The notes under the pieces: generated by a model
The model's database searches: none
Told to the model about the DNA's origin: nothing
Seen by the model: only the letters and a program-made list of their open reading frames with translations
Shown here: positions 1 to 57,819 of the stretch, in pieces
Numbering within the stretch: the first letter of the stretch is position 1
How the letters are laid out: each line of letters starts with the position of its first letter
Made by a program: the position numbers and the translations under genes
NCBI GenBank assembly: GCA_002753395.1
Contig: PEAB01000014.1
Coordinates: 1 to 57,819 of the forward strand
Direction of reading: 5' to 3'
DNA length: 57,819 bases
DNA from: Nitrospirae bacterium MYbinv3
GTDB taxonomy: Bacteria > Nitrospirota > Thermodesulfovibrionia > Thermodesulfovibrionales > Magnetobacteriaceae

Positions 1-103
1 CTCTTAACATGATGCTCTCCTTATCGATTTAAGTTTGGGAAACTTATTTTATCATAAGGAGAGCTAAAACTTCTTTCGTTTAGGAGTTTTGCAAGAGGCT
101 CTA
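1..103. mobile_element. End of an insertion sequence (partial)
   Basis: The 17-bp sequence TTTTGCAAGAGGCTCTA at 87-103 is the exact reverse complement of 57697-57713 at the other end of the window, as expected for IS terminal inverted repeats. Inside it lies a nested stem-loop: an 11-bp arm GCTCTCCTTAT (14-24) pairs with ATAAGGAGAGC (54-64), enclosing a smaller hairpin AAGTTT/AAACTT (31-45). This may be the terminator or subterminal structure of the element. The TonB receptor reading frame resumes directly after the repeat, so the IS seems to have interrupted that gene. No transposase is visible because the contig ends here. Confidence 0.6.
14..64. terminator. Nested inverted repeat inside IS end
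   Basis: A perfect 11-bp inverted repeat (14-24 with 54-64) encloses a second 6-bp hairpin (31-36 with 40-45). It could terminate transcription leaving the IS or be a transposase-binding structure. The sequence alone does not decide between these. Confidence 0.4.
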
Positions 104-558
104 TAAATAAAACCGACTCAAAGGGCATAGAGCTGGAGTTACAACAGGAGGTTCAATCATACATGAAACTCTATGGTAACATCTCTTATATAGACAGGGA
201 AAAGATAGAAAACGACGAAGGCCAGGAAGTCTACGGCTCTAACTGGCTGGCAAATGCCGGCGTCATACTAACTCCTAAGAAAGACATATCTCTTAACCTC
301 CACTATCTGCATGTTGGTAAAAGAGATAGGCAGGAAAATGACCCTCGCGACAGCCTAAAAGGCTACAACGATGTAAACCTGACGGCTAGCATCAATAATC
401 TAGGCACTAAGAACTTAACCATTAGGTCAGGGATTAAAAATATCTTCAATGACGATATCCGTTATCCGGCCCCATACAGGGGAGGGGTGCTTAACTACGT
501 AGAGGATTTTCCCAGACCTGGACGCCAATACTGGCTGAGCATCGCCTATAAGTTCTAA
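102..558 (+). pseudogene. TonB-dependent receptor, C-terminal fragment
   Basis: The fragment encodes the last strands of an outer-membrane beta-barrel receptor, which would import siderophores, cobalamin or similar ligands using TonB energy. Family hallmarks are SKGIELEL near the truncation, alternating beta-strand pattern, the INNLGTKNLTIRSGIKNIFND segment, and the PGRQYWLSIAYKF ending with a terminal Phe for BAM recognition. A Met codon lies at 163, but the homologous-looking frame continues upstream to about 102, where the IS repeat begins; an in-frame stop lies at 55-57 inside the IS. The gene has therefore lost its plug and most of its barrel and is not expected to work. No partner TonB genes are nearby. 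Confidence 0.8.
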
Positions 559-703
559 CGGGGGGCAGGATTGATAAAGCCGCTTCCTACATTGGCTAGA
601 CCTCCCTATCTTTCATCTTCACAGCCTTAAGTCAACAGCATTAGGGCTTAAGGGGCCATGCAACGTGCCGAAGATACTGAAGATTTAAGCAACGCTGTCT
701 TCC
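559..703. repeat. Intergenic region with a dispersed 32-bp repeat
   Basis: Positions 614-645 match the reverse complement of 46666-46697 with a single mismatch, and shorter versions recur at 46815-46834 and around 57303-57320. The core is TTAAGTCAACAGCATTAGG. No gene is visible here. The region separates the receptor fragment from the convergent minus-strand gene ending at 704. Confidence 0.6.
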
Positions 704-1810
704 TTACTCTTTTGTTTGAATATCAATAAGATTATAGTCGGTATCAGATTTCTTAATAGCGCGAACAATAACATCACGATTAACCATTGGTCCAACTACA
801 TCATCAACCGTCTCACTGACTTCTGTAATCTTGATAAGCTTACCGTCTACAACAATTCCAAGCCAATCATCGTCTAAATGTACAGCTCTTAGAATTCCGC
901 ATAGCGAGACTTCCTGATAAGATGTTTTTACGGGGAATTGTCTGTCCATAGATTCTTTAATTGTTTGCCGAGCTATTGCAGATATCGTTACGGGTTCAAT
1001 TTCTAAGGAAGATTTAATTACCATCTGATCAAATATTTTTCCTGTTGGAGCAAGATTACGTACCATATTTAGGAACGTTCGGCGGTAGGCAATATCTTCA
1101 ACAATGGAGGGAAGCATGGTGTCTGGATCATTAATGGTAGATCGTAGAATTTTCATGAAAGTGGAAATAATTTGAGCGCTTTTGGGTGTATTACGAGGAA
1201 ACAGTTCACCTTGTATCGGTTCCCGTAACGCAACAACAAACTGATAACTACCTGGGGATGTTTGTAGTAACCATGGACGACATATTTTCATAACCTCAGT
1301 ATTTACAGATCCACGTTTCCTAAAAGGAAGATTAATTAGATACTCCGTTATCCGAAAGTATAGTGACTCTATTTGTTTAATCATGTTAACGATAGTGTTT
1401 AGTGGTGCTCCTCCTCGGACTATTTCACCACCTGTCGCTGACACTAAGACATTCTCGTCAGATAATTTCACCCCCGCTTTGTCTCTGACCTCGTTATCCC
1501 GAATAGTCTGCAATAAAATTTCGAGGTCTTCCTTGGCAAAAGCAATAAGACTAGGTTCTGAAAGCCAACGGTAAGCAAATTGCTTTGCTTTTTCGTATTG
1601 AGCAGCCTTATACCACAGAGAGACAGCGCTAACCACAGAGATGCCTAACGTTCGGTTTTTCCCTGGTTCCAAACTATTAACAGCTAACTCCTCTGCTTCT
1701 GCAGCTTTACAGTAGAGTTCACTTGCACGCTCCATTTGTCCCTGACGAACTAGCACTTCAGCCTCAGCCGCAAACTCTTCACTTTTTTTATGATATTCTA
1801 ACCAACTCAC
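704..1810 (-). CDS. Uncharacterised protein with TPR/MIT-like N-terminus
   Basis: I do not recognise this 368-residue protein. Residues 1-90 are alpha-helical and Ala/Glu-rich with the spacing of tetratricopeptide or MIT repeats (an EFAAEAEVLVRQGQMERASELYCKAAEAEE-like pattern), which suggests protein binding. The rest is a mixed alpha/beta region without a signal peptide or membrane segment, so it is probably cytoplasmic. The C-terminal 80 residues look beta-rich. It starts with GTG two bases after the stop of the upstream gene, which implies translational coupling, and no separate Shine-Dalgarno sequence is seen. The tight pairing with the next gene suggests that the two products act together. 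Confidence 0.7.
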   Translation of the reverse strand: MSWLEYHKKSEEFAAEAEVLVRQGQMERASELYCKAAEAEELAVNSLEPGKNRTLGISVVSAVSLWYKAAQYEKAKQFAYRWLSEPSLIAFAKEDLEILLQTIRDNEVRDKAGVKLSDENVLVSATGGEIVRGGAPLNTIVNMIKQIESLYFRITEYLINLPFRKRGSVNTEVMKICRPWLLQTSPGSYQFVVALREPIQGELFPRNTPKSAQIISTFMKILRSTINDPDTMLPSIVEDIAYRRTFLNMVRNLAPTGKIFDQMVIKSSLEIEPVTISAIARQTIKESMDRQFPVKTSYQEVSLCGILRAVHLDDDWLGIVVDGKLIKITEVSETVDDVVGPMVNRDVIVRAIKKSDTDYNLIDIQTKE

Positions 1811-1812
1811 AG

Positions 1813-2349
1813 TTATTTCACATTCATCAGCAATATTAGCGATATCTTAAAGCCTACCACAGCGGCCATTGCTGGTAGATTACTCTTTCCACGTGTTGCT
1901 TGTTCAGTTTTTTCTTTGAACCGACGTTTCACATCTCGCTCGCCTCCGGCAGCAACACCAGATACTTCAAGTCGCAGACACTCTTCAAGATCCTCAATTC
2001 CCTTTCCATAAGGTGCAATGTAGTAATCCGCACCTGTACGAGTCTCTGCCCGTCTGACAGCATAAAGTCCTTCAGTTAATTCCACTGCTGCCAAGGCAAA
2101 GGCATAAGCACCTGCTTCAGTTGCATCTACCTCATTTGCCCAGGCTCCACGTGTCAACTCATCGGTAGTATCCCATTGAGCTTTTGCCTCTTTTATATCA
2201 GTCTCATTCCTAATAACTATTTTCTGGGGTGAACTATGAAACCTGTCAAGACAGACACAAGCTGCCTCCGTATAGCTATCAGCGATCGGTTTTGTCAACC
2301 CGCTATGCCGTTCTGCCATGTCCTTAAAAGGCAAAAAAGGTATTGTCAA
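1813..2349 (-). CDS. Uncharacterised protein, possibly nuclease-like, first gene of a pair
   Basis: The frame is open from 2433, but residues encoded upstream of 2349 look like non-coding sequence. A TTG at 2349-2347 with GGAG four bases before it is the best start (178 aa); an ATG at 2319 is the alternative but has poor spacing. The protein is soluble and Ala/Glu-rich. The pattern TGADYYI followed about 20 residues later by LRLEVSG is reminiscent of the D...E-x-K/S core of PD-(D/E)XK nucleases, but this is a weak resemblance. The C-terminus has a basic helix (RDVKRRFKEK) and then a hydrophobic end. It is translationally coupled to the TPR-like gene downstream. Confidence 0.6.
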   Translation of the reverse strand: MTIPFLPFKDMAERHSGLTKPIADSYTEAACVCLDRFHSSPQKIVIRNETDIKEAKAQWDTTDELTRGAWANEVDATEAGAYAFALAAVELTEGLYAVRRAETRTGADYYIAPYGKGIEDLEECLRLEVSGVAAGGERDVKRRFKEKTEQATRGKSNLPAMAAVVGFKISLILLMNVK

Positions 2350-2433
2350 TTTTCTCCACCGTATCCACTTATAAGATGCGCATATTTTAACAAAATGTAA
2401 ACAAATAAAAATACGCAATAAAACCAACTTCAT

Positions 2434-2540
2434 ACATCACGGGGGTCAAGGGGGTGTGACACCCCTGTCTCAAGGGGTCTGGTCCCCTTGCGTGGGGGTC
2501 TGATGGGGAGCAGAGCTCCCCCTTCTCTCCTCCAACCATT
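2434..2540. repeat. Tandem-hairpin intergenic repeat
   Basis: This is one copy of a repeat module with the GGTCAAGGGG and GGTCCCCTTG arms plus a second hairpin GGGGAGCAGAGCTCCCC. It has an extra GTGTGACACCCC insertion in the first half. It lies just downstream of the M23 peptidase gene (which ends at 2544) and upstream of the coupled gene pair, so it could act as a terminator or just be a mobile remnant. Confidence 0.6.
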
Positions 2541-2543
2541 TTC

Positions 2544-4604
2544 TTAATCTGGCTTGACCTGCCAATTGGGGTCGTTCAACGTAGCCGGTGAACCGACAGA
2601 GGCTATCGTTGTACCATCCATGAGCCATATGACAAACACGCCGGTAGCCTTGTTCTTAAAACAAACGTCGCTCTTGCCATCACCGTTGCAGTCCCCAACA
2701 GCCTTAACCTGCCAGTTTGCATCCGGCAGGGTCGCTGGCGAGCCTCCAGACTTAACTACGACATCGTCCATTAACCAGACGTATGTCGTCAGAGTAGAGG
2801 AATTGTACCAGAGGATGTCGCTCTTACCATCGCCATCAAAATCACCAACACCCTTGAACTGCCAGCTCGGATCCGTTAAAGTAGCAGGAGTGCCGGTTGA
2901 TAAAACTGAAACGCCATTGAGCAGCCAGATGGCAACATTACCTGTGGTCGTGTTTTGCCAGAGGATATCACCCTTACCATCACCGTTGAAATCCCCCGAG
3001 CCTATTATCTGCCAGGACGTATCCGACACAGTAGCCAGCGAGACAGCAGACAATATAGAGGCGCCATCCATAAACCATATGTAGATCAACCCTGTAGAGT
3101 TGTTGTACCATAGGACGTCACTCTTGCCATCGCCATTAAAATCGCCAATACCCTTTATCTGCCACTGCGTGCTCGTAAATGAGGACGGAGAACCGCCACC
3201 CCTGATCGTTGAACCATCCATAAGCCAGATGTAGAACACCCCTGTAACAGTGTTATGCCACAGGACGTCGTTCTTGCCATCGCCATCAAAATCCCCGCTG
3301 CCCACTATCTGCCATTTGAGGTCAGAGAGCGTTGCCGGAGATGCACCGGAGGCTACACTTTTACCATTCATAAACCAGAGATAAGTCATTCCAGTTGAAG
3401 TGTTGTACAGGAGCAGGTCGCTCTTGCCATCACCGTTAAAGTCCATTGCAGTACGTCCTACGTTGCCAACAGTAAAGGTCTGTACATAGGTCTTACCGTT
3501 AAACACAACCTGAAACTTCCATCTTCCTACGGGGGCGTCAGTTGGCAATGTGTAGTACCAATACCAATATGAGGCCGTGTAGTATTGAGAACTGCTATGA
3601 GTCCAGGTACTCCACACCGTATTGTCGGGCTTATAGATTGTATAAGTGCTTGGCAGTGTATCAATCTGGTCGCGATAAAAAATCGTAAAGTAGATGGTGT
3701 CCCCGGGTTGGAATGCTGTCTTTTCATTTGGCGTCTCTGTTGTTGGACAGGCAGGGGATTCATAGGGGACAGCGCTTGTCATAAGCTTAAGCACTGTTGA
3801 GTCGTAGTATGGCAACTGAGACCGCCACCACGAAGAGGAATTCATCTTGTTGCAGCTTCCATAGAAGGGGTCGTTCAGCTTATCCGAAGAGTCGTAAAGC
3901 TCAAAGTGCAGATGGGGCCCCGTGGAACTGCCAGAACTACCAACTACACCCAGGTACTCGCCCTCGGAGACCTTATCGCCCACAGCCTTAGTGATAACCG
4001 AATTCTTCTTCATATGTCCGTACCATACGGTTGAGCCATCGCTGTGTCGTATACCTACACCATTCCAGTCGGAGTCGTTCGGTGAGCAATTTCTGTCAAA
4101 GTTGCCATCCTGCCTGTAGACAATCGTACCAGCAGCAGCAGCCACAACAATGACCTCGTTGTTGTCCATATTTTTCCAGTAAAAGGGCCAGCTAAAAATA
4201 TCTGTCCCCTTATGGCTTTGTCCTGAGGCAGTATCGTAAGTCCTCTTGCCACAATTGTAGTCAAGGAGATGATCTGGATAAGCAGGATCATGGTCTACGA
4301 AGGCTGAGATAGCATAAAAGCCGTTATCAGTTAGCGAGCTTGAAGCCTTAAGCGGAAAGGACAGCAAGACAGCGGCCTTCGGTTCATAGGTCGACAGCTT
4401 ACCCTCCGCCTTCAGACGCTTTACGTTTTGTCTGATCTGCGCCTTGATCTCCTCCCGCTTCTCATCACTTAAATCACCCTGCCCCTGAGAGAGACCATAC
4501 GCGCCAAAGCCAAAGTTCGACACCTCCTGAGCATATGACAACGTATGCCCTAACAGGAAAATCGCAAACATCGCTAATAAGTTAAAGAATCGCCGTTTTA
4601 CCAT
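2544..4604 (-). CDS. Secreted M23 peptidase with FG-GAP repeats
   Basis: Residues 1-25 form a Sec signal peptide ending at SYA-QE. A LytM/M23 zinc metallopeptidase domain spans about residues 110-245, with the metal-binding HKGTD motif, the YGHM strand and the catalytic HLHFE motif all intact. These enzymes cut peptide cross-links in peptidoglycan or bacterial proteins. About 100 residues of a beta-sandwich-like linker follow, and then six copies of a repeat of about 50 residues with the core DFNGDGKSDxLWYN (calcium-binding FG-GAP/VCBS type), predicted to fold as a beta-propeller that binds cell surfaces or glycans. The protein is likely periplasmic or extracellular. It is a single-gene unit flanked by hairpin repeats on both sides. 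Confidence 0.9.
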   Translation of the reverse strand: MVKRRFFNLLAMFAIFLLGHTLSYAQEVSNFGFGAYGLSQGQGDLSDEKREEIKAQIRQNVKRLKAEGKLSTYEPKAAVLLSFPLKASSSLTDNGFYAISAFVDHDPAYPDHLLDYNCGKRTYDTASGQSHKGTDIFSWPFYWKNMDNNEVIVVAAAAGTIVYRQDGNFDRNCSPNDSDWNGVGIRHSDGSTVWYGHMKKNSVITKAVGDKVSEGEYLGVVGSSGSSTGPHLHFELYDSSDKLNDPFYGSCNKMNSSSWWRSQLPYYDSTVLKLMTSAVPYESPACPTTETPNEKTAFQPGDTIYFTIFYRDQIDTLPSTYTIYKPDNTVWSTWTHSSSQYYTASYWYWYYTLPTDAPVGRWKFQVVFNGKTYVQTFTVGNVGRTAMDFNGDGKSDLLLYNTSTGMTYLWFMNGKSVASGASPATLSDLKWQIVGSGDFDGDGKNDVLWHNTVTGVFYIWLMDGSTIRGGGSPSSFTSTQWQIKGIGDFNGDGKSDVLWYNNSTGLIYIWFMDGASILSAVSLATVSDTSWQIIGSGDFNGDGKGDILWQNTTTGNVAIWLLNGVSVLSTGTPATLTDPSWQFKGVGDFDGDGKSDILWYNSSTLTTYVWLMDDVVVKSGGSPATLPDANWQVKAVGDCNGDGKSDVCFKNKATGVFVIWLMDGTTIASVGSPATLNDPNWQVKPD

Positions 4605-4637
4605 TTGTTAGCTCCTTAAATGAATTTTACATTAATC

Positions 4638-4760
4638 GTAATAGTTCACCCATATGTGTATTAAGAAGGTAGGGCTTTGCCTCTGCCGCAGGGGTTCGCA
4701 ACCCCCTCCCTCAGACCCACCCACAAGGGGACCAGTCCCCTTGACCCCGTACGTAATGCT
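4638..4760. repeat. Miniature element copy, GTAATAGTTCA type (partial)
   Basis: GTAATAGTTCACCC at 4638-4651 matches one end of the element at 54277-54412, and the interior carries the tandem hairpins with CAGACCCACCCACAAGGGGACC. The opposite terminal repeat is not found, so this copy is decayed or has a different end. It lies upstream of the M23 peptidase gene and may hold or replace part of its promoter. Confidence 0.55.
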
Positions 4761-4802
4761 CAATCCTAATTTATGGATACACTTATGTCCTTGTACTTAC
4801 CA

Positions 4803-5705
4803 TTAATCTTCACTGAAATAATCGTTATCAATCCTTTTGATATCGTAAATAGCAACCTTGGTTGTTCCAATGTCATAATCAATCATTAAGTTAGTAAGTT
4901 TTTCTCCATCTATGACGACAATTTTTGTATCAATACTTGATACATAATTAATTGCATCCGATGTAAATGTTGAGGTTGTTATGAAAACCCCTTTTTTAGC
5001 TCTTTGTCCAGCCAGTGCTCCTACAAATTTTTGTATCTCAGGACGCCCAACACTACAACCAAGTTGCCAACGTTTTGCTTGTACATAAATCACATCGAGG
5101 CCAAGTTTATCTTCTTTGATAATTCCCTCAATACCCTCGTGCCCACTTCTTCCGATAGCCTGTCCCGCATCTTTCATTGAACCACCATAGCCCATTTTAA
5201 CCAGTAATTCAACGACAAGTCTCTCGAAAAATGAAGGAGAAAGCTCTATGACTTTGCTTAGAAGTTCTTGTGCTAAGTCCTTTCTAATCCTCTGATAAAC
5301 ATTTTCAAGATTTTCTTCAGGAGTTTGAAAACTAGCTTCAGCAGATACCTGTTCTGAGTCTAAAGTTCTGTCCATAAAATCTGAAAACTCTGGAAACTGC
5401 TTTAGAAAACGAATATCTATCTTATGTAACTTTATATCTATAACTTCAAGACCTCGTTTAGTTATTTTGATACTTCCACGCCTTGGCTGGGTGATGAGGC
5501 CAGCTTTTTTTAGATATGTCTTTGCCCAACCTACACGACTATTAAATACATACATCCGACCACTAGGCAAGAGCGCCTTTCGTTCATCGTCAGAGAGATC
5601 AAACGTTTCTGCAAGTGCTTCAATTATATCACGAGTACTAAGCTCTTGATTATCTGAGAGCAATTGCAAAAGGGGAAGCATTACAGTCTGGAAGTCTGGT
5701 ATCAT
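4803..5705 (-). CDS. mrr: Mrr-type restriction endonuclease
   Basis: This type IV-like enzyme would cleave modified DNA. The start is placed at the ATG at 5705 (300 aa, near the family length), preceded by AGGAG with a 7-base spacer; the frame remains open to 5786 but that part is repeat sequence. Residues 1-90 form the Mrr_N winged-helix domain (DFQTVMLPLLQLLSD, GWAKTYLKKAGLI). Residues about 160-270 form the Mrr_cat PD-(D/E)XK domain: FERLVVELLVKMGYGG, GLDVIYVQAKRW supplying the D...QxK catalytic pattern, and the VGRPEIQKFVGAL and KGVFITTSTFT segments. No methylase lies alongside, as is usual for Mrr. Confidence 0.92.
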   Translation of the reverse strand: MIPDFQTVMLPLLQLLSDNQELSTRDIIEALAETFDLSDDERKALLPSGRMYVFNSRVGWAKTYLKKAGLITQPRRGSIKITKRGLEVIDIKLHKIDIRFLKQFPEFSDFMDRTLDSEQVSAEASFQTPEENLENVYQRIRKDLAQELLSKVIELSPSFFERLVVELLVKMGYGGSMKDAGQAIGRSGHEGIEGIIKEDKLGLDVIYVQAKRWQLGCSVGRPEIQKFVGALAGQRAKKGVFITTSTFTSDAINYVSSIDTKIVVIDGEKLTNLMIDYDIGTTKVAIYDIKRIDNDYFSED

Positions 5706-5789
5706 TTTGTCTCCTTTCTTTGAATACTGTACCCAACAATTGAGATAAGCTGCCGCAGGCTGGCGTCGTATTAAGGGGTGGAACACCCC

Positions 5790-5935
5790 TTAATACAAAC
5801 ACTACAACTTCGCACACATGTCACAACTCAACCCACCCACGCCTGACATCACGGGGTCAAGGGGATGAGTCCCCTTGCGTGGGGGTCTGAGGGGGAGAGA
5901 CGCTCCTCCTCCCCTTCTCCTCCCTTCACCCCAAT
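5790..5935. repeat. Tandem-hairpin repeat, CCACGCCTGACAT type
   Basis: The sequence CCACGCCTGACATCACGGGGTCAAGGGG followed by GAGTCCCCTTG and a GGGGGAG...CTCCTCC region repeats, in the opposite orientation, the modules at about 39160-39265 and 46715-46790, which share CCCGTAAATGTCGGGCGTGG. It lies between mrr and DUF3999 on the minus strand. No gene is seen in it. Confidence 0.55.
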
Positions 5936-5945
5936 CTACCCATCA

Positions 5946-7280
5946 TCACCACGGTGTCTTCTTCGATAGTCTATGGATCCAGAAGCCTATAAGCACAACG
6001 AGACCTACGACTACCACGGTGAGGATCGTTTTCTCTACCTGTTCCCTCCGCTGCCTTGACGATGGCCTGTAGTTTGCGTTAAACACAACGGCTGGCAACT
6101 TTATTACCTCGTGGGGGCGATCAAAGTAGTTGTCCTGACGAATGAAACTCGCTATGTCGTATTGTGGCCTATTAAGGTCGCTGTTGCCAAAACACAGAGT
6201 GTATCTATCAGAGTCCTTCACCGAGACAAAAAATAGATTTCTTTTTATCCAACGCAGAGTTACAGCGTTTACAATGAGGGGCGGATTACTATTGTTATTT
6301 ACAACGAACTTGTACTGCCGGCCTGGATTTGGGGGCAGCTCAAAGTAGTCTTTTGTAGCCTCTACACCAGCCAACGGGAAGTTATATACATAGTGTGAGG
6401 CATAAAGCACATACGGGTCTCTATCAACCTGACTCCGGGTGGCATAATAAACGTCCACCTTCCTGTAGTAATATGGGTTTGATGCCTCTAACACAATAGA
6501 ACTCGCCGGGACGGAGCTTTCAACGATCACGACGGTGTTTTTCCCGTCATCGAACCTTTCGGGCAGAGCATTAAAGACCTTCTGGTCGTATACGATTGAC
6601 TGTTGGGCCTTTGCCGCAGTTAACGCCTTGATGGCGTTGATCTTTACCGTCTTGTTCTTGACCCCAAAGGCGGAGAAGTCCAGACCGTCGTAACTAAGGT
6701 GTATTGCCGGCCTGCCGCCTTCAGTCATGTCGACATCTGCAAGGATTAGATAGTATAGTGGGTAGTCGGAGGCATTAAACTGTATCCTGGTCTTTCGCAG
6801 ATTTATCTGGGAGGTGAAGTCGTAGACGTTTTCATGTGCAAGAATGATCCAATCAGTCCCGTTGCGACTGGCGTAAAGGACGGCCTTTTTGTTGAAGTCG
6901 CGGTCTGCAATAGATAACTCTATGGCACTTACTGGTTTGTAATTATCTGGCATCTTCATAGTGATGAGCGCCTGATTATCCTTGTTTTCGTAGTTAGTTA
7001 TCTCAAGGGCGTAGGTCTCGACCTTATCACCGGGGATGATGTCTTGCAGGATGACGTAGGGGACATCGTTGTTGTCCTTGTCCAGGAGGCGCAGGTCGTT
7101 ACAGCCGGGGCTGCACTTGTCTAATAGATCCGGTGTCAGATGCAGACGATAGAGGGTGTTTGCCTTGGTTACATCCTTTAGCAATACACTGTATTGAAAG
7201 TCCTCCGGCGTTAAGGCTAGTACACTAAGGGGGGATAGTACAAGACAGGTGAGCCACAACAGCGTGGATATTGCCCTCAC
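5946..7280 (-). CDS. DUF3999 family protein
   Basis: The protein has an N-terminal signal peptide (residues 1-22, LSVLA-LTPED), a long beta-rich periplasmic domain (EDFQYSVLLKD, LYRLHLTPDLLDKC, DLRLLDKDNNDVPYVI) and a C-terminal membrane helix (TILTVVVVGLVVLIGFWIH) before a short basic cytoplasmic tail. This layout matches DUF3999, a family of unknown function usually encoded beside DUF2339, as here. A GTG start overlaps the TGA of the DUF2339 C-terminal part (GTGA), so the two are co-translated. A role with the DUF2339 membrane protein in the cell envelope is inferred from the pairing only. Confidence 0.8.
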   Translation of the reverse strand: MRAISTLLWLTCLVLSPLSVLALTPEDFQYSVLLKDVTKANTLYRLHLTPDLLDKCSPGCNDLRLLDKDNNDVPYVILQDIIPGDKVETYALEITNYENKDNQALITMKMPDNYKPVSAIELSIADRDFNKKAVLYASRNGTDWIILAHENVYDFTSQINLRKTRIQFNASDYPLYYLILADVDMTEGGRPAIHLSYDGLDFSAFGVKNKTVKINAIKALTAAKAQQSIVYDQKVFNALPERFDDGKNTVVIVESSVPASSIVLEASNPYYYRKVDVYYATRSQVDRDPYVLYASHYVYNFPLAGVEATKDYFELPPNPGRQYKFVVNNNSNPPLIVNAVTLRWIKRNLFFVSVKDSDRYTLCFGNSDLNRPQYDIASFIRQDNYFDRPHEVIKLPAVVFNANYRPSSRQRREQVEKTILTVVVVGLVVLIGFWIHRLSKKTPW

Positions 7281-8119
7281 AATGGCTCCTTCTTAAGTAT
7301 CCTGTCCTTATAGGTATGATACAGATATGACGCCGCAACAAGCACCAAGCCCAGGATTATAAACGATATTATCCGATAAGGTGTGCTAAACTTAGACATG
7401 TCAAACAGGAACACCTTTAGCAGCGTAACGAGGAAAAGACCAAAGGAGACCTTGCGCATTGCCCTGCTGTTGCGTATAAAACCCTTGATCATCAGCACCG
7501 CCGCAAAGACACTCCATAGTACAGAGATGGAGGTAAACCTGCCTGCTGGCAGATACGTGTAAAAAAATGCGCTTGTCTCTACATTTAAGACTATAAACAG
7601 CGCTATCCCGCCGATGACGACAAAGATCGTCGGAGTCATCTCGGTAAGCGTCCTGTGGGGCATGGCCCTTATGGTCAGATGCCGGAAGGCATAGATGACG
7701 CCAACAATCAGAACTGTGGTAATATAGCGCTCGACAATCATGGACGTATAATGAGGCGTTAAATAGAGGTTGTCAAAGTACAGGCGAAACACGACGGGGT
7801 AGTCGTAGAGCAGGAACTTGCCCAGGGTCAGCGTTAAGAGGGCGTAGGCGCTGTAGATGAGGGCCTTGTTGTCAAACTTAAGGGCAGTCCAAAAGAGGGT
7901 AACAGCCTGAGCACACCAGAATATCGTTATCCAGTGCTTTGAAAAGAGTATGGGTATGGTGATGATCAAAAACAGTGCGGCCTTCCCTATCACGATGACA
8001 AAGGCCGACTCACTGTCCTTGCCCTGTTTAAGCAGCTGAGAGGCCATTGTTAGAAAGGCAGCGGCATAGAGAACCGTTATCACGCTAACCCATTCCACGG
8101 AGGCATACTCCTTGATCAT
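7277..8119 (-). CDS. DUF2339 membrane protein, C-terminal part after in-frame TAG
   Basis: This 280-residue frame contains about eight hydrophobic segments (for example VITVLYAAAFLTMASQLL, AALFLIITIPILF, ISFIILGLVLVAASYLY) and continues the DUF2339 protein encoded just upstream. The ATG at 8119 lies in the same frame as the upstream gene, one codon past its TAG stop (TAG GCG ATG). No Shine-Dalgarno sequence precedes this ATG. The second half could be made by re-initiation, by readthrough, or not at all. The downstream overlap with DUF3999 is intact, which favours continued expression. Confidence 0.75.
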   Translation of the reverse strand: MIKEYASVEWVSVITVLYAAAFLTMASQLLKQGKDSESAFVIVIGKAALFLIITIPILFSKHWITIFWCAQAVTLFWTALKFDNKALIYSAYALLTLTLGKFLLYDYPVVFRLYFDNLYLTPHYTSMIVERYITTVLIVGVIYAFRHLTIRAMPHRTLTEMTPTIFVVIGGIALFIVLNVETSAFFYTYLPAGRFTSISVLWSVFAAVLMIKGFIRNSRAMRKVSFGLFLVTLLKVFLFDMSKFSTPYRIISFIILGLVLVAASYLYHTYKDRILKKEPL

Positions 8120-8122
8120 CGC

Positions 8123-9250
8123 CTAGCTAAAGGCAAAGGCTATAAAGGAATTGGGTGAGATTATAAAAAAGGCCCTGAGCTTTCCAGCCTTGGTTCTTAA
8201 AAATTGATAGGCAAATGGGACTACATTGTAGATAGCGTAAAACGTGTTGAGAAACAAGATCGTCGGCCAGAATTTGTACACCCTGTAGTGCTCCGCAACC
8301 CATGCGGTAAACAGGACATACGTAAAGACAAATCCGAGGTAGTTGAGGAGATCCCACTTCTTGTAAAACGCCACCCACAACAGGGCAAGGTTGAGGATGG
8401 TCATGTACGCCATAAGCGCAATCTGATTGTCCGTACCCGTTGAGAGCAGCATCGGCGTCAGGAACCCTCCGATGAGACCCAAGACGGCCATCCACTTAGA
8501 GTCGTACCTCAGCGAGCTGACCGTGGCAAAGGCCGTTATCAGGATCATAACGAAAAAGGCAAAGAACTGCCCAAAGAGGTGGTAGATGCTGAATCCGGCA
8601 AACGTGGAGAAATACAAGACCGCAATGCCGCCCCCTATGACGTAAAGGCCAAATATCTCCAGCCCCTTTTTCCTGAAATATTCGCCGCCTATGAGGAAGG
8701 AAATCGCCCATATATAGCTCAGCGCTACCCTGCCGGCTGGCCCCACCCAACCTCTGTCAAAGGAGTATTTGAGGAAGTAGGCGACGCCAAAGACTATGGT
8801 CACTATACCGATAACCAAGAGCCACCGCTGCCCTACCTTAAGCTCGAAATCTATATCTGGCGTCTTAAGCCCAACCCTCTGCCGGAACGGTTCTTTTTTC
8901 TGCTGTGTTGAGGCTGCTTGCGTCGGGGGTTCTTGAGGTGTTTCTACGGTTTTCTTCTTTGGTTCAGATGGCTGTACTGGAGAAGATGCAGTCTTGGCAC
9001 TTTGTGCAACCATTCGAGAGAGGATTATGAGGTCGTCGTTTAGAAGTTCCTCAAAGCTTTTCATCCTCGTGCTGAGTCTCTGAAGGACGCTCTGTACGTT
9101 GTTTAGCCTCTCAACCGCACTGTTGAGTTCCCTTTTCAGGTCGAATACGCATGTTAGCCTCTTGTGTACCTCATCGGTGTAGACGTAACCACAGAGGGCA
9201 CATGACTTTGAGAGCTGCTCAATCTCCGTCTTGCATATGGGGCATTTCAT
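8123..9250 (-). CDS. DUF2339 membrane protein, N-terminal part
   Basis: The product starts with a zinc ribbon (CPIC at 3-6, CALC at 17-20) and continues with a coiled-coil region (about 30-75), a Pro/Gln-rich linker (90-125) and multiple membrane helices from about residue 140 (WLLVIGIVTIVFGVAYFL and later). This is the N-terminal architecture of DUF2339, a family of large polytopic envelope proteins of unknown function. It ends at a TAG (8125-8123) in the middle of the membrane region, and the same frame continues with typical family sequence. Together the two pieces would give about 656 residues. This is either a recent nonsense mutation or a genuinely split gene. Confidence 0.8.
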   Translation of the reverse strand: MKCPICKTEIEQLSKSCALCGYVYTDEVHKRLTCVFDLKRELNSAVERLNNVQSVLQRLSTRMKSFEELLNDDLIILSRMVAQSAKTASSPVQPSEPKKKTVETPQEPPTQAASTQQKKEPFRQRVGLKTPDIDFELKVGQRWLLVIGIVTIVFGVAYFLKYSFDRGWVGPAGRVALSYIWAISFLIGGEYFRKKGLEIFGLYVIGGGIAVLYFSTFAGFSIYHLFGQFFAFFVMILITAFATVSSLRYDSKWMAVLGLIGGFLTPMLLSTGTDNQIALMAYMTILNLALLWVAFYKKWDLLNYLGFVFTYVLFTAWVAEHYRVYKFWPTILFLNTFYAIYNVVPFAYQFLRTKAGKLRAFFIISPNSFIAFAFS

Positions 9251-9270
9251 TGCATTGCCTTAACTTTAAG

Positions 9271-9705
9271 TCATACTTCCAATAGATACATGCCTGAGAT
9301 CTCATCTAACTGACGTCTTGCATCGATGCCAAGAAGCTCGGTAACGATGACCTCAAGGATCAGGAAGGTCTCAGAAAACTCCCGGAGGCAGCCGACCCTG
9401 ACGTCATCCTTCTTGCCAAAGGCCCCGTGGAAGTGGATGGCCGGTTCACCGTCCCTTAAGAAGATCGTACCCATACCGGTAACCTCGTGGCTTTCGTTGA
9501 GCTTTCGGTACTCAGGGTCTGGCGGCATCTGCTCCGTCTTAGGGCCAACCACAATCTTGCCGCCCTTCATGCCCCCAACCACATGGAAGACAGCCGCATT
9601 AACGCCCTCCTCCTTAGCCAACTGGATGAGGGACTTCAGTAAGTCCTCACCATCTGAAAGCCTGCACACAAACACCCTCCCAGGTCTGCCTGTCTGGTAT
9701 TTCAT
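9271..9705 (-). CDS. PPC (DUF296) domain protein
   Basis: This 144-residue soluble protein is a single PPC domain, as in bacterial PD1-like proteins and plant AT-hook proteins. Features are FVCRLSDGEDLLKSLIQLAKEEG, the AAVFHVVGGMKG strand-turn, HFHGAFGKKD and the FLILEVIVTEL ending. Family members form trimers and can bind a metal through conserved His residues (IHFHG here); DNA binding is proposed for some. The reaction, if any, is unknown. It is a minus-strand gene 20 bp upstream of the DUF2339 start and may share its transcript. Confidence 0.85.
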   Translation of the reverse strand: MKYQTGRPGRVFVCRLSDGEDLLKSLIQLAKEEGVNAAVFHVVGGMKGGKIVVGPKTEQMPPDPEYRKLNESHEVTGMGTIFLRDGEPAIHFHGAFGKKDDVRVGCLREFSETFLILEVIVTELLGIDARRQLDEISGMYLLEV

Positions 9706-10011
9706 AAGCCTTATGTTACCTCCTTTGAAAAAGAATGGAGGGTGCGTAAGAAACTCCTTTACCCCCCCTCTTTTGATCGATTCTATCTACATTTTACAAC
9801 AATGGTATTAATAAAAGGTAGTCTCTAGCAGGGTGCATAAGAAGGTCGTGTTTTTTTAAAGAAGGGGAGGCCAGCCTCCCCTCAGACCCCTCCGCAAGGG
9901 GACAAGTTCCCTTGACCCCATTAAAGTATGTTTTTGTTCCCATAAGTTTCTTATGCACCCTTTATGACTCAATGCTTGTATAAATGTGAGAATTTGTGCA
10001 ATAATAGAATC
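9706..10011. other. Intergenic region holding a complete miniature element
   Basis: Divergent promoter space between the PPC gene and the Rpn-type gene. It holds one whole miniature element (9831-9960) and, further left, a lone copy of its terminal sequence GGGTGCGTAAGAAA (9743-9756). No gene is visible. Confidence 0.6.
9831..9960. mobile_element. Miniature inverted-repeat element, GGGTGCATAAGAA family
   Basis: The element is 130 bp with perfect 13-bp terminal inverted repeats (9831-9843 GGGTGCATAAGAA; 9948-9960 its complement). Inside are two hairpins: GGGGAGG/CCTCCCC (about 9863-9880) and AAGGG..ACAAGT..CCCTT. It has no coding capacity, so it would need a transposase supplied in trans. No target duplication is visible for this copy. 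Confidence 0.75.
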
Positions 10012-10012
10012 A
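9974..10012 (+). promoter_or_regulatory. Predicted leaderless-type promoter for Rpn-type gene
   Basis: TTGTAT, about 18 bases, then AATAAT, with the ATG of the nuclease gene (10012) only six bases after the -10-like box. There is no Shine-Dalgarno sequence. The same arrangement is seen before pilM and the DUF5618 gene. Confidence 0.4.
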
Positions 10013-10986
10013 TGCAGTTTGTAGATGTAAGAAGCGACATAGCCTTTAAGAAGATATTTGGCAACGAGGGCAAGAAGGAGATACTGGTATCTTTCTTAAA
10101 TGCGGTGTTAGACCTCAGTGGGGACAGAGAGATTGGCGATATAACGATATTGAACCCGTATCAGGCACCAAAGATAGATGTCTTGAAGGAGACAACTTTA
10201 GATATCAGGGCGGTAGACAAGAGAAATGTTACATTTATAGTAGAAATACAGATTCAAAAGAGGAAGGGATTTGAAAAGCGTGTCTTGTACTATACGAGTA
10301 AGGCGTATGTTAGTCAATTAACAAAAGGGGAGGATTATCCCAAGCTGAATCAGGTGATATTTATAGGCATAGTGGATTTTGATATCTTTGAAGGCGATGC
10401 TTATATAACAAGTCACCTGATATTAAATACCAATACGTTTAAGCAGGAGCTGAAGGACTTTGAGTTTAATTTTATAGAGCTTCCCAAGTTCAACAAGAGA
10501 GAGGATGAGCTAGAGAGTATCGTAGACAAATGGATACACTTTATAAAGAATGCCGACTCACTAAAGATGATCCCCAAGCGCGCAGATTTTATGGAGATAA
10601 GAGAGGCATATGATATAGCGAATAAAATGGCTTGGAATGAGGATGAACTTGAGATATACGATTACTGGTCTATGAGGTTACAGGATGAACGAGGCGCTAT
10701 AGAATATGCGGTCGAAAAAGCAGTTGGAGAGGCGGTTGAACAAACGAGGGAGCAATCATTAATAGAGGGAGAGCGTAAGGGACATATTAAGGGGCTGATG
10801 GAGGGGGAGCTTAAGGGGCTTATTAAAGGCATAGAAGGAATGCTTGATATCAAGTATGCAGAGATGGGGACCGCTCTTATAGAAGGTGTCAAAGACATTG
10901 AAACCATTGAAAAGTTGGAGGAGTTTAAGGAATTGTTAAAAAAGTCCGCCTCCTTAGACGAGTTGAAGGGATTCCTGGGTAATTAA
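10012..10986 (+). CDS. Rpn family recombination-promoting nuclease / PD-(D/E)XK transposase-like protein
   Basis: The protein matches the Rpn/YhgA-like family (PD-(D/E)XK): MQFVDVRSDIAFKKIFGNEG at the start, then LDIRAVDKRNVTFIVEIQIQK carrying the catalytic D...ExQ core, and KRVLYYTSKAYVSQL. The E. coli relatives are Mg/Ca-dependent DNA endonucleases that promote RecA-independent recombination. The C-terminal third has glycine-rich charged repeats (GERKGHIKGLMEGELKGLIKG) that are typical of the family. Start: the ATG at 10012 gives the conserved N-terminus; the ATG at 9964 would lie next to the mobile element's end and adds unrelated residues. It is a single gene. Confidence 0.85.
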   Translation: MQFVDVRSDIAFKKIFGNEGKKEILVSFLNAVLDLSGDREIGDITILNPYQAPKIDVLKETTLDIRAVDKRNVTFIVEIQIQKRKGFEKRVLYYTSKAYVSQLTKGEDYPKLNQVIFIGIVDFDIFEGDAYITSHLILNTNTFKQELKDFEFNFIELPKFNKREDELESIVDKWIHFIKNADSLKMIPKRADFMEIREAYDIANKMAWNEDELEIYDYWSMRLQDERGAIEYAVEKAVGEAVEQTREQSLIEGERKGHIKGLMEGELKGLIKGIEGMLDIKYAEMGTALIEGVKDIETIEKLEEFKELLKKSASLDELKGFLGN

Positions 10987-11080
10987 AGAGCCAATCTACC
11001 ACCAACATTACATAAAAGCGCTCATTTTCATTCTCCAAATGTAGCTGGATACGGTCAGCAACTATCCCTTCTTTCGGGTC

Positions 11081-11464
11081 TTACTTATCATCCTCTACCT
11101 CTATCTTTGATTTCTTCATTTGTCTGAGGGTCTCTTTATCGATCTGCTTGGGCTTCTTTAATCCATAAAAGCTGTGCAAGATGGCCAAGATGGGTGTCTT
11201 CAATATCATCCACTTTCCAGAATAACGCATGACAGCCTTGATCTTCTCCCTCATATCGGGTTTGTAACAGTGAATAGGACATGTAGAGCACGTCGGCTTT
11301 TCGTTTTGAAAGATACACTTATCAAGCCGTCTCCACGAGTAATCCAAAAGCTCACTACACTCCTCACAAGAGCCATACACATCTGGATGATGCTTCTTAC
11401 AGTATAAATCGATCATTATCTTAACAGATTTTTTTTCTATTTCTATCCTTCTGTCTTTAAACAA
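11081..11464 (-). CDS. Nitrous oxide-stimulated promoter / YgbA-like protein
   Basis: This 127-residue cytoplasmic protein has conserved cysteines in the order CxxKHH, CxxC, C, CxxCPIHCY (residues about 22-66), followed by a helical basic tail. This matches the YgbA family, named after a nitric-oxide/nitrous-oxide-responsive promoter in enterobacteria; in E. coli it is linked to recovery from nitrosative stress. The Cys pattern suggests metal binding, but the biochemical role is not established. It is convergent with the Rpn-type gene and divergent from ylxR. Confidence 0.8.
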   Translation of the reverse strand: MFKDRRIEIEKKSVKIMIDLYCKKHHPDVYGSCEECSELLDYSWRRLDKCIFQNEKPTCSTCPIHCYKPDMREKIKAVMRYSGKWMILKTPILAILHSFYGLKKPKQIDKETLRQMKKSKIEVEDDK

Positions 11465-11598
11465 TTGATACCATCCTCTTCTGCTGATCTTTCTCTCTCA
11501 AAAGAACCCTTATTTTTCTTCTTACCCGTAAATGTTTGCATAATTCATAACAATTATGATAACATTTTAATAGGAATGATACAAGGGCCGGAGATGAA

Positions 11599-11943
11599 AT
11601 GATACACGAGGCGAAAAGAGCGCTGGTATTAGCGCCGGCAAGTAAGCCTGAGCATACATTAGAGACAATGGCGAAGCACACGCCGGAGCGGATGTGTATA
11701 TGCTGCAGGTCAAAGAGCATAAAACATACCCTCTTTCGGATGGTTGTTGACCGTAGCAGACTAGTTTTTGACAGGAAACAGACAATAGGCGGGAGGGGGT
11801 TTTACATTTGTCCTGACCTGACCTGCATAGAGAAGTGCCTCAATGGCAAGAAGATAAAAAAAATTGTGAACAAGGACTTAGAGGGCTTGACGGCACTTAA
11901 GGAGATCATGAAAAGGGAGGTTGGGGTTCGATGGCTGAAATAA
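11599..11943 (+). CDS. ylxR: YlxR (RnpM) RNA-binding protein
   Basis: The YlxR fold is recognised from PERMCICCRSKSIKHTLFRMV and the GGRGFYICPDLTCIEKCLNGKKIKK segment. Family members bind RNA and, in B. subtilis, RNase P. The ATG at 11599 has GGAG five bases upstream; a later ATG (11668) would give the usual compact protein without the first 23 residues, which look unconserved. It overlaps infB by 13 bp, the standard order in bacteria. The usual upstream partners rimP and nusA are missing, so this cluster starts at ylxR with its own promoter. Confidence 0.85.
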   Translation: MIHEAKRALVLAPASKPEHTLETMAKHTPERMCICCRSKSIKHTLFRMVVDRSRLVFDRKQTIGGRGFYICPDLTCIEKCLNGKKIKKIVNKDLEGLTALKEIMKREVGVRWLK

Positions 11944-14207
11944 GAATATATGAACTTGCTAAAAACCTTAGTATAAGCAATAAAGAGCTGCTTAGTATTC
12001 TAAAAAGGTTGGGGATCGAAGGTAAGACCCACTCATCGGGGGTTTCTCCTGAACAGGTAGACAAGGTAAAAGAGGAGTTAAAACGCAAAGCGGCTAAAAC
12101 CCCGCAGGCAAAAAAGGCTGACACCTCTAAAAAGGAAGAAATAAAACAACCGCCTGTGTCAAAAGAAAAGCCTGTGGTGAAAGAGACAGCAGAGAAAAAA
12201 GCTCCCACAGCAGTTGAATTAGAGGAAGATATAGAGATCCTCGGACAGTTTAAAAAGAAGGTAGACCTTGAAAAGGTTGAAAAGATAAAGCCAAAGATCA
12301 GTATGCAGCGTGCCTTTCAATCCATAAGAAAGGTGGAGCAAAAAAAGGTTTTTGAGACAACCGCAGGTAAGAAAGTCTTAAGGATGCGCCCCCCTTTAAG
12401 GTCGCACCAGCAGAGGCATCAACAACAACAGCAGCAACAGGTCATCACTGCCCCCAGAAAGAAGATCATAAAGATACAGGAAGGCACAACGGTAAACGAA
12501 TTTGCCAAGACAATTGGTCAGAAGGTATCTGAGGTTATTAAGAAGTTTATGGAACTAGGCATAATGACCACCATAAACCAGCCCATAGACTTAGACGCCG
12601 CTATATTAGTGGCAGATTCTTTTGGCGTCAAGGTAGAATCGATGCAGGTTGAGGACATAGAAACGATACAGACCGAAGAACTCGCAAGCGATCTCCTTAT
12701 GAGACCACCTGTAGTAACCATCATGGGACACGTTGACCACGGCAAGACCTCTCTGTTAGATGCAATAAGAACGACAAAGGTGACCGAGACCGAGGCCGGC
12801 GGTATAACCCAGCATATAGGCGCCTATAAGGTCAACCTCAAAGGCAAAGAGATAGTGTTTCTCGATACCCCCGGACACGAGGCCTTTACCGCAATGAGAG
12901 CAAGGGGGGCCAAGGTTACAGACATCGTAGTCTTAGTAGTGGCCGCCGACGACGGGGTCATGCCCCAGACGATTGAGGCCATAGACCATGCCAAGGCAGC
13001 AGCCGTGGCCATAGTAGTGGCAATCAACAAGATAGACAAACCCAACGCCGATGTTGGAAGGGTTAAGCAGGAGCTTGCAGAGCACGGGGTTGTACCCGAA
13101 GATTGGGGCGGTAAGAACATCTTTGTAGAGGTTTCGGCAAAGAAGCGTATCGGAATTGAGACCCTGCTTGAGATGATAATCCTGCAGGCTGAGATGATGG
13201 AGCTAAAGGCCAACCCAAACAAGTACGCTAAGGGTGTAATCATCGAGTCAAGGCTGGATAAAGGGCGCGGCGCTATTGCCAGCGTGCTGATACAGGCGGG
13301 GACGTTGAGGGTTGGGGAGATCTTCGTAACAGGGACGAGTTATGGCCGTGTGCGCGCCCTCATTGATGACGTGGGCGTGAAGATAAACGTGGCAGGCCCC
13401 TCAACACCGGTAGAGGTCATTGGCTGTTCTGAAGTCCCGATGGCAGGTGAGGTGTTTATGGTCGTTGAGGATGAGAAGAAGGCCAGGCAGATATCTATGG
13501 CACGCAAGCAGAAGATGCAGCTGGCTCAAGCAACCCCAACTAAAAAACTAAGCCTGGATGAACTCTACGCGAGGATAAAAGAACAACAGATAAAGGAACT
13601 CAACATCATCATAAAGGCAGACGTACAAGGCTCCGCCGAGGCCATAAAGTCCTCACTTGAGGGCATTAAACATGCCGAGGTAAAGGTAAAGGTCATACAT
13701 ATATCTACGGGCTGCATAAACGAGTCTGACGTCATGTTAGCAGCCGCATCCACGGCCATCATAATCGGCTTCAACGTCAGGGCAGAGGCAAAGGCCTCAA
13801 AACTGGCTGAGAGAGAAGGCGTCGATATCAGGTTTTATAACGTTATATACGATGCTATAGAGGAAGTAAAGAAGGCGCTTGAGGGGCTGCTTGAACCAAC
13901 CCTTAAGGAAAATATCTTAGGAACGGCTGAGATCAAACAGACCTATGTTATATCAAAGGTAGGCACAGTAGCCGGCTGTCAGGTAACTGATGGCGTTATT
14001 CAGAGAACCAGTGACGGTATCAGGGTAATCCGAGACAATATAGTTATCTACGACGGAAAGATCGCCACACTCAAGAGATTTAAGGATGACGTCAAAGAGG
14101 CGCAAAAAGGCTATGAATGCGGCATCCTCATTGAGAACTTTAACGACATCAAGGTCGGTGACATGTTAGAGAACTATAAGATCGAAAAAATAGCCACTAA
14201 ACTCTAA
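11931..14207 (+). CDS. infB: Translation initiation factor IF-2
   Basis: IF-2 is the GTPase that brings fMet-tRNA to the 30S subunit and promotes 70S joining. The 758-residue protein has the IF2_N helical domain (1-55), a charged linker of about 100 residues, a second IF2_N-type motif (TVNEFAKTIGQKVSEVIKKFMELGI), and the GTPase domain from about residue 258 with GHVDHGKT (G1), DTPGHEAF (G3) and NKIDKPNA (G4), followed by the beta-barrel, IF2_N2 and C-terminal domains (VAGCQVTDGVI). An unusual Gln/His stretch of about 14 residues lies near residue 160. It is translationally linked to ylxR. Confidence 0.97.
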   Translation: MAEIRIYELAKNLSISNKELLSILKRLGIEGKTHSSGVSPEQVDKVKEELKRKAAKTPQAKKADTSKKEEIKQPPVSKEKPVVKETAEKKAPTAVELEEDIEILGQFKKKVDLEKVEKIKPKISMQRAFQSIRKVEQKKVFETTAGKKVLRMRPPLRSHQQRHQQQQQQQVITAPRKKIIKIQEGTTVNEFAKTIGQKVSEVIKKFMELGIMTTINQPIDLDAAILVADSFGVKVESMQVEDIETIQTEELASDLLMRPPVVTIMGHVDHGKTSLLDAIRTTKVTETEAGGITQHIGAYKVNLKGKEIVFLDTPGHEAFTAMRARGAKVTDIVVLVVAADDGVMPQTIEAIDHAKAAAVAIVVAINKIDKPNADVGRVKQELAEHGVVPEDWGGKNIFVEVSAKKRIGIETLLEMIILQAEMMELKANPNKYAKGVIIESRLDKGRGAIASVLIQAGTLRVGEIFVTGTSYGRVRALIDDVGVKINVAGPSTPVEVIGCSEVPMAGEVFMVVEDEKKARQISMARKQKMQLAQATPTKKLSLDELYARIKEQQIKELNIIIKADVQGSAEAIKSSLEGIKHAEVKVKVIHISTGCINESDVMLAAASTAIIIGFNVRAEAKASKLAEREGVDIRFYNVIYDAIEEVKKALEGLLEPTLKENILGTAEIKQTYVISKVGTVAGCQVTDGVIQRTSDGIRVIRDNIVIYDGKIATLKRFKDDVKEAQKGYECGILIENFNDIKVGDMLENYKIEKIATKL

Positions 14208-14265
14208 AAGATATAGTTCAACTGGCGTCCTTTATAAAAGACGTATTAAAAGTATACACTGGTGT

Positions 14266-14550
14266 GTGCTCATGTTTTTCGGAACAATGACTATAGATCT
14301 CTACATACCGGAGTCAGACTCTCTGAAGGCTAAGAGGTTTATTGTTAAATCTCTTAAAGACAGGCTAAGAAAGCGCTTTAATATCTCTATTGCTGAGGAC
14401 GCAAACGACCTTTGGCAACGGGCAACCCTATGTGTGGCGTGTGTGTCAAACGAAGGACAGCACCTTGATAGTATGCTACAGAGTGTAAGAAATATGATTG
14501 AAAATGAGCCCCTTATTGAGATTCTCAATTGCTGCATCGAGATCAGCTAA
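14266..14550 (+). CDS. ylxP: DUF503 / YlxP-like protein
   Basis: This 94-residue protein of the DUF503 family (YlxP in Bacillus) typically lies between infB and rbfA, as here. Recognisable parts are TIDLYIPESDSLKAKR, LKDRLRKRFNISIAE and the VSNEGQHLDSML helix. The fold is ferredoxin-like, and its function is unknown but linked to ribosome biogenesis by context. Two starts are possible: GTG at 14266 or ATG at 14272, which gives the more usual MFFGTMTIDLY beginning. Confidence 0.88.
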   Translation: MLMFFGTMTIDLYIPESDSLKAKRFIVKSLKDRLRKRFNISIAEDANDLWQRATLCVACVSNEGQHLDSMLQSVRNMIENEPLIEILNCCIEIS

Positions 14551-14565
14551 CAGGAGGGATACATT

Positions 14566-14916
14566 ATGTTACCATACAAGCGGAGTCAAAGAGTGGGAGA
14601 TTTACTCAGGCGCGAGATATCCGGCATCATCTTGACCAGGGTAAAAGACCCCAGGATCGGTTTCATCACGATAACCGACGTGGAATTAAGCGACGATCTT
14701 AAACTGGCACGGGTGTACGTCAGCGTGCTTGACAGGCAGCATATAGATCACACGCTTAAAGTGCTGCGTACTGCTGTGAGCTTTATACGCCGCGAACTGG
14801 CTAGAAACGTAAATTTAAGGCACGTGCCATCCTTAGAGTTCTTTGAGGACAAGTCAATTGAGTACGGCCTAAAGATCGATGGTATATTAAAACAGATTAA
14901 GGAGGAAGAGAACTGA
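14566..14916 (+). CDS. rbfA: Ribosome-binding factor A
   Basis: RbfA is a KH-fold protein that binds the immature 30S subunit and helps 16S rRNA 5' end maturation. The 116 residues match the family in length and sequence: RVGDLLRREISGIILTRVKDPRIGFITITDVELSDDL, then YVSVL, and RHVPSLEFFEDKSIEYGLKID. AGGAGGG lies 8 bases before the ATG. Its TGA overlaps the ATG of nrnA by one base (TGATG). Confidence 0.96.
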   Translation: MLPYKRSQRVGDLLRREISGIILTRVKDPRIGFITITDVELSDDLKLARVYVSVLDRQHIDHTLKVLRTAVSFIRRELARNVNLRHVPSLEFFEDKSIEYGLKIDGILKQIKEEEN

Positions 14917-15878
14917 TGGGGTGTCCGCAAGAGCTTGTTTCATATATACGGGAGGCTGACGACTACTGTATAGCGGTACATGTCTTCCCAGACGGCGATG
15001 CTATTGGAGCAGCCCTGGCACTGTTTTTAGGACTTACCGCTATGGGCAAGAGGGCCGCCGTCTATTCAAAAGACTTGATACCGCAGATGTTTGACAACCT
15101 GCCGGCAGTGGAGAATTTTAAGCCTATAACAGCTCTTAACGAGGTCGACACCACTAATGCAACACTCATCATCGTAGACTGCAACTCGCCAGAACGGGCA
15201 GGGCTGCCAGAACATGCAGGACTGAAAGCTCCGAGTTTTAAAAAGACCCTTGTGATAGACCATCACGTTACCGAGACTAACTTTGGAGATATCAGGTGGG
15301 TCATACCCGATTACCCCGCCACGGGACTTATGATCTATTTCCTGCTAAAATCCCTAGACATCCCTATCACAACAGATATAGCCATAAATGTATATACGTC
15401 CTTAGCTGTCGATACCGGTACCTTCAGGTTTTCAAACACAACGCCGGAGGCCCTCTTTGTGGCCTCAGAGCTGATTAAGGCTGGCGTCAAGCCAGTGGCT
15501 GTGGCCGACCGCCTGTACAACAGCTGGAGTGAGGCGAGGTTCCTGCTTCTTAAGAATATGCTTAGCTCCCTTGAGATACATAATAGACTGGCCATAACTG
15601 TCATCACACAGGATATGCTCAAGGACACTGGGGCAAATTTAGAAGATACGGACAACTTCGTCAACTTCCCAATAATGATCAACAGCGTGGCGGTCTCAGC
15701 CTTGTTTAAGGAGGTAGATACCGATAAGTGGAAGGTAAGTCTGCGCTCAAGAGGGGAGGTCGACGTCTCAGGTATAGCCCAACGATTTGGTGGAGGCGGA
15801 CACAGAAACGCAGCCGGCTTTAGGATCAACGGCAGCCTGCCCAACACCAAGCAGACGCTTATAAAGTCATTCTCATAA
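14916..15878 (+). CDS. nrnA: DHH phosphoesterase NrnA (nanoRNase / pAp phosphatase)
   Basis: NrnA degrades very short RNAs and dephosphorylates 3'-phosphoadenosine 5'-phosphate. The DHH domain shows HVFPDGDAIGAALAL (motif I), VDCN (motif II), IDHHVTETNFGD (the DHH motif), and AVDTGTFRFSNT (motif IV). The C-terminal DHHA1 domain ends with FGGGGHRNAAGFRI, which binds substrate. The length (320 aa) is normal. It is coupled to rbfA by a one-base overlap, a common arrangement (rbfA-nrnA-truB). Confidence 0.95.
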   Translation: MGCPQELVSYIREADDYCIAVHVFPDGDAIGAALALFLGLTAMGKRAAVYSKDLIPQMFDNLPAVENFKPITALNEVDTTNATLIIVDCNSPERAGLPEHAGLKAPSFKKTLVIDHHVTETNFGDIRWVIPDYPATGLMIYFLLKSLDIPITTDIAINVYTSLAVDTGTFRFSNTTPEALFVASELIKAGVKPVAVADRLYNSWSEARFLLLKNMLSSLEIHNRLAITVITQDMLKDTGANLEDTDNFVNFPIMINSVAVSALFKEVDTDKWKVSLRSRGEVDVSGIAQRFGGGGHRNAAGFRINGSLPNTKQTLIKSFS

Positions 15879-15892
15879 GAAAAGGGAAAGAA

Positions 15893-15941
15893 GTGAGAGC
15901 TTTGCCCTCCCTTAAACCCACCTGGCAATAACCAAGGGGCA
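15893..15941. repeat. Decayed hairpin-repeat remnant
   Basis: AGCTTTGCCCTCCCTTAAACCCACC and CCAAGGGGCAGG resemble the right half of the tandem-hairpin module found elsewhere in the window (CTTTGCCCTCCCTCAGACCCACC). The complete second hairpin is lost. It directly adjoins the truncated hicB remnant, so it may mark the insertion that cut off that gene's N-terminus. Confidence 0.45.
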
Positions 15942-16149
15942 GGTGGATACTTTGCAAAGGTTAAAGAACTGGAAGGCTTTATGACGGAGGGGCGATACCC
16001 TCGATGAGGTTTATAGCTTGGTAAAGGACGCTATGATAGTATGCTTAGAGACAGCATCAGAAAATGTAACTGGCAATCCCGCTGCCAGAAGACAAGCAGG
16101 TCTGCCAGTTACATCTGTAGATCGTATCACTACTTTCAAGTTAGTTTAA
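15942..16149 (+). pseudogene. HicB-type antitoxin remnant, truncated and frameshifted
   Basis: Reading 15945-15992 gives GYFAKVKELEGFMTEG, and after one base is skipped in the G-run 15989-15992 the next frame continues GDTLDEVYSLVKDAMIVCLE through to TAA at 16147-16149. This is the HicB partial RNase-H-like domain (G-Y-F...ELEGF.T.GDTLDE). The N-terminal strand is missing, and an extra G breaks the frame. The remnant overlaps the 3' end of the intact hicB on the opposite strand by 14 bp. It is probably a former second HicAB unit whose hicA has been lost. Confidence 0.7.
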
Positions 16150-16390
16150 ACGACAGCCATTCCTGTTCGTTCTGGATGATGATCTTAGGATTCGGATTTA
16201 CCGCTGGAACTGGAAGTCCTTCTTCCTCCAGTAGGGCGACGTGTTCTTTCATTCCCCATTTAGCCTTGTATATACAGTCTTCGATAGAGTAACCAATCCC
16301 CGTAAAACCCTCTAATTCAGTTGAATAAAACCCGAAATAATCTGGTTCATCCGTTGCCTCAATTATGATTGTGTAGTCTAAATCGATCAT
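16136..16390 (-). CDS. hicB: HicB family antitoxin
   Basis: This 84-residue protein has the HicB RNase-H-like fold (DYTIIIEATDEPDYFGFYSTELEGFTGIGYSIEDCIYKA) and ends with a conserved-looking PKIIIQNEQEWLSFKL strand. It would neutralise the HicA toxin encoded just upstream (20-bp gap) and probably repress the operon. No C-terminal ribbon-helix-helix or HTH domain is evident, so DNA binding could be by another route. It is distinct in sequence from the broken hicB on the other strand. Confidence 0.85.
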   Translation of the reverse strand: MIDLDYTIIIEATDEPDYFGFYSTELEGFTGIGYSIEDCIYKAKWGMKEHVALLEEEGLPVPAVNPNPKIIIQNEQEWLSFKLT

Positions 16391-16410
16391 CGTTTACCTC
16401 AATTATCTGA

Positions 16411-16599
16411 TTAATACTTTAATCCTGCGGCTTTTAATATAGCCTTACACGTACCATCAGGAACTTCCTTTGAGCCATGAGAGTCTACTCTCATCCGGTT
16501 TTTCCAACCTGCCTTACCATAATATCGTACTGAACCTTTTTCCTTAACAACTTTAAACCCATGAGCCTTTAAAAGTCTTATTAATTCACTAAAAGTCAT
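16411..16599 (-). CDS. hicA: HicA family mRNA interferase toxin
   Basis: This 62-residue dsRBD-like toxin cleaves mRNA independently of ribosomes. Motifs are FSELIRLLKAHGFKVVKEKGSVRYYGK and the catalytic histidine in VDSHGSKEVPDGTCKAILKAAG. The usual beta-strand region is slightly rearranged (SVRYYGKAGWKNRMRV) but full length. It precedes hicB on the minus strand, the typical toxin-first order. The module lies between nrnA and truB, which are usually adjacent. Confidence 0.88.
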   Translation of the reverse strand: MTFSELIRLLKAHGFKVVKEKGSVRYYGKAGWKNRMRVDSHGSKEVPDGTCKAILKAAGLKY

Positions 16600-16747
16600 A
16601 ATGTTTTCCTTGCTTTAATGTTTATTGAGTCGAGTTCTTAACATTATTTTTCGATTTCTATAGGCTCCTGTTTTCTCCATCTACCACCAGTACTATGCAA
16701 TATTCTAAGTCATTTAGTATTTTAAGTCAAATAGTCTTAAATATGCC

Positions 16748-16777
16748 TTGACAATGTCTTACAAATATCCTTATATT
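16748..16777 (+). promoter_or_regulatory. Predicted promoter for truB
   Basis: A TTGACA box (16748-16753), an 18-base spacer and TATATT (16772-16777) make a near-consensus sigma-70 promoter. The predicted transcript start (about 16784) falls at or after the first ATG of the frame (16782), so translation must begin at 16815 or 16821. It gives truB its own promoter downstream of the hicAB insertion. Confidence 0.65.
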
Positions 16778-16820
16778 AAGCATGCGCACGTTAGTCCAAT
16801 CAAAAAGCATTATTATGATA

Positions 16821-17693
16821 ATGAATGTAGTTATAAACGTAGACAAGCCTGAGGGGTTGACCTCGCATACGGTCTGTCAGCGTGTGAAGACTGAGTTGGG
16901 TGTCAAAAAGGCAGGACACACGGGTACGCTCGACCCTGCGGCTACGGGGGTGCTTTTGGTATGCTGCAATAAGGCCACAAGGATCGTGGACTATCTGGTT
17001 GGGCTTGATAAGGAGTACATAGTGAGGATGCGACTTGGTGTTGAGACGGACACCCTTGACAACGAAGGCGTTGAGATACGCCAGATGCCCGTGCCACCCC
17101 TTACAGCCTCGTTGGTAGAGGATGCACTCCGTAAGTACAAGGGCGATATATCACAGGTGCCGCCGATGTACAGCGCTTTAAAGGTGCAGGGTGTTCCGCT
17201 TTACAAGATGGCAAGAAACGGCGTCGAGATCGAAAGAAAACCCAGGGCTGTAAACATACAAGACATCGAGTTAATGGAGCTGACCTCGCCATATATCAAG
17301 CTGCGGGTCTCCTGCTCCAAGGGCACTTACATACGCACTCTATGCGCTGATATTGCAAGGGATATCGGTACCTGCTGCTACGTTGACAGCCTTATACGCA
17401 CGCGTGTGGGCCCATTTGTTGTTGGACATTCAGCTCAGGTGGGTTCCCTTAAGGATACCCAAGGGGCATTCTATAGCATGGACGACGTCCTGAGCTTTAT
17501 GCAGGAGGTGGGGCTTACCTCCGACGAGGTAAGGAAGATAACAAACGGTCAGGTGCTTCCTATTAATGGGCCGGCATCTGATAACCGGTACGTGAGGTTA
17601 AAAGACCCCCTCGGACGACTCGTAGCGGTTGGCTCGGTAACCGATAAAGGCACCAAGATGGCAACCCTTCTTGTTGAGGGGTCTAATACTTAA
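16821..17693 (+). CDS. truB: tRNA pseudouridine-55 synthase
   Basis: TruB converts U55 of tRNA to pseudouridine in the T-loop. Diagnostic segments are NVDKPEGLTSH, KKAGHTGTLDPAATGVLLVC with the catalytic Asp, DKEYIVRMRLGVETDTLD, the QVPPMYSALKVQGVPLYKMAR loop and the RVSCSKGTYIRTLCADIARD motif. The C-terminus has a PUA-like domain (KITNGQVLP). The start is taken as the ATG at 16821 (MNVVINVDKPEG); 16815 is equally possible, and the ATG at 16782 is excluded by the promoter position. No strong Shine-Dalgarno sequence is present. Confidence 0.94.
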   Translation: MNVVINVDKPEGLTSHTVCQRVKTELGVKKAGHTGTLDPAATGVLLVCCNKATRIVDYLVGLDKEYIVRMRLGVETDTLDNEGVEIRQMPVPPLTASLVEDALRKYKGDISQVPPMYSALKVQGVPLYKMARNGVEIERKPRAVNIQDIELMELTSPYIKLRVSCSKGTYIRTLCADIARDIGTCCYVDSLIRTRVGPFVVGHSAQVGSLKDTQGAFYSMDDVLSFMQEVGLTSDEVRKITNGQVLPINGPASDNRYVRLKDPLGRLVAVGSVTDKGTKMATLLVEGSNT

Positions 17694-17745
17694 AGCTAAA
17701 TTTTAAGATAAATTCTTAAGTGTTTATAAAAAATAGAAAAAACAC

Positions 17746-17775
17746 TTGACAAGAATTTCTTATTATGTTAGAAAA
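17746..17775 (+). promoter_or_regulatory. Predicted promoter of the pil operon, leaderless type
   Basis: TTGACA at 17746-17751, an 18-base spacer and TAGAAA (17770-17775) are followed 7 bases later by the pilM ATG (17782). Transcription would start at or next to the ATG, and no Shine-Dalgarno sequence lies between. The TTG at 17746 that opens the frame is the -35 box, not a start codon. Confidence 0.5.
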
Positions 17776-17781
17776 TACTGT

Positions 17782-18840
17782 ATGGCATCGTTATTTGGAT
17801 CTAAATCAATATTAGGCCTAGACATAGGGTCAGGCAATATTAAGGTTGTTCAATTGAAGGATCTCAAAGAGGGTCATGAGCTTGAGATATTAGGCTTAAT
17901 GCCACTCCATCCTTCAATAATAACAGAGGACTCTATAACAGACACCGCTAAGCTGGTTGAAGCTCTCAAGGAACTCATCAAGAAGTTTAATATAAAGACA
18001 AAAAACGCCGTAATATCAATATCTGGTCACTCCTCCGTCATAATCAAGCGCATAACCCTGCCAGAGATGACCGAGGAGGTATTAAACGAAAACATACGCT
18101 TTGAGGCAGAACAATATGTGCCTTTTGGTATAGAGGACGTAAACCTTGACTACCAGATAATAGGCCCTGCTGAGGAACCAGGCCATATAGACGTCGTCCT
18201 CGTTGCAGTGAAGAAAGACCTTTTAAACAGCTATGTCAACGTGGTAAAGGAAGTTGGTCTAGTACCCGTGATAGTCGACGTTGACGCCTTTGCCCTTGAG
18301 AATATGTACGAGGTTAATTATCATACTACAGAGGAAAAAAACGTAGCCCTTGTCAATATCGGGGCAACAAACACTACGATAAACATATTGAGGAACGGGG
18401 TATCAGCATTCACACGTGATAGTTCAATAGGAAGCGTGCTGCACACAGACGCACTGATTAGGGAGTTTGGGATACCAATTGAGGCAGCAGAAAAGCTAAA
18501 AAGAGGTCAGGAGGCCGAAGGGATATCATCGATGAAGGCAGATGCCGTGTTAGCCGCAGCATCTGAGGATATTGTGATGGAGGTTACTCGCTCGCTGGAT
18601 TATTTTAGCGATACGCCGGAGATTGGCAGCATTGACGACTTGATGCTCGGTGGGGGAGGTGCCCTTGTTAAGGGTTTCAAGGAGCTTATAACAGAGAGAA
18701 CGGGCCTTCCGGCAACGCTTATCAATCCGTTTAAGAACATACGTATTCCTAAGCAGTTAGACGCTAGATACGTGGAGTCAGTTGCTCCATTATTATCCGT
18801 GGCCGTTGGTTTGGCACTGAGAAGGGTTGGGGACAGATGA
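17782..18840 (+). CDS. pilM: Type IV pilus inner-membrane platform protein PilM
   Basis: PilM is an actin-like cytoplasmic ATPase that binds the PilN N-terminus. Visible features are ILGLDIGSGNIKVVQL (phosphate 1), the NAVISISGHSSVIIKRITLP region, FEAEQYVPFGIEDVNLDYQ, VALVNIGATNTTINIL (phosphate 2) and DLMLGGGGALVKGF (adenosine motif). It starts at 17782; the 4-bp overlap with pilN (ATGA) shows translational coupling. It leads the pilMNOP(Q) operon. Confidence 0.95.
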   Translation: MASLFGSKSILGLDIGSGNIKVVQLKDLKEGHELEILGLMPLHPSIITEDSITDTAKLVEALKELIKKFNIKTKNAVISISGHSSVIIKRITLPEMTEEVLNENIRFEAEQYVPFGIEDVNLDYQIIGPAEEPGHIDVVLVAVKKDLLNSYVNVVKEVGLVPVIVDVDAFALENMYEVNYHTTEEKNVALVNIGATNTTINILRNGVSAFTRDSSIGSVLHTDALIREFGIPIEAAEKLKRGQEAEGISSMKADAVLAAASEDIVMEVTRSLDYFSDTPEIGSIDDLMLGGGGALVKGFKELITERTGLPATLINPFKNIRIPKQLDARYVESVAPLLSVAVGLALRRVGDR

Positions 18841-19424
18841 TTAGAATAAATCTGCTTCCCACAGATAAAAAGCCAAGAAAAAAGAAAAAAACTGCTCAAA
18901 AAATCCCATCTATAGTGCTGGGTATTATTGCAACATTTGTAGTTTCTCTGCTCGCCTCAGGTGTAGGCATTTACCTGCTGGACAAGCAGATCAAAACACT
19001 AAAAAAGGATAAGGCTCATAAAACGGCAAAATATGAGGAATTGAAGAAGCAGGTCAAAGACGCAAAGGAAATAGAAGATAAGATTAAAACAATAGAGGCA
19101 AATAAAAAGGTCATCGAGGAGTTGAGGGCAAACATGAGTGTGCCAGTGAAGGTTATAGATGAGATCAGCAAGCTCCTGCCCGAAAACGTGTGGTTAAAGT
19201 CTATGTCGCTCAATGGACCAAGCATTAGCATAGACGGTGTCGCCATGACCAATGACGACGTTGTTGTTTTTGTGAATAATTTCAAGAACTCGAAGGTCTT
19301 TAAAGAGACATATCTTGTTAAAAGTATCGAGGTTCAAGAAAAAGGAGAAAACGTCGCTGTGAGGGTTTATAACTTTGCAATAACCATGATCGTTAATCCT
19401 GTTGATACGGGAGTCAAGAGCTGA
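18837..19424 (+). CDS. pilN: Type IV pilus assembly protein PilN
   Basis: PilN is a bitopic protein with the conserved N-terminal MIRINLLP motif that inserts into PilM, a single membrane helix (IVLGIIATFVVSLLASGVGIYLL), a periplasmic coiled coil (35-95) and a ferredoxin-like domain (ISKLLPENVWLKSMSLNGPSISI). The usual length is about 190 residues; here it is 195. The TGA overlaps pilO's ATG. Confidence 0.93.
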   Translation: MIRINLLPTDKKPRKKKKTAQKIPSIVLGIIATFVVSLLASGVGIYLLDKQIKTLKKDKAHKTAKYEELKKQVKDAKEIEDKIKTIEANKKVIEELRANMSVPVKVIDEISKLLPENVWLKSMSLNGPSISIDGVAMTNDDVVVFVNNFKNSKVFKETYLVKSIEVQEKGENVAVRVYNFAITMIVNPVDTGVKS

Positions 19425-20032
19425 TGGCTATTACTTTAGATCAAATAAATAAACTCCATCCAGGCATGCGTGTTCTTATTGCATTCATTCCCTTTTTTAT
19501 TATAGGACTAGTGTTTTATATCGCCTTCTATAACCCCAAATATACTCAGATCAAGAAACTCAGGATTGAGATAAAGAAACTAGACGGCGAAATAGCTGAT
19601 GCACAAAAGTTGGCAGAAAAACTTCCCCAGTTGAGAATAAAGCTAGCTGCGGCTGAAAAAGAGTATGCGCTTATAAAACGACAGCTTCCAGAGGAAAGCG
19701 AGATATCAAACCTCTTAAAAACGGTGTCAGATCAAGGCAGGTTTTCAGGGTTAAAGATAAACACATGGGAGCCAAAGCCGAAGTCTAATCACTCGAGCAA
19801 CATTGTTTATGTAATACCTGTAAACGTTTCAATGAGCGGTTCCTATCACGAGCTAGGTAACTTCCTAAGCAGACTTACTGCTCTTGACAGGATTGTAAAC
19901 GTGTCGCTTATAGAGCTGAGAGAGCCTGCCTTCGCGCAGGAAGACATTAAGTTATCTATCAAACTCATAGCCAACACTTTTTCAGCTATACCTGTTCCTG
20001 ATGTTAAAAAAGATGTAGGAGCAGCAAAGTAA
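19424..20032 (+). CDS. pilO: Type IV pilus assembly protein PilO
   Basis: PilO forms a heterodimer with PilN in the inner-membrane alignment complex. Features are a short cytoplasmic N-terminus, a membrane helix (VLIAFIPFFIIGLVFYIAFY), a coiled coil (residues 45-95, KKLDGEIADAQKLAEKLPQL) and a periplasmic ferredoxin-like domain (YVIPVNVSMSGSYHELGNFLSRLTALDRIVNVSLIEL). The family length is normal. Confidence 0.93.
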   Translation: MAITLDQINKLHPGMRVLIAFIPFFIIGLVFYIAFYNPKYTQIKKLRIEIKKLDGEIADAQKLAEKLPQLRIKLAAAEKEYALIKRQLPEESEISNLLKTVSDQGRFSGLKINTWEPKPKSNHSSNIVYVIPVNVSMSGSYHELGNFLSRLTALDRIVNVSLIELREPAFAQEDIKLSIKLIANTFSAIPVPDVKKDVGAAK

Positions 20033-20068
20033 TATGCTGCAATATAGAGCAAAAGACAGGACAAAATC

Positions 20069-20584
20069 ATGCTAAAGTACAAATACTTGGTATATATTAT
20101 TGTTACAATGTTAATAAGCACAGAGCTGAGTTTTCTTGCAGGCGCTCAAGAGGGAAAACCTGAGACGCAATCGCTTCTTGAAAAAAACCTTGTGATCGTC
20201 CCATACGAATATAAACCGTCAGGAAGACGCGATCCGTTTTTGTCTATCTTGGAGCTTAATAAAAGAAGACGCAAACAGCTACAAAAGGGGACAAAAGATA
20301 CACGTATTCTCTCACCTTTAGAGACCGCTAACCTCCCAAGCATAAAACTGATAGGAATCGTTATCGATCAGAGAGATAAATATGCCTCTGTTGTCTTGTC
20401 TGATGGAAGATACTTTGTTATTAAACAAGGGGCGTACCTTGGTACAAACGGCGGTAAGGTCTATGATATTAAGCCTGACAGAGTTATAGTTAAAGAAGAG
20501 ACAATGGATGATGTGGGTAAACCTTTGGTTAAAACAATCTCCATATGCCTAAGCCCAGAGGAGTCAATAGGATGCAATTTTTAA
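20069..20584 (+). CDS. pilP: Type IV pilus assembly protein PilP
   Basis: PilP connects PilN/O to the secretin. It has a signal-like N-terminus ending near FLAGAQE (not a clear lipobox), then the family core RRDPFLSILELN, LPSIKLIGIVIDQRDKYASVVLSDGRYFVIKQGAYLGTNGGKVYDI and a C-terminal ISICLSPEE strand. The 171-residue length is typical. It is followed by the PilQ-like genes; its 3' end overlaps the next reading frame. Confidence 0.92.
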   Translation: MLKYKYLVYIIVTMLISTELSFLAGAQEGKPETQSLLEKNLVIVPYEYKPSGRRDPFLSILELNKRRRKQLQKGTKDTRILSPLETANLPSIKLIGIVIDQRDKYASVVLSDGRYFVIKQGAYLGTNGGKVYDIKPDRVIVKEETMDDVGKPLVKTISICLSPEESIGCNF

Positions 20585-22077
20585 GTATTTTTAAGAAATT
20601 AGGAGTTATTTTTATTGCTCTGAGTATGTTTTATGGCTGCGCCTCCGTTAATGGCAATAGCAAGACTCATGTGGAAGAAAGGTATGTTCAACAAGGCTCA
20701 GACAAGGGTCTATCTGATCTTGATGCAGTTAACGTCATAAGTGGTATTTTCATTGATGATTTTAGTCTCAAGATTACCACGAGCAGACCGTTTCAATACA
20801 ACATTGTGAGTTCCACAGATCCTTTTAAAAAGTCTGTTGAACTAAAGGGCGTTGCTTCAGGAAAGTTCGCAGACAAAATCATTGCAGGAAAAGAAGGGAT
20901 AGTAGAGATGTCTGTACAGGAAAAAAGAGAGCCATTTATTACAACAGTGCTAGATATAAAGCTATCATCCCCTTTAGAGATATTTGAGCAGGCCGGTCAA
21001 AATATATTGGAGATAAACCTTAAAGCAGGCGGCTCCGAGCTGCCGTCAGTGGATGTGCAAGACCTCAAGCATCTGGCCGGCAGGGCAGGACTTTCTGGAA
21101 ACGGCGCTGTTGAGCGTCATGCAAACGGAAACCTAAAAGATGCAAAATTTATTACAGGTGTGTCTTTTAAAAAGGAATCTGCCTCACGATCAAAGATAGA
21201 GATAACAGGTGATGGTCTTATCGCCCCTGATGTGTTCATACTCGATGGCAAGATAGTCATAGACATACCAAAGGTTAAAATAATAGCGCCTAATAAGCAG
21301 AGTATTACAGCGCCCTTGAGCGCTCTTAGGTGGGCTGAGCATAAAGACAAGGTGCGGATAGTATTAGATGTGGCAGAAAAGGTCAGCTACGAGGTAATAA
21401 CAGGCGGTAAGGTGGTAGACATTTTATTGACTGCCGGGCCTGCTGCTAAGACGCCAAAAGGCGCTATTACTGTACTTCCAGCTACGAAGGCTGGCTCAAG
21501 GAAGGGCAGGCATGGCGCTAAAGAAGCTCTTACAACCGACGAGATATTGGCCGATGTCGAGACCAAGGTAAGACGCCTCAAAGACAAGAAGAAAGAGGAT
21601 GACAGCGGTGCTAAGTCTACAAAGAAGAACCTTGTAACCCTTGATTTTAACAACGCAGACATTGTGCCAATTATGAGACTGATATCAGACGTGAGCGGGT
21701 ACAATATCGTTGTTGATCCAGGGGTCAGAGGCAAAATCACACTTAAGCTCAAAGACGTAGCATGGGATAAGGCACTTGCGTTAATCCTCGATACACACAA
21801 CCTCGATATGGAAGTTGATGGTAATATCCTTAAGATACGACCAAAAGACAGCGCCACTGGTTCTGATAAATGCAGCGCTCAACCTGTCGTGATAAAGGAT
21901 TTAAGTATAACGTTCTCAAACATAGGGGGCGCTGCCAGGACAATCAAGAGAGATAACGTTGAGTCTAACAGTGGAAATATCTGCCTGGATTTAAATATCA
22001 ACCTCGATGGTGATACCAGTAGTAAGAGAGGGTCAGGTGAAAAGTCTGATAAACCCAAAGATAGAATTAAACACTAA
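20572..22077 (+). CDS. AMIN- and secretin-N-domain lipoprotein, PilQ paralogue without secretin pore
   Basis: The start is set at ATG 20572, with GAGGAG upstream, giving 501 residues. A lipoprotein signal (LSMFYGCASV, lipidated Cys about 23) is followed by two AMIN domains (about 45-145 and 190-300), which bind peptidoglycan, a basic linker, and one secretin/TonB short N-terminal domain (LVTLDFNNADIVPIMRLISDVSGYNIVVDPGVRGKITLKL, about 360-430). The protein ends soon afterward and has no secretin barrel domain. It resembles the N-terminal half of PilQ encoded next. It may act as a pilotin-like or peptidoglycan-anchoring partner of the secretin. It is probably a duplication of pilQ with loss of the pore domain. 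Confidence 0.85.
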   Translation: MQFLSIFKKLGVIFIALSMFYGCASVNGNSKTHVEERYVQQGSDKGLSDLDAVNVISGIFIDDFSLKITTSRPFQYNIVSSTDPFKKSVELKGVASGKFADKIIAGKEGIVEMSVQEKREPFITTVLDIKLSSPLEIFEQAGQNILEINLKAGGSELPSVDVQDLKHLAGRAGLSGNGAVERHANGNLKDAKFITGVSFKKESASRSKIEITGDGLIAPDVFILDGKIVIDIPKVKIIAPNKQSITAPLSALRWAEHKDKVRIVLDVAEKVSYEVITGGKVVDILLTAGPAAKTPKGAITVLPATKAGSRKGRHGAKEALTTDEILADVETKVRRLKDKKKEDDSGAKSTKKNLVTLDFNNADIVPIMRLISDVSGYNIVVDPGVRGKITLKLKDVAWDKALALILDTHNLDMEVDGNILKIRPKDSATGSDKCSAQPVVIKDLSITFSNIGGAARTIKRDNVESNSGNICLDLNINLDGDTSSKRGSGEKSDKPKDRIKH

Positions 22078-22124
22078 TAATAAGGATGTTTGAATAAATT
22101 GGAAATGTCAGGGAGGCAAATGAG

Positions 22125-24761
22125 ATGCTTAAAGACAAAGGTGTAATACTGTCAGTTATTATGCTTTTTATGATATTGGCCTACGGCTGTAGCTCAACCG
22201 GCAAGGTCAATGGGGGTATTAAACCTGAGAGACAGGCGCTTGAATCAGATGGGCAGCACGCAAAGGAAGGCATTAAGAGGTCAAATGTTATAAAATCCAT
22301 AGAAGTTGAGGATTACCTGGTCAACGTTACAGCAGAAAAAGCCTTTGATTACTCAATTATGCGTACATCTGACCCGTTTAAGGTTGTGGCTGTTTTAATG
22401 GCAGTTGAACGAGGAGCATTTCTGGACAGAGTAGTCTCCACAAAAGAAGGGATAGGTGATGTAGCTCTACAGAACGCCCCAGGGACTGATGGCAGCCTAA
22501 ACGTAGAAATCACGCTTACGACTCCTTACGAGGTAACACATAGTCTAGCAGGCAACGTCCTAACCATTGACGCTCGCGGTAGAGCTGAGGAGGTAAAGAG
22601 CATAGATATCGTTGGCGCTGCTATTGACAAGAAGGAAGGGACATTAAAGAGTTCGGAGTCTGTCCCTGATGGATCATCCTCAAAACCCCCAAAACCAGAT
22701 GTTAAGCCAGTTGAGAAACACGCCACATCGACCGATAATGTCTCGATGAATGAGGCCAAACAGATCACTGGTGTGAGCTTTAAAAGGGAGAGAGATGCCA
22801 TAAGCGTAATAATACACGGAGACGGCATAATGAAGCCTATAATTTCCAGCGTAGCCAACGTCAGCACAGCAGATAATATAGCGATAGACATACCAAACGT
22901 GAAAATCGCAACAAAACTTCCCAAGGAGATAGCGGCACCTCTAAAGGCGTTAAGATGGGAAGAAGGCAAAATGGGCGTGCGCATAGTATTAGACCTCCAA
23001 AAAGAAACCCCTTACGAGGTGCTTACAGTCAACGATACAATAATAGTCTCTCTAACAACAGTTGACCGGATTGAGGCGGCAATGAAAAGAGCCGTAAAAA
23101 ATGAGGACCTAACTCATCGGCCAGATGCAAAATCAACTGACGCGAGATCAAATACCAAGGCCGAAGCTGCAATTAAAAAGAAGGACTCTATCACAGATAC
23201 ATCTATAGCAGCAACGAAGCACGGTTCAGAGGGCACAAAAAATGGAGCGGCAAAAGGGGAGAGCTTAGCTACACAAATAATAGACGATAAATCGCTAAAG
23301 ATAATCAAGGAAGAAGGGGAAGGAAACACGGAAGTCTATCTTTGCGGTAAAAAACTCTCTTGCGGCACTCATAATAAGATAAGGATAAATATTCAAAACG
23401 CGCCCGTTACGGCATTGCTCAAACTTCTGGCTGAGGAAAGCGGCTGCGACATCGTCGTTGACCCCGACGTCGCCGGTACTGTCACCATGCAGGTAAAAGA
23501 CGCCCCTTGGTATCAGGTGGTAGAGCTTATTCAGAAGATCCTTAAACTTGGGTGCGACGTTACCGGCAACATAATTCGTGTAGCACAAAAGAAGACGCTT
23601 GAAGACATGAGAAAATCCGAGATTGACGCCAAGAAGCGGGAAGATGATGAGAAGTTACGTATTGTAGATATCAAGCAGCAAGAAGAGAAGGCAATGCTTG
23701 AATTATCTAAAGTAAAACGCATGGACTGCATACTTAAATTTATACCGGCTGATGAGATAAACAAAAAAATACAAAGCAGCCATGAGCAAATATATGCCGC
23801 AAGGACTGGCGAAGAAGTAGCCAAGAAACAGGCAGAAAAAGAGTTCCTCACAAGTTTCTTGAGCTATAGAGGTATGTCCTATGCCGACGAAGCAGAGAAT
23901 AAACTTACAGTCATTGACATAGAACCGGCACTTGAGAAGATTGAGAATTTTATTCGCGCATTAGACGTGCCCAAAAAACAGGTACTGATAGAAGCAAAGA
24001 TAATAGAAGTAAACAGTAATATGTCGGATTCTTTAGGGATAAACTGGGGTTTTTTTACAAAGTCTTTTGACAGAAATACAGCCATCGGTGTAGGCAAGGG
24101 AACTGGCGTTACCGGCGATACCTTTCTGCCAAACATGCCATCAACCGTTTCAAATCTAGGCAGCGGCATAGCGCTGGGCTTTATAAATGCCCAAAGGACG
24201 CTTGGACTGGATCTAAAACTACAAGCGATGGAGACGTCAAATAGCGGCAGGATAATCACTAGTCCTCGCTTGCTTACAATGAATAACGAGCTGGCAAAGA
24301 TCACCCAGGGTCAGGAGATCCCATACCCTGTTATGAATCAACAAGGTGTTGTGTCAGCTGCCTTTAAGTCCGTAGCCGTGAGTATAGCTATAACGCCCAA
24401 GATAACACCTGGTAAGTTGATCAACATGGACATTAATATTACGAAAGAGGATTTACTGGGCTATACCAAGATAGGCGGGAGCGATACACCCAATACGAGT
24501 AAAATATCTGAGTTGACCAAGGTCCTTGTCAAAGACGGTGAGACGCTGGTACTGGGAGGCATATTTAAGCAAAACACAGCCGTTACCGAGGAAGGTACGG
24601 CAGGGTTAAAAGATATACCGATCTTAGGCTGGCTATTTAAATCAGCGTCGAAAGCTAATACTGAATCCGAGTATCTTATCTTTATAACACCTAGGATTGT
24701 TGAGAGAAGTTTTAGCAGCGAAGCAACTGAATGTAAGATTGAAGGGAAATCTAGTAATTAA
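22125..24761 (+). CDS. pilQ: Type IV pilus secretin PilQ
   Basis: PilQ is the outer-membrane pore for the pilus. The 878-residue protein starts with a lipobox (ILAYGC-SSTG), then two AMIN domains (about 50-145 and 205-310), a Lys/Ala-rich linker, an STN domain (NIQNAPVTALLKLLAEESGCDIVVDPDVAGTVTMQVKDAPW), a secretin N1 domain interrupted by a charged coiled coil (about 490-570), and the secretin barrel from about residue 620 (VLIEAKIIEVNSNMSDSLGINW to YLIFITPRIVE). A Shine-Dalgarno GGGAGG precedes the ATG by 8 bases. The order is pilM-N-O-P-Q as in many bacteria. Confidence 0.93.
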   Translation: MLKDKGVILSVIMLFMILAYGCSSTGKVNGGIKPERQALESDGQHAKEGIKRSNVIKSIEVEDYLVNVTAEKAFDYSIMRTSDPFKVVAVLMAVERGAFLDRVVSTKEGIGDVALQNAPGTDGSLNVEITLTTPYEVTHSLAGNVLTIDARGRAEEVKSIDIVGAAIDKKEGTLKSSESVPDGSSSKPPKPDVKPVEKHATSTDNVSMNEAKQITGVSFKRERDAISVIIHGDGIMKPIISSVANVSTADNIAIDIPNVKIATKLPKEIAAPLKALRWEEGKMGVRIVLDLQKETPYEVLTVNDTIIVSLTTVDRIEAAMKRAVKNEDLTHRPDAKSTDARSNTKAEAAIKKKDSITDTSIAATKHGSEGTKNGAAKGESLATQIIDDKSLKIIKEEGEGNTEVYLCGKKLSCGTHNKIRINIQNAPVTALLKLLAEESGCDIVVDPDVAGTVTMQVKDAPWYQVVELIQKILKLGCDVTGNIIRVAQKKTLEDMRKSEIDAKKREDDEKLRIVDIKQQEEKAMLELSKVKRMDCILKFIPADEINKKIQSSHEQIYAARTGEEVAKKQAEKEFLTSFLSYRGMSYADEAENKLTVIDIEPALEKIENFIRALDVPKKQVLIEAKIIEVNSNMSDSLGINWGFFTKSFDRNTAIGVGKGTGVTGDTFLPNMPSTVSNLGSGIALGFINAQRTLGLDLKLQAMETSNSGRIITSPRLLTMNNELAKITQGQEIPYPVMNQQGVVSAAFKSVAVSIAITPKITPGKLINMDINITKEDLLGYTKIGGSDTPNTSKISELTKVLVKDGETLVLGGIFKQNTAVTEEGTAGLKDIPILGWLFKSASKANTESEYLIFITPRIVERSFSSEATECKIEGKSSN

Positions 24762-24826
24762 TGTTATATGACTTTAAGTTTGCATATTTTCATCGGTATT
24801 ATAAGATTACTTAGAAAGGAGAAGAT

Positions 24827-25441
24827 ATGAAAAGAAGAATGGTATTAACGCTAATGTTGGTACTAAGCGTGGCAGTATTCTATAGCTGCGGAGGAGGCAG
24901 CGGCCCTGGCAGCCCAGGAAGCTCGGACTCAAGCAAGATTGGCGGATATATAACTATACCGGCAATGACACATACCTCACCCGCCGGTAGTCAGGGGGAT
25001 GGTTGGCAGATAGACCTGGTGCAAGATATATGTGAAGGCGGTAAAGCAGAATCATGGGGGGACGATACAGGCTCACTTACTGTAATGTTGACCTCATACG
25101 ATACCAAAAATCCTGCAAACACAATCTTCATACAACGCTATACCATAGAATATACACAGCAGATATACGAGCTGGATTTACCACCTATAAAGATGTTTGA
25201 TCTTACTACATCCGCGACAGTGCAGCCTGAAACTTCTGTATCACTTAACATATTTGTGATGGATGCAGGCACCAAATCAGAGTATGTGAAAGAGCTAAAC
25301 AGCGGTAAATATAACCCCGTCAGAATGTCGCCGTATTTGTACGATATGAAGATAACCCTCTACGGCGTTGACAAACTTGGCAACTCGTTTAGTATACCTA
25401 TTCACAGAACCGTGTCTTTAGCTGATTATAATAACTGTTAA
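24827..25441 (+). CDS. Predicted lipoprotein of unknown function
   Basis: The signal peptide ends in a lipobox (AVFYSC-GGGSG) followed by a Gly/Ser-rich linker. The remaining 160 residues are beta-rich and soluble (SLTVMLTSYDTKNPANTIFIQRYTIEYTQQIYELDLPP) with no motif I can name. It lies 65 bp after pilQ and 25 bp before the next lipoprotein gene, in the same direction, so it may belong to the pilus operon. A Shine-Dalgarno AAAGGAG precedes the ATG. A function in the pilus tip or surface is only a guess from position. Confidence 0.8.
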   Translation: MKRRMVLTLMLVLSVAVFYSCGGGSGPGSPGSSDSSKIGGYITIPAMTHTSPAGSQGDGWQIDLVQDICEGGKAESWGDDTGSLTVMLTSYDTKNPANTIFIQRYTIEYTQQIYELDLPPIKMFDLTTSATVQPETSVSLNIFVMDAGTKSEYVKELNSGKYNPVRMSPYLYDMKITLYGVDKLGNSFSIPIHRTVSLADYNNC

Positions 25442-25466
25442 ACAGCTTAATCTTGGAGGATGAGAT

Positions 25467-28400
25467 ATGATATTACGTAATAAGATAGATTTTAAGCGTT
25501 ATTTACTCTTTGTTTCACTATTTTGCCTTTTGACAATGACCGTCATTAGTTGCGGCGGGGGAGGGGGGGGAACCGGCAACGATTACACACCTCCACAGCC
25601 ATCCACAGGGGTACCGCACGACATCCTGCTGTCCTCAGATAAAACCGTAGGTCAGTCAAACGCACCGATATACATGACCGCCCTTGTAACCGATGTAAAC
25701 GGCAGACCGGTTAAAAATACCGACGTAACTTTTACAAAGACGTCAAGCACAGGCATTATTAGCCCTAACCTGTTAAACGCTTATGACTTTAAAGAGGTCG
25801 CAGTATATAAGGTACAAACCGACCTTAATGGCCGGGCTAGCGTAAAAGTAACGTCAACCTCCAGCGGCTACGTTACCGTTGAGGCCTTCACGGGCAGTGG
25901 ACTGATGGCACGCAGGTCAATACTGTTTACCAGCTCCGGTACCATCGTTAATAACTTCACGCCTATAACTGTGGTTCTCGATGTAGATGGCAACGGTAAC
26001 AGCATCTACAACGAAAAAGATGATTACAAGGTATGCCAGACAACAACGGATCAGACCGTGCGCATCAAAGCTACCGCGTATGTCAAAGGAGAGAAGGCCT
26101 CTAATATCGGTATGTTCGTTACTACGGATCTGAGTAAACTCGTGAATTTTTATAACAATATCTACGGCATATATTCGGTTAATCCTGCAACAGGCGCCAG
26201 AACTTTGACAGGCTGTGATTATAACGGCGACGGTGTGGTAGATAGTGTGTGCTACACAACGCATACGGGCGCAAACGGTGCGGTATCATACTGGTTTAAT
26301 GAAGACCGCATCTTTACAAATACAGCAGGCGAGGCCACCACCGATTTCAGGATAAGCTGTCAGACCATAACGCAGGAGAGACTCCTGTCTGTCATGGCCG
26401 CAACCGACAGCTATAGCTTCCCTGAGTTTAGCCCTACAAGACTGTATTATGGCACAGGCGCTACTACACTCTTTATCGAGCCCATTGTTGTGTCAAGTGT
26501 AACGGTGTCTGCAAACCCCACAGAGGTCGCAGCCGGGGATACATCCTACATCACCGCAACTGTTAATACAACATTAGGCAGCGCTACGGCGCCAGATGGC
26601 ACGTTCGTTCAGTTCTATGCCGACTGTAAAGACAGCACCTCAAACGCAGAAACATCGTTTAACCCACAGACGGCTCAAACGGTAAACGGTAAGGCCACAA
26701 CTATCTTTACCGCCCCTACGCAGATCCCCGCTGGAGACTCTAGTCAATGCACGATAGAGGCCAGGGTATCAGCAGTATCCGGTTTTATCGGACTGACCGT
26801 TAATAGGTCATTAGAGGTATCCCCGGTTAGCCAGACGCTAACAAATCCAAAAGTCGGAGACACAGCAACGTTTAATATAGTAGGCGGCAGCAAGCCTTAC
26901 AGCGTTCGAAGCGGTAATCCTGCCGTATCGGTATCGGTCAGCGGTTCAAAGGTAACAGCCACTGTTGTAACCGTACCAGATGCCGATACGACAAACGTTC
27001 CAATTACAGTAACCGATACAAAACACAGGGAGGTTACCGTTACCCTAGTTCTTACGCTTGAAGCCCTTACAATAACACCGCCTAGTCAAACGCTGATCAG
27101 CCCCCCCGTTGGTACAAGCGCAACATACACGGTACGTGGTGGTAAAGGTCCCTATAAGGCCTCCGTAAGCGACCCGCAGATGGTTAGCACAAGCGTGTCT
27201 GATACAACGCTTAACGTTACAACACTATTACCGATAACGACAGTAAACGCAAAGTCCATAACAATAACCGTAATGGACGCTAGAGGAAAGACAGCTACGG
27301 CTGCCCTATCACTTTCCGTATCGTCAGGTTTAACAATCACACCAGCCAAACAAACACTTTCAAACCCGCCAGTAGGCACCTCTGCTACTTATACTATCAT
27401 CGGCGGCAAGTCACCCTATAGCGTTTCTACTGATTATCCACAGATGGTAAGCGCCACTGTAAACGGTAACACCATTACGGTCACAACAAAGGTTGCGATA
27501 ACCTTAACAAACGCTACAACAGTTGCTATTACAGTAACAGACTCCTCTGGAGTGTCAGGGGCTGCAACGCTTGAACTAAAAGCCAATGCCTCTGCACTTA
27601 CTATAATGCCAGCCACGCAGACAATAACCTCGCCAAGGATAGGTGATACCGTTCAGTACACTATCGTAGGAGGCACTCCTGCATACACTGTAACCGTAAG
27701 TCACCCGCAGATCGTTCGACCCACAGTCAATGCTCAAGTAATCACCCTTGAGGTTATTTCTACTGTTCCACCTCAGTACGACTCGCAAGGCAACCTTATA
27801 GTAACCACCATAACAATCAACATCCTTGACACAAACGGACAGAGCGGTACTGCCACGCTCCTAATCCAGCCCATAGGCGGCAACGCCCTTTCAGTGCTGC
27901 CCGCTACACGAACTTACACAAACCCGCCAGTAGGGTCAAAGTATGATTTTGCGGTATCTGGCGGAACCAAACCCTATAAAGCTACAGTCAGTCACCCAAG
28001 TCTGGTCAGCGTAACTGTCAACGACGCTACGATCACATTGACAACGCTTGTAGCTATAACACCCAATAACGCAGCAGCCGTAACGCTATATGTTACAGAT
28101 GCTAACAACCTTTCTGGTCAAGCTAACCTTACTTTAGTGTCTCAAACTGGTGGTGCATTGGTCGTAACACCTCCATCACGCATACTAACTATGCCCGCAA
28201 AAGGAACAATCGCCGATTATACGGTTTCTGGCGGCAAGGCTCCGTACACAGTAACCAACGATCACCCTCAATTGGTAAATTCAACAATCTCAGGCTCAAC
28301 CATAACGCTTACGCTCCTGGAAGATATCACAGATTCTAGAGCAAACACTACAATATCCTTTATAGTTACAGATTCCAACAGCTTAACTGGAACAGGAAAC

Positions 28401-28688
28401 CTTGCGTTTGCCTTAGGATCCCTGGCTGTCTTTCCGGCAATAATCACTCTAACTTCGCCCAATGTTGGCGATACGGCCGTCTTTGATATATTTGGCGGAT
28501 CGCCTCCCTATAAGGTCTACTCAAGCCGGCCAGATCTAGTAGATTTAAAAGTAGGCAGCAGTTCTTCATCTGCAAGCGGTACACCCTTAACTGCCACTAT
28601 CAGGCAAAGCGGAGCTAGCGATAACGTAACGATTCAGGTATTAGACGGTAATACTCGTGTAGGGAACTGTATGTTGACAATACAATAA
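25467..28688 (+). CDS. Large surface lipoprotein with Big-type and seven tandem repeats
   Basis: A 1073-residue lipoprotein (lipobox VISC-GGGGG). Residues 45-155 form a bacterial Ig/invasin-like (Big_1) domain (LVTDVNGRPVKNTDVTFTKTSS), then a second about 340-450. From about residue 450 there are seven repeats of 85-90 residues. Each begins L.(I/V).P..QT..(S/N)PPVG, followed by a Y.V.GGK.PY.. turn and ITVTD-like strands. Repeats are diverged, not identical, consistent with selection for a folded beta-sandwich stalk. Ig-like repeats of this kind serve in adhesion. It follows the pil cluster and may be a pilus-associated or surface adhesin. It is rich in Thr/Val/Ser. Confidence 0.85.
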   Translation: MILRNKIDFKRYLLFVSLFCLLTMTVISCGGGGGGTGNDYTPPQPSTGVPHDILLSSDKTVGQSNAPIYMTALVTDVNGRPVKNTDVTFTKTSSTGIISPNLLNAYDFKEVAVYKVQTDLNGRASVKVTSTSSGYVTVEAFTGSGLMARRSILFTSSGTIVNNFTPITVVLDVDGNGNSIYNEKDDYKVCQTTTDQTVRIKATAYVKGEKASNIGMFVTTDLSKLVNFYNNIYGIYSVNPATGARTLTGCDYNGDGVVDSVCYTTHTGANGAVSYWFNEDRIFTNTAGEATTDFRISCQTITQERLLSVMAATDSYSFPEFSPTRLYYGTGATTLFIEPIVVSSVTVSANPTEVAAGDTSYITATVNTTLGSATAPDGTFVQFYADCKDSTSNAETSFNPQTAQTVNGKATTIFTAPTQIPAGDSSQCTIEARVSAVSGFIGLTVNRSLEVSPVSQTLTNPKVGDTATFNIVGGSKPYSVRSGNPAVSVSVSGSKVTATVVTVPDADTTNVPITVTDTKHREVTVTLVLTLEALTITPPSQTLISPPVGTSATYTVRGGKGPYKASVSDPQMVSTSVSDTTLNVTTLLPITTVNAKSITITVMDARGKTATAALSLSVSSGLTITPAKQTLSNPPVGTSATYTIIGGKSPYSVSTDYPQMVSATVNGNTITVTTKVAITLTNATTVAITVTDSSGVSGAATLELKANASALTIMPATQTITSPRIGDTVQYTIVGGTPAYTVTVSHPQIVRPTVNAQVITLEVISTVPPQYDSQGNLIVTTITINILDTNGQSGTATLLIQPIGGNALSVLPATRTYTNPPVGSKYDFAVSGGTKPYKATVSHPSLVSVTVNDATITLTTLVAITPNNAAAVTLYVTDANNLSGQANLTLVSQTGGALVVTPPSRILTMPAKGTIADYTVSGGKAPYTVTNDHPQLVNSTISGSTITLTLLEDITDSRANTTISFIVTDSNSLTGTGNLAFALGSLAVFPAIITLTSPNVGDTAVFDIFGGSPPYKVYSSRPDLVDLKVGSSSSSASGTPLTATIRQSGASDNVTIQVLDGNTRVGNCMLTIQ

Positions 28689-28706
28689 CTTGATGCTCAG
28701 AAGCCT

Positions 28707-28745
28707 CAACTCCTCACCCTCATAATTCATAGGGCTGAGGGGTTG
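28707..28745. terminator. Stem-loop after the repeat lipoprotein gene
   Basis: CAACTCCTCACCCT pairs with AGGGCTGAGGGGTTG (near-perfect stem of about 14 bp, 10-base loop). No U-tract follows, so it may be a processing or weak termination element separating the adhesin from the protease gene, which begins at 28849. Confidence 0.45.
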
Positions 28746-28848
28746 GAGCACAACATCTTGCATGAGTAAGGTTGTTGAAATGTTGCTATTTAAGATAAAA
28801 TCAGTCGTAGAAGATAATGCAAAGCTGAAAAAGGATTGGAGGAACTGA

Positions 28849-30768
28849 ATGAAAACAAGCAAGACATATCAACTTACAAGGGCACTTGTGATTGTATTGT
28901 TGCTAGTTGTTGCCTCTTGTGGAGGTGCAGATAAAAAAGACGCAGATAAGTCCGCAGATAAGTCCAATGTTACCACAAGCCAGATAAAGACACAACAAAC
29001 CGGGAATAGTACTAGTAGTACATTGTCAAAAGGTAAGATTAATCCAAAAGACCCCGCAGATATCGATAAAAAGGCATATAAAGATGGACAACTGCTAGTG
29101 AAATTTAAGGACAGCGTTAGTTCAACAAAATCATTAAATGTGCATCGAGGCATTGGTGCCAAGGTAGAAAAAACCTATACTCTTGTAAAAAATCTTGAGT
29201 TAGTAAGCCTGCCAAGCTCTATAAGCGTTAAGGACGCTATCAAACAATACATGAAAAACGCAGATGTGCAATACGCTGAACCTAACTACTATGCACAGGC
29301 GCTTGATGTAGTCCCAAACGACCCATATTTCAGCCTTCAATGGGGCCTATATAACAATGGGACGTTTAAAAATGGCACTCCCGGAGCCGATATAAAGGCA
29401 TACAAGGCTTGGGACATAACCAAAGGTGATAAGAACCTCATCGTTGCGGTCCTAGACACCGGCGTAGACTATAATCATCCCGACCTTGGCGGCAATATCT
29501 GGAAAAATACTAAAGAGTTAGCGGATGGCGTCGATAATGATAGCAATGGCTACATAGACGACATCAGAGGCTGGGACTTCGTCGGCGATGACCTCGTAAA
29601 TCCGCAGCAGAGCAACAATCCAATGGACGTCCAAGGACACGGCACTCACGTATCCGGTACAATAGGCGCCATCGGTAATAACTCAACAGGCGTGGCCGGC
29701 GTAAGCTGGGACGTAAGCATAATGCCAGTAAAGATACTAACACTCGATCTGAAAACCACAATGGACGCCCTCATATCTGGCATCCAGTACTCTGTCAATA
29801 ACGGCGCAAAGATCATCAACGCAAGCCTAGGCTGGAAAAATACAAGCCAAGCCGTGTACAACGCTATTGCAAGCGCCAGAGACTCCGGAGCGCTGCTAGT
29901 AGCAGCAGCCGGCAACGGCGGCAGCTCCGATGACGTCTACTGCAACGGCTCCCTGCAAAACAACAACGACCTGTCTCCATGCTATCCAGCCAGCTACGAC
30001 CTGGAAAACATCATTTCGGTTGCAGCCTCAGACCAGAACGATATGCTTGCCTCCTTCTCCAACTATGGTGTTGTATCAGTAGACGTCTCTGCACCTGGCG
30101 TAGATATCTGCAGCACCATAACTGGCTATAACTCTGGTACCTTATATAATTGTACGTACAGCGGTACATCCATGGCAGCCCCGCATGTCTGTGGTGTGGC
30201 AGCCCTCCTGTGGTCGTACTACCCGCACTTTAGTTACGCTCAGATCAGGCAGATGATTGAGAGCTACGTAGACCCTATGGGCGCCCCCTACAACACCATG
30301 ATAAAGACAGGTGGCAGGTTAAATGCCTGGAAGTCGTTATCTGCCCTGTGGACACCTTCTGAGGTCACAGTAGCCCTTCAGCAAGCTGGCAGCGTTACCA
30401 TAAAATGGATTGACAGGGCCACAGCAGAATATGGTTTCTTACTCTTCAGAAAAATCGGCAGCGGCCAATATGTGCAGTATAAGACACTACCCGCCGATAC
30501 ACAGCACTTTACAGACACAGACACGTTCGTGGGTGAAAACTACTCCTACAAGCTAAAGGCATTCAACGCTATAGGAGACTCGCCAGATTCAAACGAGGCA
30601 ACCGTCGTTGCAACTAACCCGCCACCACCAACCAGTTCAGGCGGTGGAGGAGGCTGTACGCTTGTTAATTCAGTAAACAAATCCGTCTCTGTAGATCTTT
30701 TGGCAATCCTGTTACCGGTAGTGGTTGCAATCTTTGTCAGACTCAGAAGATATGGTAAGATAAATTAG
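28849..30768 (+). CDS. Subtilisin-like (S8) serine protease lipoprotein with CTERM-like anchor
   Basis: The protein has a lipobox (LVVASC-GGAD, Cys24), a low-complexity linker, an I9/fervidolysin-type propeptide (about 75-150, DGQLLVKFKDSV...PNYYAQ), and the S8 domain. The catalytic triad is Asp203 (AVLDTGVDYNHPDL), His264 (QGHGTHVSG) and Ser441 (SGTSMAAPH). A fibronectin-III-like domain follows (about 500-590). The C-terminus has PPPPTSSGGGGGC, a hydrophobic helix and a basic RLRRYGK tail, the layout of protein-sorting CTERM signals with a Cys. It may process pilus or surface proteins; AAGGATTGGAGG precedes the start. Confidence 0.93.
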   Translation: MKTSKTYQLTRALVIVLLLVVASCGGADKKDADKSADKSNVTTSQIKTQQTGNSTSSTLSKGKINPKDPADIDKKAYKDGQLLVKFKDSVSSTKSLNVHRGIGAKVEKTYTLVKNLELVSLPSSISVKDAIKQYMKNADVQYAEPNYYAQALDVVPNDPYFSLQWGLYNNGTFKNGTPGADIKAYKAWDITKGDKNLIVAVLDTGVDYNHPDLGGNIWKNTKELADGVDNDSNGYIDDIRGWDFVGDDLVNPQQSNNPMDVQGHGTHVSGTIGAIGNNSTGVAGVSWDVSIMPVKILTLDLKTTMDALISGIQYSVNNGAKIINASLGWKNTSQAVYNAIASARDSGALLVAAAGNGGSSDDVYCNGSLQNNNDLSPCYPASYDLENIISVAASDQNDMLASFSNYGVVSVDVSAPGVDICSTITGYNSGTLYNCTYSGTSMAAPHVCGVAALLWSYYPHFSYAQIRQMIESYVDPMGAPYNTMIKTGGRLNAWKSLSALWTPSEVTVALQQAGSVTIKWIDRATAEYGFLLFRKIGSGQYVQYKTLPADTQHFTDTDTFVGENYSYKLKAFNAIGDSPDSNEATVVATNPPPPTSSGGGGGCTLVNSVNKSVSVDLLAILLPVVVAIFVRLRRYGKIN

Positions 30769-30819
30769 TTGGAAACCCTATGAAGTTTACTCCACTCTTC
30801 ACTGAAGATGTCAGTCATT

Positions 30820-30930
30820 GTGTGTCATTCCCCTGTTCAAGCCGGGGGCAGGCTCTGCGAAAGCAGGAATCTATCCACCGCATTATTGTTCATAAGAGTG
30901 GACCCCGCTTACGCGGGAATGACAGGTGGG
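30820..30930. repeat. REP-type palindromic repeats
   Basis: Contains CTGCGAAAGCAGGAATCTAT and CCCCGCTTACGCGGGAATGACA, members of a dispersed palindromic repeat (CATTCCCGC..GCGGGAATG) also seen at about 36492-36572, 54609-54640 and 57388-57467. They lie between the protease gene and aroC. No gene is visible. Confidence 0.7.
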
Positions 30931-30955
30931 GACAGGGATGACAAATTGAATTGAT

Positions 30956-32161
30956 ATGGAAAGATTAAAGATATCAACCGCCGGTGAATCACACGGTAAG
31001 GCGCTTATTGGCATCATAGACGGTATACCCTCAAATATGTCCTTAGAGGTAGATAACATAAACCAGCAACTCAAGCGAAGACAACTGGGCTATGGGCGCG
31101 GCGGTAGAATGAATATTGAACAGGATCAGGTAGAAATCATATCAGGGGTTAGGTGGGGCAAGACACTGGCAAGCCCTATAGCCCTGAAGATTGAAAACCG
31201 CGACTGGGCCAACTGGCAAAAGGGTATGTCCGTCCTCAGTCAGGATGACGGCTCTATAGCTCCCGTCACAAGGGCTAGACCAGGGCATGCAGACCTCACT
31301 GGAAGCATCAAGTACGGATTCAAAGACATAAGAAACGTACTTGAACGCTCTTCAGCACGTGAGTCGGCCATGAGGGTAGCACTAGGGGCAGTGTGCAGGG
31401 CTTTCCTTGCAGAATTTGACATCTTCGTTGGCAGTTTAGTTATAAGGATCGGATCGGCAGGCAGACGCTCTCATCCGTTGAGCATGAAAGACGACTCTGG
31501 TCTTAGAGACATCAACAACACCCTTATAGGGCTTAGCCAGAGAGCCGATACCTCCGTTGTACGGTGTCCCTTTGAAGAAGACTCGGCACAAATGGTAAAG
31601 GTCATTGATGATGCAAAGGACAGAGGCGATACGGTAGGAGGCATCTTTGAGGTGTTTGCCGTAGGTCTGCCTGTGGGTCTAGGCAGTCATGTGCATTGGG
31701 ATAAGCGGCTTAATGGACAATTGGCTCAAGCTATATCAAGCATTCAGGCCGTAAAAGGTGTGGAGTTTGGCGTTGGCTTTGATCTGTCAGAGCTTTATGG
31801 TTCAAAGCTGATGGATGAGATATCTTACAGCCCCGGCACCGGCTTTTACAGACGCTCTAACTTCGCTGGAGGCATTGAAGGCGGTATGACAAACGGGATG
31901 CCCTTGATCATAAGGGCGGTTATGAAACCCATACCAACCCAGCGTAAACCACTCAACACAACCGACATTATTACCAAAGAGGTAAAAGAGGCCGCCTACG
32001 AGCGCTCAGACGTGTGTGCCGTCCCCGCTTGCAGCGTGATAGCAGAGGCTATGACCACTATGGTTCTGACCGACTCAATGCTCTCTAAATTTGGTGGAGA
32101 CAGCATCCAAGAGACTAAAAATAATTACGAGAATTATCTAAAATATGTAGGAGAGTTCTAA
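30956..32161 (+). CDS. aroC: Chorismate synthase
   Basis: AroC makes chorismate from EPSP, using reduced FMN. All family signatures are present: AGESHGKALIGIIDGIPSN at the start, YGRGGRMNIEQDQVEIISGVRWGKTLASPIAL, RPGHADLTGSIKYGFKDIRNVLERSSARESAMR, and the C-terminal NFAGGIEGGMTNGMPLIIRAVMKPIPT. Length is 401 residues. The start has only weak upstream Shine-Dalgarno sequence. It leads aroC-aroK-aroB. Confidence 0.96.
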   Translation: MERLKISTAGESHGKALIGIIDGIPSNMSLEVDNINQQLKRRQLGYGRGGRMNIEQDQVEIISGVRWGKTLASPIALKIENRDWANWQKGMSVLSQDDGSIAPVTRARPGHADLTGSIKYGFKDIRNVLERSSARESAMRVALGAVCRAFLAEFDIFVGSLVIRIGSAGRRSHPLSMKDDSGLRDINNTLIGLSQRADTSVVRCPFEEDSAQMVKVIDDAKDRGDTVGGIFEVFAVGLPVGLGSHVHWDKRLNGQLAQAISSIQAVKGVEFGVGFDLSELYGSKLMDEISYSPGTGFYRRSNFAGGIEGGMTNGMPLIIRAVMKPIPTQRKPLNTTDIITKEVKEAAYERSDVCAVPACSVIAEAMTTMVLTDSMLSKFGGDSIQETKNNYENYLKYVGEF

Positions 32162-32163
32162 CA

Positions 32164-32679
32164 ACGAAAAATATAGTATTGACAGGCTTTATGGGAACCG
32201 GTAAAACCACGGTAGGACAACTGCTCTCAGAGAAATTAAGAAGGCAGTTGATAGATCTTGATACGGAGATCGAAGCAGAATCTAAGATGACGATTAGCGA
32301 TATATTTGCAGCCTACGGCGAGGCAAGGTTCAGACAAATGGAGACCGAAATGACGATAAAGGTCTCAAATAACAATGGTATGATAATATCAACCGGCGGT
32401 GGCATTGTACTTAGGGAAGAAAACATGACCCACCTCAGAGGTAACAGCATTATCGTCTGTCTGATGGCATCGCCTGAGACTATCCTGAATCGCGTAAGCG
32501 GTAACGACGACCGTCCCCTGCTTAAGGTTGATAACCCCCTGCAAAAGATACATGAACTGTTAGATTATAGAAGACCGTTTTATGAAAAGGCCGATCTCGT
32601 TATCAACACCGATGACATGACGCCAGAGATGGTAGCTGAGGAGATAATCGCTAAGAACCAGGTTTTGCGGTATGACTAA
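32164..32679 (+). CDS. aroK: Shikimate kinase, possible ACG start
   Basis: AroK phosphorylates shikimate at O-3. The protein shows TGFMGTGKTT (Walker A), D-x-E motif in LIDLDTEIEAE, ISTGGGI and the RxxLYxE-like RPFYEKADL region. Aligned to the family, the N-terminus should read M-K-N-I-V-L-T-G; those residues are encoded from 32164, where the codon is ACG instead of ATG, with GGAGAG 8-10 bases upstream. The first conventional start is TTG at 32179, which removes NIV and lies 25 bases from the Shine-Dalgarno sequence. It overlaps aroB at its 3' end. Confidence 0.8.
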   Translation, partial: TKNIVLTGFMGTGKTTVGQLLSEKLRRQLIDLDTEIEAESKMTISDIFAAYGEARFRQMETEMTIKVSNNNGMIISTGGGIVLREENMTHLRGNSIIVCLMASPETILNRVSGNDDRPLLKVDNPLQKIHELLDYRRPFYEKADLVINTDDMTPEMVAEEIIAKNQVLRYD

Positions 32680-33769
32680 AAAAGAGGTCATGGAGACTGT
32701 ACTCGTATCTCTTGGGAAGAGAAGCTATGATATCGTAATAGGTCAAGACATCCTTGATGCTGTTGGACCAAGGCTCAAAGAATACGGGTTCAGTAAGAAG
32801 ATAGCTTTGGTAAGCAATCAAACAGTGTTCAACCTCTACGGTGAGCGCGTGATGAACTCTGTAAAGGCGGCGGGTTTTGATCTATCCCACATATTGATCC
32901 CCGATGGTGAAGAGTACAAGGACATGCAGTGGGTCAACTACATCCTGTCCGAGCTGCTGAAGGAAGGTCTTGATCGTAAGTCGGCGCTTATGGCGCTTGG
33001 GGGGGGGGTCATAGGTGATATCACCGGCTTTGCAGCCTCAATCTATATGCGCGGCATAGGCTACGTACAGATACCAACAACACTCCTATCTCAGGTAGAC
33101 AGTTCCGTTGGCGGCAAGACTGGCGTGAATCATACTCTTGGTAAAAACATGATAGGCACTTTTTATCAACCCCGCCTGGTTTGGATCGATATAGACACGT
33201 TAAAAACGCTGCCCTGGAGACAGCGCCTCTCTGGCCTTGCAGAGGTCATAAAGTACGGTGTCATCTGGGATGCTGGCTTCTTTCAGTACCTGTTGGACAA
33301 GACCGACGAGATACTGTCCTCTATACCTGATAACCTGATATACATTATCAAGAGGTCGTGTCAGATAAAGGCCGAGGTTGTCTCTGAGGATGAGACGGAG
33401 TCGGGCCTGCGAGCAATACTCAATTATGGTCATACCGTTGGACACGCCATCGAATCTATCACAGGGTATCGGAAGTTTCTGCATGGAGAGGCCGTCGCCA
33501 TGGGTATGTACGCTGCTGCCTCCCTTGCAAGGTCGCTTTCAATGCTTGAGCCGGATGACCTGACGCGTATAAAAAACATCCTCGAACTCTACCGCCTGCC
33601 CGTAAAAGTCCCAACCAAGATTAGCCGCAAGGGACTGCTTGAGCTTATGTATCACGACAAAAAGACCATATCAGGTGAACTAAGGTTCGTGCTGCCTAAT
33701 AAGATTGGCGGCGTCAGCGTGGTGGCTGTCAGCGATACGGACAAGATCCTGGGCTGCCTTCAGGCATAG
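32672..33769 (+). CDS. aroB: 3-dehydroquinate synthase
   Basis: AroB converts DAHP to 3-dehydroquinate using NAD and a divalent metal. Motifs are PDGEEYKDMQ, ALGGGVIGDITGFAASIYMRGIGYVQIPTTLLSQVDSSVGGKTGVNH, GNxIG-type KNMIGTFYQP, and the metal ligands in LNYGHTVGHAIE and LHGEAVAMG. Length (365 aa) is normal. It overlaps aroK by 8 bp; a second start (ATG 32690) is possible. aroK-aroB beside the pil genes is a common bacterial arrangement. Confidence 0.96.
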   Translation: MTKKEVMETVLVSLGKRSYDIVIGQDILDAVGPRLKEYGFSKKIALVSNQTVFNLYGERVMNSVKAAGFDLSHILIPDGEEYKDMQWVNYILSELLKEGLDRKSALMALGGGVIGDITGFAASIYMRGIGYVQIPTTLLSQVDSSVGGKTGVNHTLGKNMIGTFYQPRLVWIDIDTLKTLPWRQRLSGLAEVIKYGVIWDAGFFQYLLDKTDEILSSIPDNLIYIIKRSCQIKAEVVSEDETESGLRAILNYGHTVGHAIESITGYRKFLHGEAVAMGMYAAASLARSLSMLEPDDLTRIKNILELYRLPVKVPTKISRKGLLELMYHDKKTISGELRFVLPNKIGGVSVVAVSDTDKILGCLQA

Positions 33770-33884
33770 ATCAGGATATATCAAAGCAATTTATTTATGT
33801 GGACATGCAGGGTACGTTAACCGTAAGACACATTAATATCGATGCTGAGTTAAGTATAGGACTTTAGCGCACATTAGCACTTCA

Positions 33885-36251
33885 CTACTGGAAGGTTTCA
33901 TTACAGAAAGGGCAGAACTTCCACAGGGAGTTTCTCTGCATGCCGCACTTTGGACACTTGTGTTTTAAACCTAAGCTGCAGAAGGGGCAGAAGCTATAAT
34001 CAGAGCTAAGGGGTTCATTGCAATTGTTGCAAATGATGATATCTCCTTCCGAGATAGTAGCTGTAACCCTCAGAACCTCCTGCACAGAGGTTATTCCCAT
34101 AATAATCTTTTTTAAACCGTCCTCTCTCAGTCTGCTCATACCTGAGTCTATAGCCGCTCGGTTAAGAATGTTTTCTGTGGCATCGTCATAGATGTGTTTC
34201 CTGATTAATGAGTTCACCGGCAAAACCTCGAAGATCCCAACCCTGCCCCGATAGCCTCTGTTGCCACAAGCACTGCAGCCAGAGGGCTTGTAAAACATAG
34301 GCGTTCCGGCACCTTTGATACTTTTTATCCCTAAGAATATTAGTTCTTCCACGGAGGGTTCATACGGTATCTTACAGTTGTTACATAGTTTTCTCACAAG
34401 CCGCTGCGCTATAACCCCATTTAGAGACGATGCCAAAAAATAGCTTTTGATACCCATCCCTTTAAGCCTCGTAACAGCCGCAACAGCCGTCGTAGTGTGC
34501 AGGGTGCTCATAACAAGGTGTCCTGTGATAGAGGCCTGTATGGCTATCTCAGCCGTCTCAGGGTCTCTCATCTCTCCCACCATGATTACATCAGGGTCCT
34601 GTCTCAACACCGCCCTCAGTGAAGATGAGAAAGTAAGACCAATCTTCTCGTTTATGTTTACCTGGGTTATCCCTCTTACTGAATATTCTACAGGGTTCTC
34701 AAGCGTTACAATGTTTATCTTGTCATTTGCTATGTGATTTATCCCTGCATACAACGTTGAACTCTTACCGCTTCCTGTGGGTCCTGTAACCAGCAGGATG
34801 CCCTGCGGTTTGTCAATCATCTCAAGCACTGTACTGTAATCCTTGGCGCTAAGGCCTATTTCGTGTATCGAAAGATTGGCAGCAGTTGGATCCAGCACCC
34901 GCAGCACTATCTTTTCACCGTAATGCGTAGGCAGCGTTGAGACCCTAAGATCAATGCCCTTATTATCAATCTTTAGCTTTATCCCGCCGTCCTGTGGCAT
35001 CCTTCTTTCAGCAATATCCAACTTGGACATTATCTTTATCCTCGATACGATAGGCCCCTGCAGGCTCTTAGATAACTGAGTAAGACTTACCATGATGCCA
35101 TCCGCCCTCAGACGTACGTTGTAGGCATTTTCAGAGGGTTCAAGGTGTATGTCACTGGCTCCGCTCTTTATGGCTGTTAGCAAAATCTTATTGACAAGCT
35201 GGATGATGGGAGGCGACTCACTCTCCTTGAGTATACCGGTAAGTTCAGCCTTAACCTCAATCCGATCGGATCTGACTTCCACTGCATCATCGATGCTTTT
35301 TTGCTCGTTGAAGAGTACCTGCAGTTCATCAAAGTCCTCTAACTGTGCGCTCTCACCTCCACCGTGACCAATAGAGTCAGTATAGTATAGCTGGATAGCC
35401 CCTTTGATCTCCTTAGGGGTGGATAAGACTACATCTACATCCTTGTTGACGAGATATTTTATCTCCCGTATAGCGTCACTATCTGTTGGGTTGGCCATAG
35501 CAACCTCTATCGATCTCTTGCTGACATTCAGCGGGACCAAGAGGTGTCTCTCTGCAAAGTCTCTGCTAATCAACTCAAGCGCCTTTGGCGACGCCCCTAC
35601 AAAAGCAACGTCGACGTAAGGCATATTCAACTGTGTCGACAAGGCCCTGGCTATGTCAGCCTCTGTTGAAAAATTCATCTGTACGATGATATCTCCTAGT
35701 TTCTTCTTCGTCTGCTTTTGCTTCTCCAAACATATTGATAGTTGTTGATCGTCTAACACCCCTGCTGAAGCGAGGATTTCCCCAAGCTTCAATGGCTCCT
35801 TGTTATGATAATAAAGCTGTATGGCCTTTCTTATATCAGTTAGCGTTGAGACGACTGGAGTTACATTCTTACCAGTTACAAACGCTATGTCCTTTATTGC
35901 TCCCACATCCAAAGGGTCACACATAGCAATGGTTATCTCACGGCCATCAGATTTTATTGGAACAATGAGATGCTTTTCAGCCATCTTGACCGGAACTACC
36001 TGAAGCACTCCCTTTTCTATCTTCTTCCCATCAAGTTCTACATAATCGTAACCTAAATTTTGCGCCAGACACCGGACGATTTCCATCTCACTCGTATACC
36101 CCATGTCTATAAGAACCTTGCCTAATTTATGCTGTGTCCTCCTATGTTCAGCAAGTGCCGCCGATAACTCCTGCTGTGTAATCACTCCCGCATCTAGCAG
36201 TACCTCACCAAACTTCTTCTTAGGCTTCTTACTCTTAGAGTCCTGTAACAT
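33885..36251 (-). CDS. pilB: Type IV pilus extension ATPase PilB with C-terminal zinc ribbons
   Basis: PilB drives pilus assembly. Two MshEN domains (about 11-150 and 154-292), which bind c-di-GMP in some relatives, precede the ATPase: GPTGSGKSS (Walker A, 490-498), Asp box LRQDPDVIMVGEMRDPETAE, His box GHLVMSTLHTTTA and the tetracysteine CNNCKIPYE...CSACGNRGYRGR zinc site. After residue about 735 come three extra CxxC/CPxC knuckles (CNNCNEP, CPFC, CPKCG, CPFC), which form double zinc ribbons not usual for PilB. It lies convergent to aroB, away from the pilM operon. Confidence 0.93.
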   Translation of the reverse strand: MLQDSKSKKPKKKFGEVLLDAGVITQQELSAALAEHRRTQHKLGKVLIDMGYTSEMEIVRCLAQNLGYDYVELDGKKIEKGVLQVVPVKMAEKHLIVPIKSDGREITIAMCDPLDVGAIKDIAFVTGKNVTPVVSTLTDIRKAIQLYYHNKEPLKLGEILASAGVLDDQQLSICLEKQKQTKKKLGDIIVQMNFSTEADIARALSTQLNMPYVDVAFVGASPKALELISRDFAERHLLVPLNVSKRSIEVAMANPTDSDAIREIKYLVNKDVDVVLSTPKEIKGAIQLYYTDSIGHGGGESAQLEDFDELQVLFNEQKSIDDAVEVRSDRIEVKAELTGILKESESPPIIQLVNKILLTAIKSGASDIHLEPSENAYNVRLRADGIMVSLTQLSKSLQGPIVSRIKIMSKLDIAERRMPQDGGIKLKIDNKGIDLRVSTLPTHYGEKIVLRVLDPTAANLSIHEIGLSAKDYSTVLEMIDKPQGILLVTGPTGSGKSSTLYAGINHIANDKINIVTLENPVEYSVRGITQVNINEKIGLTFSSSLRAVLRQDPDVIMVGEMRDPETAEIAIQASITGHLVMSTLHTTTAVAAVTRLKGMGIKSYFLASSLNGVIAQRLVRKLCNNCKIPYEPSVEELIFLGIKSIKGAGTPMFYKPSGCSACGNRGYRGRVGIFEVLPVNSLIRKHIYDDATENILNRAAIDSGMSRLREDGLKKIIMGITSVQEVLRVTATISEGDIIICNNCNEPLSSDYSFCPFCSLGLKHKCPKCGMQRNSLWKFCPFCNETFQ

Positions 36252-36304
36252 GTACCAAATCCTAACATAGAACTATTTTGTTTGTAAACAAGTCACGGTT
36301 AATT

Positions 36305-36438
36305 GGGTGCATAAGAATTTCATGGGGGCCAATAAAAATTAATGGGTTCAAGGGGACTGGTCCCCTTGTGGGTGGGTCTGAGGGAGGGGCAAAGCCCTCC
36401 ATTCTATTCAAAAATCCCCACGACTTTCTTATGCGCCC
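36305..36438. mobile_element. Miniature inverted-repeat element with 8-bp target duplication
   Basis: The element has GGGTGCATAAGAA at 36305-36317 and TTCTTATGCGCCC at 36426-36438 (12 of 13 complementary). The same 8 bases, GGTTAATT, flank both sides (36297-36304 and 36439-36446), proving insertion by a transposase-type process. Inside are the tandem hairpins AAGGGGAC..GTCCCCTT and GGGAGGG..CCCTCC. No coding capacity is seen. Confidence 0.85.
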
Positions 36439-36491
36439 GGTTAATTTGTTCTCCATCATACGATGTTGTGCAAAGATATGGTTATTCATCT

Positions 36492-36572
36492 TCTGGATTT
36501 CTGCCTACGCAGGAATGACATATACAGGCTATATACACCATTTGCTATCATTCCCGCGAAAGCGGGAATCCA
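36492..36572. repeat. REP-type palindromic repeats
   Basis: Two palindromes, CTGCCTACGCAGGAATGACA and ATCATTCCCGCGAAAGCGGGAATCC, lie in the pilB-36708 intergenic gap. They belong to the same dispersed family as those before aroC and at 57388-57467. The first is more diverged. Confidence 0.7.
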
Positions 36573-36707
36573 TCTTCAAAATCGCATTAAACGCCTATTT
36601 AAGGAAACGTGAAAAATCCAAAATAAATTTACCTTGGTAAACTCCCTTAGTGCTAAAAATATAGATAATATAGTAAAATTCAATATAGACAAACATAGGA
36701 GGACAGC

Positions 36708-36995
36708 GTGGATACAAAACTTGTCGGTTCGTTAATGGAGCTTGGCGATACTCTACAGCATGTTGAAAACCTGGTCGCTAAGGTCAAACAGGCTGTGCGG
36801 CAAGCCCAGGTCAAGGCGTCTACTTCGCAGCAAACGTCCACGTCAGAGGAATATAGTAACCTCGTAGACTGGACTCAACTTATCTCCTGTGAGATGCTGC
36901 AGGTGATTGAATTAAGCATCCAAGAAACCATGACAAAGTGCAGAGAGATAAAAAATCTGATGCCTGATGACGTCAAAGACATGCTCAAAATATAA
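36708..36995 (+). CDS. Small helical protein of unknown function
   Basis: GTG start with AGGAGG 6 bases upstream supports the gene. The 95 residues are entirely helical (SLMELGDTLQHVENLVAKVKQAVRQAQ, then a Ser/Thr linker, then VDWTQLISCEMLQVIELSIQETMTKCREIKNLM), probably forming a coiled coil. It has no signal peptide. It has no clear family. It is separated from the MoeA-like gene by 71 bp and could be cotranscribed with it. Confidence 0.75.
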   Translation: MDTKLVGSLMELGDTLQHVENLVAKVKQAVRQAQVKASTSQQTSTSEEYSNLVDWTQLISCEMLQVIELSIQETMTKCREIKNLMPDDVKDMLKI

Positions 36996-37066
36996 TCAGA
37001 GCTTGACAAAAGGTCATAGAAACTGTCATAACATACCAATATGAACTAGGACTTCAAGGAGCTCTT

Positions 37067-38170
37067 ATGTGTAAAGATGAGATAGAACAGAGCACACACC
37101 CTACGGAGACTTGCAGCGCGATTGACCGCAAAGGCTATAAAACCTTGCCGGTGCAGGAGGCCGTGGGAAAGGTTCTGGCACACGACATAACTGAGATAAG
37201 GCAGGGAGAGTTTAAGGGCAGGGCATTTAAGAAAGGCCACGTTATCAGGCCTGAGGACGTTGAACACCTACAGCGGCTTGGTAAAAACAACATCTTCCTC
37301 CTTGAGATAGACGACGACTCTCTGCACGAAAATGACGCTGCCTTTGCGCTAACCCAATCGCTGATCGGCGATGGTGTCGAAACTGAACCTGAACCCAAAG
37401 AGGGCAAGCTAAATCTCCTTGCGGCAAGAGACGGCCTCTTGAGAGTAGACAAGGGCGCCCTCTTTAACTTTAACATGGTTGGAGAGGTGATGTGCGCAAC
37501 GCTCCATACGAACTCTGTTGTTGTCAAGGGGCAGATCGTTGGAGGCGTTAGGGCGATACCGCTGGTAGTTAAAAAGTCGATCGTTAACCAGGCTGTAACA
37601 GCAGCACGTAAGGCAGAGGGCTGCGTCAGCGTCAGACCTTTGCGTAAGCCTAAGACAGGTGTGGTCATCACGGGAAACGAGGTTTACACCGGTAAGATAG
37701 AAGACAAGTTTCTCCCCGTTGTGCAGACCAAGATAAGGCGTTTTGAGGGTGATATTATCGCCTCACACTTAGCCCCCGATGATGCCACATACATAGTCCA
37801 AAAACTGAGGGAGCTGATAGAGGCGGGCGCAGACCTCCTAGTAATTACCGGTGGATTGTCGGTAGACCCCGATGACGTTACGCGATTTGCGGTAAAGATG
37901 TTAGGCGTTACAGAGATGCACTATGGGGCGGCAGTGCTCCCTGGTTCCATGTTTTTGATTGCCTACACGCAGGGCAGCAGAGGGAGTATCCCCATCCTCT
38001 GTATACCCGCCTGTGGTATGTATAACGGGATAACGATCTTTGACCTGGTGCTTCCCCGCATCCTGGCCGGAGATCACATTGGCAGACAAGAGCTTGCAGA
38101 AATGGGACACGGAGGACTGTGTATGCAGTGTAAGGAGTGTCACTACCCTATTTGTCCCTTTGGGAAATAA
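37067..38170 (+). CDS. MoeA-like molybdopterin-binding protein with Cys-rich tail
   Basis: This MoeA/MogA-superfamily protein could insert molybdenum or handle molybdopterin. Features are the VGKVLAHDITEIRQGEFKGRAFKKGHVI region (domain I/III), and the MoCF_biosynth domain with TGVVITGNEVYTGKIEDKF and LLVITGGLSVDPDDVT. It differs from canonical MoeA in lacking part of domain II, and the last 20 residues carry six Cys (CMQCKECHYPICPF), a probable Fe-S or zinc site. CAAGGAG lies upstream of the start. moaA follows 4 bp later. Confidence 0.85.
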   Translation: MCKDEIEQSTHPTETCSAIDRKGYKTLPVQEAVGKVLAHDITEIRQGEFKGRAFKKGHVIRPEDVEHLQRLGKNNIFLLEIDDDSLHENDAAFALTQSLIGDGVETEPEPKEGKLNLLAARDGLLRVDKGALFNFNMVGEVMCATLHTNSVVVKGQIVGGVRAIPLVVKKSIVNQAVTAARKAEGCVSVRPLRKPKTGVVITGNEVYTGKIEDKFLPVVQTKIRRFEGDIIASHLAPDDATYIVQKLRELIEAGADLLVITGGLSVDPDDVTRFAVKMLGVTEMHYGAAVLPGSMFLIAYTQGSRGSIPILCIPACGMYNGITIFDLVLPRILAGDHIGRQELAEMGHGGLCMQCKECHYPICPFGK

Positions 38171-38174
38171 CCTT

Positions 38175-39149
38175 ATGCAGCTGCGAGACAAATACGGCAG
38201 AGTCATTGATTATATACGCATATCCATAACAGACAAGTGCAGTTTAAGGTGTATATACTGTAACCCCACGGCCACTGAGACACCATACGACAGAGAGCAT
38301 GTGCTTACGTTTGAAGAGATACTGAGGATTGTCCAGGCCGCCGCAGAACTAGGGGTTAAGAAGATGGACCTAACCGGGGGCGAACCTCTGATGCGCCACG
38401 CCCTGCCTGAACTGGTGAGCGAAATCAAGGCCATCAACGGCATTGAGGACCTAAGCCTTACCACCAACGGTCTACTCCTTCAGACCTATGCCCAAAGACT
38501 CGCCGATGCAGGGCTTGACAGGGTAAACGTCAGCCTGGACTCACTTGTTGCTACTAAGTATTATGAGATAACCGGAGGGGGAAACCTCACAAAGGTCTTA
38601 AACGGGATACAGGCAGCCAGAGACACCGGCCTATTGCCTATAAAATTAAACATGGTGCCCATTAGAAACGTAAACGATAACGAAATTGAACAATTTGCAC
38701 GCCTTACACTCTTTGAAGACTATCACGTGCGATTTATAGAGCTTATGCCAACAGCAGTAACCGGTACAGAGTATAATGAAAAGCTGGTTAGCAGCAGCGA
38801 AATACGCCAAACCCTACAGCAGATAGCCCCCCTACATCCCGTCAAACTAAGACTTAACGGCCCCGCCCGCTACTATAGGTTTGAGTCCGCCCCCGGCGTT
38901 ATAGGCATCATCAGCGCCATAACGTGCCAATTCTGTGAGGACTGCAACAGGATGAGACTAACGGCCGTTGGTAAACTCAAACCCTGTCTGTTCTCTGACA
39001 GGTATATCGATCTCAGGCAGCACCTGCGCACCGGCGCTACCATAGAACAAATCAAAGAACTCATACGCACAGCCACTGCTCTAAAACCAGAGAGCCACAA
39101 CATAACCCCAACAGACTCCACCGTTGCTATGTCCCAAATAGGCGGTTAG
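38175..39149 (+). CDS. moaA: GTP 3',8-cyclase MoaA
   Basis: MoaA, a radical SAM enzyme, makes 3',8-cyclo-H2GTP, the first step of molybdenum cofactor synthesis. The start is ATG 38175 (MQLRDKYGRVIDYIRISITDKC), not the longer frame from 38040. The N-terminal cluster motif CSLRCIYC and the GGEPLMR motif are intact, as is the C-terminal cluster (CQFCEDCNRMRLTAVGKLKPCLF), with RMRLT lining GTP. The usual GG C-terminus is replaced by IGG, so it ends in GlyGly as required. No moaC, moaD or moaE lie in this window. Confidence 0.95.
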   Translation: MQLRDKYGRVIDYIRISITDKCSLRCIYCNPTATETPYDREHVLTFEEILRIVQAAAELGVKKMDLTGGEPLMRHALPELVSEIKAINGIEDLSLTTNGLLLQTYAQRLADAGLDRVNVSLDSLVATKYYEITGGGNLTKVLNGIQAARDTGLLPIKLNMVPIRNVNDNEIEQFARLTLFEDYHVRFIELMPTAVTGTEYNEKLVSSSEIRQTLQQIAPLHPVKLRLNGPARYYRFESAPGVIGIISAITCQFCEDCNRMRLTAVGKLKPCLFSDRYIDLRQHLRTGATIEQIKELIRTATALKPESHNITPTDSTVAMSQIGG

Positions 39150-39159
39150 ATACAGTAAA

Positions 39160-39265
39160 AAGAAAAAGAGAGAAGGGGGAGCTCTGCTCCCCCTCAGACC
39201 CCTTCGCAAGGGGACGAGTCCCCTTAACCCCGTAAATGTCGGGCGTGGTTTCTTTAGATGTTACC
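39160..39265. repeat. Tandem-hairpin repeat, TAAATGTCGGGCGTGG type
   Basis: GGGGGAGCTCTGCTCCCCC, CAGACCCC, then AAGGGGAC..GTCCCCTT, CCCCGTAAATGTCGGGCGTGG. It is closely similar to 46715-46790 in its last 60 bases. It lies between convergent moaA and a glycosyltransferase gene, where it could work as a bidirectional terminator. Confidence 0.65.
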
Positions 39266-39300
39266 TATGTGCATACTCACAACAACTTTCGTTACCTCTT

Positions 39301-41298
39301 CTACTCCTTAAGATAATCCACTGCGTAAGAAAGAAAGTCGTCGTCCTTTTGCAATTTGCCATACCATCGGGTGTAGAAGTTTACCAATCTCTTCCAGTCT
39401 CCTGTGTGATACCTGGAATCAATGTATTCTGTATAGCTTTGGGGTTTAAATAAGACAGCAAAGCTCTCCTTACAGTGTATGACCTTATAATCCTTGCTCA
39501 TGGCAAACAGACACGAATCTATTATAAAGTAGGCGGCGTTTTCGTCAAACCGGCCTATGTTTTCAAGCATCTTTCTACTAACGCCAAATATTGATGTAGT
39601 AACAAACTCTGCCTTCTTACCTGGCACAGTGATAGCACATGGGCTGAAGTTAAAATCTGTGCCAACGGCAAGTCTGGACACCGTTAAGTCGGTGTTATAA
39701 ATAGGCATCCCTGCAATCCCGTCCTTTATAGAATCCAGGAAATCGTCATCCTTAGCTAAGAGCACACCTGGCAGCATAAAGATCAAATACTCACCCGAGG
39801 CCATCTTAGCACCACAGTTAAAGAGGGCGGCGATCCTGTCTGCCTTAGACTCAACAACCGTCAAACCTTCAGATTTGTCCAACATACCTTCTTTTATAAA
39901 CTCATCGGTGGCTACAATTATAAATTCCGCATCGTCATACCTTGTGTTGCGAGATAGGCTATTGAGTGTTGCCATAAACGACAACGGATCGTTGCCCGTT
40001 GGTATGATGAAGCTGATCTTGCCATTGACCTTGGCATTCTTAAATGTAAACTTAGGTACAGGTCTGACCTTCTCGTTTTTTACCTTTAGCACGTATGTTA
40101 TTACGTCGATGGCACGATGAACTGACTTACCATCGAGCCGATAAAAGACCGATTCTAGATACTCCTCTGTCGACTTAGTTATATCTTCAGGCACACCATC
40201 TCGCATCGTCTTAAAGAGGGTCTCCCAGTTGCCCGCCGGTGAGACGGATTGAGACACGTTTATGTCCTTATAAAACTCATCACCGTCAATTATATTATAC
40301 AGACTAAACAGTGGTCTTCTAAATGCCAGGGCCTCAACCCCCAAGGTCGTCTTTCCCATGACCACACAGTAGTCTGCCACGGCAAGCACCTTATAAGGAT
40401 CATATCCAAAGACCACAACGGCTTCGGGCATGATCTCTAATATGATCTTCTTTATTTCTTCAAAAACGGGGTGGGCCACCTGCGGATGCCACTTAAAAAC
40501 ACAGACGATATCGTCTCTCTTAAGGCCCGACAGCAGGGTATACCACACAGCCTTCTCGGCCAATGCCGCCCAGTACGTGTTTGGCAAAAAGGCTACAACC
40601 TTCTTGTCTGGCGGGATCGACAACTCCTTCTTGATGCCCTGTATGCTTGCCTGCGTTGTGTACTCCTTGCTAGCCTCATCTATGTGTGTGTTGCCAACTA
40701 TTATCATCTTACCGTAGCTGCAACAGTGATTGACCAGCCGGTTTCTGGTCTCTTCACCCCACAGGAGGTTAAACATCGAGTACTCCGTGTGTGTGGTCAG
40801 GTTTATCAAGGCATTGTAGTAATCGCCCTCCTGCAGGGTAATGTAGGCAATGTCGTGTTTCTTTGCCAGATGGCCGATCTGTTTACCCCACGGGTTCATC
40901 TCGTGAAGGGTGATAAACATATCGGGATACTCTTTTTTTATCAACTCCTCCAGACAGAAGTAGTCCTCCATGTTTCTCATTAGCGACCTGTGCTGCTGAA
41001 ACAAGGCCCAGTGCCGAAAACCATGCCAGGTGAAGTTGACCTTGCCCCACTGGCTAAGAAGCTCATTTGTGGCCGCCCTTATCTTTTGGCTTGTCTCCTC
41101 ACTGGCATACTCTATAAGAAACTTACACTTGAAGTTATTCTTGATCACATCCTTCTCAAAGGGATAGTCCACCAAGGATGTAAAAAACATCACCTGCGCC
41201 CCCTGTCTCTTTAGCTCCTTGGCAATTGGAAAGAGGAACCTGCTGTGATGTGGAAGGGCATTAAAAAAGGCTATCTTGCTCCGCTTTAATTTAAACAT
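39301..41298 (-). CDS. Two-domain glycosyltransferase (GT-B-like plus GT2)
   Basis: A 665-residue protein. Residues 1-400 look like a GT-B/capsule-type transferase (IAFFNALPHHSRFLFPIAKELKRQGAQVMFFT start, KWHPQVAHP and GVEALAFRRPLFSL of the nucleotide-binding half). Residues about 430-665 form a GT-A GT2-type domain (ISFIIPTGNDPLSFMATLNSLSRNTRYDDAEFIIVATDE, GEYLIFMLPGVLL). The GT2 DXD is not obvious (the position reads MLPG), so the second domain may be inactive. It ends the minus-strand glycan cluster. Substrates cannot be inferred. No signal peptide, so it acts at the cytoplasmic side of the membrane. Confidence 0.75.
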   Translation of the reverse strand: MFKLKRSKIAFFNALPHHSRFLFPIAKELKRQGAQVMFFTSLVDYPFEKDVIKNNFKCKFLIEYASEETSQKIRAATNELLSQWGKVNFTWHGFRHWALFQQHRSLMRNMEDYFCLEELIKKEYPDMFITLHEMNPWGKQIGHLAKKHDIAYITLQEGDYYNALINLTTHTEYSMFNLLWGEETRNRLVNHCCSYGKMIIVGNTHIDEASKEYTTQASIQGIKKELSIPPDKKVVAFLPNTYWAALAEKAVWYTLLSGLKRDDIVCVFKWHPQVAHPVFEEIKKIILEIMPEAVVVFGYDPYKVLAVADYCVVMGKTTLGVEALAFRRPLFSLYNIIDGDEFYKDINVSQSVSPAGNWETLFKTMRDGVPEDITKSTEEYLESVFYRLDGKSVHRAIDVITYVLKVKNEKVRPVPKFTFKNAKVNGKISFIIPTGNDPLSFMATLNSLSRNTRYDDAEFIIVATDEFIKEGMLDKSEGLTVVESKADRIAALFNCGAKMASGEYLIFMLPGVLLAKDDDFLDSIKDGIAGMPIYNTDLTVSRLAVGTDFNFSPCAITVPGKKAEFVTTSIFGVSRKMLENIGRFDENAAYFIIDSCLFAMSKDYKVIHCKESFAVLFKPQSYTEYIDSRYHTGDWKRLVNFYTRWYGKLQKDDDFLSYAVDYLKE

Positions 41299-41310
41299 AC
41301 AACTAACCTA

Positions 41311-42393
41311 TCAACTCCTTGGCAGCACGCTCCCGCCAATAAGATTACAATGCTTACAGTTCCTGCGATAATTACACTCATACGCAGGCGGCAACTCCCC
41401 AGGGGTAAGCTCGCTGAGCAGCCTCCTGGCCGCCTTATGACAAGGGTTAATGCTCAGACACTTTTGTAGATACTCAACCCTACCCTCCAAACCATATAGA
41501 TGATAATAGGCCCCTGAGACAAACTGCCCGTTATAACAACCCCTTGTAACCTTCTTAAACATCTCGATGGCCTTTTCCTTATCTATTAGTTCAAACTGTG
41601 TGGCAGTGTTATAAAAGGCGTGCCAACCTATGTTTTGGTTGAAGTTCTTAAAGTGAAGCAGCTCCTCTATTTCGTGAAATTCAGGGATAAAGGCTGCCCA
41701 CTTTCTGGCAAAGTACGCCTGATCGTGCAGAAATGTGGAAAAAACAGCGGCGGTTTTCTTTATGTAGTATCTATAGTTGTGGATAACCATCAGATCCAGG
41801 GCGCAAGCTACTTTTCCTTTGACTACTCGTCCTTCAGCGCGGGGGACTGCTCCCATAGTAAGCTGCCAGGCCTGCATACAGATATCAAGGTCTTGCTGAT
41901 ACTTCTTATAGTTTGTATCAAAATGATAGACATTGCAGTTTCTCACCATCAGTACAGCGCTGCACAGCGTTGGAACGTAAATCGAGTTATCTATTATCTT
42001 ATCGCAATCTATCACTGTATCAGCCCATAGGTGTGATATGCCATCACGATCAATCCATATGCCGTCGTGGTTAGGCTCACCGCTTTCAAAGATGTGTCTG
42101 CACCCTACGATATCAGCTCTCATGTTGTCCGAGACCTCATAAAGACGGTCTATCCAGTCAGCATCCAAGATCTCCACGTCGTCATCGAGAAAGATAACAG
42201 ACATGTCTCTCTCAGCACAGTAAGACAGCATACGGTTCATTACGGTTGGATGATTGAAACCGCTGTCATAGTTGTTATCTATAACAATAAACTCTGCCCT
42301 CTGCAGATTAGACGCCTTGACAGACCTTATAGCCCGTTTGGTTATCAGGCGTCGCACATCAGGGCAGCACATCAACACAATCGTATCTTTCAC
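41311..42393 (-). CDS. GT2-family glycosyltransferase-like protein A
   Basis: A 360-residue GT-A protein starting KDTIVLMCCPDVRRLITKRAIRSVKASNLQRAEFIVIDNN; the metal-binding motif is IFLDDDVEILDADWIDRLYE. GTG is the start codon. About 100 residues of helical (TPR-like) C-terminal sequence follow, ending in CNYRRNCKHCNLIGG, a C-x5-C-x2-C pattern. It is a tandem paralogue of the gene encoded next upstream, sharing the VSxxxxADIVGC and HxDTNYKKYQQDLDICMQAW segments. Confidence 0.8.
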   Translation of the reverse strand: MKDTIVLMCCPDVRRLITKRAIRSVKASNLQRAEFIVIDNNYDSGFNHPTVMNRMLSYCAERDMSVIFLDDDVEILDADWIDRLYEVSDNMRADIVGCRHIFESGEPNHDGIWIDRDGISHLWADTVIDCDKIIDNSIYVPTLCSAVLMVRNCNVYHFDTNYKKYQQDLDICMQAWQLTMGAVPRAEGRVVKGKVACALDLMVIHNYRYYIKKTAAVFSTFLHDQAYFARKWAAFIPEFHEIEELLHFKNFNQNIGWHAFYNTATQFELIDKEKAIEMFKKVTRGCYNGQFVSGAYYHLYGLEGRVEYLQKCLSINPCHKAARRLLSELTPGELPPAYECNYRRNCKHCNLIGGSVLPRS

Positions 42394-42406
42394 CTGAGTC
42401 TCACAT

Positions 42407-43435
42407 TCATTGCGTCAACAGATGACATTGGCGGCAGATTATCGGATGCCTGCATTGGCTGATAAAAGATGATTTCTTTGCACTCAAATCCTCAAGACTC
42501 CTTTTTGCCGGACCGTGACAGGGGTTATATATAAGACAATTCTTTAAATGCTCCATGCCTCCCTCAATTAGAAAAAGCTGGTAATAGGCCTCTGCCACAA
42601 ATCTTTCGTTATAACACTCAGCCACAACACGGTTAAACATCTCAACGGCAAGCCCCTTGTTAAATGCCCTCAATTTCATAGCCCTATTAAAGAAACCAGG
42701 CCATGCAGCATCACTACTGTGGCCCTTCTTATAACGTCTCAGTTGCGGTATCTCAAGGAGTTCCGGGGCATATGACACCCATTTTTTTGCAAAATAAAGG
42801 GTATCGCTATTATATATATCAATAAAAGAAGGATTTCTAAGATCATAGTACCTAAGGTGATGTATGATCTTAAGGTCAAGGATGCAGGCCACACGGCTGC
42901 CATCTCTCCAGGCCTGCAGGCAGATGTCTACGTCATGGTGGTACTTCTTGTAATTGGTGTCGATGTGATATAACGAGGGATTCTTGATAAGCATTACAGC
43001 GCCATATAGAGCTGGGACATATATAGCACCGTCTATCACATCTTCTCGGCCTGTCATCACGTCTGCACGCAGCCACATGGTAAGGTCATCGTCAATGTAG
43101 ACACCCTCGTGATTTACGGCGCCGTCCTCGTAGGTGTGGACACAACCTACGATATCGGCCTTCAACCTCTCAGAGACCTCATAGAGGCGGTCTATCCAGT
43201 TGTAGTCGTTTATCTCCGTGTCATCCTCAACCAGGATTAAGTTCTTACCGCTGTCTACGGCAAGTTTGAGCATACCGCTTAACACGCTTGGATAATAAAA
43301 CCCCCCGTCGTGGTTATTGTCTATTACGATAAGCTCGGCACGGGTTAGATCAGTTTCTTTTAACGAGCCAACCGCCCTTTGAGTGAAAAGCCTGTTGAGC
43401 GTTGGACAGCACAGAACTATAAGCGTGTCTTTCAT
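42407..43435 (-). CDS. GT2-family glycosyltransferase-like protein B
   Basis: The ATG at 43435 (MKDTLIVLCCPTLNR) is preferred over 43471, because both paralogues share the preceding ACTCAGRTGAAAGA sequence and the conserved KDT start. Domain content equals that of the neighbour: GT2 catalytic part with LVEDDTEINDYNWIDRL, HIDTNYKKYHHDVDICLQAW, helical repeats and a C-terminal CRHPIICRQCHLL (C-x5-C-x2-C). It arose by gene duplication. Function is probably glycan assembly on lipid carrier or protein, inferred from context. Confidence 0.8.
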   Translation of the reverse strand: MKDTLIVLCCPTLNRLFTQRAVGSLKETDLTRAELIVIDNNHDGGFYYPSVLSGMLKLAVDSGKNLILVEDDTEINDYNWIDRLYEVSERLKADIVGCVHTYEDGAVNHEGVYIDDDLTMWLRADVMTGREDVIDGAIYVPALYGAVMLIKNPSLYHIDTNYKKYHHDVDICLQAWRDGSRVACILDLKIIHHLRYYDLRNPSFIDIYNSDTLYFAKKWVSYAPELLEIPQLRRYKKGHSSDAAWPGFFNRAMKLRAFNKGLAVEMFNRVVAECYNERFVAEAYYQLFLIEGGMEHLKNCLIYNPCHGPAKRSLEDLSAKKSSFISQCRHPIICRQCHLLTQ

Positions 43436-43477
43436 CTGAGTATAGCTGATTCCAATAGTGTACAATACCAAGTATAA

Positions 43478-43560
43478 AAGGGAGAGCTCTGCTCCCCTTC
43501 AGACCCATCTGCAAGGGAACCAGTCCCCTTGACCCCATTAGGGTACATCGTTGTTATTTT
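43478..43560. repeat. Tandem-hairpin repeat
   Basis: GGGAGAGCTCTGCTCCCC, CAGACCCATCTGCAAGGGAACC, GTCCCCTTGACCCC. It lies between the radical SAM gene and GT2 protein B in the minus-strand operon, so it interrupts the transcript. Confidence 0.6.
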
Positions 43561-43588
43561 ATATTGAATCAAATATAAGTCTACTATG

Positions 43589-45676
43589 TTATTCGTCAAC
43601 GACTTTATCTTGATTTCTGATATACCAGGCGGGATCCGTTATTATCTCACCTGAGTAGGGCTGCATCTCGTCTGTACCAAAGCGGTTTGCGTACTGACTT
43701 GCAAATCCGTCGCATATGGAGCCGGCAGCACAGAACATGCACCTTTCGCTTTGACAAAAACCATCCCTCTTGACCTTGTTGGCCATGTAGAGGTGAAACT
43801 CGCCCTCGGACGGGATGTAGCTGCGTATGTTGTCAGACACGTGGTAAGCCAAGTTGCGGGTATCTTGGCAAAACCAGCTGCAGTAATCCCATTCATGGGA
43901 GTCGTAACTGAGCTGAGGGTAATTGTAACACTTATCTTCATGGCCCTTCATCATGCAAAACGGCAGATAACGAACGTTGGCCTCTAACCCTACCGAATCA
44001 CAATAATCTAAGGCATCTTTGAGATAAGGGGCCATCTCAGAGTGTCTTGATTGAAAATCGATATCCATCTTCGTTGACCATTCGTAGAACGGATTGTAGT
44101 TTATATAATTAATCACCCGGCCTCCGGCATTGTAGACAAGCTCTGCGATCGTCTTAAGCTGATGACGGTTGACCGCCGTCATTGTGCAGTTGGCACGCCA
44201 CTTCATACCGATGGCGTGGAGGTTTTCCAAGGCGGTCAGGACATTCCTCCAACTCCCTTTGACCTTAGTCAGATCATCATAGGTCTGCCCAAGGGCATGG
44301 ATAGAACACAGAAAATCGTACACTCCGTGTTCCTTGAACTTCAATGCCTTTTCCCTCTTTGCAAGCGCCTGCATGTTGGTGATCAGTGTAGGGATCAACC
44401 TGATCTCTGCACAGTAGTTGAGGAGTTCAAAGATGTGGGGATATACGGTTGGTTCACCGCCTGTGATATCCACACGATCGTTGCCAAAGACCTCCCTGTA
44501 TAGACGGGCGTCTTTCTTACACTCCTCTATGGTATACCAGTCCTTGGCAGGCGTATAGGCATAGTAGCAGAAGACGCACCTGATGTTGCACAGATAACCC
44601 ACGTACAGGACGCCCCTCTTGGTAATACTGCGCTGCCTTGTCTTTTTAACATCAGAGGCTGGGTATTTATATTGCGCCAAGGAGAAACCATCGGAGACTG
44701 CTGTGCTGTCTGTGCTTATATTAGAGCTAATCCTTTTAACGTTAGCACCGGAGAGATCAACATGGCCGTCAAAACCGATTATTGTCTTGCCATTATAGTC
44801 ATCGCCCAACAATGTTTGCAGATATTTTCTGATCTCCCCCTCTCTGCCAATTGGGGTGATCAGGATCGAATCAATATCACCGGAGCGGTTCTTTAGAGAC
44901 TCCGGATGCCCTACGGTAAAACCAAGAAAGTCCTTGGCTGCCAGATTCTTATCCACAACAAAGCTTACACGCTCTCTGATCAAGGGCATAAGAGATGTTG
45001 CAACCGTCCCGGCCCCATAGATGGCAATAGCCTTGTTATCCAGACAAGCGGATATTATTGCAGAGGTCTTAGCGATCAACGCCATCTCATTGTGTACCGT
45101 CATGGTATTGACCGCCTTTTTATGAAGATCCGGCAGGTACTGTACGCCTGATGAGACCTTAAAGGGCTTTACGTAGCCGTACCCATCATCTTCTAATGAT
45201 AGATATCTTGCTTGATAACCCATGTTTTTTAGATTTAGACAAAATGCCTCCTCTGGCTGGAGCTGATCGTCTGGGGCTTTAAACCAGGAATCTTCTTTGT
45301 GATTGCAGATGTAGTCCTTTAAGGCGGCCCCTTCCACAAGTATAGCCTTATGCGGAGAGACGACCACCTTTCCTGCCTCTTGTGTCTCTGCGGAGACCAC
45401 CATCTGCCTCAAGGAGGAAAGGCTAACGTTTTCACCCCCCCTCACCCACAGCATATATGTAAAGGATTGATAATAATCTTCAAGGGCTGACGCCTTAAGA
45501 AGCGTATTTCTACATCTGAGGGCGTCATTGTCATAATAGTAAAAACAAAAACTCTCAGGATGGAAACAACTGGATACCTCTTGATAGAACTTGCTTAATC
45601 TCAGGAGTGTGTCATCAGCAGCCTCCCTATCAAGTACGATTGCAATGGCTATTTTAATGTCAACGAATTGTCTCAT
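43589..45676 (-). CDS. Three-part radical SAM protein of the glycan cluster
   Basis: The ATG at 45676 (MRQFVDIKIAI) gives a 695-residue protein; an ATG two codons upstream is also possible. Residues 1-190 resemble a degenerate GT-A domain; residues about 210-330 have a Rossmann-type pattern (IAIYGAGTVATSLMPLI, VDKNLAAKDFLGF) with a PglD-like look; residues about 350-640 are a radical SAM domain with CNIRCVFC and GGEPTVYPHI. The C-terminus carries CQSERCMFCAAGSICDG and an earlier CSWFC, like a SPASM/Twitch Fe-S region. The chemistry is unknown; radical SAM enzymes in polysaccharide loci perform epimerisation, methylation or peptide modification. Confidence 0.78.
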   Translation of the reverse strand: MRQFVDIKIAIAIVLDREAADDTLLRLSKFYQEVSSCFHPESFCFYYYDNDALRCRNTLLKASALEDYYQSFTYMLWVRGGENVSLSSLRQMVVSAETQEAGKVVVSPHKAILVEGAALKDYICNHKEDSWFKAPDDQLQPEEAFCLNLKNMGYQARYLSLEDDGYGYVKPFKVSSGVQYLPDLHKKAVNTMTVHNEMALIAKTSAIISACLDNKAIAIYGAGTVATSLMPLIRERVSFVVDKNLAAKDFLGFTVGHPESLKNRSGDIDSILITPIGREGEIRKYLQTLLGDDYNGKTIIGFDGHVDLSGANVKRISSNISTDSTAVSDGFSLAQYKYPASDVKKTRQRSITKRGVLYVGYLCNIRCVFCYYAYTPAKDWYTIEECKKDARLYREVFGNDRVDITGGEPTVYPHIFELLNYCAEIRLIPTLITNMQALAKREKALKFKEHGVYDFLCSIHALGQTYDDLTKVKGSWRNVLTALENLHAIGMKWRANCTMTAVNRHQLKTIAELVYNAGGRVINYINYNPFYEWSTKMDIDFQSRHSEMAPYLKDALDYCDSVGLEANVRYLPFCMMKGHEDKCYNYPQLSYDSHEWDYCSWFCQDTRNLAYHVSDNIRSYIPSEGEFHLYMANKVKRDGFCQSERCMFCAAGSICDGFASQYANRFGTDEMQPYSGEIITDPAWYIRNQDKVVDE

Positions 45677-45686
45677 TATCACCTCG

Positions 45687-46475
45687 TTAGATTGTCCCTC
45701 TCTCTTTATGGGAGGGGGTAGGGGAGGGTTGACTTGGTTCTTTTAATCGTTTTTCAAGCCCCTTGAGCTCTTGCACTGCGTATAAAGAATCTTTAATAAA
45801 CACCTGCCACTTAAGACGGAAACGATCACCATCAACGGGCTGATCTTTGACCATCTTGGATAAAACCGAGGGATGAGGGAGCATCCGCTTTACGGTGAGG
45901 TCTAAACACGCAGCAACCCTTTTATTCATCGCCCAGGCCTGCATACAGATATCGGCCTCGTACAGACCATCTTGATAGAGATCGGTCTTACCATTATCGG
46001 TTATATTGGCAGCCTCAAGACCTAACTTCTCAGGCTCTGCAATAAAAACAACCCCGCTTAAGATGCAGGGGAGATATCTCAGCGGCTCCGCAGTGGCTTC
46101 TGCTATGTGAGTAACCGGCTCAACCCTTAAGTCATAGCCTACAAGCGCCCCGGCAAACACATCACTGGATCTTTCATAGGAGTGCAGACAACCTGCAACG
46201 AGAACGTCCGGCTTAAGGGTAACATCTCTGAGTTTCGTAAGCCACCTGGCGTCCTCAATAAACACGTCGTCCTGGAGTAAGATTATTGGCCGTTCTCCAG
46301 CCAATCTTCTAAAACCCTCAAGGCAGGCACCGCGGTTAAAGCCGTCGCTGTAGACGTTATCCACGATAACAAGCTCTGCAAGGGAAAGGTCGGTTTTCTT
46401 TAGGTATTCAATACATTTTCTTGCCCTGGGATGATTCATGTCAGTAGTGTCAAGCACTATCATCAGCTCTTTCAT
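45687..46475 (-). CDS. GT2-family glycosyltransferase-like protein C
   Basis: This 262-residue protein is a shorter relative of proteins A and B: KELMIVLDTTDMNHPRARKCIEYLKKTDLSLAELVIVDNV, IILLQDDVFIEDARWLTKL, then a YEADICMQAWAMNKR segment. It lacks the helical repeats and the C-terminal Cys motif. Its last 17 residues (SQPSPTPSHKERG) are encoded by a dispersed genomic repeat (CCCTCTCTCTTTATGGGAGG) rather than by its own gene, so the original C-terminus has been replaced. It is the first gene of the minus-strand glycan operon. Confidence 0.78.
   Translation of the reverse strand: MKELMIVLDTTDMNHPRARKCIEYLKKTDLSLAELVIVDNVYSDGFNRGACLEGFRRLAGERPIILLQDDVFIEDARWLTKLRDVTLKPDVLVAGCLHSYERSSDVFAGALVGYDLRVEPVTHIAEATAEPLRYLPCILSGVVFIAEPEKLGLEAANITDNGKTDLYQDGLYEADICMQAWAMNKRVAACLDLTVKRMLPHPSVLSKMVKDQPVDGDRFRLKWQVFIKDSLYAVQELKGLEKRLKEPSQPSPTPSHKERGTI
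45690..45730. repeat. Dispersed repeat within the 3' end of a GT2 gene
   Basis: The sequence CCCTCTCTCTTTATGGGAGG with the following GGGTAGGGGAGGG forms a partly palindromic repeat that I know as a common intergenic repeat in many bacteria. It encodes the last residues of GT2 protein C, ending with SHKERGTI. Confidence 0.6.
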
Positions 46476-46925
46476 AAAGTTAGCCCTATCATCGTGTCTA
46501 TCACCATCAAATAAGTCTTTATCGGCTTAAAACAATGTCTTCTTTAATACCCGCTTCCATAAGTGTAAATGTTTCACACCCCTTTGTCAAGAGCCAATTC
46601 TAATGGTGCGCATATGGGTTCCACGGGTTTTAGGAATAGATGGGGAGTCTCTGCCTCCCCTCAGACCTAATGCTGTTGACTTAAGGTTGTGAAGATGAAA
46701 AAAAGGAGGGCTTTGCCCTCCCTTAGACCCTCCCACAAGGGAACTTGTTCCCTTGACCCTGTAAATGTCAGGCGTGGCAGCTTAAGATGTCGCCCATATG
46801 CATACATATTAATGCTTAAGTCAACAGCATTAGGGGTTAGGGGAGGGTGTTAAATTTACTGTCACCACTACTTGTGCAGAACTCCCGTTTTTCTTATGCA
46901 CCTAAAGATGCAACTTTTTTTGGGA
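46476..46925. repeat. Intergenic region with several repeat modules
   Basis: About 450 bp with no gene. It includes GGTGCGCATATGG (46597-46612) and TTTCTTATGCACC (46890-46902), parts of the miniature-element ends, one tandem-hairpin module (46704-46760: GGAGGGC..GCCCTCC, AAGGGAAC..GTTCCCTT, CCCTGTAAATGTCAGGCGTGG) and two copies of the AGTCAACAGCATTAGG repeat in opposite orientations (46666-46697; 46815-46834). The gap carries the promoters of the GT cluster (minus) and rubrerythrin (plus). Confidence 0.6.
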
Positions 46926-46926
46926 T

Positions 46927-46986
46927 ATGCTAAAATATATTGTGATTTACGTCACAACAATAGAACAAAAAGAAGGAGATTACTAT
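46927..46986 (+). promoter_or_regulatory. Leader and ribosome-binding site of rubrerythrin
   Basis: TATGCTAAAATATATTG just upstream gives a -10-like box (TAAAAT), and AAGGAG lies 7 bases before the ATG at 46987. The ATG-containing frame from 46927 is not used, because the rubredoxin motif begins at 46987. Confidence 0.5.
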
Positions 46987-47529
46987 ATGAAGAGATATGT
47001 ATGTACGATTTGCGGTTATGTCCACCAGGGGGACGCTCCTCCTGATAGTTGTCCTCAATGTGGTGCCCCTGCTGAGAAGTTCGTGGAGCAGAGCACAGCG
47101 GGTTTGACCTGGGCTGACGAGCATAGGATTGGGGTAGCCAAGGGGGTCGATAAAGAAATCCTTGAGGGGCTTAGGGCTAACTTTATGGGCGAGTGTACGG
47201 AGGTAGGCATGTATCTGGCCATGAGCCGCCAGGCAGACAGAGAGGGCCTTCCAGAGGTAGCGGAGGCGTATAAGCGGATTGCCTTTGAGGAGGCAGAACA
47301 CGCTGCTAAATTTGCAGAGCTCCTTGGAGAGGTGCTTGTTGCAAACACTAAGGATAATCTCAAGGCCCGAGTTGAGGCTGAAAATGGCGCCTGCAAAGGT
47401 AAAAAGGACCTTGCTACCAAGGCAAAGCAACTGAACCTCGATGCAATCCACGACACTGTTCACGAGATGTGTAAAGACGAGGCGCGTCACGGACAGGCGT
47501 TTGAGGGGCTGCTAAAAAGGTATTTCTAA
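46987..47529 (+). CDS. Rubrerythrin, rubredoxin domain first
   Basis: Rubrerythrins reduce hydrogen peroxide in anaerobes. The rubredoxin-like domain (1-35, [27 protein letters not shown]) precedes the ferritin-like diiron four-helix bundle (about 55-180), with [38 protein letters not shown] and [17 protein letters not shown] supplying the E/H ligands. This reverse order is seen in the reverse-rubrerythrin group of clostridia. Shine-Dalgarno AAGGAG precedes the ATG at 46987. It stands alone between the repeat gap and a small gene; its function is oxidative-stress protection. Confidence 0.92.
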
Positions 47530-47726
47530 CGAGGCAAAACGCTATGTGCAAGCAGTCCAAGGCCTTTTGCTGGATAGGCTTGTCCTATTAGATAACCTGT
47601 TAAAAAGTGCTAGTTGAGGACAGGTAAGGACGATGACGGGTAGGTTCTTGCAGATTGCACAAAAATTTTGCAGTTGAAATGTTGACTGGGAAGTGGCAAA
47701 AAGTTCCGTTCATGTTATAATAGTGA

Positions 47727-48142
47727 ATGGCAAAGAGGCACGTTACACAAGATGGTGATGCTTTTAGGTATCTGGAAAACGCTAGACAGATACTTAAAGG
47801 CGTACCCATAGAAGGTCACATATATACAGATAGAAAACCGGTACGGGAGGCATTCGGTACCGCATATCTTGCCATACTCGAGGCCATAAACGAGGTATTA
47901 CTCAAGAAAGGTCTCACAGCAAAACGGATACATCAATCGGTTGATGCCTACAGAGACGCTTTACAAAACACCTGGCTGTTAATTACGGTAAGCTCATAAG
48001 GGAATTTAACAGTCTTTATGACAGCCTGCATATAGCGGGTTATTACAGAGGTCTGCTGTACAAGGTTAATACTGTAAAAGACGAATTGATGGATGCCGAG
48101 CTCTTTATCAAGAAGGTCTTGGGCAGCGTCAAAACCCCATAG
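47727..48142 (+). pseudogene. DUF5618-like protein gene with a frameshift
   Basis: The frame from 47727 (MAKRHVTQDGDAFRYLENARQILKG) runs through the DUF5618 N-terminal helices to residue 81 or so, and then shifts at the A-run 47965-47968: the alternate frame continues HLAVNYGKLIREFNSLYDSL, with AGYYRG, to TAG at 48140-48142. The whole would be about 138 residues. One missing A explains the break, either as a real mutation or as a sequencing error. TATAAT lies 5 bases before the ATG, without a Shine-Dalgarno sequence, so the mRNA may be leaderless. Function unknown. Confidence 0.65.
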
Positions 48143-48172
48143 TCTGACTTAGTACCCTCACAGCAGGGGGGG

Positions 48173-49672
48173 TTAGCAGTGTACTCTCAATCTCTCAGGC
48201 TCTGTGTGGGGGATGAAGCGTGCTGAGAGGAATTCCCGCATGAAATCACCATCCTCGTTCATTTCTTTATAGGTAATCAGACCTGTAATGGTATTTATGT
48301 CCTCAAGGAGGCGGCGGTTCAACAGGAGTGCCTGCGCCCCTTCCACAGAGGAGTTGGTGATAGCAACAACCCTGACTTTTGGGAAGTCGGCGATAAGTCC
48401 CAACGTCTTTGCGGCATCAGGGTCTATGCCGGTTCCAAGCGCCCCCGTCAGATATAACCGCTCAATGTCGCTAAAGGTCAGTCCCACCGAGCCAATAAGG
48501 ACGTAAAAAAGCGTAAACATGGCGGCCTTTGTGAACATAAACGTCTCTATGTCCGTCTGGTTTATAGCGATAACCCTCATACCGTCGTCGTGGATGACAA
48601 AACCGAGCTTCCCATCAACGTCAGGCAGTCCGGTCCTGCCTGATATGAAAGTCCCGTGGTTGTCGATAAGTCCAGTCTTATAGAGGCTTGCCACAAGGCT
48701 TACCATACCTGAGCCACATATCCCCTCTGGGGGCAGGTTGTCAAAGGTTTTTAACTCCACCCTGTACGTAGACGGGTCAATTGCAACGTCATAGATGACG
48801 CCGGGGCCTGCCCTTTTGCCGATCTTTGCAACACCCTCGTCGAATGCGGGGCCTGCCGCTCCTGCCCCTACCAGTATCCAGTCCTTGCAGCCAACGGCTA
48901 TCTCGGCATTAGTGCCAACGTCTACGAGCACACGCGGCGACTGACCAAGGTGCAATCCCGTGGCAAGCACCCCTGACACCAGATCGCCGCCAACGTAGCT
49001 GCCTGTACCCGGAAATACGTACACGATGGCCTCTGGGTTTATCTTCAGATCCAGATCTTGAGGGCTAACAAACCCTGGTGCGTGGATTGCAGGCACGTAG
49101 GGACTAACGGGGATGTTGCCTACAGGCAGGTCTAACAGGAAGTGGGTCATCACCGTGTTTCCGGCAACGGTTACTGCCACAACGTCATACATTGTCACTC
49201 CTTGCGCCTTAACGAGGTCTTCGATGAGCTGGTTAATAGCCTCTGTCAACACAACGTGCAGGACGTTGTCTCCTGTCGATATAGCGTAAAACATACGGGT
49301 GAGGATGTCCGAGCCAAAGGCCAGCTGTGGATTTGGAACATGACAGGTTGTCGTCATTGTACCCTGCTCCAAGTCTATCAGTCGAGCCACTATGTTTGTA
49401 GAACCAAGGTCTATAGCCACCCCGTAGAGGGCTGACGGATTGAGTGATATTACCTTATAGTGGCAGCCATCCCAGCCAATGGCAGCGCTTAGAGAATAGT
49501 CCGCCTGCCTTATGAAAGCTGGCAGCTCTCTGAGTGTCTTTAAGGGAACGTGCACAGGAGACCTGTTTAGCACACTGAGGAATCTTTCCTTGTCGGCCTG
49601 TTTATCGACCTCAGTGGGTGGAGAAAGGACAACGTTTTCTCTCCATACCAAGGCATTATTGGTATCGTTCAT
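48173..49672 (-). CDS. RACo-like ASKHA ATPase (corrinoid-protein reductive activator family)
   Basis: The product belongs to the DUF4445/RACo family, whose members activate corrinoid proteins or related methyltransferases using ATP. The C-terminal ASKHA domain spans about 80-440 with ALYGVAIDLGSTNIVARLID (phosphate 1), FPGTGSYVGGDLVSGVLATGL, VLVDVGTNAEIAVG (phosphate 2) and LYLTGALGTGIDP. The N-terminal 2Fe-2S ferredoxin domain of classical RACo is absent; instead residues 1-75 form a different linker domain. The lack of a cluster suggests electrons come from a separate protein. It is a single gene. Confidence 0.85.
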   Translation of the reverse strand: MNDTNNALVWRENVVLSPPTEVDKQADKERFLSVLNRSPVHVPLKTLRELPAFIRQADYSLSAAIGWDGCHYKVISLNPSALYGVAIDLGSTNIVARLIDLEQGTMTTTCHVPNPQLAFGSDILTRMFYAISTGDNVLHVVLTEAINQLIEDLVKAQGVTMYDVVAVTVAGNTVMTHFLLDLPVGNIPVSPYVPAIHAPGFVSPQDLDLKINPEAIVYVFPGTGSYVGGDLVSGVLATGLHLGQSPRVLVDVGTNAEIAVGCKDWILVGAGAAGPAFDEGVAKIGKRAGPGVIYDVAIDPSTYRVELKTFDNLPPEGICGSGMVSLVASLYKTGLIDNHGTFISGRTGLPDVDGKLGFVIHDDGMRVIAINQTDIETFMFTKAAMFTLFYVLIGSVGLTFSDIERLYLTGALGTGIDPDAAKTLGLIADFPKVRVVAITNSSVEGAQALLLNRRLLEDINTITGLITYKEMNEDGDFMREFLSARFIPHTEPERLRVHC

Positions 49673-49745
49673 GCCGCCTGCTCTGTGTATGAGACACTTT
49701 TAGGCTTGACTACTTCCTTTTCCACGTTACCCAATCCCTTTGTTA

Positions 49746-50198
49746 TCAATTCCTGAATTTACTATGGCAGTTTACGCAGCCATCAAGGAGCTTCTTTGTC
49801 AGTACGAGCATAACCTTCTGGTTGTTCTCATGGGCTGCGTGGGCCAGTGCCTCTAATTCTTTATGAAACGCCTTATCCAACTTTACGAATTCCTTTAAAT
49901 TTTGCTTATTTTTAGGGATACTCACTGTACCGGAGCGAACGCCTTCATGGGTCTTTTCCAACGTTCCGTGCATGTTCTCCAGGGCCTTGTGAACCCTTTC
50001 ACCATCTCCTAAGGCAACACCTGATACAACCTCGTGAAATACACCATCCAGCTTTAACATCTCCTCCACAAGTGCACTACCAGTATGCTCGTCCTTACCA
50101 CCATGATTATCATGACTCCAGGCCCACTGTGAAGTCACAAACATGAAAAGAAAGACAATTAACATCACAGCTGCTTTTGTAAAAACTCTTTGTTCCAC
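49746..50198 (-). CDS. Class II-like cytochrome c
   Basis: A signal peptide (residues 1-28, SQWAWS-HDNHGG) leads to a four-helix bundle with heme-binding CVNCHSKFRN at the C-terminus, the cytochrome c' / c556 layout. His-rich N-terminus (HDNHGGKDEHTG) is unusual. Helix 1 contains MLKLDGVFHEVV, and no distal Met is certain, so ligation cannot be assigned. It lies 45 bp upstream of the acetate kinase fusion and may share its regulation. Confidence 0.88.
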   Translation of the reverse strand: MEQRVFTKAAVMLIVFLFMFVTSQWAWSHDNHGGKDEHTGSALVEEMLKLDGVFHEVVSGVALGDGERVHKALENMHGTLEKTHEGVRSGTVSIPKNKQNLKEFVKLDKAFHKELEALAHAAHENNQKVMLVLTKKLLDGCVNCHSKFRN

Positions 50199-50243
50199 AA
50201 ATCCTCCTATATTTTTGAACTTTGCGAGCAGTCTTCTGCACCC

Positions 50244-52565
50244 TTACATATATGCCCTGGACTGTATGCCTTCTATGTAGCCCACTGTTCCAGGGACGTG
50301 TTCGACTGCATTTCCCTCATCAGTATCTATGTGCATGTCGAGTTTGTACTTTGGATTGACCCTGACTAGTACATCGCCAAAGGTTAGCTCCCTCTTGCTT
50401 TTGACCTTTACGAGTACAACGTCCTTGTCCCTTAGACCGTAGCCGAGGGCCTCCTCCGTGGACATGTGGATATGCCTTCTGGCGCATATAACCCCCTTGT
50501 CTATCTTTAGTTGACCCACCGGCCCCTCAAGTATCATCCCTGGGGTGCCCTCGATATCGCCAGAGTCACGGACAGGGGCATCGATGCCGAGCTTAAACTC
50601 CTCCGTGCGGGAGATCTCCACCTGGCACTCACTTCTGTAGGGGCCTAAGATCCTGACCCTGTCTACCCTGCCCTTGGGGCCAATGAGATTGACCGTCTCA
50701 TCGCTGGCATACTGCTCAGGCTGACTCAGCAGTATCTTTGGCGTCAACGACTTGCCTGGGCCAAATAAGACCTCAAAAGCAGCCTTGTTGACGTGCACGT
50801 GGTGAGCAGATACGTTGATGGGTATAGGCCTGCGCCTATACTCATCTACGTTGGCCGACCTGAACCTGCCTATGGCATGGAGTGTCTCTCTGGCTATCAT
50901 CATCTTCTCATTAGACTTAATGACGAGAACCCTTATTCTTGAACCCGGTGCGGTTATCTCCTCCACCTGCCTGAGAAAAGGCCTGTCCTGCCGATTAGCA
51001 TCCTCATACAGACTAATACCAAAGGGCTGCAACCCCTGGCAGACCCTGGCCCGTATCTCCGTAGAGTTCTCACCGGCCCCAGCGGTAAAGATAAGGACGT
51101 CCAGTCCACCAAGAGCAGCTATGTAGGAGCCAATATACTTCTTCACCCGATAACAGTACATCCCGACGGCGTTCTCGGCCCGCTTGTCGCCATGCTCAGC
51201 AGCATAAAGGACGTCCTTCATATAGTCGCTGACACCGCTAACACCCTTCAGACCGCTCTCAATGTTAAGTATCCTTGATAGCTCGTCTGGTGTATAACCG
51301 AGCTTTATTAAATATATGATTATACCCGGATCCAGGTCTCCACACATAGAACCCATCATAAGTCCTTCAAGCGGGGTCATCCCCATAGAGGTGTCTATGC
51401 TTCGCCCGTGGTCTATAGCACACACGGAGGAGCCATGACCAAGGTGACAGGAAATTATCTTAAGCTCCTTAATAGACCGCTTTAGGAATGTTGCCGCCTT
51501 GAGGGCAACATAACGGTGATTTATACCGTGAAACCCGTAACGTCGTATAGTCTCATCCTCATTGAGGCTAGTGGAAAGGGCATACTTATACGCATGTTCG
51601 GGCATGTTTCTATGAAAGGCTGTATCAAAGACTGCTACGTGCGAAACCTGTGGCAGGATTGCCATCATCTCACGGATACCAGCTAAATTGTATGGATTAT
51701 GCAGAGGCGCAAGATTAGAGTACAGTTTAATAGCATCTATCACCTCGTTGTCAATGAGCACGGAGTTAAAGAACTTCGCCCCGCCGTGCACAACTCGATG
51801 CCCTACCGCCTTTAATTCGTCAATCTGTTTAATCACACCCCTTTGGGGATCTGTAAGAGCCGCTAACATCAACTTAATGGCCCCTGCCGTATCCTTAACG
51901 TCTTCTGTAATCTCATACTTGCTGCCGGCTATATAAACCGTGTGGCTGGCATCTAGCATCCCAATCTTGTCAACAAGGCCCTCAATCATAGGAATACTGT
52001 ACCTGGTATCAAACAGTGCATATTTAAGTGATGCCCGCCGGCTGTTTAAGACCAACACCTTTACGGGATCTATAGCAGAAGAAAACTCCAGGTCGTAGGG
52101 ATCGCTATTGCTTTTCAATGCGGTAGTAATGTCTGGGCTTTCCATCCCATACTTTTCACGCTGGATCAGCCGCTTAGTAATAGTCTGAGCTATGCTGGCC
52201 AAGGTCTTAGGGTTTTTCATTATTATTTCAGAGCAGACGTCTCTTCTTAGCTTTATAACTACACAGCCGCCAGAGGCAACTATGTATACATTAGAAGGTT
52301 CACCGGTCATCAGAGACATCTCACCGAATATCTCACCCCTTATCAACGTTGCGACAACCTTTCTTTCACCGTCCGCATCCGCTATAATCACATCCACCTT
52401 GCCGTCGTAAACGACCCAGAGGAATCTGTCTATCTCGCCTCTCTTTTTCAGCTCCTGTCCATCACTGTACTCTCCCGCTGTGGCAGATGACGCCAGCGTA
52501 TCAATCTCTTCCTTGCTTAAGTCAGCTAACTGTTTGACCGACATAAGAAACCTTGGTAAGTCCAT
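50244..52565 (-). CDS. Fusion: cyclic-nucleotide-binding-type domain - acetate kinase - PduL phosphotransacylase
   Basis: This 773-residue protein joins a CRP/PKA-type sensor domain (about 15-135, with FGEMSLMTGEP at 80-90 but no arginine in the usual phosphate-binding cassette), a complete acetate kinase (about 168-568) and PduL (about 580-770). Acetate kinase motifs: Asn174, GHRVVHGG (Arg257), FDTAFH (Asp314), YGFHG (His346), DTSMGMTPLEG, and GAGENS (Glu499). PduL: SAHHVHV (586-592) and ARRHIHMS (695-702) zinc sites, and DMHIDTDEGNA. Together AckA and PduL would convert acetyl-CoA and ADP to acetate and ATP. Two substitutions stand out: the usual GTRxGDxDP reads GSMCGDLDP (Met407), and the usual NxGSS reads NSRRAS. 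Confidence 0.92.
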   Translation of the reverse strand: MDLPRFLMSVKQLADLSKEEIDTLASSATAGEYSDGQELKKRGEIDRFLWVVYDGKVDVIIADADGERKVVATLIRGEIFGEMSLMTGEPSNVYIVASGGCVVIKLRRDVCSEIIMKNPKTLASIAQTITKRLIQREKYGMESPDITTALKSNSDPYDLEFSSAIDPVKVLVLNSRRASLKYALFDTRYSIPMIEGLVDKIGMLDASHTVYIAGSKYEITEDVKDTAGAIKLMLAALTDPQRGVIKQIDELKAVGHRVVHGGAKFFNSVLIDNEVIDAIKLYSNLAPLHNPYNLAGIREMMAILPQVSHVAVFDTAFHRNMPEHAYKYALSTSLNEDETIRRYGFHGINHRYVALKAATFLKRSIKELKIISCHLGHGSSVCAIDHGRSIDTSMGMTPLEGLMMGSMCGDLDPGIIIYLIKLGYTPDELSRILNIESGLKGVSGVSDYMKDVLYAAEHGDKRAENAVGMYCYRVKKYIGSYIAALGGLDVLIFTAGAGENSTEIRARVCQGLQPFGISLYEDANRQDRPFLRQVEEITAPGSRIRVLVIKSNEKMMIARETLHAIGRFRSANVDEYRRRPIPINVSAHHVHVNKAAFEVLFGPGKSLTPKILLSQPEQYASDETVNLIGPKGRVDRVRILGPYRSECQVEISRTEEFKLGIDAPVRDSGDIEGTPGMILEGPVGQLKIDKGVICARRHIHMSTEEALGYGLRDKDVVLVKVKSKRELTFGDVLVRVNPKYKLDMHIDTDEGNAVEHVPGTVGYIEGIQSRAYM

Positions 52566-52663
52566 AGCGGCATACCTCCTTGCGCATTTCTAATTTTAAA
52601 TGTTGCAAAAACAGCATTATTTTAACATACTTGTATCATAATTGTCCTGGAACTCTTTATTGG

Positions 52664-52815
52664 GGGTGCATAAGAAATTCATGGGGAGTTTAATGGGGGT
52701 CAAGGGGACTGGTCCCCTTGTGGTGGAGGAGTATGAGGGGAGGGGTTGCGAACCCCTGCGGCAACAGGCAGAGCCTCCCCTTCTTTGAAAAAACCCACGA
52801 CTTTCTTAAGCGCCC
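52664..52815. mobile_element. Miniature inverted-repeat element, degenerate copy
   Basis: GGGTGCATAAGAA (52664-52676) and TTCTTAAGCGCCC (52803-52815) are partly complementary ends. Inside are AAGGGGACTGGTCCCCTT and a long GGGGTTGCGAACCCC palindrome with GGCAGAGCCTCCCC. It is about 152 bp; target duplication is not evident. Confidence 0.7.
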
Positions 52816-52868
52816 CCCTCTTGGGAAGGCCAGAAAGCGGCGTCAATGCTGGGGTGGGGTTTCAGAGA

Positions 52869-52895
52869 TTAGACAAAATGACTCCTTTTGTCTAA
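52869..52895. terminator. Hairpin, possible terminator or operator
   Basis: TTAGACAAAA, a 7-base loop TGACTCC, then TTTTGTCTAA, a 10-bp perfect stem. It lies in the gap between the two divergently spaced minus-strand genes. It has no clean U-tract. It could be a bidirectional terminator for the radical SAM gene (minus). Confidence 0.4.
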
Positions 52896-53170
52896 TGCTG
52901 TATAAAGGTCTCTACGGTTTTCCCCTAAATGTGCACTTTTAACAAGAGTTACAATGGTGGAGTTCTAACTGTGGGGGGTGATTCAACTGAAAAAACACAT
53001 AGACATGTTTATATGAGGGGTTTCCCACTCTTACTTAAATAACCCTACAACGTCACTTCCTGTCTAAACGGTTGATTTCTGCGGTAACTTCAAATAACAC
53101 CAAAGCATGTAAACCGTTTATTTTGCCATGTTCTATTTCTAAACTGTCGTTGTAGGGATAATTCGGAACC

Positions 53171-54247
53171 TCATATGTACCGGAATCGATACGCCTCTTT
53201 TTTAATAAACTCGATAACCGGATTGTAACGAAGCAACGGACAATTTGGAACGCATTGGTTGGGGTCGACCCCTTTAATGTGTTCCCTATGGTCTTCTGAA
53301 CCCCAGCATTGGAAAAACTGACTCTGCTTGATATTACCAATAGAATGAGACTTCTTTCTATTGTGAAAAAAGGCACATATATATATACTGCAATCCCAGT
53401 CTATCAGGGGATGAAGAACGCTCATAATACATCGACCTTGCATCCTGGGTCCCCCGTAGCCAGGAAGCAGGTCTACCGTCAAACGTTCTTGAGGAATTTC
53501 GGCCACTTTACTTTTCAAGTCATCAACCAGTTGGGGCCTCCGTTCCAGAGGGATGCTCCAAGGATGGTCATCAAGCCACTTAAATTGCAGGTAGTGAACA
53601 CCTATTTCAAGGGCTTCATCAATTGCCTGATGTATTTGATTTTCGTTTGGTTGTTGCACAATAAGTTTCATTCCGATCTTCGGCCTTTGATCCATTTGTG
53701 GCTTCGCATTAACGCTTTGCACCATCTTGACCATGATTTCTTTCAAGGTTAAATATGACAAACTGGGTCTGCCATGAACAGAGCGGTATACATCGTTAGT
53801 GGTTGCATCGACTGAAAAACGTACCCAGTCCGCACATTGTAAAAGCAAATCAATAAGTGCCAGCTTTTCCGTCAACACATATCCGTTTGTAATCAGGCCA
53901 AGACGAAACCCATCTTTGGCTAGTCGTGTTAATATCTCTTCTATCCTTGGGTGTTCCAGTGGTTCACCACCTCCACCCATTTCGAGTGTTTTTATTCCCC
54001 TCTGTGAAAGTTCATCAAGCAGGTTTGACAATGCGGCAAAGTCCATATACTGAGACCTATCTCCGTGGTACTTGCCACAACGACAGTATGGACACGCGAA
54101 GTTGCAATAATTCGTGAGAAACAATTCAACGACTTCTGGAAGAGGAATTTCTCCGCGAATTATCCCAAGTACTTTGTCATAAGCAGCTACAAGATTCAAT
54201 GCAATGGCATCGAATTGGCGTCCTTCAAGGTTATCACTCTTGCTCAA
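53171..54247 (-). CDS. Radical SAM/SPASM domain protein
   Basis: The 358-residue protein has the radical SAM motif CNFACPYCRCGKYHG (about 53-67), the GGGGEPLEHP motif, a VRFSVDATTNDVYRSVHG strand, and a C-terminal SPASM-type cysteine set (CIMSV, CSIYICAF, CWG, CVPNCPLLRY) for one or two auxiliary clusters. It resembles SPASM enzymes used in peptide or cofactor maturation, but the substrate is unknown. It stands alone: a candidate promoter (54521-54548) lies 270 bp upstream, separated by an inserted repeat element. Confidence 0.87.
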   Translation of the reverse strand: MSKSDNLEGRQFDAIALNLVAAYDKVLGIIRGEIPLPEVVELFLTNYCNFACPYCRCGKYHGDRSQYMDFAALSNLLDELSQRGIKTLEMGGGGEPLEHPRIEEILTRLAKDGFRLGLITNGYVLTEKLALIDLLLQCADWVRFSVDATTNDVYRSVHGRPSLSYLTLKEIMVKMVQSVNAKPQMDQRPKIGMKLIVQQPNENQIHQAIDEALEIGVHYLQFKWLDDHPWSIPLERRPQLVDDLKSKVAEIPQERLTVDLLPGYGGPRMQGRCIMSVLHPLIDWDCSIYICAFFHNRKKSHSIGNIKQSQFFQCWGSEDHREHIKGVDPNQCVPNCPLLRYNPVIEFIKKEAYRFRYI

Positions 54248-54276
54248 TAGATATCCTTCTCATATCTCGCTGACTA

Positions 54277-54412
54277 GTAATAGTTCACCCGTATGTATTA
54301 AGAAGGGAGGGCTTTACCCTCCCTCAGACCCACCCACAAGGGGACCAGTCCCCTTGACCCCATTATATCGCATCTTTATACACAATGTTTCGATAGTATA
54401 CTGAACTATTAC
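54277..54412. mobile_element. Miniature element with GTAATAGTTCA terminal repeats
   Basis: Perfect 11-bp terminal inverted repeats (54277-54287 and 54402-54412) enclose 136 bp with two hairpins, GGAGGGCTTTACCCTCC and AAGGGGACCAGTCCCCTT, joined by CAGACCCACCCAC. The same half-element sits at 4638-4760. It is inserted in the region between promoter and start of the radical SAM gene. Confidence 0.75.
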
Positions 54413-54419
54413 CATTTAT

Positions 54420-54519
54420 CCTATATGCTAATTTCTTTTCACGTTCAGCTCTGTGTGCCTCTATTAATACCGCATTAATATCGCACGCTCTTCTTTATCT
54501 AAAAAACCTCTCTTACTAT
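54420..54519 (-). pseudogene. Possible remnant of a small gene
   Basis: On the minus strand the frame carries DSKRGFLDKEERA and, after a shift, CDINAVLIEAHRAEREKKLA and YRINGN, running into the miniature element's terminal repeat. The good promoter (TTGACA-16-TATATA) directly upstream supports a real transcript. No full-length gene or family can be named. Confidence 0.35.
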
Positions 54520-54520
54520 C

Positions 54521-54548
54521 TATATAATAACTATATCCTCTTTGTCAA
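54521..54548 (-). promoter_or_regulatory. Predicted sigma-70 promoter, minus strand
   Basis: TTGACA (complement of 54543-54548), a 16-base spacer and TATATA (54521-54526). It could drive the small gene remnant and the radical SAM gene beyond. The repeat element inserted between them may weaken or terminate this transcript. Confidence 0.5.
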
Positions 54549-54608
54549 TAGTTTTTAGTTTTTTGCAAATATTTTGCTTCTTGGTACACTTGGAAAACGG
54601 CTATTACT

Positions 54609-54640
54609 ATCATTCCCATGAAAGTGGGTATCTATGTCTT
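54609..54640. repeat. REP-type palindromic repeat, diverged
   Basis: ATCATTCCCATGAAAGTGGGTATCTATG is a diverged member of the CATTCCCGC family seen before aroC, after pilB and at the right end. The upstream arm has changed, so the hairpin is weaker. Confidence 0.55.
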
Positions 54641-54726
54641 GAAACCATAATACTAAGTTTACAATGTATTTTTAATAGGTGACCTTACTACTGTAAATCA
54701 TTCTTTTCCGCCCTCCTCAACTCCGA

Positions 54727-54928
54727 GGGTACATAAGAACCACCATGACCTTACGGACACAATAAGCAATGAAAGTCATTGATTATGTAGGATACTTTTA
54801 GACTTTCATATAAAGTTATGGGGTCAAGAATATAATGGTGGGGTCAAGGGGGTTGTCCCCTTGCATAGGGGTCTGAGGGGAGCAGAGCCTCCCATTCCTT
54901 GACAACATACACGTCTTTCTTATGCACC
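54727..54928. mobile_element. Miniature inverted-repeat element, long copy
   Basis: GGGTACATAAGAA (54727-54739) and TTCTTATGCACC (54917-54928) are near-complementary ends. The interior contains GGGGTCAAGGGGGTTGTCCCCTTG and a GGGGAGCAGAGCCTCCC hairpin, plus about 60 extra bp compared with 9831-9960. It lies upstream of the small secreted protein gene (55007). Confidence 0.65.
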
Positions 54929-55006
54929 ACCACTCAGGATAGTATTTGTTCAAATTCTCACTATAAGTTATAATACTTGAATCATAGAAATAAGGAGGAG
55001 TAATTT

Positions 55007-55345
55007 ATGAACAACCTTTTGAAAGCGGCACTGATCGTCATCAGCATAACTCTTATAACCGCAGGCGTCTCTTTTGGCGACCCCATTGATGACCCAGTGA
55101 TTAAGGCAAGAGAGAGAAACCAGCAGCGACGGATCAATCAGGGAATAAGGAGTGGTGAACTCACCCCGCAAGAAGCGGCAAGGCTTGAGGGTAGAGAGGC
55201 TAAGATCAAACAGGACGAGCAAAGGATGAAGTCGGACGGCAAGCTGACTCGTGCGGAAAGACGTAAACTAAACAAGGAGCTAAATAGGTCAAGCCATGCT
55301 ATATACAAGAAGAAACTCAACAACCGCAGGGTACAGACTCAATAA
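55007..55345 (+). CDS. Small secreted, charged helical protein
   Basis: A signal peptide (residues 1-24, ITAGVSFG-DPIDD) is followed by a very charged helical domain (RERNQQRRINQGIRSGELTPQEAARLEGREAKIKQDEQRM, then SDGKLTRAERRKLNKELNRSS). The pattern SGELTPQEAxxLE...DGKLTxxERxxL looks like paired helix-turn repeats. TATAAT and a strong AAGGAGG precede the start. It is periplasmic, of unknown role. It precedes the livG gene by 37 bp. Confidence 0.85.
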   Translation: MNNLLKAALIVISITLITAGVSFGDPIDDPVIKARERNQQRRINQGIRSGELTPQEAARLEGREAKIKQDEQRMKSDGKLTRAERRKLNKELNRSSHAIYKKKLNNRRVQTQ

Positions 55346-55382
55346 CCCTGCCTAACGGAGGTTTGAACAGAGAGTCAGTCCT

Positions 55383-56582
55383 ATGCTTCTTGAAGTCAGG
55401 GGCTTAAGTAAGACTTTTGGCGGTCTAACGGCCATAAGCAACGTAGACATTGTTGTCAACGAGGGGGAGATAGTCGGTCTCATCGGTCCTAATGGGGCTG
55501 GCAAGACCACCCTTGTCAACTGCCTTACCGGCGCTGTCAGCCCCTCAAGCGGCTATATAAGGTTTAGGGGGGACTACATAGTTCCGGACGTGGACAAGGC
55601 AGCTACTGAACCGGTTGTCCGATTAAGCCATGTAATGCTCTTTATTGCCTTGTTGTGGGGGCCGGTCTATGCCTCTGCGGTGTTGGCTGAGGCGATGTTT
55701 CCACTTGAGACGTTCTTGGCGGTCTTGGCCTCAACGATAATGAGACTATATACGGCAAGGAGGCTTGCATCGTTTGTCAGGTGGAGCAGGGGGCTGACTA
55801 TCGCCTTTGCGGCGTTTGACCTCTTCACGGCGATCAGATGGTTTTTCAACGCTGATATTTACGGTAAGTACCGTTTTTTTTCACTGGGACCGGCGGCTAT
55901 ACAGATACTGCCATTAAAGCAGGTCATTATCTTAACGTCCTTGATCTTAATTATATACAGCCCGTTTGTTGTTATTATCCTGCTGCGCAGCGGGGCGCTA
56001 GCCGCATTTGACATATTTATCAAACCAAGCAGGATAAACGCACTGGGGATAGCGCGCACCTTTCAAAACATAAGACTCTTTAAGAACATGACCGTGTACG
56101 AAAACGTCAAGGCGGCTCGCCACAGGCATGGTCGCTGCGGCCTTTTGGCCTCTATACTTAGGACATCGAGGCAGCAGGTCGAAGAGAAGGACGTCGCACT
56201 GTCAGCATCAGAGACCCTTAGTTTTGTAGGTCTACAGGACATGGGCGACCTCAAGGCCTCCAATCTCTCCTACGGTGACCAGAGACGCCTTGAGATTGCA
56301 AGGGCGCTGGCAACCGATCCATCCCTCCTGTTTCTTGATGAGCCAGCCGCCGGTATGAACCCCCGTGAGACCGCCGCCCTCGTTGAACTCATGCAAGAGA
56401 TCAGACAAAGAGGCATAACAATTGTTATTATAGATCACGATATGAAGTTAATAATGAAAGCCTGCGATCGGATAATCGTCCTTGACCACGGCAAGAAGAT
56501 AGCAGAGGGCACACCCCTCGAAATAAGAACCAATAGCGAGGTCATAGAGGCATACCTTGGCGTAGAGGTAAGTCATGCTTAA
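55383..56582 (+). CDS. livG: LivG-type ABC ATPase with inserted membrane domain
   Basis: This branched-chain amino acid-type ATPase has Walker A (GPNGAGKTT, 35-43), then about 145 hydrophobic residues (67-213) containing roughly four membrane helices (LSHVMLFIALLWGPVYASAVLAE, FLAVLASTIMRLYT, GLTIAFAAFDLFTAI, KQVIILTSLILIIYSPFVVIILL), and only afterwards the Q-loop (GIARTFQN, Gln228), ABC signature LSYGDQRR, Walker B LLFLDEPAAG and the H-loop. A normal LivG has about 255 residues and 0-15 residues at this position. It overlaps livF by 8 bp. No livH, livM or binding protein is in the window. Confidence 0.9.
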   Translation: MLLEVRGLSKTFGGLTAISNVDIVVNEGEIVGLIGPNGAGKTTLVNCLTGAVSPSSGYIRFRGDYIVPDVDKAATEPVVRLSHVMLFIALLWGPVYASAVLAEAMFPLETFLAVLASTIMRLYTARRLASFVRWSRGLTIAFAAFDLFTAIRWFFNADIYGKYRFFSLGPAAIQILPLKQVIILTSLILIIYSPFVVIILLRSGALAAFDIFIKPSRINALGIARTFQNIRLFKNMTVYENVKAARHRHGRCGLLASILRTSRQQVEEKDVALSASETLSFVGLQDMGDLKASNLSYGDQRRLEIARALATDPSLLFLDEPAAGMNPRETAALVELMQEIRQRGITIVIIDHDMKLIMKACDRIIVLDHGKKIAEGTPLEIRTNSEVIEAYLGVEVSHA

Positions 56583-57282
56583 GCTCACAAACGTCCATCA
56601 CTACTACGGCAGCATCCACACCCTAAAGGGCATCAGTTTTGAACTCAAGCAGGGGGAGATTGGCTGTTTCATCGGCGCCAACGGAGCAGGTAAATCTACA
56701 ACGCTCCTCAACATTTCCGGTCTTGAGCGGCCATCCGAGGGGTCTATTGAGTTTGAGGGCGTGCCCATACACAAGGCATCCTCCGAGCAGATAGTACGTA
56801 TGGGCATATGTCAGGTCCCTGAGGGCCGCCGTATCTTCTCACAGTTGACCGTCCGAGAGAATCTGCTTTTGGGCGCCTACATAAGGAATGACAAGGCGGG
56901 TATCAAGCAAGACATGGAGCGGGTGTTTCAATACTTCCCGATCCTCGCAAACCGCCTCAATCAGGAGGGCGGGACGCTCTCTGGCGGTCAGCAGCAGATG
57001 TTGGCAGTGGGTCGAGCGCTCATGTCCCGTCCAAAGCTCCTGCTCTTGGATGAGCCAGGACTCGGTTTGGCCCCCTTAATGGTACAGACAATCTTCAGCA
57101 TAATAAAGAGTATTGCCGCTGATAACATAACGGTTCTCCTGGTGGAGCAGAACGCCCGAGCTGCCCTAAAGCTGTCCGGCTACGGCTGGGTACTCGACCT
57201 TGGCCGCATAGCCCTGCACGATAAGGCGGAAAACCTCCTCCACAACCCCAAGGTCATCGACACATATCTAGGGCAAGGATAA
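56575..57282 (+). CDS. livF: LivF-type ABC transporter ATPase
   Basis: LivF is the second ATPase of the branched-chain amino acid ABC system (HAAT family). The 235 residues are normal: LTNVHHYYGSIHTLKGISFEL, Walker A GANGAGKST, CQVPEGRRIFSQLTVRENL, signature LSGGQQQMLAVGRALM, Walker B LLLLDEPGLG, and LVEQNARAALKLS. It overlaps livG by 8 bp. The permeases and binding protein must be elsewhere, or these ATPases serve another membrane partner. Confidence 0.95.
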   Translation: MLKLTNVHHYYGSIHTLKGISFELKQGEIGCFIGANGAGKSTTLLNISGLERPSEGSIEFEGVPIHKASSEQIVRMGICQVPEGRRIFSQLTVRENLLLGAYIRNDKAGIKQDMERVFQYFPILANRLNQEGGTLSGGQQQMLAVGRALMSRPKLLLLDEPGLGLAPLMVQTIFSIIKSIAADNITVLLVEQNARAALKLSGYGWVLDLGRIALHDKAENLLHNPKVIDTYLGQG

Positions 57283-57387
57283 AGGATAACAGATGGATGG
57301 GGTAATGCTGTTGATTTAAGCATTATGTATACTAAACTAAATGGAGTTTGCAAAAAGATTTTGACCTTGACATCCAATAACATGAAA

Positions 57388-57467
57388 ATGTCATTCCTGC
57401 GAAAGCAGGTATCTATGCGTCTTGACGGGATTACGGAGTGGATTCCCGCTTACGCGGGAATGACAAG
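57388..57467. repeat. REP-type palindromic repeats
   Basis: TGTCATTCCTGCGAAAGCAGG and GATTCCCGCTTACGCGGGAATGACA face each other, a pair of palindromes of the same family as at 30820-30930. Confidence 0.7.
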
Positions 57468-57659
57468 ATTCTTGCAAACCTGACTTATCTTGGTATGTAT
57501 ACACGCTGGTGACACCTTAAGCCAACCAGGCCTGACCTGCGATTCTCAGTGAAAACATTGTTCGGCTTTATATCAGGTTATTCAAAGAGCGTAAAAGAAA
57601 TTTTTCGCGATGTTCCTCCTGAGTACAGCCAATGTTTGTTGTTGCAAAAAAGACACACG

Positions 57660-57687
57660 AGTGACAAATTTTGTCACTAGACTTTTT
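57660..57687 (+). terminator. Palindrome followed by T-tract
   Basis: AGTGACAAA and TTTGTCACT pair around one base (57660-57678), followed by AGACTTTTTAT. This is a terminator-like structure just before the IS end. Confidence 0.5.
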
Positions 57688-57696
57688 ATATATCAT

Positions 57697-57819
57697 TAGA
57701 GCCTCTTGCAAAAAGAAAATAGAAGAACTTTAAAAACATCTACTTTACTACTTTCAAAAGGTCTATTGTGTATTTATTAACGCAAAAAATACTCAACTTT
57801 CTCTTTTATCGAAAATACT
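57697..57819. mobile_element. End of an insertion sequence (partial)
   Basis: TAGAGCCTCTTGCAAAA at 57697-57713 is identical to the reverse complement of 87-103. The following 105 bp are AT-rich and run to the contig end. The opening arm faces into the IS, so the IS lies mostly outside the window. No transposase gene is seen in the part present. Confidence 0.6.

Follow-up and report, generated by a model that had tools for sequence, protein, structure and literature searches.

A CNB-acetate kinase-PduL fusion protein in the Nitrospirota family of Ca. Magnetobacterium, with an intact PduL domain, altered ATP-side kinase motifs and a paralogue of reciprocal pattern

Described relatives of the three domains

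Acetate kinase (AckA) is a dimer. In the enzyme of M. thermophila (MtACK), Asn211 is in contact with the beta-phosphate, Arg285 runs alongside the adenine and the residues of the PHOSPHATE1 loop matter for catalysis; activity falls 6- to 200-fold in the variants N211A, N211T and N211S, about a sixth of it remaining in N211A (PMC4390882). The acetate carboxyl is bound by Arg91 and Arg241, and the R241A variant has 0.4% of the kcat (PMC6461089). Pyrophosphate-dependent acetate kinases (PPi-ACK) are recognised by an extra Gly that lengthens PHOSPHATE2 and by replacement of Gly331-Ile332 (PMC5517563). For PduL, roles have been assigned to the zinc ligands and to Arg103 (PMC4784909). Additionally, two reports describe cAMP-independent PKA regulatory subunits of Trypanosoma, which contain cyclic nucleotide-binding (CNB) domains, as binding nucleosides (PMC6440977, PMC10959531). 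These component families are known; in the open-access literature searched, neither their fusion, nor a pseudo-acetate kinase, nor the loss of opposite active sites after duplication of the fusion was found described, which is not proof of novelty.

Architecture of the fusion protein

The window analysed here comprises positions 1 to 57,819 of contig PEAB01000014.1 of Nitrospirae bacterium MYbinv3. An uninterrupted single open reading frame (ORF) of 773 codons occupies positions 50244-52565 on the minus strand, while the plus strand of the same interval contains many stops. It encodes, from N- to C-terminus, a CNB/CRP-type sensor domain (residues 32-118, 52212..52472; Pfam PF00027, E 1e-15, 57.6 bits against a cut-off of 27.5), an acetate-kinase-like domain (residues 169-559, 50889..52061; full profile of PF00871, E 7e-130, 433.6 bits against 22; TIGR00016, 432.5 against 293.4) and a PduL (phosphate propanoyltransferase, PTAC) domain (residues 582-755, 50301..50822; near-full profile of PF06130, E 6e-72, 241.6 bits against 25). 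All three are on the minus strand, as are the individual motifs located below. The AlphaFold2 model is confident (mean pLDDT 84.8, pTM 0.82). Its N-terminal part matches the CNB fold, Foldseek places its kinase domain with M. thermophila acetate kinase 1g99 (E 1e-45) and its PduL domain lies at an rmsd of 1.2 Å from R. palustris PduL 5cuo. A first-pass annotation made from the letters had described CNB, full AckA and full PduL in one 773-residue chain, without stating the strand, and this description holds.

The same three-domain order and length are found in 14 orthologues (two of which end at a contig end), in a paralogue encoded by the window genome and in proteins of other phyla. The fusion is therefore real, and a split frame or sequencing error, which the first-pass annotation had named as a possible undoing of its proposal, is ruled out. 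A recent pseudogene was likewise ruled out, since the dN/dS of the kinase is about 0.1 and stops are absent.

Compared with AckA of known structure (M. thermophila 1g99/1tuy, Thermotoga maritima 2iir), the kinase domain is full-length, with 45-46% identity and a TM-score to the target of 0.88-0.89, and it keeps the acetate-side residues R91, H123, D148 and H180. It differs by G9R/S10R/S11A, N211H, D283Y/R285K and E385K, by an R241M change of its own genome, and by its position between CNB and PduL. The PduL domain aligns ungapped over 171 residues with R. palustris PduL (5cuo/5cup) and has all its zinc ligands and Arg103; unlike that protein, it is one portion of a 773-aa chain. A Pfam check of adjacent genes detected no microcompartment domain.

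Kinase motifs

Kinase residues are numbered here after the M. thermophila enzyme (Mt) unless the window protein is named. In PHOSPHATE1 (residues 174-179, 52029..52046), the window protein has N174-S-R-R-A-S179 where Mt has N7-A-G-S-S-S12, so that the catalytic N-x-G-S-S-S loop is replaced by NSRRAS. In PHOSPHATE2, the catalytic Asn211 is His377 (51435..51437). The adenine pocket in LOOP4 carries Tyr448-x-Lys450 (51216..51224) for Asp283-x-Arg285, and Lys554 (50904..50906) stands for Glu385, which adjoins the metal-binding Glu384. Of the acetate-binding pair, Arg91 is kept and Arg241 is replaced by Met407 (codon ATG, 51345..51347). Asn7, Ser12, Arg91, His123, Asp148, His180, Gly331 and Glu384 are all retained.

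The window protein and its 14 orthologues, referred to as clade B, share most of these changes. Position 9 is G to R in 15/15, Arg285 is lost in all 15 (R285K/T/E/L), N211H and D283Y each occur in 14/15 and E385K in 13/15, while S10 and S11 vary freely; Asn211 persists in the protein of strain XS-1 (L041). On the acetyl-phosphate/acetate side, R91, V93, H123, D148, F179 and H180 are kept in all 15 proteins, as is Gly331; Glu384 is also kept.

Arg241 is retained by the other 14 clade B proteins. Met407 is therefore private to the window genome and was ruled out as the key change; it rests on one assembly, in which a base error at Met407 alone could account for it. The first-pass annotation had stressed Met407 together with NSRRAS. 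Both are real, but the weight given to the former was misplaced, and its list, although it included the PHOSPHATE1 change, had missed His377, Tyr448, Lys450 and Lys554. Its view that Asn174, Arg257, Asp314, His346 and Glu499 (Mt Glu334) are kept is borne out. The alignment that it had proposed, with acetate kinase structures and proteins of the same domain order, confirms the motif changes and finds them to be mostly clade-wide. Its suggestion of a possible change in substrate, direction or activity can be made more specific: ATP-dependent kinase activity is probably lost and PduL activity retained.

PduL domain and CNB sensor

Mapping through the ungapped alignment to 5cuo locates the zinc ligands His589, His591, Glu650, His698, His700 and His745 and the phosphate-contacting Arg644 in the window protein, and all are present. 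Their equivalents (H48, H50, R103, E109, H157, H159, H204, Arg644 corresponding to R103) are intact in 15/15 clade B proteins, with the qualification that L015 ends before the last. The PduL active site of the window protein is intact, and phosphotransacetylase activity is most likely.

The CNB cassette, TGEPSNVYIVA (GEMSLMTGEPSNVYIVA), lacks the phosphate-binding Arg expected for cAMP or cGMP, as noticed in the first-pass annotation, which took this to mean that the ligand may differ. The Arg is also missing from the paralogue and from the full-length relatives shown; since it is absent across the fusion family, its loss is not peculiar to the window copy. The best fold match of the domain is to the Trypanosoma PKA regulatory subunits (6h4g, 6hyi), whose ligand is reportedly not a cyclic nucleotide; the other matches are PKA-type CNB domains. 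Unlike the window protein, the Trypanosoma subunits are eukaryotic protein-kinase regulators, and identity is about 25%. Sensing of a ligand other than cAMP or cGMP is, on these grounds, a speculative assignment.

A paralogous clade with the reciprocal pattern

The paralogue in the window genome (778 aa, G000 contig C11) belongs to a second group, clade A, and has perfect kinase motifs (NCGSSSLK, HLGNGA, GTRCGD). Its PduL is damaged by deletion of the QPGQ-loop region; all seven key residues are still present, so this PduL might retain some activity. Throughout clade A (17 proteins) the kinase motifs are canonical (17/17), and an unaltered PduL occurs in none (0/17). PduL is absent from seven of them (G001, G002, G006 and four genus-g2 genomes), R103 is changed to K in another seven (genus g3), and the QPGQ loop is rewritten in G009. 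The two clades are thus reciprocal: clade B keeps PduL and loses kinase motifs, whereas clade A keeps the kinase and loses or alters PduL.

The same asymmetry is visible in comparison with a single-copy relative, G007, in which both active sites are intact. Identity to G007 is 49-56% for the kinase and 67-72% for PduL in clade B, versus 53-58% and 35-60% in clade A, so that the PduL/kinase identity ratio is 1.27-1.45 in clade B and mostly the reverse, 0.66-1.07, in clade A. Nei-Gojobori dN/dS values, rough because many dS are near or above 1, are 0.04-0.15 for the kinase and 0.04-0.12 for PduL in clade B, against 0.056-0.13 and 0.13-0.39, respectively, in clade A. From these ranges, the altered clade B kinase is under purifying selection and constrained rather than decaying, and the clade A PduL is relaxed.

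Clade A co-occurs in 14/14 genomes with clade B, all from the family to which its relatives assign the window genome, that of Ca. Magnetobacterium in the Nitrospirota; some of these genomes are incomplete. In G001 and G002, the sole PduL lies in the clade B protein and the sole canonical kinase in the clade A protein. A true Pta (strong PF01515 match) was found only in G009 among the family genomes.

Two further variants occur in the family. In the clade A protein L120 (G008:C40), nearly all PduL zinc ligands are lost (HHREHHH to LTTVHVL), leaving a pseudo-PduL behind a canonical kinase. Genus g2 (G012, G004, G010, G014) has a third ORF of 351-356 aa (L128, L129, L130, L131), composed of a remnant of the C-terminal half of acetate kinase and an intact PduL, which is a further stage of kinase loss.

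Clade B is monophyletic in the kinase tree (100/99) and, for members with enough PduL sequence, in the PduL tree (98/92). A topology with clade A as one clade gave AU p=0.135, which does not settle its monophyly, and the duplication history is approximate for this reason. The best reading of these sequences is that the CNB-AckA-PduL gene was duplicated, after which one copy would have lost the ATP motifs and the other lost or altered PduL.

Fusions in other phyla

Fusions of identical order and length occur in Syntrophales (L045, L174-L188), as in G007. These differ from the window protein in a canonical N-x-GSSS PHOSPHATE1 and in Ser or Asn at 211, and their PduL residues are intact (loops and PduL where readable); because of the canonical loops and intact PduL, they look bifunctional. 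The fusion was found in about 23/100 Syntrophales genomes sampled. Position 211 is mostly Ser instead of Asn in L174-L188, with kinase loops otherwise canonical, and a few Syntrophales genomes carry two fusion copies, both with canonical kinase loops. The Myxococcota proteins (L051-L057) also have the kinase fused to PduL; they differ by a near-canonical PHOSPHATE1 and Gly at 211 and, as their match to the window protein starts at the kinase, by the lack of a related CNB domain. In Syntrophales, Myxococcota and G007, the canonical-kinase fusion is usually the only AckA detected in the genome (Syntrophales counts made at the strict threshold E<=1e-60 on draft genomes).

The fusions of Planctomycetota and Lentisphaerota (L046-L050, L059, L144-L148) resemble clade B in domain order, intact PduL, an altered kinase loop and a separate canonical AckA, which is present in 9/9 genomes with a degenerate fused kinase (G100-G105, G120, G129, G139). 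Their kinase is altered differently, with losses of its own: the loop is mostly S-C-R-x-x-D (N7S, S12D), and His123 is Asp or Glu. They appear to form an independent clade. Their union with clade B in one clade, and with it a common origin of the altered loop, was rejected by an AU test run without the loop columns (p=0.02), which is moderate evidence only; kinase loss in these phyla is apparently independent of that in clade B. By a hand tally, all genomes whose fusion is altered (23/23) have a further canonical kinase, compared with about 6/27 of those whose fusion is canonical; the Fisher p of about 5e-9 overstates independence because the genomes are related.

Proposed function and alternative explanations

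The explanation that accounts best for this protein, and which we consider probable, is that of a PduL phosphotransacetylase with a CNB sensor and a pseudo-acetate kinase, for which a canonical kinase acts in trans. The ancestor would have been a bifunctional CNB-AckA-PduL protein converting acetyl-CoA and Pi to acetyl-phosphate and on to acetate and ATP in one chain. Given its intact PduL active site, the window protein most likely catalyses the reversible conversion of acetyl-CoA to acetyl-phosphate. Its kinase domain keeps the fold and most acetate-side residues, the residues for nucleotide phosphate and adenine being gone; as these residues are lost, the protein most likely no longer makes ATP, and its kinase-like domain is most likely conserved but inactive. 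Phosphoryl transfer would fall to the clade A paralogue with its canonical kinase. The architecture, the reciprocal motif states, their distribution and the purifying selection are observed; loss of kinase catalysis and a division of labour in trans are what we infer. Intramolecular channelling of acetyl phosphate, proposed in the first-pass annotation, becomes less likely for the window protein because the ATP-handling motifs are changed throughout clade B; the canonical kinase resides in the paralogue.

Several observations count against this explanation. R9, H211, Y283 and K385 are conserved under purifying selection, a pattern also expected of a re-specialised active site; in addition, Gly331 and Glu384 remain, the orthologues retain Arg241 and L041 retains Asn211. 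A domain that is still catalytic with another phosphoryl donor or acceptor (PPi/Pi, as for the Entamoeba histolytica enzyme, or a different phosphate compound), within a bifunctional enzyme of changed energetics, would agree with the strong purifying selection on the clade B kinase, with a conserved acetate/acetyl-phosphate pocket next to a changed adenine pocket (D283Y, R285 lost) and with basic residues newly conserved at Mt positions 9, 211 and 385 (Arg176, His377, Lys554). However, the Entamoeba-type PPi-ACK signatures are absent, HLGHGS being of normal length and Gly331 kept in 15/15; moreover, S10 and S11 of PHOSPHATE1 vary freely, unlike a re-tuned phosphate loop, and Arg241 is lost in the window protein. 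We regard such a donor change as unlikely.

The conserved acetyl-phosphate side of the orthologues and the lost nucleotide side would also suit an acetyl-phosphate hydrolase (acyl phosphatase) taking acetyl-CoA to acetate without ATP. This activity would waste energy in organisms described as Wood-Ljungdahl autotrophs (PMC10278575); a precedent was not found and R241, needed for carboxyl binding, is lost in the window copy, which together make it highly improbable. It is also quite unlikely that the protein is an ordinary AckA-PduL fusion that tolerates its motif changes and retains a low but genuine ATP-dependent kinase activity, duplicating that of the paralogue. The intact fold, the Pfam and TIGR00016 scores far above cut-off, the retention of N7, S12, G331 and E384 and the residual activity of MtACK N211A speak for such a kinase, yet at least five ATP-side positions are changed together across clade B, the canonical paralogue always co-occurs and, in other phyla, the same loop has disappeared in what appear to be separate events, there too only in genomes that possess a canonical AckA.

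If the domain is a pseudo-acetate kinase, one speculation is that it persists as a scaffold for dimerisation or as a sensor of acetyl-phosphate, bringing PduL together with the active kinase under the control of the CNB domain. A more detailed proposal, which we offer tentatively and hold to be somewhat doubtful, is that a pseudo-acetate kinase evolved at least twice: non-catalytic, it would bind acetyl-phosphate (or acetate) without nucleotide, form a heterodimer with the canonical paralogue and gate PduL under a CNB domain that responds to something other than a cyclic nucleotide, so that one acetate pathway would be assembled from two reciprocally inactivated fusions.

Implications

Subfunctionalisation by complementary loss is textbook theory. 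The duplication of a fused bifunctional enzyme, with loss of opposite active sites in the two copies, would be an unusual case of it, and intermediate stages are visible across related genera. To this is added the apparently independent kinase loss in other phyla, and the case is directly testable with simple assays. The analysis also corrects an annotation: despite having lost its ATP-side motifs, the window protein would be named acetate kinase. A complete Pta-AckA pathway has been said to set strain XS-1 apart from its freshwater relatives (PMC10278575). The freshwater genomes searched (among G000-G018) have PduL plus a canonical kinase, which provide for the chemistry of Pta-AckA; this bears on that contrast. 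Acetyl-phosphate is a possible regulatory signal in these uncultivated magnetotactic Nitrospirota.

Genomic neighbourhood

No conserved neighbour gene was found in the flanks of the orthologues, so operon support for a partnership is absent. Directly downstream of the fusion, on the same strand (window 48173-50198, minus), lie a cytochrome c'-like ORF and a RACo-type corrinoid-protein activator, the latter itself an ASKHA protein; this pair is not conserved in the flanks of the orthologues. Finally, a LivG-type ABC ATPase of 399 aa is encoded at 55383-56582 on the plus strand, with its ABC domain in two stretches: a hydrophobic, membrane-like insertion of about 150 residues separates the Walker A part from the rest.
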